The position numbers were made by a program, and so were the translations under genes. Below the pieces are notes generated by a model. It had not been told where the DNA came from, did no database searches, and was given only the letters and a program-made list of their open reading frames with translations. From positions 1 through 29,365 of IMG/VR virus record IMGVR_UViG_3300015360_000146: a stretch of DNA of 29,365 bases. One strand, given 5' to 3'. This document shows, in pieces, positions 1-29,365 of this stretch. Source of the stretch: a virus. Numbering within the stretch: the first letter of the stretch is position 1; every line of letters begins with the position of its first letter.

Positions 1-2
1 TG

Positions 3-107
3 GTAAGTAATGAAGGTAGCAATGCTTTCGGTCAGGAGCCTATAGTCCCTGATGTACAAAAAGCTGGTTTTGAACGAACAAGAAAATACATGAATGTTTT
101 TCTATAA
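3..107 (+). CDS. C-terminal end of an unknown protein cut by the window edge
   Basis: One forward frame is open from the window edge to a TAA at 105-107 and encodes about 34 residues ending in RKYMNVFL. No start codon with a ribosome site lies inside the window, so this is probably the tail of a gene that begins upstream. The amino-acid mix is ordinary (GQEPIVPDVQKAGFE) and the other two forward frames hit stops at once. The segment is too short to assign a family. A structured non-coding stretch and a strong terminator follow it, which fits the end of a transcription unit. Confidence 0.45.
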   Translation, partial: VSNEGSNAFGQEPIVPDVQKAGFERTRKYMNVFL

Positions 108-123
108 GCTAAGCAACTATTAA

Positions 124-219
124 GGATGGCTTGGGTGTCTGATTGACAAGAATCAGGCACAACTGCGGCTAAAGTTGCGAAAGCAACTCGGGACATGAGG
201 TTCCGAATCACCTCCATCT
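124..219 (+). ncRNA. Candidate structured RNA (multi-branched, tRNA-like 3' arm)
   Basis: No reading frame is convincing here, but the segment folds well by eye. An outer helix pairs GGATGG (124-129) with CCATCT (214-219). Inside it are a 10-bp hairpin (135-144 with 151-160, one G-U pair, loop GACAAG), a perfect 6-bp hairpin with a GAAA tetraloop (173-178 with 183-188), and a 5-bp arm GAGGT/ACCTC (197-201 with 210-214; its last base competes with the outer helix). The last loop, TCCGAATC, resembles a tRNA T-loop with one extra base. A second GCAACT at 113-118 could compete for AGTTGC at 173-178, so the fold may switch. It could be a small RNA, a decayed tRNA or a leader/3' UTR element. Confidence 0.45.
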
Positions 220-224
220 AACCG

Positions 225-263
225 AGAGTGTGACAGAAGAAAAACTTCTGTCACACTCTTTTT
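225..263 (+). terminator. Strong intrinsic terminator
   Basis: A perfect 15-bp stem (225-239 with 245-259) with an AAAAA loop is followed by a run of Ts. It closes the upstream unit and the structured RNA. The next gene starts only 5 bases after the T-run, so its leader overlaps the terminator. Confidence 0.9.
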
Positions 264-267
264 GTTT

Positions 268-885
268 ATGGACTCAGAATTAATTCGCAAGCAACTTGAA
301 CTAGGTTTAATATCTCCTGATCTTTTGTTATCTGGGACTAAACTTATCGACGAATCTTCAAGAAATGCTGGAGATTACAAGGATGGCAATTATTTGCCAT
401 TTTATTATCACCTTGGAAAGCAGCTTAAATCAAAAAATGTTTACCAAATTGGAGCCAAGCTTGGACTTGTAGGAGCATGTTTCCTCAAAAGTTGCAAGAC
501 AGTTGAAAGTTGGCTGGCTATGAACAATGACAAAACATTTACTACTCAAATAATTACCGCTAATTTGAAATTGAACACAAAATATTTTAATGATATTATG
601 CCCGGTCCTATTTCTTGTATATCATTTACGGACAATATACTGGAAACTGAGACTCCTCATACAAAGAGCTTTTCTGGATTTGATCTTGGGTTTCTTACAG
701 AAAATTTTGGAGAAGACAGATATCTGAAACACATGAATTTCTTGTGGAAATTTTTACTTCCAGAAGGATTATTAGTCGCAGACTATATAACAGCACATGA
801 TGTTTTTCACGAGTTTTGCAGGGTAAAGAACCGTGAACCAATAATTTTTAACACTCGTTATGGTGTAGGCATCATTAAAAAATAA
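268..885 (+). CDS. Class I SAM-methyltransferase-like protein
   Basis: The product has 205 residues. Its spacing resembles a Rossmann-type methyltransferase: a strand and glycine loop VYQIGAKLGLVGA (around residue 60) where motif I would lie, an acidic FDLGFLTEN near residue 140, and a late strand LLPEGLLVADYI, like the LxxGGxxxxD step of small class I methyltransferases. Motif I lacks the usual GxGxG, so it may be a divergent or non-catalytic member. I chose ATG 268; a TTG at 262 in the same frame would add two residues. Neither start has a visible Shine-Dalgarno site, and the start sits directly behind a terminator. The substrate is unknown. Confidence 0.55.
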   Translation: MDSELIRKQLELGLISPDLLLSGTKLIDESSRNAGDYKDGNYLPFYYHLGKQLKSKNVYQIGAKLGLVGACFLKSCKTVESWLAMNNDKTFTTQIITANLKLNTKYFNDIMPGPISCISFTDNILETETPHTKSFSGFDLGFLTENFGEDRYLKHMNFLWKFLLPEGLLVADYITAHDVFHEFCRVKNREPIIFNTRYGVGIIKK

Positions 886-901
886 GGTAACAGGAGGAAA
901 A

Positions 902-1840
902 ATGGGTTATGAAATTCAGTATACGTTCCATCCACGTAAAGAAGATGGCAGCTATAACACAGATGTCAAAGAAGACAAGGCTGTTAAAGTCGGAAAAGCA
1001 TTTGATGATACGCCATTAGAAAAATGTGCAGCGGCTATTATGGCTCAGTTGGCTCGTCGAGACGTTTGGGTTGTGGATGTTAAGGTTTATGAGCTTATCA
1101 AGAGCGAAATCAATTTTAAAGAGGCTGCTGATGGGCGAGGCATAATCTTAAAGAACAAAAAATACAATTTAGGAAGCACTGCTGAAGCGTTGGCTGAAGA
1201 TTTGATTGAAGAAATTCAGCCGCAAATTCAAGGAATGATTGTTCCACCGGGAATGCAACCTCATGAAATTGCTGCAATGCAAAGACAGAAGAATTCTACA
1301 GATTTATCAAATCTGTATGATGGGAACAGTAGGGTTCCCGTAAAACAAACTCCAAGGCCGCAGGTCAATCAGAACAAAGTAATTTATTATGTGTATTTTG
1401 AACCGCTGCAATGGACAAATGAAGCAAGAAAGAACAAATTGAGATTTACAGAAGACAAAAAATATCCTGTCCATGCTGTAATTCCTAAGAAGACTGCCAG
1501 TGGTGATGTAAGGTTGGATGCTCAAGAAATTGCTTTAACTGATGATGAAGGCAAAGTGATGATTCTTGACGAGAAATACTTTACTGTTGCTGGGAGGGGG
1601 TTAATTGCAGATGAGCAATTGGGGTTTTCGGGATCAAATGGAAGAAGAGATTCAAGGCCAAAGCTTATGCACGAAAACGAACTTACAATTGTCAATCATC
1701 CAGAAGAAAGACAGCCGCAGCCTTATAAGCAGGTTCGGAGGCTTAATCAAGCGGATATTCCTGCTGGAATCCCGTTAGATGATGGAACTTTACCGGAAGA
1801 ATTATTTCAAGTGCCGGATTTGCGGCCTAACAGAAGATAA
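902..1840 (+). CDS. Hypothetical protein, two-domain
   Basis: This is a 312-residue protein I do not recognise. The ATG follows an excellent AGGAGG site (892-897). Residues 1-100 look like a compact alpha/beta domain (EIQYTFHPRK, a strand-rich WVVDVKVYELI). A Pro/Met/Gln-rich linker (IVPPGMQPHEIAAMQRQ) follows. A second beta-rich domain spans roughly 160-240 (VIYYVYFEPLQW, KYPVHAVIPKK, VMILDEKYFTVAGRGLI). The tail is polar and proline-rich. No signal peptide or membrane segment is visible. Its place just upstream of the coiled-coil protein and the SSB suggests an early or replication-related transcript, but that is position only. Confidence 0.8.
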   Translation: MGYEIQYTFHPRKEDGSYNTDVKEDKAVKVGKAFDDTPLEKCAAAIMAQLARRDVWVVDVKVYELIKSEINFKEAADGRGIILKNKKYNLGSTAEALAEDLIEEIQPQIQGMIVPPGMQPHEIAAMQRQKNSTDLSNLYDGNSRVPVKQTPRPQVNQNKVIYYVYFEPLQWTNEARKNKLRFTEDKKYPVHAVIPKKTASGDVRLDAQEIALTDDEGKVMILDEKYFTVAGRGLIADEQLGFSGSNGRRDSRPKLMHENELTIVNHPEERQPQPYKQVRRLNQADIPAGIPLDDGTLPEELFQVPDLRPNRR

Positions 1841-1852
1841 GAAAGTAATACT

Positions 1853-2347
1853 ATGACATCTAAAGTACAAAAAAAATTGCAGAAGCGTAAATCTCGTGAA
1901 AAAGATGCACGTAAAAAGGTTCTTGTAAGGCGAGAAGCAATACGTGCTCCAATTCGTAAAGAAAAAGAAGAGATTCTTCGTCAGAAGAAAATTAGAAAAC
2001 TTCAGCGTGATTTGGAACAGTTCGATCAAGTGATGACAGATCGTGAAATGTTTGAAGCAAGTGACGACACTTTGAGTCAGCTTGAAAAGAATGTTATGAT
2101 TCTTAAAGCATTAGAAGAAGAATACAATCGAGAGATGGAGAAAAAAGAAAAAATTAATGAGAGGCTTGAATCTGAAGGTTATTACACTTTGGAAGAAAAA
2201 ATGCAGGCCGCTCGTGAGATTTATGGATCAGATATGGGTGTAGGCGGATCTGCTGGGGCGAGTTTTTCAGTAAAAAAACCCATGAAAGACGTATCAGAAG
2301 TTTCTGTAATAAAAGACCCTTTGAATGAATCTTCAGAAATCTCTTAA
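1853..2347 (+). CDS. Hypothetical highly charged coiled-coil protein
   Basis: The product has 164 residues. The first 60 or so are very basic (repeated K/R, such as KKLQKRKSREKDARKKV). A long heptad-like helical region rich in E, K and L follows (LEKNVMILKALEEEYNREME) to about residue 120, and the last 45 residues are Ser/Gly-rich and probably disordered. The basic start suggests nucleic acid or phosphate binding and the middle a coiled coil; no family is recognised. The gene begins 12 bases after the previous stop with only a weak GAAAG upstream, so it is likely translated from the same mRNA. The SSB gene downstream has its own promoter. Confidence 0.8.
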   Translation: MTSKVQKKLQKRKSREKDARKKVLVRREAIRAPIRKEKEEILRQKKIRKLQRDLEQFDQVMTDREMFEASDDTLSQLEKNVMILKALEEEYNREMEKKEKINERLESEGYYTLEEKMQAAREIYGSDMGVGGSAGASFSVKKPMKDVSEVSVIKDPLNESSEIS

Positions 2348-2363
2348 AGAACGCTAAAGTCTA

Positions 2364-2392
2364 TTGACCTGTTTTGCGAAAAGAAATATAAC
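2364..2392 (+). promoter_or_regulatory. Sigma70-like promoter for the SSB gene
   Basis: TTGACC (2364-2369) and TATAAC (2387-2392) are separated by 17 bp. They lie in the 100-bp gap before the SSB gene, whose ribosome site (CGGAG, 2435-2439) follows. The spacing and match make this one of the better host-type promoters in the window. Confidence 0.7.
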
Positions 2393-2447
2393 TTAAACAT
2401 CTGAAACACATTGTTACAGATACTTTTCCATTTACGGAGTTAAAAAC

Positions 2448-3455
2448 ATGTCAGATTTTGGAACACTCGATCTCGAAGAAATGATGGGCGAAGATGCTCG
2501 TCTTAATGAAGCTGGTCAAGCAAATTTTCTTGACCAATTCGTCCCTATGCCGGATGTAAAGCCCGGTCAAACAGGTACTGTTTCTGTAAGAATTTTGCCG
2601 CCAGTGCGTGGTGGAAAACTTTATCAGTACAACAGAACCCACAAGATGAACGGTCGTAGCATTCACTGCCCTCGTCCGCTTGTTAATGGAAAATGGGAAC
2701 GCTCTATTGCTTGTCCTGTTTGTGATTACTACAGTGGTTTGTGGGCACAAGCGGACAAGTTGGAGAAAGCTGGTCATGTTAATGAAGCCAATAAGCTTAA
2801 AGAAGAAGCTCGCAGCATTAAGCCAGTCGAGCGTTACTATTACAACGCAATTGTTCGTTCAATGCCCGGTGGTGAAGGTGGAAGCGTTCTTACGAACGTT
2901 GGACCACGTATTCTTAGTGTAGGCAAGTTGCTTCATAAGCAACTGATTCGTGCCATCGTTGGAGAAGAAGGTGATCCAGATTCTAAGCTTGGCAACTTCA
3001 CAGACCTCAAGTCTGGTTATGACTTTATCATCAGAAAAGAAATAACCAGTGGAGATGGTTTTCCGAAGTATGATCGATCTGGTTTTGCTCGTGCCACTTC
3101 TCCCGCTGGAAATCCAGAAGAAGTTAAGAAATGGTCAGAAGCACTGAACGATTTGACAAAACTTAGAAATCCTCGTGATCTCGAAGTTTTGGAGAAAGAA
3201 CTGGCAATTCATCGTGGTTTGATTCCTGATGATGTTGAGAAGTTCGATACTAACAGTTTTGATGCCAAGTGGGGAAAAAAGGCTGCTGAAGAAGTTCAAG
3301 AATTGATGGATCATAAGCCGGGCGGCGTTTCCGTTCCTGCTGGAGTTCCTGCTTCTGCATCAGTTGCCTCTGAAACAAGCGTTTCATCAAAGAGCGAAGA
3401 TGTTCCCATCGAAGATGAGGATTTCTTGAGTGCTCTCGAAGAGATGGAAAAGTAA
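2448..3455 (+). CDS. gp32-like single-stranded DNA-binding protein
   Basis: The product has 335 residues. It resembles T4 gp32-type proteins: an N-terminal segment, an OB-type core starting at VSVRILPP, a zinc site (HC at 73-74, then C89 and C92 in ACPVCDYY), aromatic/basic stretches (ERYYYNAIVRSMPGG) and an acidic C-terminal tail (VPIEDEDFLSALEEMEK), which in gp32 recruits replication partners. It would coat single-stranded DNA during replication and recombination. The Ser/Ala/Val-rich stretch near 300-320 is a flexible linker to the tail. The gene has its own promoter and terminator, as expected for a product needed in large amounts, and sits next to the recombinase that acts on coated DNA. 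The family call is confident; T4-level identity is not claimed. Confidence 0.88.
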   Translation: MSDFGTLDLEEMMGEDARLNEAGQANFLDQFVPMPDVKPGQTGTVSVRILPPVRGGKLYQYNRTHKMNGRSIHCPRPLVNGKWERSIACPVCDYYSGLWAQADKLEKAGHVNEANKLKEEARSIKPVERYYYNAIVRSMPGGEGGSVLTNVGPRILSVGKLLHKQLIRAIVGEEGDPDSKLGNFTDLKSGYDFIIRKEITSGDGFPKYDRSGFARATSPAGNPEEVKKWSEALNDLTKLRNPRDLEVLEKELAIHRGLIPDDVEKFDTNSFDAKWGKKAAEEVQELMDHKPGGVSVPAGVPASASVASETSVSSKSEDVPIEDEDFLSALEEMEK

Positions 3456-3465
3456 ATCTTTCCTA

Positions 3466-3500
3466 AGAGGAGCAGGCCAGTTGTCTGCTCCTCTTTTTTT
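3466..3500 (+). terminator. Intrinsic terminator after the SSB gene
   Basis: A 10-bp perfect stem AGAGGAGCAG/CTGCTCCTCT (3466-3475 with 3485-3494) with a 9-base loop runs into seven Ts. It separates the SSB and RecA transcripts. Confidence 0.9.
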
Positions 3501-3533
3501 ATTAAAGCTTGTTTTTAAGAGGATATTATCATT

Positions 3534-4793
3534 ATGGCAAAGAAGAAAATAACAGACGCATCAGTCGTTGACATTGATGCGGCATATGCTGCTATTGCAG
3601 AAAAAACTGGTGGAGACACTCTTGATTGTCTTGAAGACATCAAGTTTTTTATTGACACTGGAAATCTTTCGATCAATTATTCCTGCTCTGGCAGATATAT
3701 TAAAGGCGGAATTCCGGGAAACAGAATCACAGAAGCATATGGTCCAGAGGCTTCTGGAAAATCACTTATTGCGTCAAATTGTTTGTTTGGAGTTCAACAA
3801 ATTGATGGATGGGCTGTGATCTTGGATTGCGAAAATGCAACAAATGCAGATTTCATGAAAAAAATCAGCCATCTGAATTTGAAACGAGTTATACGTTACG
3901 CACCATCATCTTTGGAGCGAGCATTCAGACAGATTCACACTACTACGAAAGAAATTCGTGATAAAGAAAAAGAATTAGGAATTGAAAGAAAACCAATTCT
4001 TTTTGTATTTGACTCTTTAACTGTTCCGCCTTGTGAACGTGAACTGAGAGAAAATAAACTTCCGATGGATTATAATCCTGCTCAATGGAAGACGATTGTA
4101 GGACGTCAAGAACAGCCGGGAGAAAGAGCTAAAGTAATTTCAGCAGAGATGCGTAAATTACAAGCAATGGTTGTTGAAAACGACGTAACAGTTTACCTCA
4201 TTAATCAGACTCGTGATAAGATTGGCGTTATGTACGGAAACCCAGAAACAACGCCGGGTGGAAATGCAGTGAAGTTTTATGCTTCTCTAAGAATGAGAAC
4301 ATCAGCTAAGAAAAAGATTGAACACAAGAACTTGGAGAAATTTTCTGGCATCAACATGCAGGTAAAAAATGTAAAGAATCGTTCTTGCCGTCCATTCATT
4401 GTAGCTGATGATATTAAGTTGTATTTCGATGATGGAGTAGATCCATTGAGTGGTTTGCTTAACTGTTTAATTTCTGATGAGAGAATTACAGGCAAAGGCA
4501 CCTATTCAGTTGCAGAAAAGTATTTGACAGCAGGGCTGCCTGAATATAAGTTTAAAGCAAAGAAGGCAGATAATAGAGTTCCTATCCAAGTTCTGCTTGA
4601 TTGCCCAAAGTTAATTGACGCAGAAACAGAAGCTGAAGTTCAAGAGTATCTTGATCGATGGGGCGGCGGATTAATGGCTACTGAGAGCGGAGAGTACGGA
4701 GAAAAGAACGTAGAATTCGACGCTGATGGAAATCCATTTGAAACTGGTGGATATGAAGATGAAAACGATGAAAACGAAGAAAGCGATGATTAA
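3534..4793 (+). CDS. RecA/UvsX-type strand-exchange recombinase
   Basis: The product has 419 residues. Walker A is GPEASGKS (70-77), a catalytic glutamate sits in LDCEN (E100), and Walker B is ILFVFDS (155-161). A DNA-binding L2-like segment (INQTRDKIGVMYGNPETTPGGNA, about 223-245) is strikingly close to bacterial RecA. It should form ATP-dependent filaments on single-stranded DNA and drive recombination-dependent replication and repair. A 90-residue extension ends in a very acidic tail (YEDENDENEESDD), like the regulatory tail of RecA. The RecA-like core is longer and more bacterial than T4 UvsX. A weak AAGAGG lies 12 bases before the ATG. A terminator follows, and the SSB gene lies immediately upstream. 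Confidence 0.93.
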   Translation: MAKKKITDASVVDIDAAYAAIAEKTGGDTLDCLEDIKFFIDTGNLSINYSCSGRYIKGGIPGNRITEAYGPEASGKSLIASNCLFGVQQIDGWAVILDCENATNADFMKKISHLNLKRVIRYAPSSLERAFRQIHTTTKEIRDKEKELGIERKPILFVFDSLTVPPCERELRENKLPMDYNPAQWKTIVGRQEQPGERAKVISAEMRKLQAMVVENDVTVYLINQTRDKIGVMYGNPETTPGGNAVKFYASLRMRTSAKKKIEHKNLEKFSGINMQVKNVKNRSCRPFIVADDIKLYFDDGVDPLSGLLNCLISDERITGKGTYSVAEKYLTAGLPEYKFKAKKADNRVPIQVLLDCPKLIDAETEAEVQEYLDRWGGGLMATESGEYGEKNVEFDADGNPFETGGYEDENDENEESDD

Positions 4794-5074
4794 AATCCTT
4801 TCTTACGATCGTAAGGCAGGTGATCAGGATTGATCACCTGCCTTTTTTTGTAGGCATAATTATGGTTTGATATTAAGTTCAGTATTTCTTCGTCTGTAAG
4901 TTCTGTTACAGCTAAATCAAACTCTTGATTAGACAAGCATCTTGTCTGATCACCTTGTTCGTCTATTATGGTTTCTTCTACAACTGTTTCTGTTTCTTCT
5001 GTGTGTGAAATTTCTGTTTCGCAATTAGAACTGCGAATCCAACGTAAGATAGATTTTGTTATTCTACCAAGCAA
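4790..5074 (-). CDS. Small hypothetical acidic protein (TTG start)
   Basis: The product has 94 residues with an acidic middle (EISHTEETETVVEETIIDEQ) and a short helix (LTDEEILNLISNHN). The chosen start is TTG 5074, inside the end of the preceding leftward gene and 6-7 bases after AGGGG, which suggests translational coupling. The last 20 or so codons run through the recA terminator hairpin and a 14-bp palindrome (4802-4815), and the stop overlaps the recA stop by four bases on the other strand. No family is recognised. The C-terminus may be tolerated filler, and the gene itself is less certain than its upstream neighbour. Confidence 0.55.
   Translation of the reverse strand: MLGRITKSILRWIRSSNCETEISHTEETETVVEETIIDEQGDQTRCLSNQEFDLAVTELTDEEILNLISNHNYAYKKRQVINPDHLPYDRKKGF
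4813..4849 (+). terminator. Intrinsic terminator after recA
   Basis: A perfect 14-bp stem (4813-4826 with 4831-4844) with a GGAT loop is followed by a T-run to 4849. A 14-bp palindrome CTTACGATCGTAAG (4802-4815) abuts it. The hairpin also lies inside the 3' end of a leftward small gene. Confidence 0.9.
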
Positions 5075-5523
5075 TAATTCCCCTGACCGATTTTCTTGAT
5101 GTGCTTTCCATTTCTTGCCATTTGTTTTCTAACGGCAGATAAGTGATTGCATAGACAAGAATCGGTAATTTCACAATTTTTGTATTTTTTCTTAAGGTCT
5201 TTCAATGATACCGTCTTTCCTTCTGACAGCTTTTCGTAAATATACTCTTTGATTTTTTTTGCATTCTTTAAAATCGAGCTTCTTGGACGACTTTTCGGAT
5301 AAATCTTATCAATGATCCTGATATCCATTTCTGTGTCGTAATCAGGATTACATATTGCACCAGCAAGATTTTTTAGCTGGTTGATGATTTTCCCTTCTAA
5401 TACGTCAACTTTATAAACTTCTGCATGAAAAGTTTTTACAAATTCAACAATAGAAGGCATATTTTTTTCGTTGACAAGAAACTTCCTCTTGTCTGGTGTT
5501 TTTACAAGTAAGCAGTTATTCAT
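5059..5523 (-). CDS. Hypothetical protein with a winged-helix-like C-terminus
   Basis: The product has 154 residues. The ATG at 5523 follows a good AAGGGAG site. The C-terminal 70 residues (IKEYIYEKLSEGKTVSLKDL, then a helix with HLSAVRKQMA and a final beta-hairpin IKKIGQGNYCLVE) have the helix-helix-wing order of a small winged-helix DNA-binding domain. The N-terminal 70 residues are unassigned. It is transcribed divergently from the amidoligase gene and may be a small regulator; that role is inference. Its stop overlaps the TTG start of the next leftward gene. Confidence 0.72.
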   Translation of the reverse strand: MNNCLLVKTPDKRKFLVNEKNMPSIVEFVKTFHAEVYKVDVLEGKIINQLKNLAGAICNPDYDTEMDIRIIDKIYPKSRPRSSILKNAKKIKEYIYEKLSEGKTVSLKDLKKKYKNCEITDSCLCNHLSAVRKQMARNGKHIKKIGQGNYCLVE

Positions 5524-5542
5524 GATTCTCCCTTGACATGGA

Positions 5543-5571
5543 TTGACTGATAATTACATTCTATCTAAAAT
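5543..5571 (+). promoter_or_regulatory. Promoter placing transcription start at the amidoligase ATG
   Basis: TTGACT (5543-5548), a 17-bp spacer and TAAAAT (5566-5571). Transcription would start about 7-9 bases later, at or next to the ATG (5580), and no Shine-Dalgarno site lies before that ATG. A leaderless mRNA is therefore likely. Confidence 0.55.
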
Positions 5572-5579
5572 ATAAAGAT

Positions 5580-6605
5580 ATGGACAGACCTATTGATTGC
5601 CGATCTTTAAGAAGATTTGGCGTAGAAATTGAACTCAATACTTTGGATGGTTTAATTAGAAGACCAGACCCAGATGCCGGAGAGATTCCGAATGGTGCGG
5701 ACTATGTGGCATGTGTTGTAAATAAATCATCTAAGGGAAAAGTTGAAATTGCCGCATGGGATTTTGTTCACAACAATGACAATTGGGTCATTAAACATGA
5801 TATGAGTTGTGGACTTGAAATTAATACACCTGTATTGAAAGGGTGGCATGGTCTAAATAATCTGATAAGTGTTGTAGATGCACTTTCTAAAGACCAAAAA
5901 ATAAAAGCCAATCATTTGTGTTCTTTACATGTTCATGTAAGTGTAAATGATTTGGACTTAAATCAAATGGCGTCTGTAATTGCATATTATCTTAAATGTG
6001 AACATGTGTTTTTTGATTCTGTTCCGCCTCAAAGAAAAATGAATCGTTATTGTCAATGCATAAGCATGACAGATTGGTTTGACACAGAATTTGACATGGA
6101 ACCAATGGAGCTTGTAACTCGTATTTCTCAATCAAAATACGGATCTATCAATACATTTCATTTTATACGTGGCGGTGGGTTTTCTGTTGAAAATGATCGT
6201 CGTCAAACAATAGAATTTAGAATTGCTGAAAATACCGCTTGTCTTGATCCATGTTTTGTAAAAAATTGGATTAGGTTATTGATTCATTTTGTTGAAGTTA
6301 CAAAACATAAAAAGCTTCCAGTCCCATATATTTTGGGAGACCAACACTCAGGCTTAGCTTGGTTGGATTTTAAAGAAGTTTATCGTTTGTTGAAATTTGA
6401 CAAGCCGTTGTCTTTGGGTATGCAACAGGTTCGACAGTGGTTCATGGAAAGAATTCTGAAAAATGGATCTCACATGGAAAATTCTACTATATGGTCCGAT
6501 ATAGGTCGTTCTGTTTGTAGAAATGAATTTTTAGAGGTTGATTCAAATTTGTCGAGAATCAATGACATTGAAGACAATCTTTATGGACAGAAGTGGATCG
6601 TATGA
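5580..6605 (+). CDS. Amidoligase-family enzyme (COOH-NH2 ligase, GCS-like fold)
   Basis: The product has 341 residues. The pattern matches the amidoligase family related to glutamine synthetase and glutamate-cysteine ligase: FGVEIEL (13-19) with metal-binding acids, a second acidic strand GLEINTPVL (near 80), SLHVHVSV (near 115) and IEFRIAENT (near 212). These enzymes activate a carboxylate with ATP and join it to an amine; in phages and bacteria they are thought to modify proteins or the cell wall with amino-acid or peptide tags. Start ATG 5580 has no ribosome site but lies where its promoter would begin the RNA. No partner cyclotransferase or amidotransferase is recognisable in the next gene, so the substrate cannot be named. 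Confidence 0.82.
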   Translation: MDRPIDCRSLRRFGVEIELNTLDGLIRRPDPDAGEIPNGADYVACVVNKSSKGKVEIAAWDFVHNNDNWVIKHDMSCGLEINTPVLKGWHGLNNLISVVDALSKDQKIKANHLCSLHVHVSVNDLDLNQMASVIAYYLKCEHVFFDSVPPQRKMNRYCQCISMTDWFDTEFDMEPMELVTRISQSKYGSINTFHFIRGGGFSVENDRRQTIEFRIAENTACLDPCFVKNWIRLLIHFVEVTKHKKLPVPYILGDQHSGLAWLDFKEVYRLLKFDKPLSLGMQQVRQWFMERILKNGSHMENSTIWSDIGRSVCRNEFLEVDSNLSRINDIEDNLYGQKWIV

Positions 6606-6621
6606 TGGGTACATATTTATA

Positions 6622-7065
6622 ATGAACAATGAAATCAAACAATCTGTTAATTCTATGAAGGCGATGGCTGATTATTTGGTTCCCTACACATTCCCAAAAG
6701 TTTCTTTTGAGGAAGAACAGAAAATTTTATTCTTTAAGCAAAAAATTATTAAAGTTGATGGTTATGAATTGATTGTTTGTTACAGCAAAGCCGATTATGA
6801 ATCATATTGTTTGGAAACTTTACAAATACAATCGCCGCAAGTCCCGTTTATTCCATTTAATATTGTGTGCAAAGTTGGACAATTATTTATGGGACAAAAA
6901 AATTTGGCATATATTGACTTTTTCAGACATAATAGGAAAGTTTATTGTTGGGCAGTAAAATCTTTAGAAGAAAAGCGTTTATCTCCGGGAAAAAAGTCTA
7001 GTCCTACAAGTTACGAAGGGTTTGATTTTCATTTATTGCACCCCGGAACTGTAGATTTATTCTGA
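6622..7065 (+). CDS. Hypothetical protein downstream of the amidoligase
   Basis: The product has 147 residues starting at ATG 6622. The same frame is open further upstream but overlaps the amidoligase end. It is mixed alpha/beta with strands ILFFKQKIIKVDGYELIVCY and NLAYIDFFRHNRKVYCWAVK, a lysine-rich loop (SLEEKRLSPGKKSSP) and a C-terminal FDFHLLHPGTVDLF. There are no catalytic motifs I can name and no membrane segment. It begins 16 bases after the amidoligase stop with little ribosome-site signal, so translation is probably coupled. A link in function with the amidoligase is plausible from position alone. Confidence 0.7.
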   Translation: MNNEIKQSVNSMKAMADYLVPYTFPKVSFEEEQKILFFKQKIIKVDGYELIVCYSKADYESYCLETLQIQSPQVPFIPFNIVCKVGQLFMGQKNLAYIDFFRHNRKVYCWAVKSLEEKRLSPGKKSSPTSYEGFDFHLLHPGTVDLF

Positions 7066-7081
7066 TTTGAAGATTCTTTTG

Positions 7082-7089
7082 GATAAATA
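7082..7089 (+). promoter_or_regulatory. Possible T4-like late promoter (GATAAATA)
   Basis: GATAAATA followed by C matches the NATAAATA/TATAAATA late promoter of T4-like phages. It lies about 34 bases before the next ATG in an otherwise non-coding gap. A related CCTAAATACA sits before the fibre-like gene at 16481. This rests on motif match only. Confidence 0.3.
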
Positions 7090-7122
7090 CATTCAACGTC
7101 GTTTTATCGAGAGGTAAGCACA

Positions 7123-7434
7123 ATGAAAAACGCTAAAGCACTCAAACTTCAATATCTTATAGTTCAGCAACTTTTAGAAAATGGACATGTTTCTCTTTTG
7201 TTACCAGATGGTATTACCCTTGAAATTGGAATAACACAAGAAGACAAATACGGGCAATTAAAGAAAGTTGATGATTATTGCTATGTTGTTTCAACATCTA
7301 AAGATGGTCGCTCAGCAATGTTAGATTCATTTAATTTGGGCTTGCAGTTTGAAGATAGCGACGATACTATTATTTGCGAAGACTGTGTGTTGGGCAATCA
7401 TGGAACACTTGTCCGCACTTTAGATGTTGTTTAG
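7123..7434 (+). CDS. Hypothetical small protein
   Basis: The product has 103 residues, with an AGAGG ribosome site before ATG 7123. An N-terminal helix (KALKLQYLIVQQLLEN) is followed by beta-strands (HVSLLLPDGITLEIGIT, YCYVVSTSKDGRSAML) and an acidic stretch with two close cysteines (IICEDCV). No family is recognised and no signal peptide is seen. Its stop overlaps the stop of the convergent leftward gene by four bases. Confidence 0.72.
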   Translation: MKNAKALKLQYLIVQQLLENGHVSLLLPDGITLEIGITQEDKYGQLKKVDDYCYVVSTSKDGRSAMLDSFNLGLQFEDSDDTIICEDCVLGNHGTLVRTLDVV

Positions 7435-7793
7435 TACCTATTTGTACAAATAGTTTCCATTAAAAAATGAGTTCCATGTGATTCTTTAAGTTTGGCCTCT
7501 CCGGACAAACTTAAAGATAACACATGCGTTCCGATGACGACTCCATTGTCCTTCGGCACGCTGAATTCAATCCAAACTTCAAATTCTGAAGCAACATCTG
7601 TAATCATAAACTTTGTTACAGACGCTTGGAATTTTATTTTAGGAATTTCTTTTTGTTGCAGCGTTTTGTACGCTGTATTACGGACGTATTCTAAGCATAG
7701 CCGCACAACTTGTTGGCGATCTAAGAATTCTGTCCAGTTCAACTGGAGCAATCGTTCCAGTTTTTCTGCAATCAATATTTTCATGTGAGGCAT
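7431..7793 (-). CDS. Hypothetical protein
   Basis: The product has 120 residues: a helical N-terminal half (EKLERLLQLNWTEFLDRQQ, VVRLCLEYVRNTAYKTL) and a beta-rich C-terminal half (KIKFQASVTKFMITD, EFEVWIEFSVPKDNG, THVLSLSLSGEAKLK). The composition supports this strand over a Ser/Asn/Thr-rich overlapping rightward frame. Start is ATG 7793 or ATG 7784; neither has a clear ribosome site. The start region abuts the divergent gene at 7797. No family is recognised. Confidence 0.65.
   Translation of the reverse strand: MPHMKILIAEKLERLLQLNWTEFLDRQQVVRLCLEYVRNTAYKTLQQKEIPKIKFQASVTKFMITDVASEFEVWIEFSVPKDNGVVIGTHVLSLSLSGEAKLKESHGTHFLMETICTNRY
7438..7453. repeat. 16-bp perfect palindrome between convergent genes
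   Basis: CTATTTGTACAAATAG reads the same on both strands and lies just after the 7434 stop, inside the 3' end of the leftward gene. It is AT-rich and lacks a clear T-run, so it is at best a weak two-way terminator or a protein-binding site. Confidence 0.4.
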
Positions 7794-7796
7794 ACC

Positions 7797-8051
7797 ATGA
7801 GCAGGAATACAATAGTAGAGTTTGTTAGTTCAATTTCCGAGGAAGATTTACGATTCCTTAACACTAGATTGAATGAAAGGCTTCAGGGCGACATGGCAGA
7901 AGCATTGGATTTTATCAGCCATTTCAAGGCGATGGATGCAATGTTTGTGTCTGCAAAATCAGCCGATGAAGTTTATAACTTCTGCGATTCGATCACAGAA
8001 GTTTTACAAAAAGAGTGCAAAAAACGAGGTGTTCAAACAGATCGCAGGTAA
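7797..8051 (+). CDS. Hypothetical small helical protein
   Basis: The product has 84 residues from ATG 7797, preceded by TGAGG; a GTG at 7785 in frame would overlap the ribosome site. It appears all-helical (FVSSISEEDLRFLNTRLNER, AEALDFISHFKAMDAMF, EVYNFCDSITEVLQKECKKR). There are no membrane segments or catalytic motifs. A strong terminator follows directly. Function is unknown. Confidence 0.7.
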   Translation: MSRNTIVEFVSSISEEDLRFLNTRLNERLQGDMAEALDFISHFKAMDAMFVSAKSADEVYNFCDSITEVLQKECKKRGVQTDRR

Positions 8052-8056
8052 TTAAT

Positions 8057-8094
8057 AAATAAGTAAGGCGGGTAGTTCCGCCTTACTTATTTTA
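8057..8094 (+). terminator. Strong intrinsic terminator
   Basis: A perfect 15-bp stem (8057-8071 with 8078-8092) with loop GTAGTT ends in TTT. It separates the small-gene block from the exonuclease-helicase block. The mostly A/T outer stem could work on both strands. Confidence 0.88.
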
Positions 8095-8118
8095 TGTCAT
8101 TCAATAAGGAAAACAAGT

Positions 8119-8751
8119 ATGTTTGGTCCATCGCCATTAAAAGCAAAAGCAAAAGCAAAAGCAAAAGCAAAAGCAAAAGCAAAAGAATGGAAGTTTGTCA
8201 GCATTGATATTGAGACACTAGGTCTCGATGAAAATTATTGCGACATTATTGAATTTGGAGCAGTATTAGATGACTTGGACACTCCGCTGGAAGATCTTCC
8301 AAGATATCATTGTTATTTAACCAATGACAAAAACAGATATCAAGGAGAAATTGCCGCTATGGCTATGCACGGCACTATCTTTAAGAGAATTGCTAGCCGT
8401 GAAAAAGGTTACAACTATATTCCGACCGATATTCTTGATGAAAATTTTTCTTCATGGCTTAAAGAACATGGATTGGATAAAATTGTTATCATCGGAAAGA
8501 ACTTTGCAAATTTTGACCTGAAATTTTTACAGAAGATTGGGTTTGGAAATTCTACAAATTTTCATCGGAGAATTCTTGATGTTGGTAGCATGTTCTACGA
8601 TTCTGTCAAAGACATTGTTCCTCCTAATCTTGAAGAATGCTTAAGAAGAGCGAGAGTTGAAAAAACAGTAGAACACACTGCTGTTGAAGATGCACTTGAT
8701 GTCTTGCGTTGTGTTCGTTATAAACATTTTCATTATAAAGCTATAATTTAG
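8119..8751 (+). CDS. DnaQ-type 3'-5' exonuclease with Lys-Ala repeat N-terminus
   Basis: The product has 210 residues. It has the three Exo motifs of DEDDh nucleases: VSIDIETLGL (D30, E32), a middle GKNFANFDLKFL (near 130) and a final EHTAVEDALD (HxxxxD, near 190). It should degrade DNA or RNA from the 3' end with two metal ions, as a proofreading or processing nuclease. The ATG follows AAGGA. The start is unusual: seven copies of a 6-base repeat encode alternating Lys-Ala directly before the catalytic domain, giving a flexible basic arm that may help bind nucleic acid. The helicase gene starts 14 bases after the stop, so the two are probably made together. Confidence 0.88.
   Translation: MFGPSPLKAKAKAKAKAKAKAKEWKFVSIDIETLGLDENYCDIIEFGAVLDDLDTPLEDLPRYHCYLTNDKNRYQGEIAAMAMHGTIFKRIASREKGYNYIPTDILDENFSSWLKEHGLDKIVIIGKNFANFDLKFLQKIGFGNSTNFHRRILDVGSMFYDSVKDIVPPNLEECLRRARVEKTVEHTAVEDALDVLRCVRYKHFHYKAII
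8139..8185 (+). repeat. Hexanucleotide tandem repeat (AAAAGC x7)
   Basis: Seven perfect copies of AAAAGC (8139-8180) plus a partial copy lie inside the exonuclease gene. Each unit encodes Lys-Ala, so gain or loss of units changes arm length without shifting the frame. Confidence 0.95.
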
Positions 8752-8765
8752 GAGCAGTAGCAATA

Positions 8766-11700
8766 ATGGCAGAAGTGATCAGAATTAGCGATAATCCCAC
8801 ATTGGTCCCAACGAAAAACTATCAGTACGCCTCGTGGGAGTTTGATGAATTCAATCCTTGTCAAAGCAGTGTTTTTAATGTATTTGACAAAAATGCAAAC
8901 ATGGCTATTGCTGCGGCCACCAGTGCAGGCAAGACAATTATGTCTGAAATGATCGCAGCCTATGAGATAAGAAAAAATAATGGCAAAGCGATTTATGTAG
9001 GTCCACTTAAAGCCTTAGCAAGTGAGAAAGAGCAGGATTGGACTGATCCAAGTCATCATTTTTCCAATTTGAATATTTCGATTGTAACTGGAGATTTTCG
9101 ATTTACAGCAAAAAGATCAAACGAGGTTAATTGTTCTGATTTAATTGTAATGACTCCTGAAATGTTGGCATCGAAATGCAGGAACGACAGTTCTGATAAG
9201 AGTCAATTTTTAAAAGATGTAAAAGTTGTAATCTTTGATGAATCGCATTTATTGACCGTTCCAAATCGAGGAGACCACATTGAAGTGGCTTTAATGAAAT
9301 TGGTGAAAATCAATCCTGATATTAGAATTGTATTGCTTTCCGCAACAATGCCTAATGTAGATGAAATCTGCCAATGGATAACAAATCTCACTCAAAAAGA
9401 CACTTATTTTTTAGAATCTAATTATCGTCCGTGCCCTTTAAGTATTCACTATGAATCTTACTACGACGGCGATAAATCATATGATGACAAAGAAGATAAC
9501 AAGATTCAATCGGCGGTTTCTATTGTCAATTATTATCCCAATGACAAATTTTTGATTTTTGTTCACACCAAAAGAACCGGCAAGTTAATGGTGAAACAAC
9601 TCGATCAGAATGGCATTGTTGCCGAATTTCATAACGCCAATTTAGCGTTCAAAGAGCGAAAGAATCTGGAAGACAGATTTAAGAACGACGTAAACACACG
9701 GGTGATTGTGGCGACAAGTACATTGGCTTGGGGTTGTTATGCCCACGGGACTAGATTACTGGGTCCGCATGGAAGGCTTGTCAATGTAGAGGATGTTTTT
9801 GAAGGAACAAATCTTCTTTGCCCTGTTGAAAATAAATTTGAAAAAAGAACAGTAGTGTCATGTCGTGATTTTGAAGACAAAAATGGGATTTTAGTCATTT
9901 TGGAATCAGGCGAAGAAATGTTGGTTTCTTCGGATCACGTTTTTTTTGGAACAAATAAAAGAAATATCCCAGATTGGTGCAAGGCAAATATATTGGAAAA
10001 AGGCGATTTTATTGCTACGCCTTCTGATTTAAAATTTAAGACTCCAACAGAGTTTATGTTTGATCCATTTTGGTATTTAATCGGGTTTGGTTTCGGAGAT
10101 GGATCAATTACTGATTGCGGTACGCACGCTGATGGTAGTCAAAAAGCTGTGTTGGATTTTTGTTTAGGAACGAGAGATCGGCACGCAGATCAAATTGTCG
10201 CATGGTTCAATCAATTGTTTGGTACAAATTATGAAATGCACGATGACATTAATTCTATACCTCATTTAATTACAAAAAAAAGAGATATAGTCGATAAGTT
10301 TTTAGATCACTTGCCTCTTGGTAGAAAAATTGGATTAGACGATGTGCCTAGTAAAATTTATGGAAAAGCAAAAATAGTTGCCAATTTTTTACGTGGTTGG
10401 TTTGATGCAGATGGTGGGATGGAAGATCACTCTAATGATAATCAATCTGTTGGGTTGTCGTGCATCAGCAAAAGAGCATTGGAAAGTGCTAGAGCTTTGT
10501 TATTGGGATTTGGTATCCACTCTTCTTTTGGAAAGAAGAAAGTAAAAGATGTTATAATAAATGGCAGATTTCAAAAATCTACAAGAAAATATTCATATAG
10601 AATTAGAATTTTTGGCAACACGAATATCAGCAAATTTAGCAAAACGATAGGATTCGGCCATGTTGAAAAACAACAAAAACTCAATAAATATTTGAGTTCA
10701 ATTTCTTCAAACAAACTTCAAAAAGATTTGATTCCCGCAAGATCGTTGATTAATGAACATTTAAATTTAAATAATTTGACTAAGTTGGACTTTAGAAGAA
10801 TTTGTAATTCCGATTTATGGAATTGCGTTAACAAATCTGATTGTAATCGTTTTACGTTGCAAAAATTAATCAATAACACTTCTAAAAGAAGCGGCTTGAA
10901 TGATCTTGTTGAAAAACCAATTTTTTGGAGCCGTATCAAAAGTATAAAAAAGAAAATACATGGAACTTTCAGAGAAATTGAAATTGATGATCCTTTTGCT
11001 TATGTTGGAAACGGAGCTATTTCGCATAACTGCAATCTTCCTGCTCGCCGTGTAATTGTTACTGGAATTCATCGTGGTTTGCAATTAGTCGAAAATTATG
11101 ATATTTGGCAAATGGTTGGTCGTGCTGGTCGTCCAAAGTACGATCCTCGTGGCGATGCGTATATTTTAGTGCCTGAGAGTAATAAAAATGAACATATTGG
11201 TAGATTGAAAAAGCAATCTCCGATCCGCTCAACGATGTTGGAATATGTTGGAACAGATGCAAATCCACATTACAAAACTTTGGCTTTTCATGTTGTAAGC
11301 GAAATTCATCATGGAAGCATAAAAACAAAGGAAGGGTTTCATCAATGGTTTCGTAAGAGCTTGGCACATCATCAGGACCAAAATTTCAATGATGCGGTCA
11401 TTGACCGCACAATTAAAATGTTGGAACAATGCAGAGCGATTGTTGTTGAAGATGGCGAGTACAAGTGTACTGCCGTTGGAAAAGTTGCTTCGATGTTCTA
11501 TTACAGTCCTTTTGATGTTTCTGATCTTAGACGAAATTTCAAACAAGTCTTTGATCAAAAACTTGAAGAGAATGATTACGCTTTAGCAATGGCAATGGGA
11601 AATGTAGACACTAATAAGTGGGCTATTGCAAATCGGTACGAAAAAGAACAGATGGCTACTTTTCAAGGAAAAGTAGAAAGAATGTTTGGTGAATCGACAT

Positions 11701-12116
11701 TTCTTCCGGGAGCAATTAAATACGGATTCGTTTACTTCAACATGTTGAAGGGCAAGAAAAATGATGTATTTGCTGCTCTTCAAGGAGCAATGTTGGTCGA
11801 TCTGGAACGAACGATGCAGGTCATCAATGCCCTCGATAATATGAGCTGTAAGTGGGAAAAACAAAATTGGTTCAAGACTTTTAAGATGCGTCTTCAATAT
11901 GGAGTTGAAGCCGATCTAGTTGAATTGGTCCAGATTCCAAATGTTGGACACGTTAGAGCAAACAGACTCAAAGACAAGAAGATTAAAAGTCTTGGCGACT
12001 TCTTAAACTATGATGTTGGCACAATTGCCAAGATTATGAAATGTAGCACTAAGCTGGCTGAAGAAGCACTGGAAGGTGCTCGTTTGATAGAATTTAAAGG
12101 GTCGATTAATGATTAA
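8766..12116 (+). CDS. Hel308/Ski2-like superfamily 2 DNA helicase containing an intein
   Basis: The reading frame is 1116 codons, of which 684 form the mature helicase. Motifs in order: Q-like FNPCQ (29-33), Walker A AATSAGKT (50-57), DESH box (158-161), SAT (192-194), motif V TSTLAWG (317-323, split by the intein), then NLPARR and motif VI QMVGRAGRPKYD. Late regions look like the winged-helix and ratchet parts of Hel308, ending in helix-hairpin-helix-like LVQIPNVGHVRANRL. It would unwind forks or recombination intermediates 3' to 5' using ATP. It is cotranscribed with the DnaQ-type nuclease and near recA and SSB, fitting replication restart. The last bases overlap the next gene by 8, suggesting coupling. 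Confidence 0.9.
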   Translation: MAEVIRISDNPTLVPTKNYQYASWEFDEFNPCQSSVFNVFDKNANMAIAAATSAGKTIMSEMIAAYEIRKNNGKAIYVGPLKALASEKEQDWTDPSHHFSNLNISIVTGDFRFTAKRSNEVNCSDLIVMTPEMLASKCRNDSSDKSQFLKDVKVVIFDESHLLTVPNRGDHIEVALMKLVKINPDIRIVLLSATMPNVDEICQWITNLTQKDTYFLESNYRPCPLSIHYESYYDGDKSYDDKEDNKIQSAVSIVNYYPNDKFLIFVHTKRTGKLMVKQLDQNGIVAEFHNANLAFKERKNLEDRFKNDVNTRVIVATSTLAWGCYAHGTRLLGPHGRLVNVEDVFEGTNLLCPVENKFEKRTVVSCRDFEDKNGILVILESGEEMLVSSDHVFFGTNKRNIPDWCKANILEKGDFIATPSDLKFKTPTEFMFDPFWYLIGFGFGDGSITDCGTHADGSQKAVLDFCLGTRDRHADQIVAWFNQLFGTNYEMHDDINSIPHLITKKRDIVDKFLDHLPLGRKIGLDDVPSKIYGKAKIVANFLRGWFDADGGMEDHSNDNQSVGLSCISKRALESARALLLGFGIHSSFGKKKVKDVIINGRFQKSTRKYSYRIRIFGNTNISKFSKTIGFGHVEKQQKLNKYLSSISSNKLQKDLIPARSLINEHLNLNNLTKLDFRRICNSDLWNCVNKSDCNRFTLQKLINNTSKRSGLNDLVEKPIFWSRIKSIKKKIHGTFREIEIDDPFAYVGNGAISHNCNLPARRVIVTGIHRGLQLVENYDIWQMVGRAGRPKYDPRGDAYILVPESNKNEHIGRLKKQSPIRSTMLEYVGTDANPHYKTLAFHVVSEIHHGSIKTKEGFHQWFRKSLAHHQDQNFNDAVIDRTIKMLEQCRAIVVEDGEYKCTAVGKVASMFYYSPFDVSDLRRNFKQVFDQKLEENDYALAMAMGNVDTNKWAIANRYEKEQMATFQGKVERMFGESTFLPGAIKYGFVYFNMLKGKKNDVFAALQGAMLVDLERTMQVINALDNMSCKWEKQNWFKTFKMRLQYGVEADLVELVQIPNVGHVRANRLKDKKIKSLGDFLNYDVGTIAKIMKCSTKLAEEALEGARLIEFKGSIND
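9735..11030 (+). mobile_element. Intein with LAGLIDADG homing endonuclease in helicase motif V
   Basis: The insert has 432 residues. It begins with Cys (CYAHGTRLL), has a block-B-like SSDHVF (65-70), two LAGLIDADG-type motifs (YLIGFGFGDG at 114-123 and FLRGWFDADG at 218-227), and ends FAYVGNGAISHN followed by Cys+1. All residues needed for protein splicing are present: Cys1, the penultimate His, the terminal Asn and a Cys nucleophile. Removing it restores LAWG-CNLPARR, matching the usual LAWGVNLPA of Ski2-like helicases. The two DOD motifs keep acidic residues, so homing activity is plausible. Confidence 0.93.
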
Positions 12117-13047
12117 AGAAAACAATCCTATGGTTTTGTATCATTGGTGGTGCGATGACATGACAGTCAAACCATATCAAGATATGGTAAATCCAGTTGT
12201 ATTGTCCATTGTCGTTTTACGGGCACACAATAAAAGTGTGCCTGTGACAGTTTTAGATTTGAGCCAAAGAGACGCAGAAGATTGGGGTGTATTCCCAGAA
12301 TTGCTTAACTTCAAAGTTGTGAAGTGGAATCCTCTGCTTAATTTGTCTTTGCCAAAATCATCAAAGTTGTGCTCCCGTGTTTGGGATGTCTGGGCATACG
12401 CTCATAAGATTGGATATAATAAAATAATTTTCACTGACTCAGATATTTTTTGGCTTAAAAACCCTTTGCCTCTTAATGAACAAGAGGAAAATGGAGACAT
12501 TGCAAAGTTCTATTGCTCTTCAAATACTGGAGTGTGGTATTTTGACAAAACAAATTCGATTTCTGAAGAAGTGTTTCGTATTTGGAAAAACATTATTGCT
12601 CGTGTAATAATTGAAGATAAAGAATTTTTTGATGAATTAAGAGAGAAAGTGCCAACTGCCAACAAAGTGTTTCATGATGAAGTTGCATTTAACTATCTAA
12701 TTGTTCAATATCCAGAACTATATTCTCCTATTGGACACGAAGAGAATTATCATATTTACGTATTAAGAAATGACAATCAAGATTTAAGAAAGATAAAGTG
12801 CTTGCATGGACTTCGTTCTGTTCTTGGATACAAAAGAGGCAGAATTTGTTTGGTGTTGAAAGAATTAAAAGATGCTGTAGAACGTGTCTTGACAATAGAT
12901 CATTGCAAAATGATCTACGGAGATACAGATTATAAAGATGTATTGTCAATTTTTGACATAAAAAAAACAACTCATCAAAGATTGAAACATGTTCTTGAGT
13001 TTACTGGAAATGTTACAGTAGAAAAACTGTTTGAAGAGCTTAAGTAA
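12109..13047 (+). CDS. GT-A-type glycosyltransferase-like protein
   Basis: The product has 312 residues. The key motif is KIIFTDSDIFWLKNPL (near 105-120): the D-x-D of nucleotide-sugar transferases after a hydrophobic strand, with the downstream W-x-K-N-P-L typical of enzymes that track the sugar-nucleotide site. An N-terminal strand (VVLSIVVLRAHNKSVPVTVLD) fits the Rossmann-like half. It probably transfers a sugar to a phage or host surface glycan, or to DNA; the acceptor cannot be told. The ATG overlaps the helicase stop with AAAGGG upstream. The C-terminal 80 residues are helical and unassigned. Confidence 0.72.
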   Translation: MIKENNPMVLYHWWCDDMTVKPYQDMVNPVVLSIVVLRAHNKSVPVTVLDLSQRDAEDWGVFPELLNFKVVKWNPLLNLSLPKSSKLCSRVWDVWAYAHKIGYNKIIFTDSDIFWLKNPLPLNEQEENGDIAKFYCSSNTGVWYFDKTNSISEEVFRIWKNIIARVIIEDKEFFDELREKVPTANKVFHDEVAFNYLIVQYPELYSPIGHEENYHIYVLRNDNQDLRKIKCLHGLRSVLGYKRGRICLVLKELKDAVERVLTIDHCKMIYGDTDYKDVLSIFDIKKTTHQRLKHVLEFTGNVTVEKLFEELK

Positions 13048-13105
13048 AACATAGATGTAAAATATTGTAAATTGGAATAAAGATGGATTTTAGACATCTT
13101 CGTTT

Positions 13106-13411
13106 TCATTGATTTCTTTCTTTGCCAAAAAACCCTTTAGGGTATTCCATTTTTACGATGCCATCACCATCAACTTTCTCTCCTTGTTCATTCTCCACCC
13201 AAAATTTTACTTCTTGAATATTGCCTGCAAAGTCTTCCATTGACTTTGTAGTTGGATCAAAATATTCAGTTTCATACATACATTTATCTTCTGGCCACAT
13301 TGGCACCTTTAATCTCTCCCCCTCATGAAGAACAATTACAGAACATTCTTCAGCTTTTGCATTATAAATCTTACAGTTCTTACAGATTCGTTTTATTTGC
13401 TTATTAGACAT
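13106..13411 (-). CDS. Small Cys4 zinc-ribbon-like protein
   Basis: The product has 101 residues. Four cysteines in CKNC...ECSV and then DKCMYE (residues about 10-45) form a probable zinc or structural Cys4 site, with a GER...VPMWPEDKC pattern seen in small phage proteins. The C-terminal half is charged and beta-like (VKFWVENEQGEKVDGDGIVK). ATG 13411 has AAGGT upstream. It is divergent from the thioredoxin gene. Function is unknown; it may bind a metal or another protein. Confidence 0.72.
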   Translation of the reverse strand: MSNKQIKRICKNCKIYNAKAEECSVIVLHEGERLKVPMWPEDKCMYETEYFDPTTKSMEDFAGNIQEVKFWVENEQGEKVDGDGIVKMEYPKGFFGKERNQ

Positions 13412-13421
13412 CTTGACCTTG

Positions 13422-13451
13422 ACTATATTCTTTAAAAATGATTGAATACAA
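13422..13451 (-). promoter_or_regulatory. Putative promoter for the leftward Cys4 protein gene
   Basis: On the minus strand, TTGTAT (13446-13451) and TATAGT (13422-13427) are 18 bp apart, just upstream of the leftward start at 13411. This is a moderate match. Confidence 0.4.
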
Positions 13452-13478
13452 GAACACTCAATAAATCCTGTATCATAC

Positions 13479-13484
13479 TATAAT
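13479..13484 (+). promoter_or_regulatory. Putative -10 element upstream of thioredoxin
   Basis: TATAAT lies 37 bases before the thioredoxin ATG, within an inverted repeat CTGTAT...ATACAG (13468-13488). No good -35 box is seen at 17 bp, so an activator or a middle-type promoter is possible. Confidence 0.35.
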
Positions 13485-13521
13485 ACAGTTGAACGAATTA
13501 TTAATTCAAGAGGAAACAAAA

Positions 13522-13818
13522 ATGATAGAACTTAATGAATCAAATTTTGATTCAGAAACAAACACAGGATTAGTTATAGTCGATTTTCATGCTCCAAGGT
13601 GTGGTCCTTGTCGTATGCTTGCTCCAGTATTAGAGTCTATAACTGGAGCAAAGGTTGTAAAGGTTGATACAGATCAAAATTCAAATCTTGCCGTCAAATA
13701 TAATGTTTCAGTAATTCCTAAATTGTTGTTTATGAAAGATGGACAGGTAGTTGATCAGTTGACAGGACTTGTCAACAAAGAAACTATTCAGAGCAAAATA
13801 GACGCTTTGTCTAAGTAA
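13522..13818 (+). CDS. Thioredoxin
   Basis: The product has 98 residues. The active site is APRCGPCRM with redox cysteines C27 and C30, and the conserved cis-proline is in VSVIPKLLF (P66). The usual Trp before CGPC is replaced by Arg, which could shift redox potential or partner choice. I start at ATG 13522, after AGAGGA; an upstream TTG in the same frame would give a longer, unlikely N-terminus. In a phage it may reduce ribonucleotide reductase or act as a polymerase partner. The dNMP kinase gene follows within 25 bases, so both likely serve nucleotide supply. Confidence 0.9.
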   Translation: MIELNESNFDSETNTGLVIVDFHAPRCGPCRMLAPVLESITGAKVVKVDTDQNSNLAVKYNVSVIPKLLFMKDGQVVDQLTGLVNKETIQSKIDALSK

Positions 13819-13843
13819 AAATTTTTTAACTCAAGGAGGAAAT

Positions 13844-14524
13844 ATGGCATTTGTAATTGGCGTTGCTTCTCAAGCTCAACATGGCAAAGACACTTTGGCA
13901 GATCGTTTGTGTGAAAGACTGAATATTAAGTCTGAAGGAAAATGGCACAGACGATCATTTGCTTCAAATGTAAAGCGAGTTTTTTGTGAGACATTTGCTG
14001 TCGATTCTGACTTTGTTGAAAAGTGGAAAGTCAAACCAGAAAATCCTCCCGGATTTGACATGCCTGTAAGACAGTCTCTTCAATTTATTGGTGATGGCTT
14101 TCGAAAGATCATGGCAAAAATTTGGATGGATCTTACTTTCCGTGACACGTTGCCAAAAATAATTTCTGATGTTCGTTACATTAATGAATTCAAGCGTGTT
14201 AAGGCCGAAGGCGGGCTTAACATTCTTATGGTAAGGACAGATAGACTTAATGATGACCCAAATGGATCAGAAGCAGAGATTCGGCCATATCTCGATTGGT
14301 GTCTTAAAGCATTTTCTCCCACTACAAAGTTCGTGGATTTGAGAGATGTTGATTATGAAACGTTGTACGGAATTTTACCTGAAGCTGTCAAGCCGCCAGA
14401 AGGTATGAACCAGTTTGATGCGTTCGTCAGGAATGATGGAACGATTGAAGAACTTTATGAAACAATTGATAGTAAATTGGTCCAATTCGTGGATCATTTT
14501 GTATTTGAATTTAAAGGAATATAA
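13844..14524 (+). CDS. Deoxynucleoside monophosphate kinase-like P-loop kinase
   Basis: The product has 226 residues. The P-loop is GVASQAQHGKDT (residues 6-17; G-x-x-x-x-G-K-D-T), as in dNMP kinases of T4 gp1 type. A second hallmark is ISDVRYINEFKRVKAEGG (near 110), matching the DVR...NE...GG pattern in which the Arg contacts substrate. It would phosphorylate deoxynucleoside monophosphates to diphosphates using ATP in the cytoplasm. An ideal AAGGAGG precedes the ATG. It lies 25 bases behind thioredoxin and 2 bases ahead of the next gene, giving a tight operon. Specificity for modified bases cannot be judged. Confidence 0.8.
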   Translation: MAFVIGVASQAQHGKDTLADRLCERLNIKSEGKWHRRSFASNVKRVFCETFAVDSDFVEKWKVKPENPPGFDMPVRQSLQFIGDGFRKIMAKIWMDLTFRDTLPKIISDVRYINEFKRVKAEGGLNILMVRTDRLNDDPNGSEAEIRPYLDWCLKAFSPTTKFVDLRDVDYETLYGILPEAVKPPEGMNQFDAFVRNDGTIEELYETIDSKLVQFVDHFVFEFKGI

Positions 14525-14526
14525 CA

Positions 14527-15117
14527 ATGCCATATATTAAAACTGAAGACAGAGACAAGTATAAAGGATTTATAGAATCCGCATTAGGAATTCTTAATGA
14601 CCCTAACGACAATCCTTATCTTAAAGGAGAGTTCTTTGGCTATTTTGTTAATCGTTTGCTCAGAAAGTTCTTAGGTACGCCGGATTATGCAAGCCCTGCA
14701 TTCAATTCTACTTTCTTTAATGAAAGCAAGAGAAAGTCATTGGAAAACGCTGCTGACAGTATTGCAGCATCACTCAATCGATCTGATCCAATGTCAGCCG
14801 CAGGAGAGATGAATTATGCTGTAAGTGCTGTGTATTGGGGATTTCTTGGAGACTCTGTAGCATTTGCCAGAGCAGGATATGGCATCAGAGCATATCTCAA
14901 TGGCGTTTTGGATAAGATTATCAGTCAGATCGAGACATTCAATGTTGCTGGAAATAACAAAGATGCAACTATGGCTTTTCGTCGCCAATTGGTGATTCGA
15001 GGTGTTATTGATCACGTCAAACATGAGACTTACAGACGCAATACAATGTGTTTTGAAGATGAAAAGCGTATGGAAAATGGCGATATTTGGAATACAGGCA
15101 CTCTGAAAATTTCTTAA
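14527..15117 (+). CDS. Conserved-looking phage protein starting MPYI, function unknown
   Basis: The product has 196 residues and is almost all helical (FIESALGILN, FFGYFVNRLLRKF, AAGEMNYAVSAVYWGFLGD). The end (YRRNTMCFEDEKRMENGDIW) resembles the C-terminus of an uncharacterised protein common in large phages that starts MPYI and ends with an EDEKRxENGD-type motif (possibly DUF6899, from memory, unverified). It starts 2 bases after the dNMP kinase stop with no strong ribosome site, so it is translationally coupled and likely tied to nucleotide or DNA metabolism. No catalytic residues can be named. Confidence 0.78.
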   Translation: MPYIKTEDRDKYKGFIESALGILNDPNDNPYLKGEFFGYFVNRLLRKFLGTPDYASPAFNSTFFNESKRKSLENAADSIAASLNRSDPMSAAGEMNYAVSAVYWGFLGDSVAFARAGYGIRAYLNGVLDKIISQIETFNVAGNNKDATMAFRRQLVIRGVIDHVKHETYRRNTMCFEDEKRMENGDIWNTGTLKIS

Positions 15118-15134
15118 ACAAGGAGATCAAAGCC

Positions 15135-15236
15135 ATATCAGAATTCTACGACGATGATGTTTGGGCCGCATATAATGAGGCAAATTTGTCATATTGGGGA
15201 GTTCGAGGTAAAAAAGGCGTGTATTTTAAAGAATAG
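15135..15236 (+). CDS. Small ORF with possible AUA start
   Basis: The product has 33 residues (SEFYDDDVWAAYNEANLSYW and then GVRGKKGVYFKE). The frame reads like real protein and ends TAG at 15234-15236, overlapping the AGGAG that serves the next gene. A good AAGGAG (15119-15124) sits about 10 bases before ATA TCA GAA; there is no ATG, GTG or TTG at that place. Start at AUA, or a mutated former ATG, is the likely reading. It resembles an acidic/aromatic linker peptide and no function can be given. Confidence 0.45.
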   Translation: MSEFYDDDVWAAYNEANLSYWGVRGKKGVYFKE

Positions 15237-15243
15237 GAGAATG

Positions 15244-15633
15244 ATGAGTGGATTAATCAAACCAAAAGATATGAACTTCGTCAGCAAACGATGGGGCTGG
15301 GAGCTTTGGATTTGTAATGGCGAAAAGTATTGTGGGAAAAAATTGTTCATTAAACAAGGATTCCATCTTTCGTATCACAGCCATTTTTTAAAAGACGAGG
15401 TGTTGTTTTTTGAAAGCGGAAAATCTTGGTTTACTTATGGAAAAAGTGAAAAAGATTTTTCTTGCGTAGAAATGAAGCCCGGATTTGCGTTTCATGTAGA
15501 GCCGGGTTTGATACATCAAATACAAGCTGTTGAAGATACTGTATTATTTGAATTTTCAACTAAACATTTTGACTCAGATAGTTATCGCACAACATTGGAT
15601 TTGCTCATTGATAACACAGAAGGCGTTAAATGA
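15244..15633 (+). CDS. Cupin-domain protein (sugar isomerase/epimerase-like)
   Basis: The product has 129 residues. Cupin motif 1 is YHSHFLKDEVLFFESGK (H-x-H...E) and motif 2 is PGLIHQIQAVEDTVLFEF, matching the two-histidine and glutamate metal site of small cupins such as mannose-6-phosphate isomerase C-terminal domains and sugar-epimerase-like proteins. I chose ATG 15244, five bases from AGGAG; ATG 15241 is the alternative. Its neighbours (FkbM methyltransferase directly behind, glycosyltransferases nearby) suggest sugar nucleotide or surface glycan work. The 4-base overlap with the next gene indicates coupling. Confidence 0.75.
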   Translation: MSGLIKPKDMNFVSKRWGWELWICNGEKYCGKKLFIKQGFHLSYHSHFLKDEVLFFESGKSWFTYGKSEKDFSCVEMKPGFAFHVEPGLIHQIQAVEDTVLFEFSTKHFDSDSYRTTLDLLIDNTEGVK

Positions 15634-16454
15634 TTAAAATAAAAGACTGCAAACACGGTCCTATGTTATACCTAGCCAATGATAAGTGGACTGGAAGATC
15701 ATTTGATCTTTATGGAGAATGTTTTGAAAAACAAATTGATGTCATGCTTAAATTCATTAATGCGGACGACGTTGTAATCGACGCTGGAGCCAATATTGGT
15801 GATATGACAATTCCTTTGGCTAAAAAAGCAGGGTCCGTCATTGCGTTCGAGCCTCAAGAATTCTTGTTCTATACAATGTGCGGCAATATTGCATCTAACA
15901 ATCTTTACAACGTCAGAGCACATTGCAAGGCTGTTGGAGATGTCTCTGGGAAAAAGTTATTTTGCCCATCGCCATTGCTTAAAAATGAATTTGGCATTTC
16001 TTTTTATGACGATCCAATGCAACACTATGGCGGCGTATATCTGACAGAAGAAGCAAGATTTTCATCTGATTTTCAGGTAGAGACAATTTCTATTGATGAT
16101 CTAAATTTAGATAGATGCGATTTCATTAAATTGGACATCGAAGGTGATGAATTCAAAGCATTGATTGGAGCAAAAAACACAATTGAAAAATTTAAACCAA
16201 TTATGTTCATTGAATCAATGCCTTGGAGTATGCCTAATCTCGCAGAAGCAGTAAGGAAATTAGGGTACGTATACAGAACAGTCAGAGCTAAATTTTACAA
16301 TCCTGACAATTTTTTTAATAATCCAATTGATGAACTTAGAGAAAAAAATAACCCTGAATTGCCAATGGTGTCTAGCGACATTATTTGTTATCACAAGGAT
16401 CATCAAGAACAAATGGACTTGATGTATTTTAAAGCGATGAAAGAGATTATGTAA
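15630..16454 (+). CDS. FkbM-family methyltransferase
   Basis: The product has 274 residues. SAM motif I is VVIDAGANIGDMTIPLA (48-64), then IAFEPQ, and the family's late signature ISIDDL followed by CDFIKLDIEGDEFKALIGA. FkbM enzymes methylate hydroxyls on sugars or small molecules, often in polysaccharide or glycosylation clusters. No signal peptide is seen, so it acts in the cytoplasm. The ATG overlaps the cupin stop. With the cupin and the GT-A-type protein it forms a likely glycan-modifying set, possibly decorating virion fibres or host surface sugar. Confidence 0.88.
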   Translation: MIKIKDCKHGPMLYLANDKWTGRSFDLYGECFEKQIDVMLKFINADDVVIDAGANIGDMTIPLAKKAGSVIAFEPQEFLFYTMCGNIASNNLYNVRAHCKAVGDVSGKKLFCPSPLLKNEFGISFYDDPMQHYGGVYLTEEARFSSDFQVETISIDDLNLDRCDFIKLDIEGDEFKALIGAKNTIEKFKPIMFIESMPWSMPNLAEAVRKLGYVYRTVRAKFYNPDNFFNNPIDELREKNNPELPMVSSDIICYHKDHQEQMDLMYFKAMKEIM

Positions 16455-16480
16455 ATGTGCATCTGTGCCTAAATACAGGT

Positions 16481-18160
16481 ATGCAAACGATTGACAATCT
16501 TTACAGCATAGATTACCTCTATCCAAAAATATTAATTCTTGAATTAATCGAAAAAACTAAGGGTTGTTCCGTGGTCTGGGATAAGATCCGTTCAGCTACT
16601 TATAAAACTCATTGGCAAGTTGAAGATAGATATTACGACATATCTCTTACTTACCTAAAAAATACGTTTAAGATAGATTTTAAAAGAAATGGGAGATCTG
16701 TTTACAGTTTAGATTCAAATGCAGTTGCAGAAATTAATGATTTGTATCAAATCGTAGAACTTTACCTTGAACAAGATGATTCTTTCTTGCCTGCCTTACA
16801 AAGTCAACTTAGTTGCAGGCGTTATAATAGAGTCAAAGCAAAAGGCGGAGTTGTAGCCGGAGGAATATCTGCGCATGTTGTAAAGGCTATTATGACTGCT
16901 ACAGGCGGCGTTAAAGTTGGAGGATCTTCAAGTGTGCTTAAATTTTTGCCGGGACATGGTGGCGTTGTTGTTACAGGCTCTTCTATAGTTCGCATAATTT
17001 ACACAATTAACATCATGGCTAGTGGTGGTGCTGTAATCGGCAAATCTTCTGTTGTTAATTCAAATTTTAATAATCATTTCACAGGTGGCGTTAAAGCAGG
17101 CGGAAGATCTGTCAGATCAACCTCTGCATTCGCATTTGGCGGAATTATAGTAGGTGGATCTGCAATTTCTCTAATTCGCATTATTGGAACTGGAGGAGTA
17201 AAATGTGGAGGAACTTCGATACATCAATTGTTTGTTAGATCACATGGTGGAGCAAAATGTGGAGGAACAGCTAAAGTCACGCCTTACATAGAGAAAGGTT
17301 ATGGAGGCGTTGTTGCACGTGGAGTATCTGGTGTTCCTATAGATGTTTACGTTGCTTCAATACATCCAACTGGATTAGGAGTAAAGAAAGTTCTTGTTAA
17401 TGGATCTTCAGTTTCATTGAGTTCCTCAAATGTATCTGCATTTGCCGTAGATGCGGTTAATAGAAAAATGTTTTATGCGAATTATTCTGGCGGAAAAACT
17501 GACATTTATAGAACGGACATAAATGGATTGAATCTTGTAAAAATACAAGAAAGCAATCTTATAGTTACAAATATGGCGGTTAGCGGAACAAAACTTTATT
17601 TTGCCAATAATTTTGTTTTTTTCCAAGCGACTAACAATGCGGCTGTTTTGAGTTGTGATTATGATGGATCAAATCTTCAAGTTCTTTTTCTTCGTGGGCA
17701 AAAAAACATAATCGATATGGGTTATCAAAATGGTTATTTATTTTATACTTATTCAGAGACTAATATCGATTATTTTTACAATGGACAATTAAGTAATATT
17801 ATTAATTCCAATAACACGTTTACTTCAGTGACCGGAGCAATAACGGCTGTAAAAAATAAAGTTTTACCGCATAAAATAGATTTAGTGTTTAATTCTTATA
17901 ACACAATATACAATCGTATTTTCATTAATCGGCTGACCTGTCCTGTCAACGAATCCTTAATTGGGCATGTGAGTGTTAATTATGACATACAAATCTTGTC
18001 AAATAGCTTTTCAAGTGACGGAGGAAATGAAATTTATTATTCAAATTTAGTGAACTCTTACCCAAATGCTATAAATAAATTTAATTTGGATGATCAGTCA
18101 ATTACAACAATTTCAAGTGAAGATCATTATCTTGTATCAACTGGAGTTAGTCATTTATGA
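16481..18160 (+). CDS. Fibre-like protein: N-terminal module, GGV repeats and YWTD-type propeller
   Basis: The product has 559 residues from ATG 16481 (preceded by ACAGGT and a TAAATA box; an upstream GTG in frame is possible). Residues 1-115 form a module with ELIEKTKGCSVVWD and DLYQIVELYLEQ, also present in two nearby genes. Residues 122-287 hold nine repeats of about 18-22 residues built around GGVxxGGxS, likely stacked beta-strands. From about 300 to the end, blade-like repeats (AFAVDAVNRKMFYANYSG, TDIYRTDINGLNLVKI) resemble YWTD/LDLR-type beta-propellers. This order suits a virion fibre or adhesin with an attachment domain, shaft and receptor-binding tip. No signal peptide. Virion location is inference. 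Confidence 0.68.
   Translation: MQTIDNLYSIDYLYPKILILELIEKTKGCSVVWDKIRSATYKTHWQVEDRYYDISLTYLKNTFKIDFKRNGRSVYSLDSNAVAEINDLYQIVELYLEQDDSFLPALQSQLSCRRYNRVKAKGGVVAGGISAHVVKAIMTATGGVKVGGSSSVLKFLPGHGGVVVTGSSIVRIIYTINIMASGGAVIGKSSVVNSNFNNHFTGGVKAGGRSVRSTSAFAFGGIIVGGSAISLIRIIGTGGVKCGGTSIHQLFVRSHGGAKCGGTAKVTPYIEKGYGGVVARGVSGVPIDVYVASIHPTGLGVKKVLVNGSSVSLSSSNVSAFAVDAVNRKMFYANYSGGKTDIYRTDINGLNLVKIQESNLIVTNMAVSGTKLYFANNFVFFQATNNAAVLSCDYDGSNLQVLFLRGQKNIIDMGYQNGYLFYTYSETNIDYFYNGQLSNIINSNNTFTSVTGAITAVKNKVLPHKIDLVFNSYNTIYNRIFINRLTCPVNESLIGHVSVNYDIQILSNSFSSDGGNEIYYSNLVNSYPNAINKFNLDDQSITTISSEDHYLVSTGVSHL
16844..17337 (+). repeat. Nine protein-level GGVxxGG repeats
   Basis: The coding sequence repeats at intervals of about 54-66 bases, each unit starting with glycine-glycine codons (GGVVAGG, GGVKVGG, GGVVVTG, GGAVIGK, GGVKAGG, GGIIVGG, GGVKCGG, GGAKCGG, GGVVARG). 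DNA copies have diverged, so this is an old repeat, not a recent expansion. Confidence 0.85.
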
Positions 18161-18555
18161 CAGATAATCTACTTCAGCTCATTGGAATGCAGCCAGACAT
18201 TATTCTTGCTGAACTGATAGATGGTACTAAGACATGTGCCATTATTTGGGATCAGATAACGCACACCACTTACCATGCTAATTTCATGTGGAGAAATAAT
18301 TACTATGACATTTACATAACTTTGATCCAAAATGGATATGTGCTTGACGTTTTGAAAAACAAGAGAAAGATTTTTAATCTAAACTCATTTTTGAATAATC
18401 AAATTCAAGTTTTGTATTATGTGATCACAGATACGATGAAAGATCAGGTTTTGAAAGAAATCATAAATGATCTTAACAAGTTACAATCTTGCAAAAATAT
18501 AAAAATGGTTGAAGCCAGAGGCGGAGTTGTTTGTAGTGGGTCTGCTTACAGTTAG
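18157..18555 (+). CDS. Truncated copy of the fibre N-terminal module
   Basis: The product has 132 residues. It matches the N-terminus of the upstream gene: ELIDGTKTCAIIWDQI versus ELIEKTKGCSVVWDKI, YYDIYIT versus YYDISLT, and a final RGGVVCSGS that begins a GGV repeat. It then stops at TAG. The ATG overlaps the upstream stop. Sequence just behind it reads, in another frame, as the last blade of a propeller, so this appears to be a tandem duplicate that lost its middle. The shortened protein may still work as a free module. Confidence 0.72.
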   Translation: MTDNLLQLIGMQPDIILAELIDGTKTCAIIWDQITHTTYHANFMWRNNYYDIYITLIQNGYVLDVLKNKRKIFNLNSFLNNQIQVLYYVITDTMKDQVLKEIINDLNKLQSCKNIKMVEARGGVVCSGSAYS

Positions 18556-18701
18556 ATAAAATATCGGTAGAAACAAATATTGTTCAATCGGACATACCAT
18601 TTGTAGATTTGCATGATGTTCCTTACGATTTAAGCTATGATATGACTACGCAAAAATTGTTTGTTAGTTCTGGGAAAAATGTTTATTTTTATCAAATGTA
18701 A
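18537..18701 (+). pseudogene. Out-of-frame C-terminal remnant of a duplicated fibre/propeller gene
   Basis: In the frame shifted from the preceding gene, codons are open from 18537 to TAA 18699-18701 and read DKISVETNIVQSDIPFVDLH and then LSYDMTTQKLFVSSGKNVYFYQM. The last segment looks like a beta-propeller blade (LxxDxxxxKLFVSSxxNVYFY). There is no start codon or ribosome site. With the truncated module directly upstream this looks like the far end of a deleted paralogue. Confidence 0.6.
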
Positions 18702-18714
18702 TGAATGGATTTAA

Positions 18715-18966
18715 ATGGAAAAAACAGATATTTTGAAAGCGGCATCTAATGCCTATTATGTTAACGCCAGCATGATAAAATTTTTGTTGGTAGAAAATCT
18801 GGCCCTTAAAACACTTCTTCATCAAAAAGGGTTGATCACTCCGGAAGAATACAAGAGCTATCAAGAACAGGCTGGAGCGATTTTAGCAATGAAAGAAGAA
18901 GATCAAATGCTTAAGTTCTTTCAAAGTGTCATGGATAAACAAAATACCGAAGACTCTATTCGTTGA
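18715..18966 (+). CDS. Hypothetical small helical protein
   Basis: The product has 83 residues. It is all-helical by composition (MIKFLLVENLALKTLLHQKG, LITPEEYKSYQEQAGAILAMKEED), with an internal PEEY helix cap. There is only a weak GGA before ATG 18715. The stop overlaps the end of the convergent nuclease gene by 11 bases. It could be a small chaperone or assembly factor for the fibre upstream, as phages often place these next to fibre genes, but nothing in the sequence proves that. Confidence 0.62.
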   Translation: MEKTDILKAASNAYYVNASMIKFLLVENLALKTLLHQKGLITPEEYKSYQEQAGAILAMKEEDQMLKFFQSVMDKQNTEDSIR

Positions 18967-19630
18967 TGGTTTGTTGTCTCTTTATTTTTGCTCGAAGCTT
19001 ACCGAGGCCAACTTCTGTTTGAACGCTGAATTGCCATCCATGATTGAGAGCATGATCATTCATAGCTCCCCATTTTGCTCTATTTTGTTCATACGCTGTT
19101 TGATTGGCTGGTTTGATTTCCCAAATTTCTGTACTTCCATCAATGAAATTTACTCTGATGTCAGGGATGTAATCGTGCCATGCTCCTTGGTAGTAATATG
19201 GCACTTTGAATGGTTCAGCAAAAAAGACAGATACATCACGATCAGATTCTAATAGTTCATAGAACTCACATTCCATTCCAGACCTATAAGGGATGTCGCA
19301 TCCGCTTTTTTTTGAAGAGAATGATCCAGTTCTGAATGCTACTTTTTTGGTCGTCTTTTTCTTTGCTCCGCCAGATGTGAAGTCTCTCCAAATTGCAACA
19401 CGAGTTTGAATGCCTTTTGGCATGATTCTTTTTGGATGTTTTGCTTTATAGTGCATGGTAAGATCACGCACAGGGGCATCACAATCTGGGCATTTAAGAA
19501 ATTCTCTTCCTTGTTCGTGATTTTCAACGATGTGTTGTTTGTATGCGGCAAAATCATCATAGTTGCGACCACACACGAAGCATTGCCATTTTCTGACGTT
19601 TGGTTTACCTTTTTCAAAAAGTTCTGACAT
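18956..19630 (-). CDS. TnsA-like PD-(D/E)xK endonuclease with N-terminal zinc fingers
   Basis: The product has 224 residues. Residues 15-65 hold two zinc-finger-like units: WQCFVCGRNYDDFAAYKQH (C2H2 type) and LKCPDCDAPVRDLTMHYKAKH. Then, from about 115, the nuclease core: GMECEFYELL (early Glu), HDYIPDIRVNF (Asp) and EIWEIKPANQT (E-x-K), with a QNRAKW helix, as in TnsA and phage nucleases of that fold. It likely cuts DNA; roles in phages include head completion, DNA maturation or homing. The ATG follows AAGGAAAT. The Zn-finger plus TnsA-fold pairing and absence of transposition partners argue against a Tn7-type transposase. Confidence 0.8.
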   Translation of the reverse strand: MSELFEKGKPNVRKWQCFVCGRNYDDFAAYKQHIVENHEQGREFLKCPDCDAPVRDLTMHYKAKHPKRIMPKGIQTRVAIWRDFTSGGAKKKTTKKVAFRTGSFSSKKSGCDIPYRSGMECEFYELLESDRDVSVFFAEPFKVPYYYQGAWHDYIPDIRVNFIDGSTEIWEIKPANQTAYEQNRAKWGAMNDHALNHGWQFSVQTEVGLGKLRAKIKRQQTINE

Positions 19631-19637
19631 AATTTCC

Positions 19638-20024
19638 TTAGCTGCGACAAGTTTCTATGTTTTGAATAAACTGTATTGTTTCTTTCAGCTTGGCGTCCAA
19701 TTGCAGAACAATCAATTCGACGATTTCGTAAAGTTCTTGAGTCAAGCTGCTGCGTCCAGTTCTTGGCAATGGACCTTCCTCAATCGAAATGTATGAAACA
19801 GCATCTTTCTTAATGTCAAGCGTCCATTTTGATGCTGTATTTCCGATTCGAGTTTTGGTGACGTAGAAATCCCAATCGATATTTGTGTTAGAGTCTGTTT
19901 CCAAAGAGTGGAATTGAAAGCCACCGACGTGAGTCCAAACTACTCCGCATGACTTTGTTTTTTCAATGAGTTCACGGACTAGAGCTTCAAAATACAAATC
20001 TTGTAATTCAAGTAATGATGGCAT
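19638..20024 (-). CDS. Stand-alone copy of the ELIEKTK module
   Basis: The product has 128 residues. I start at ATG 20024 (MPSLLELQDLYF), which follows GAGGA at good spacing, not at an ATG 13 codons earlier that overlaps the preceding gene. It carries ELIEKTKSCGVVWTHV, WDFYVTKT, WTLDIKKD and LYEIVELIVLQLDAKL, the same landmarks as the N-terminus of the fibre-like gene and its truncated copy. Three copies in 4 kb suggest a family with a shared structural or adapter job. Its own function is unknown. Confidence 0.75.
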   Translation of the reverse strand: MPSLLELQDLYFEALVRELIEKTKSCGVVWTHVGGFQFHSLETDSNTNIDWDFYVTKTRIGNTASKWTLDIKKDAVSYISIEEGPLPRTGRSSLTQELYEIVELIVLQLDAKLKETIQFIQNIETCRS

Positions 20025-20025
20025 T

Positions 20026-20469
20026 TTATTCCTCGTCGGCTCTTGTGAAATTTGGAGCATCATCTGGATCTTTTTTCAAAAATCGAGACAAATCAATAAG
20101 ATTGAATGAATTCTTTTGTTTAGGGAAAGCTTTTTCTCCTAGTTTTTCAACTTCTTTATGAAGTAGCTGTGATACTTTGTCTTTGTCTAAAATATTAATT
20201 TTCTTTAAATCTTTGCTGCTGAAGATGTTTTGTGAAGGCTCTCCACTTACTGACCTTTTTAAGTTATGAGCAGAAAAATTGGCTTCATCTTTCCATCCAG
20301 AAGGAAGATCTTCATCAGGATGTTTCATTTTTGCGAATACAACTCGACTATCTTCTCCAGCACCAAAAATATCGTTTTCTTTCTTAAAAAAGAACACAAA
20401 AGGTGCTATTAGTTCGTTTACACGACTATCGATCTTATTTTCTAAAATAATCCAGTTTTTGAATCTCAT
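20026..20469 (-). CDS. Hypothetical protein with capsid-targeting-like N-terminus
   Basis: The product has 147 residues from ATG 20469: MRFKNWIILENKID, then mostly charged helices (DLKKINILDKDKVSQLLHKEVEKLGEK) and an acidic end. The frame is open further upstream, but those codons lie under the divergent gene. The start has no ribosome site. The MxFKxW(I) opening resembles the targeting peptide of T4 internal head proteins and is shared by four other genes in this window. No enzyme motif is seen. Confidence 0.6.
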   Translation of the reverse strand: MRFKNWIILENKIDSRVNELIAPFVFFFKKENDIFGAGEDSRVVFAKMKHPDEDLPSGWKDEANFSAHNLKRSVSGEPSQNIFSSKDLKKINILDKDKVSQLLHKEVEKLGEKAFPKQKNSFNLIDLSRFLKKDPDDAPNFTRADEE

Positions 20470-20485
20470 ATCATTGATATATACT
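20457..20485. promoter_or_regulatory. Compact divergent promoter between two leaderless-looking genes
   Basis: The two ATGs at 20469 (left) and 20492 (right) are 22 bp apart. Rightward: TTTTGA (20457-20462), 17 bp and TATACT (20480-20485), with start expected at the ATG. Leftward: TATATA (20479-20484) lies 10 bp before the other ATG. Neither gene has a Shine-Dalgarno site. Confidence 0.4.
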
Positions 20486-20491
20486 CTCACC

Positions 20492-21073
20492 ATGCAAAGA
20501 TTTAGAGAATTTGTAAAATCCAAACCAATCAGATTTAGTCTTCGTGAAGAAGATGCCGCTCCCACTCCATCTGCACCTGTGCCGACTAATCCAGATTCAG
20601 GTGGAGACCAGAAAACCAATAAGTATCATTTTGACAAACTTCAAGACGAACTTAACATTGATGATGATGCTTTTAAAGGGGCGATGGAAGGCGGAGTTCA
20701 AACATTGTATAAGGTGCCAGATTATGGTTGGGGCTTTAGAGTTCAGCCACCAGTTCAGGCAAGTGTTAAAGATAAAGGAACCGGCCAATATGAAGTCACG
20801 TTTTTGTTAAATCAAGCCAGTAAGAGAAAAATGGTTTTGCCATATAAGCAAGGACAACGTCCAACTTATTATGAAGGGCCTGTTGAGAATAAAACAGTAA
20901 TGATGAACAAGGAAGAGTTGGCTGATCTTATGGTTCCGCCATATGAAGCTGCTGCTTCTGGTGCTGGCGGAGCGGGAGCACCTCCAATGGGCGGAGATCC
21001 TATGGCTGGTGGAGCACCTCCAATGGGCGGACCACCGGGCGGTGGAATGCCTCCAATTGGAGGAATGTCATGA
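20492..21073 (+). CDS. Hypothetical protein with capsid-targeting-like N-terminus and Pro/Gly/Met tail
   Basis: The product has 193 residues from ATG 20492. It opens MQRFREFVKSK, like the five-member N-terminal group. Residues 50-140 form a beta-rich domain (TLYKVPDYGWGFRVQPPVQ, GQYEVTFLLNQASKRKMVLPY, EGPVENKTVMM). The last 45 residues are a low-complexity run of GGAPPMGG-like units. No enzyme motif is seen. It ends ATGA, where the next gene's ATG overlaps, giving coupled translation. It could be a head-internal or scaffold-like protein. Confidence 0.65.
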   Translation: MQRFREFVKSKPIRFSLREEDAAPTPSAPVPTNPDSGGDQKTNKYHFDKLQDELNIDDDAFKGAMEGGVQTLYKVPDYGWGFRVQPPVQASVKDKGTGQYEVTFLLNQASKRKMVLPYKQGQRPTYYEGPVENKTVMMNKEELADLMVPPYEAAASGAGGAGAPPMGGDPMAGGAPPMGGPPGGGMPPIGGMS

Positions 21074-21255
21074 AATTCAAAGAATGGATGAATATTCAAG
21101 AAGTTGGGACATCCACAAGTTGCATTGCTGGATTTAGCCGTATGACCTTGCCAATGGTACGTCGATCATGGCCATTGGATTGGGGGTCTTGGAAAGACGA
21201 TCGCAAAAAGAAAAAACCTGTGGAGCAGCCACAGGTTAAAGAATCTCGTCAATAA
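21070..21255 (+). CDS. Small basic protein with capsid-targeting-like N-terminus
   Basis: The product has 61 residues: MKFKEWMNIQE, a short core with FSRMTLPMVRRSWPLDWGSW and a Lys/Gln-rich tail. A GGAGG site precedes the start and the ATGA overlap couples it to the gene before. Its last third overlaps a terminator that serves the leftward strand, and the end of a leftward small gene, so the C-terminal tail (after WKDDRKKKK) is doubtful in value. The K-rich end could bind DNA. Confidence 0.55.
   Translation: MKFKEWMNIQEVGTSTSCIAGFSRMTLPMVRRSWPLDWGSWKDDRKKKKPVEQPQVKESRQ
21209..21237 (-). terminator. Intrinsic terminator for leftward transcription
   Basis: On the minus strand, AACCTGTGG/CCACAGGTT (21229-21237 with 21215-21223, loop CTGCT) is followed by a run of Ts (A-rich 21209-21216 on plus). 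It includes the stop codon of the leftward small gene and lies within the rightward 61-residue gene. Confidence 0.82.
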
Positions 21256-21418
21256 TTTCTACAGAATCGAAATATAAAACAAAGCTGGTCGTGTTGTGGC
21301 TAAGATCAGCCCATTGTGCTCTAGCATTTTTTGATACAGAATAAAGTCTGAATAGACATAACTACTTTTTTGCGTCTCCATATAGACTAATATCATTGTT
21401 TAGCCAAATATTTTTCAT
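21236..21418 (-). CDS. Small gene interrupted by an in-frame amber codon
   Basis: On the minus strand an ATG (21418), with AAAGGA upstream and overlapping the previous stop as TAATG, opens a frame of 18 codons (MKNIWLNNDISLYGDAKK), a TAG (21362-21364) and 41 more codons with protein-like composition (LYSVSKNARAQWADLSHNTT, then LYFDSVEIIDEIL), ending TAA exactly at the leftward terminator. The end, the ribosome site and the terminator all fit one gene. The TAG is either read through, a recent nonsense mutation or an error. Genes here do use TAG as a true stop elsewhere. Confidence 0.5.
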
Positions 21419-21786
21419 TAAGATAATCCTTTTCTTGACTCTGCATCGTGAATGCCTGTGTCCATCTCAATATCATTATGCAGCATATCTCCTCCGCCGT
21501 ATGGATCTGATCCCATGTGAGACAGTGCTTCAGCCATCTTTCGTTCCTTCTTTAATTTAGGAACATTATGTTTGAAACGATAGTCGTGTCCTGATCTATC
21601 GCTATTCCACCTGTCTGTATCTTGTGGTTGGGCGAACGCAAAGTTTGGAGACGACATTCGTTTTTCTTTTTTCTTAGATCCGCATTCAGGGCAAGTAACA
21701 TTTTTATACTTACCGGTTTTGTCAAAGCTTGTTAAAGCATCATAGATTGATTCACATTTTGTGCATTCAAATTCAAAAATTGGCAT
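21418..21786 (-). CDS. FmdB-type zinc-ribbon protein
   Basis: The product has 122 residues. The N-terminus MPIFEFECTKCESIYDAL plus VTCPECGSKKKEKRM forms the CxxC...CxxC zinc ribbon of the FmdB/regulatory family. The long C-terminal tail (residues 45-122) is charged and probably flexible (NVPKLKKERKMAEALSHMG). GGAGGAAAT precedes the ATG. Stand-alone zinc ribbons of this type are common near phage transcription or head genes, with unknown partner. It begins a leftward unit whose next gene overlaps its stop. Confidence 0.82.
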   Translation of the reverse strand: MPIFEFECTKCESIYDALTSFDKTGKYKNVTCPECGSKKKEKRMSSPNFAFAQPQDTDRWNSDRSGHDYRFKHNVPKLKKERKMAEALSHMGSDPYGGGDMLHNDIEMDTGIHDAESRKGLS

Positions 21787-21809
21787 ATTTCCTCCATGCT
21801 ATATGAGTG

Positions 21810-22142
21810 CTATTCTGTAATTTCTTCAATTTCTGTCATCATCATCAGACTTTGATATACAATAGCAATTTCTCTGGATTTTGAACTAGCACTCTTGAAT
21901 CGCCACAGCCAATGATTTTTTGCGATTTTCACTGCCATTTTAATAATTTTGTGTGTTAGTTCATCTTGTGCCAAACCAACTTGCATTACTTCAACCAAGC
22001 TTGGGCTTTGAATAAATGCAATTGTTTCTTGTTCCAAATCATAAAGACCTTCGTCATCATCGTCATCATCGTCATTTTCTTCTTCATAACTACCAAAAAA
22101 TGGTTTTTCGTTTTCAGAATCTTCGTTGTAAAATCTATCCAT
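21810..22142 (-). CDS. Hypothetical acidic protein with Asp tract
   Basis: The product has 110 residues from ATG 22142 (MDRFYNED), after GAGGT. The first 30 residues are very acidic, with seven Asp in a row coded by repeated GAT/GAC. The remainder is helical, with MAVKIAKNHWLWRFKSASSK and REIAIVYQSLMMMTE, an amphipathic pair of helices typical of small phage assembly proteins. No enzyme motif is seen. It lies 23 bases from the zinc-ribbon gene and 10 bases after the upstream gene's stop, so it is part of the same leftward unit. Confidence 0.68.
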   Translation of the reverse strand: MDRFYNEDSENEKPFFGSYEEENDDDDDDDEGLYDLEQETIAFIQSPSLVEVMQVGLAQDELTHKIIKMAVKIAKNHWLWRFKSASSKSREIAIVYQSLMMMTEIEEITE

Positions 22143-22152
22143 AAACACCACC

Positions 22153-22821
22153 TCAGACGACTACGCTGTAAAGGGTACACATTTTCTTCCACAATTCTAC
22201 AATTCTATTTTCACATGATGTCATGTCAATGGTCATTAATCCATTGGCATTTGAGAACGGACATCCTTTAAGTGTATGTATCCATTTCCCACAACCTTTA
22301 TGGTATGACACCAACGATCTTACATCTTCTGATTCTTTGGCTTCAGAACATAATATTTTTTCTTGTATTTGAACAGCATTTCCATCTAACAAATATGAAT
22401 TCATCAAATCTGGAATATTGGGTTGTTTTAGGAACCATACATCATTATCGAATATTTCAGAAGACGAGTTGAATTGTTCAAGAAGTTTTTTGTCTAATAC
22501 ATCAATTGCCATAATCAAATCTTTAATAACTAAAACTGGACCTTCAATCATCTTTTGTGAGATTGCCTTACCAATGGCGTCCATTTTTGATGCTATAGGA
22601 TCGTTTTCATCAAATAAGCTGTATCTCAAAATAGGCACATTGACTTTTTTTGCCCATTGAAAGTATTGAAATGGAGTTTCGGCATTTCTGGCACAAACAA
22701 TAGCTACTTTAGCGTTTGGAAGATTTTTATAGACTGAGTACCAAGTGGCAAAGGCTTCCCAGTCTCTGCCAGTTTGTGTAGCAATTAACACAGATAGATT
22801 GTTCCCATTTTCTGTAATCAT
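22153..22821 (-). CDS. Probable nucleotide-sugar transferase-like protein
   Basis: The product has 222 residues. The opening strand and loop (LSVLIATQTGRDWEAFATWY) and VAIVCARNAETPFQYFQWAKK resemble the first half of GT-A-type glycosyltransferases. A clear D-x-D is absent (VIKDLIMAIDVLDKK is the nearest), so activity is uncertain. Later cysteines (CSEAKE, HKGCGKW, LKGCPF, TSCENR) may be structural. The ATG has no ribosome site. It heads the leftward unit, divergent from thyA. Family call is tentative. Confidence 0.5.
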   Translation of the reverse strand: MITENGNNLSVLIATQTGRDWEAFATWYSVYKNLPNAKVAIVCARNAETPFQYFQWAKKVNVPILRYSLFDENDPIASKMDAIGKAISQKMIEGPVLVIKDLIMAIDVLDKKLLEQFNSSSEIFDNDVWFLKQPNIPDLMNSYLLDGNAVQIQEKILCSEAKESEDVRSLVSYHKGCGKWIHTLKGCPFSNANGLMTIDMTSCENRIVELWKKMCTLYSVVV

Positions 22822-22840
22822 GATTTAATAAAAGAGTCTG

Positions 22841-22869
22841 TTGACTCACAAATTGAATTTAGTTAAATT
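22841..22869 (+). promoter_or_regulatory. Putative promoter for the thyA-folA operon
   Basis: TTGACT (22841-22846) and TTAAAT/TAAATT (22863-22869) with 16-17 bp spacing. Transcription from here gives a leader of about 130 bases before the thyA ATG. Confidence 0.4.
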
Positions 22870-22887
22870 ACAGACAACTCAACGGAC

Positions 22888-22983
22888 ACAGAACAGTCGG
22901 GAATTGGCACACTTGCCTGCGTGTCATTGTCAAAGGATAGCTGTTGAATGACAAACACAAACAGAACAGTCGGGAATTGGCAC
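22888..22983 (+). repeat. Two 23-bp direct repeats in the thyA leader
   Basis: GAACAGTCGGGAATTGGCAC, extended by ACA in front, occurs at 22888-22910 and again at 22961-22983, 73 bp apart start to start. Between them lie short inverted repeats (GGCA/TGCC, GTGT..TGTCA). They sit between the promoter and thyA and have no clear coding frame. They may be a regulator or RNA-binding site. Confidence 0.85.
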
Positions 22984-23004
22984 GCACACACAAGGAAGTG
23001 GCAC

Positions 23005-23931
23005 ATGAATTTAATGAAACCGTATGATTTGGCTCTTAAAGATATTCTTGAAAATGGAGCAGATCGCACCAATAAGCGGACCAACATAAAGACAAAATCT
23101 ATATTTGGCATGTGCAATCGATATCGTTTGGACACAGAATATTTTCCAATTCTGACTCGTCGCAAAGTGTGGCCTAAATCAGTTTTTGCAGAACTTCTTT
23201 GGTTTTTGTCTGGCAGCACCAATAACGAAGACTTAAAGAAAGTCGGTTGTAATTTTTGGACTCCATGGGTAGACAAAGAATTTGAAGCTAAAAATGGATT
23301 TGCTCCAGATGCGTTTGGTCCTGTCTATGGTTTTCAACTTCGTCATTTCGGCGGTGAATATGGAAATGGCATTGGTGGAACAAGTGGATCGCCTCTTGAT
23401 TATGACCCTCTTCCGCCAAGCGTGAATGACAAAGCTTTAAATGTTTACGGAAGAGGCGGTTTTGATCAACTCGCATGGGTTGTGAATCGTATTAAAGAAG
23501 ATTCGTCTTGTCGCAGAACATTGTGGACATTGTGGAATCCACAGGATGTTGCATCAATGCGTTTGCCACCGTGTCACATGCTTTATCAAGTTTTGGTAGA
23601 TGATGAACGTCGAATGACGGGAATCATGTATCAAAGAAGCTGTGATTTTCCTGTTGGAGTCCCAGCAAACATTCAGTTCTACAGTGCTCTTACCATGATG
23701 ATCGCACAACAAACCGATTGTATTCCTCAAGAGTTTGTTCACATGACAGCAGACAGTCATATTTATGGTGATCAAATTCAAGCAGTTGAGGAGTATCTCA
23801 CATTGCCTGAAATGGATTCGCCAAAATTAAAAATAAGGAAGGCTAAGGATATCTTTAGTTATACGCCTGAAGACTTTGAAATTACTGATTTCGTTTCTGG
23901 GCCAAAACTTGAGATTCCTGTAGCCGTTTAA
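23005..23931 (+). CDS. thyA: Thymidylate synthase (ThyA type)
   Basis: The product has 308 residues. The nucleophile is Cys190 in RLPPCHMLYQ, and the substrate loop is QRSCDFPVGVPANIQFYS. The Asn (N222 in ANIQF) is kept, so methylation of dUMP is expected; dCMP hydroxymethylases have Asp there. HIY (252-254) completes the site, and GPVYGFQLRHFG gives the cofactor region. An insert around residues 118-150 is longer than in E. coli ThyA. The start is ATG 23005, after AAGGAAG; the frame is open further upstream through the repeats but lacks support. It makes dTMP with methylene-tetrahydrofolate; the partner folA is 10 bases downstream. Confidence 0.93.
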   Translation: MNLMKPYDLALKDILENGADRTNKRTNIKTKSIFGMCNRYRLDTEYFPILTRRKVWPKSVFAELLWFLSGSTNNEDLKKVGCNFWTPWVDKEFEAKNGFAPDAFGPVYGFQLRHFGGEYGNGIGGTSGSPLDYDPLPPSVNDKALNVYGRGGFDQLAWVVNRIKEDSSCRRTLWTLWNPQDVASMRLPPCHMLYQVLVDDERRMTGIMYQRSCDFPVGVPANIQFYSALTMMIAQQTDCIPQEFVHMTADSHIYGDQIQAVEEYLTLPEMDSPKLKIRKAKDIFSYTPEDFEITDFVSGPKLEIPVAV

Positions 23932-23941
23932 AAGGGTTGAA

Positions 23942-24457
23942 ATGGTAACAATAATAGTTGCTTATGATGACAATCATATTATTGGAAACAATGGAGAAAT
24001 TCCTTGGAAGATATCTGAGGATTTCAAGCATTTCAAACGCACGACAACTGGCAATCCTTGTATTATGGGAAGAAAGACTTGGGATTCTCTTCCTGAGAAT
24101 TACAAGCCTTTGCCGAATCGTCCAAACATTATTGTTAGCAGAAAAGCTGCTATGTTGGAAAAGCAAAATCAATGGTCGCTTAAAGACGTTTATTTTGAAT
24201 CTGATTTATCAGAAGCGATTGGATTTGCCAGTGAGACATTTCCTGACAAGGAAATCTTCATTATTGGTGGCGAGCAGATTTACAGACATGCTCTTGAGCA
24301 AGGACTTGTAAACAAAGTAATTGCTTCAGAAATAAAAGGCATTCATGAAGGAGATACATTCTTTCCAGAATTACCACTCCAAGGAATGGAAATTGTAAAG
24401 TCTCGTAATGTGATTCAGCAATTCGAAGATTTTTGTATTGTAGAATATATTCTGTAA
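23942..24457 (+). CDS. folA: Dihydrofolate reductase
   Basis: The product has 171 residues: MVTIIVAYDDNHIIG, GEIPWKISEDFKHFKR with the acidic proton donor D27, MGRKTWDSLP, RPNIIVSRK and IFIIGGEQIYRHAL all match DHFR. It reduces dihydrofolate with NADPH and restores the cofactor spent by the ThyA made from the same mRNA. AAGGG precedes the ATG. A terminator follows. Residues 70-95 are slightly longer than in bacterial FolA and may form a loop. T4-like phages carry the same td/frd pair. Confidence 0.94.
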   Translation: MVTIIVAYDDNHIIGNNGEIPWKISEDFKHFKRTTTGNPCIMGRKTWDSLPENYKPLPNRPNIIVSRKAAMLEKQNQWSLKDVYFESDLSEAIGFASETFPDKEIFIIGGEQIYRHALEQGLVNKVIASEIKGIHEGDTFFPELPLQGMEIVKSRNVIQQFEDFCIVEYIL

Positions 24458-24480
24458 CAACAGTTTTGCGTTAAAAAACT

Positions 24481-24513
24481 AAAAGCCGCAGGTTGACTCT
24501 TGCGGCTTTTTTC
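24481..24513 (+). terminator. Intrinsic terminator after folA
   Basis: A 10-bp stem AAAAGCCGCA/TGCGGCTTTT (24481-24490 with 24501-24510) with a 10-base loop leads into a T-run. It ends the thyA-folA unit. Confidence 0.92.
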
Positions 24514-24550
24514 GTTTTTTGCACTCTCATAGAATAATATGGGAGGCAAA

Positions 24551-25912
24551 ATGACTTTGTTAAATGAGTTTTTAAAGAGAAACAGGGAACGTAGACTTAA
24601 GATTCATTGTGTAGGCGATGCAATGATAGACGAGTATTTTGAAGTTAAAGTAAATAGAATTAGTCCTGAATTTCCTATGCCAATTATGGCGTCATCTAAC
24701 AATTGGGCTGTTCGTCGCCCCGGAGGTGCAGCGAATGTGGCTTATCAATTTAAAAATTTCAATGTAGAATCTTTGCTAATTTGTTGGTGTGATGAAATTG
24801 CAAAAAGTGTTTTTGTTGATCATAAAATTCAATGGGTACACGCATTGTGTTCTCAATGTTGTTCTCTTCCGATTAAAAGAAGGTTTTTAGATGGTGGAGT
24901 TCAAGTAGTCAGACATGATATAGAACTGCCGTTATGTGGTTTAGACGAACGCATAATTGATTTTGCTACTCTTGAAATAAGAACTTGTATTGAAAAAACA
25001 TTTAGGCCAGATGTGGCAATATTGTCTGACTATAATAAAGGTTTTTTCTCAAGTGAAAATCATCGTGTTATTGATTTTTACAGAGATGTAAAAACTATTG
25101 TCGATCCTAAGATGGGTCCACTTTCTAAATGGAAGGGATGCACAATCTTCAAACCAAATGCCAATGAAGCTATGAATCTGACAGGGAGGACACAATGGAA
25201 AGAACAAGCTAAGCATTTGCAAGATGAATTGGAGTGCGAAGCTGTTGTGATAACATCTGGTGGCAACCATGTGTCTGGAATTTGGTATGATGATTTTTTC
25301 ACTTTTAAACCAGACAGATCTGTGGTTGCAGAAAGTGTTGTGGGTGCGGGAGATTGCTTTGCTGCGTTCTTTGCTATGGCTGTTGGTCATGGATTTTCTA
25401 TTCCAGAGGCTACAGAAATTGCTTGGAATGCTGGAGCAAATTATGTTAAAAACAAAAGAAATAGACCTATAGTTCCAGCGGAACTACCATTGAATGGTAT
25501 TGTAAATCCGTCTGATTTAATTAATCGTGATTTCAAACTTGTTTTTACAAATGGATGCTTTGATCTTTTGCATGAAGGACATTTAAAGACATTGGAGTTT
25601 GCTAAAAGCAAGGGAGATAAGCTTGTTGTGGCTTTAAATTCTGACTCAAGTATTAAGAGGCTGAAAGGAGAGAATCGACCAATTAAGCCGCTAGACCAAC
25701 GTATGGCAGTAATGAGTGCTTTAAAGATGGTTGATTTTGTTGTATCTTTTGAAGAAGACACGCCGCTGAACTTAATGCAACTAATAAAACCAGATGTTTT
25801 AGTGAAAGGGTCAGATTATCAAGAATGTGAAATTGTTGGAGGAAACATTGTTCCAGAAGTGTTCCGCTGCCCTGTTATTAAAGGCTTAAGCACTACGAAT
25901 TTCTTGTCATGA
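24551..25912 (+). CDS. hldE: HldE-like bifunctional heptose kinase/adenylyltransferase
   Basis: The product has 453 residues from ATG 24551, after GGGAGG (an ATG at 24539 lies before that site). The N-terminal PfkB-type kinase has CVGDAMIDEYF, RRPGGAANVAYQF and VVGAGDCFAAFFA (near 266, catalytic Asp). The C-terminal nucleotidyltransferase has FTNGCFDLLHEGHL (near 333, the HxGH motif) and VLVKGSDY. Together they convert heptose 7-phosphate to ADP-heptose via the 1-phosphate, the sugar donor for inner LPS. The phage may supply heptose for its own glycans or rewire host LPS. The middle phosphatase (GmhB) step is not seen here. Length and both active sites look intact. Confidence 0.9.
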   Translation: MTLLNEFLKRNRERRLKIHCVGDAMIDEYFEVKVNRISPEFPMPIMASSNNWAVRRPGGAANVAYQFKNFNVESLLICWCDEIAKSVFVDHKIQWVHALCSQCCSLPIKRRFLDGGVQVVRHDIELPLCGLDERIIDFATLEIRTCIEKTFRPDVAILSDYNKGFFSSENHRVIDFYRDVKTIVDPKMGPLSKWKGCTIFKPNANEAMNLTGRTQWKEQAKHLQDELECEAVVITSGGNHVSGIWYDDFFTFKPDRSVVAESVVGAGDCFAAFFAMAVGHGFSIPEATEIAWNAGANYVKNKRNRPIVPAELPLNGIVNPSDLINRDFKLVFTNGCFDLLHEGHLKTLEFAKSKGDKLVVALNSDSSIKRLKGENRPIKPLDQRMAVMSALKMVDFVVSFEEDTPLNLMQLIKPDVLVKGSDYQECEIVGGNIVPEVFRCPVIKGLSTTNFLS

Positions 25913-26080
25913 TTATTTTTTGCAGATACAACTTTCGCATGTGCATGTGCAATGTTCGTTGCAGGTGCATTTTTTGTCTTTGCAACATTTTATTTTACAA
26001 GAACAATTGCTGCAATAGACTTCAGAAAAACAGATAAGAGCAACGCTTAGACATAGAGCAAATGATAAAATATGTTTCAT
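25913..26080 (-). CDS. Exported cysteine-rich (metallothionein-like) peptide
   Basis: The product has 55 residues. The ATG at 26080 has AGAGG upstream at good spacing. MKHILSFALCLSVALICFSE is a clean signal-like segment (basic start and hydrophobic core). The remaining 35 residues hold 12 cysteines, largely as CxC and CC (CSNCSCKIKCC, KCTCNEHCTCTCESCICKK), like metallothioneins or disulfide-rich secreted peptides. It could bind metal ions in the periplasm or outside, or be a disulfide-stabilised toxin or adhesin. No known family can be named. It is convergent with hldE and its stop directly follows the hldE stop. Length is too short for most ORF finders. Confidence 0.72.
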   Translation of the reverse strand: MKHILSFALCLSVALICFSEVYCSNCSCKIKCCKDKKCTCNEHCTCTCESCICKK

Positions 26081-26098
26081 ATTAAACCTCTAATTTAG

Positions 26099-26104
26099 TA
26101 TGAT
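26099..26104 (+). promoter_or_regulatory. Putative -10 element abutting the HNH gene
   Basis: TATGAT ends 6 bases before ATG 26111, so the RNA would start at the ATG. There is no Shine-Dalgarno site for this gene. The -35 region is weak (TTCATA). Confidence 0.35.
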
Positions 26105-26110
26105 ATATGT

Positions 26111-26383
26111 ATGCGTAAGAAGCTTATAAACAAAGTTGCTAAAAAGAAGTTAGAAAAAACGTGTTATTTTTGCGGCATAGATGATTATGCGGTCTTAGAC
26201 ACTCATAGAATCGTTCCGGGAGAAGAAAATGGTATTTACACTGAATTTAATACCATTGTCGCTTGTGCCAACTGTCATAGGAAGATTCATGATGGACAGA
26301 TCGTGATTGATAGAAAATATTTTTCAACATCTGGCAAGTGGATATTACATTTTTGGCAAGACGGCGAAGAGAAATGGCTATAG
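26111..26383 (+). CDS. HNH endonuclease
   Basis: The product has 90 residues. CYFCGIDD, then DTHRIVPGEENG (first His), FNTIVACANCHRKIHDG (Asn, CxxC, His) make the HNH zinc-metal core with a Cys4 zinc site. It nicks or cuts DNA; free-standing copies in phages act in homing or as small nucleases. The basic start MRKKLINKVAKKK may contact DNA. It sits between the peptide gene and two capsid-targeting-like genes, with a start consistent with a leaderless mRNA. The C-terminus (WILHFWQDGEEKWL) is short, so there is no extra DNA-binding domain. Confidence 0.88.
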   Translation: MRKKLINKVAKKKLEKTCYFCGIDDYAVLDTHRIVPGEENGIYTEFNTIVACANCHRKIHDGQIVIDRKYFSTSGKWILHFWQDGEEKWL

Positions 26384-26399
26384 ACCTAGTAAATAATTC

Positions 26400-26738
26400 A
26401 TGAACTTTAAAACATGGCTTAAAACCAACGAAACTGTAAAAAATTCGGCTGGTATTGACACTCAACCAACGCAAACGAATCAAGCGACTGATGATGCTTC
26501 AAAGTCGCTCATGACTAATCCTGCATTTGCTTCGGTTCAAAGTAAATTAATAGGAGCTTCTGGCAGTCCAAGTGCTCAAAGAAATCAACTGATTAATTTT
26601 ACTACGAGCAATTTTAAATCTGCTGTTCCTCGTCAGGTAGCTCCTTTGACATCTCCGGCTCCAGTGGCGTTTAACATCCAAAACGATCTAGGATTGAATC
26701 TTGGAATTCCAAAGCCGAAGTTCTTAAACAAAAGGTGA
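26400..26738 (+). CDS. Low-complexity protein with capsid-targeting-like N-terminus
   Basis: The product has 112 residues: MNFKTWLKTNETVKN, then Ser/Thr/Ala/Asn/Gln-rich, apparently disordered sequence (QPTQTNQATDDASKS, ASGSPSAQRNQ) and a proline-containing end. No ribosome site lies before ATG 26400; a TAAATAAT box just upstream resembles a late promoter. It pairs with the next gene, which has the same type of start. Composition fits a small structural or internal head protein. No known family. Confidence 0.58.
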   Translation: MNFKTWLKTNETVKNSAGIDTQPTQTNQATDDASKSLMTNPAFASVQSKLIGASGSPSAQRNQLINFTTSNFKSAVPRQVAPLTSPAPVAFNIQNDLGLNLGIPKPKFLNKR

Positions 26739-26742
26739 GCAA

Positions 26743-26973
26743 ATGAAATTCAAAGAATTCATTCAGTTAGAACTTGATGGTTTGTTTGGAAACATTAAAG
26801 CTGTTTCTAGTGACTTAGGATTGTTTCAAAAACAATTAAAAGATGCAAAACCTGCAAAAAAAGGGACTGCAAGCCGAATCATGAGTTCTATGAGCAAACC
26901 AAGTATGCCAGCAAGGCCAGCAGGAATAACTTCATATAAGAAACCAATGACAATTCCTTCTTTACTTAAATAA
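26743..26973 (+). CDS. Small basic protein with capsid-targeting-like N-terminus
   Basis: The product has 76 residues: MKFKEFIQLELDGLF, a helix (LGLFQKQLKDAKPAKK) and a basic Ser/Met/Pro-rich tail (MSKPSMPARPAGITSYKKP). AAGGTGA precedes the ATG. The basic, flexible body plus targeting-like start is what one expects of a DNA-associated internal head protein, but this is inference. It lies 4 bases after the previous gene. Confidence 0.62.
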   Translation: MKFKEFIQLELDGLFGNIKAVSSDLGLFQKQLKDAKPAKKGTASRIMSSMSKPSMPARPAGITSYKKPMTIPSLLK

Positions 26974-26991
26974 TTTTTCTTAAAATACCTC

Positions 26992-27020
26992 TTGTGTTGT
27001 TTTTATTATTAAGATATACT
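26992..27020 (+). promoter_or_regulatory. Promoter for prkA
   Basis: TTGTGT (26992-26997), 17 bp, TATACT (27015-27020). The leader of about 48 bases holds a small hairpin (27034-27048) and ends in AAAAAGGG before ATG 27075. Confidence 0.55.
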
Positions 27021-27074
27021 TTTGATGTTATACGTGGGTTCGACTCACTTCCTTCTAACAAAAAAGGGTTTTTT

Positions 27075-29162
27075 ATGGAAAATAACACAGTCTTAAAGAA
27101 GTTTGCAGAACTGTATGATCGTAAAGAGTTCCTTGCGTTGAACGAGGAAATGTCTTTTGAACAGTATCTTGAAAAGGTTCAGTCGAACCCAAAGCTGGCT
27201 AGAAATTCATTCCAGTATGTTTATGATATGATCATTGCGAAGGGGACTAGCACCTTCGAAAGATATCGAAAGACATATACTCGGTATCATTTTTTCAACG
27301 ATAATGAGATTCCTATCTTCGGACTTGAAGAAACTCTTCAGGATCTCGTGGATTTCATTCATGGTGCGGCTGGTAACTATGGAACAGAGCGTAGAGTTCT
27401 ATTGCTTCACGGTCCTGTAGGTTCTTCTAAATCCACCATTTGTCGTAGGCTTAAGAGAGGTCTTGAATCTTATTCTCGCACAGATGCTGGTTCATGGTAT
27501 ACCTTTAAGTGGGTTAATCTTCCAACTGAAGCTGATGAAGCCGGACCTGCTGTTTTCACAGAGGCAACAGATGTTTCGCCTTTGAATGAAAACCCATTGA
27601 AGCTTATGCCTCGCAATATGAGAGATGAGTTCTTGCGTGACATTAATGCTTATCATGTTGAAATGTCCACAGAGGACGAACGTGAAAGCATTTACAGGTT
27701 GATTTGCGAAGGGGATCTTAATCCACGATGCAAGCTTTTCATGAAGATGTTGCTTGAAAGATACGAAGGCGATTGGCTTAAAGTGGTTCAGAACCACATT
27801 GTGGTAGTTCGTCGAGTTCACTCTGAAATTGATCGATGCGGAATTGGCACATTCCAGCCAAAGGATGAAAAAAATCAAGATAGCACAGAATTGACAGGAG
27901 ACATCAACTTCCGTCATATTGGCAACTATGGATCAGACTCTGATCCAAGAGCCTTTAACTTTGATGGAGAGTTTCAAGTTGCAAATCGTGGGGTTTGTGA
28001 ATTTATTGAAATGTTGAAGCTGGCTAATGAGTTTCTTTACGATTTGCTTGGCGTTGCACAAGAACATCAGATCAAGCCAAAGAAATTCTCTCAGATTGTT
28101 GTTGACGAATTGATTATTGCTCATACCAATAATCCTGAATATGAAAAGCTGAAGAACAATCAGTTCATGGAAGCTCTTCGTGACAGAACCGTTAAAATTG
28201 ACGTTCCGTATCTAACACGTTGGTCAGATGAGATCAAGGTTTTGGAACAAGATTACGGTCCCGGAAAAGTCAAACAACACATCATGCCTCACACTTTGGA
28301 AATCACAGCTTTGTTTGCTGTATTGACCAGATTGCAGGAAGATCCAGACAGCAAGTTAGATCTTCGTGATAAGGCAAAGTTGTATGACGGCAGAAGTCTT
28401 CCCGGATGGACAGAAGACTCTGTTAAAGAACTTCGTGATAGATATGTAGATGAAGGTCTGACAAGTGGTGTGTCTGCACGATATACTCAGAGCGGACTCT
28501 CAAATTGCCTTGCTCGACATAAGAAGTATGTAAATGTATTTCATGTAATGAGCGAGTTAAAGGAAGGTCTTGGTGCATCATCTTTGATTACCAAGGTTGA
28601 AGACAAGAAGAAGTATGAATACTGTGCTGAGTTGGCAATCAAAGAACTGGACGAAATTCTAAAGAATGAAGTTCAGCGTGCTCTTGTTGCTGACGAGAAA
28701 GCTATGGAACGTCTTTGTAATAAGTACATTGACAACGTGATCTCATATGTTAACAAAGAACGTATGATTCATCCGATCACTCATCAGCCGATGGAGCCAG
28801 ATGAAAGACTTATGCGAAGTATTGAAGAGAAGGCTGATATTCCAGAACAAGGATGCGATGACTTCCGAAGATCTTTGGCAGCATTCATGGGGACTCAAAG
28901 CCGCCGTGGCAAGGAATTCAAATGGGATTCAAACGAAGAGCTTAAGAGAGCTATTGAATCTAAAGTTTTTGAAGACATCAAGGACACAATTAAGTTGTCT
29001 TCATTGACTAAAGAAGCAGCCGATCTTGATCCAGATCTTCAAGAAAAGATAGACGCTATCAAGACTCGTTTGATTAAGCAGTATGGCTACAATCATCAAT
29101 CTGCTTCAGATGTACTGGAATACGTCAGTTCAATTTTCGCCCGTGGCGATATCTCTAAGTAG
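27075..29162 (+). CDS. prkA: PrkA-type serine protein kinase
   Basis: The product has 695 residues, near the bacterial PrkA length. The N-terminal AAA-like part has the P-loop LLLHGPVGSSKSTI (109-122) and the conserved start STFERYRKTYTRYHFFND; the C-terminal half carries PrkA-type ITALFAVLTRLQE and the end EYVSSIFARGD. The chosen ATG follows AAAAAGGG; an upstream frame of 27 more codons overlaps the promoter. PrkA phosphorylates serine/threonine in proteins and in bacteria is linked to stress, nutrient limitation and SpoVR-type partners; no SpoVR is present here. In a phage it may reprogram a starved host. Family call is good; kinase target unknown. Confidence 0.87.
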   Translation: MENNTVLKKFAELYDRKEFLALNEEMSFEQYLEKVQSNPKLARNSFQYVYDMIIAKGTSTFERYRKTYTRYHFFNDNEIPIFGLEETLQDLVDFIHGAAGNYGTERRVLLLHGPVGSSKSTICRRLKRGLESYSRTDAGSWYTFKWVNLPTEADEAGPAVFTEATDVSPLNENPLKLMPRNMRDEFLRDINAYHVEMSTEDERESIYRLICEGDLNPRCKLFMKMLLERYEGDWLKVVQNHIVVVRRVHSEIDRCGIGTFQPKDEKNQDSTELTGDINFRHIGNYGSDSDPRAFNFDGEFQVANRGVCEFIEMLKLANEFLYDLLGVAQEHQIKPKKFSQIVVDELIIAHTNNPEYEKLKNNQFMEALRDRTVKIDVPYLTRWSDEIKVLEQDYGPGKVKQHIMPHTLEITALFAVLTRLQEDPDSKLDLRDKAKLYDGRSLPGWTEDSVKELRDRYVDEGLTSGVSARYTQSGLSNCLARHKKYVNVFHVMSELKEGLGASSLITKVEDKKKYEYCAELAIKELDEILKNEVQRALVADEKAMERLCNKYIDNVISYVNKERMIHPITHQPMEPDERLMRSIEEKADIPEQGCDDFRRSLAAFMGTQSRRGKEFKWDSNEELKRAIESKVFEDIKDTIKLSSLTKEAADLDPDLQEKIDAIKTRLIKQYGYNHQSASDVLEYVSSIFARGDISK

Positions 29163-29171
29163 TAAGGACTT

Positions 29172-29208
29172 AAGTCAATTCTTACAAAAAATCTGTAAGA
29201 ATTGACTT
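29172..29208 (+). terminator. Intrinsic terminator after prkA, overlapping the next promoter
   Basis: A perfect 15-bp stem AAGTCAATTCTTACA with its complement (29172-29186, 29194-29208) and a 7-base loop. The following TTAATTT is a weak T-run. The second half of the stem contains the TTGACT box of the next promoter. Confidence 0.75.
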
Positions 29209-29230
29209 TAATTTACATACATACTATAAT
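29202..29230 (+). promoter_or_regulatory. Near-consensus sigma70-type promoter
   Basis: TTGACT (29202-29207), 17 bp, TATAAT (29225-29230). Followed by GGAGGTGA and ATG 29249. This is the closest match to a bacterial promoter in the window. Confidence 0.8.
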
Positions 29231-29248
29231 GGTAGTATGGAGGTGAAT

Positions 29249-29365
29249 ATGAAGACTTGCTATCGTTGCAAAAGAGAATTGTTAGAAGATCAGTTTGGGA
29301 AGAACAAAAGCAAACCGGGCGGTTTGGCTGACGAGTGTAAAATCTGTAAAAGCGAGCTTTGTAAA
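29249..29365 (+). CDS. N-terminal part of a CxxC zinc-binding protein (cut by window end)
   Basis: The visible 39 residues are MKTCYRCKRELLEDQFGKNK followed by GLADECKICKSELCK. The pair CxxC...CxxC, with FGKNKSKPGGL between, matches the zinc-binding start of many phage HNH/recombination-endonuclease VII-type proteins. The start has an ideal GGAGGTGA and its own promoter. The active part would lie beyond the window, so the nuclease call is provisional. Confidence 0.65.
   Translation, partial: MKTCYRCKRELLEDQFGKNKSKPGGLADECKICKSELCK

Follow-up and report, generated by a model that had tools for sequence, protein, structure and literature searches.

The window, the whole 29,365-base virus record that was analyzed, carries T4-type genes for gp32, UvsX/RecA and a gp4-like nuclease and also encodes dihydrofolate reductase and thymidylate synthase. 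The features under study are collected in Table 1. Gene A, on the plus strand with its ATG at 16481 and its stop at 18160, encodes a fiber-like protein of 559 amino acids in which residues 1 to ~118 form an N-terminal module, termed the cap. The start of gene B overlaps the stop codon of A (ATGA), and a third copy of the module, C, is a stand-alone gene on the opposite strand placed in one tight operon with p147 and the gp4-like gene, the spacing being almost nil. The neighbors of A and B are metabolic genes (FkbM, cupin and nucleotide metabolism), and recognized tail genes do not adjoin them.

Table 1. Features of the A/B locus and the p147-C-gp4 operon (positions in the window)
Feature	Position	Strand	Basis
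A cap, N-terminal module of the fiber-like protein	16481..16840	+	Homology to B and C; alpha-beta5-alpha
A stalk, GGVxxGG-type repeats	16841..17332	+	Motif scan
A payload, beta-propeller-like domain	17333..18160	+	Weak profile match of the L006 ortholog
B, cap and one-repeat stub (RGGVVCSGSAYS)	18157..18555	+	132 aa; homology to A and C
Possible relic of the lost payload of B, other frame (..SYDMTTQKLFVSSGKNVYFYQM)	18537..18701	+	Open 54-codon frame
C, stand-alone module copy (MPSLLEL...)	20024-19638	-	128 aa; homology to A and B
T4 gp4-like head-completion nuclease (zinc finger and TnsA-like), downstream of C	18956..19630	-	Profile matches
p147, 147-codon gene directly upstream of C	20026..20469	-	Gene order across loci

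Several other genes of the window and its relatives are of separate interest. A DEAD-box helicase of the Holliday-junction branch-migration type (phrog_6819, window 8766-12116) is split by an intein that contains a LAGLIDADG endonuclease, and its orthologs in L006 and G006 are intein-free proteins of 684 amino acids. Window positions 26994-29162 encode a phage-borne PrkA-type serine kinase with an AAA domain (PF08298, PF06798), and positions 24539-25912 encode a PfkB-type kinase fused to a cytidylyltransferase, like the bifunctional enzyme of ADP-heptose synthesis, with similar proteins present in L003 and L004. A gene identified by eye as a class II-like fructose-1,6-bisphosphatase lies just 5' of A in L003 (12919-13902) and L005 (9309-10328) and is not at that site in the window or L006.

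A domain of ~115 residues is common to the N terminus of A, to B and to C. The Smith-Waterman scores are 202 for A/B, 106 for A/C and 88 for B/C compared with shuffle maxima of 65, 62 and 56 (5000 shuffles per pair), and profile searches retrieve all three with E values of about 1e-38 or better. Chance similarity is thereby ruled out, and sequence comparison leaves no doubt that the three modules are homologous, as the first-pass annotation had proposed. That annotation had read the motif ELI(E/D)xTKxCxVVW as shared; the three copies agree on the wider form ELI[ED]xTKxCx[VI][VI]W, as B has AIIW. The C-terminal helix motif LYEIVEL...QLD is evident in A and C, whereas B has only a weak version of it (LYYVITDTMK).

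No convincing profile match to the cap is found in Pfam, PHROGs or NCBIfam, the best isolated family matches, to phrog_21049 (7e-4) and PF19240 (3e-3), each coming from a single copy of the module. PDB sequences likewise give no convincing match to the module, profile searches of solved structures are without meaningful matches, and neither the two scans covering 84,980 genomes nor a tblastn search of 50,697 phage records finds a bacterial or cultured-phage homolog. A resemblance of the motif to small alpha-beta-alpha proteins of bacteria and phages is borne out by no library and is not used. The family, described at the outset as one that could not be named, gains no name from the three profile libraries, from the sequences of the PDB or from the fold comparisons; the module thus appears to be a previously unnamed domain outside every named family searched.

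The AlphaFold2 model of C, calculated with 17 aligned relatives, has a mean pLDDT of 79.8 and is composed of a helix, five strands and a long helix (H4-24, E30-34, E37-43, E50-60, E64-73, E77-83 and H94-121). In the model of the full A protein, with A as the query, the cap is predicted as H5-27, E33-37, E40-47, E50-59, E62-69, E72-78 and H84-97 with a pLDDT of about 82-93 over residues 11-90, and the stalk and propeller are of low model confidence. The A cap and C, modeled separately, are thus both predicted to be alpha-beta5-alpha, an agreement that is not fully independent because the two alignments have rows in common. A Foldseek search of C returns nothing significant among viral models (best 0.011) or in the PDB, where the best match (E 0.035) is the AMPK alpha subunit. 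The full A model has two matches with values below 0.001, but their TM-scores are 0.11-0.16 and they were set aside. The KA1-like domains, of which the AMPK alpha C-terminal region is one, share with the module a small sheet with flanking helices and give weak Foldseek matches; however, the sequences are dissimilar and the best TM-score is about 0.3, compared with the 0.5 or above set for a KA1-like fold, and no membership is claimed.

Outside a single branch of the T4-type jumbo phages, represented by 13 related IMG/VR contigs, the module was not found, and module scans of the viral collection give matches in a handful of contigs only. A search of whole records with a 17-row profile finds one to three modules in each of 10 records of the C-bearing branch and none in 11 records without C (95-595 kb), these absences being soft because most searched records are fragments. 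The lineage is T4-type, since its member G006 (458 kb) encodes gp23 and a contractile sheath. The A, B and C caps fall into three groups (support 73/90, 94/98 and 88/95) that arose before these phages diverged, in a cap tree that is unrooted and has most inner branches weakly supported.

Caps begin at least four different architectures, with the module at the N terminus and the distal parts differing. In the window A is formed by the cap, the repeats and the putative propeller and B by the cap and a stub, whereas in L003 A has the cap and three GGV repeats and B the cap, one repeat and the propeller, and in L005 A is the cap only and B the cap and the propeller. In all three phages with both genes fully readable, one of the two is therefore loaded and the other bare or short; in L006 A is loaded and B reaches the contig end. 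The propeller-bearing A protein of L006 has 492 amino acids. B had been taken for a truncated gene, and its orthologs in L003 and L005, of 410 and 409 amino acids with a propeller, bear this out. The module was also sought at the N termini of other fibers, and in G006, where C is encoded as well, caps head two further fiber-like proteins of 308 and 775 amino acids. The GGVxxGG-type repeats number at least seven in A of the window and five in A of L006, the difference being in-frame.

The A payload of L006 weakly matches PF16472 (DUF5050) with an E value of 1.3e-5, its 25.0 bits falling slightly short of the 27-bit cut-off, and the B payload of L005 matches Ldl_recept_b with 21.3 bits (cut-off 21). 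The window's own A has no match to beta-propeller repeat profiles of the YWTD/LDLR-B type, and its fold is low-confidence. A-type and B-type propellers have about 30% identity over about 80-110 residues, with scores of 68-88 and shuffle maxima of 70-81. The proposal that the module may let fibers be swapped is upheld in a limited form, in that old orthologous A and B caps bear different payloads among phages and the payload evolves far faster; movement of one tip from cap to cap is not shown, because the two propeller types align only over these short stretches. The out-of-frame remnant 3' of B was considered as a propeller relic and rejected, its similarity to known payloads not being significant.

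The comparison of the window with L006 separates the base of A from its tip. The dN/dS ratio is 0.15 for the A cap (bootstrap 0.08-0.24) and 1.17 for the A propeller (0.85-1.61), with 0.14 for the payload-free B cap (0.05-0.30) and 0.06-0.07 for neighboring genes. Substitutions in the A propeller are as frequent at codon positions 1 and 2 as at position 3 and are located between identical blocks, which argues against simple decay. The strong contrast between cap and propeller rests on this single close pair; in the more distant pair L003/L005 it is weaker (0.37 for the B propeller compared with 0.20 for the cap). The caps are under purifying selection, and the pattern is read as a conserved base with a tip that is probably under diversifying pressure. 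That the module is more conserved than the distal part, the property looked for in an anchor module, holds for both pairs, more weakly for L003/L005.

Loci were also collected through the gp4-like gene (47 loci), which matches PF08722 (E 1.4e-9), the head closure family phrog_218 (E 1e-16) and gp4 in phages. Its partner p147, weakly matching the tail assembly chaperone family phrog_344, is its neighbor in 44 of 49 loci, usually immediately upstream. C is placed between the two in 10 of the 49 loci, all from one branch (the window, L003, L004, L005, L025-L029 and L031), and is doubled in tandem in L025 and L029. Most of the wider clade, including LR756511 (595 kb), keeps p147 and gp4 without C, which is therefore not a universal virion part. 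Between the window and L003 the identity of C (85.9%) is close to that of gp4 (84.4%) and p147 (85.0%), and in the comparison with L005 conservation is lower for C than for gp4 (73 versus 87%). On gene order and conservation, the stand-alone C gene is a stable feature of its branch, inserted in an otherwise conserved p147-gp4 pair. As in the T4 head-completion region (gene 4), a gp4-like TnsA-fold nuclease is present, here with C immediately upstream; unlike in T4, p147 and C are without an assigned T4 counterpart. Other, unrelated inserts are seen by eye in the p147-gp4 gap, namely a transposase-like one in L045 (8909-9799), an HNH-like one in L067 (9222-9917) and a 412-amino acid frame in L063 (8743-9981), so the gap may be an insertion hot spot.

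In a single lineage of T4-type jumbo phages the module is probably (we estimate roughly 60%) a virion-attachment, or anchor, domain of receptor-binding fibers; we infer that the proteins are present in the virion and dock through the cap, and their oligomerization and the role of C are likewise inferences. A and B would be adjoining, translationally coupled anchors, either of which could carry a stalk of Gly-Gly repeats and a beta-propeller tip contacting the host surface. C would be the payload-free form produced alongside the head-completion gene, and would most likely be the virion-side partner that docks A and B by like-with-like contact, or a minimal fiber base. A tentative and rather unlikely extension is a homotypic socket and plug, with C as the socket on the neck or a vertex, A, B and further caps plugging in via the same fold and unloaded caps selected as spare bases that could be refilled with new tips.

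A design with exchangeable tips is already known, and the anchor part looks new. The RBP anchors of T7/K1F gp17 and of KP32/KP34-type Klebsiella phages (PMC6872550) are similar in having a conserved N-terminal module and differing C-terminal parts. Two-RBP systems with one truncated member, as in KpV767 (843 and 69 aa) and 2044-307w (347 and 556 aa) (PMC6872550), resemble the loaded A and bare B of the window. In noticeable differences, those phages are podophages and not T4-type jumbo phages, their anchors have no sequence match to the module, and the module, unlike those anchors, has a free-standing paralog in the gp4 operon and no recognized T4gp10-like branching domain, Pfam and PHROGs giving no match to gp10 domain 2/3 in A or its relatives.

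The N-terminal placement, the small alpha-beta fold and the separately made free copy would also suit an oligomerization or folding domain that trimerizes the fiber without virion contact, with C as a chaperone-like partner in fiber assembly, and the weak match of p147 to a tail assembly chaperone is in keeping with this. That reading is quite unlikely, as C lies in the head-completion operon away from the fiber genes and T4-type fiber chaperones are not known to be homologous to the fiber N terminus. The same operon lends itself to another course of events, in which C has a function of its own as a head or neck protein, for instance helping gp4, and a duplicate of C later gave rise to the caps as fiber bases. 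The tandem C of L025 and L029 illustrates how such copies could originate, and C is the more constrained copy, but p147-gp4 pairs occur without C in LR756511 and others, and a tree that cannot be rooted does not establish C as the ancestral form. This course of events is quite unlikely.

The metabolic surroundings of A and B would fit intracellular or lysis-released propeller proteins that are not virion fibers, the module then being a generic protein-binding domain. This is very unlikely given the alternation of fast-evolving stretches with conserved blocks, the varying number of stalk repeats and the tie to the head-completion operon.

Little is known of the ways in which jumbo phages attach and exchange host-binding proteins, mostly because their fibers are too divergent to recognize. 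As an anchor, the module would provide a sequence tag by which the variable tips of this lineage may be found in metagenomic jumbo phages, and the free copy beside gp4 hints at the virion site in which to look for it.
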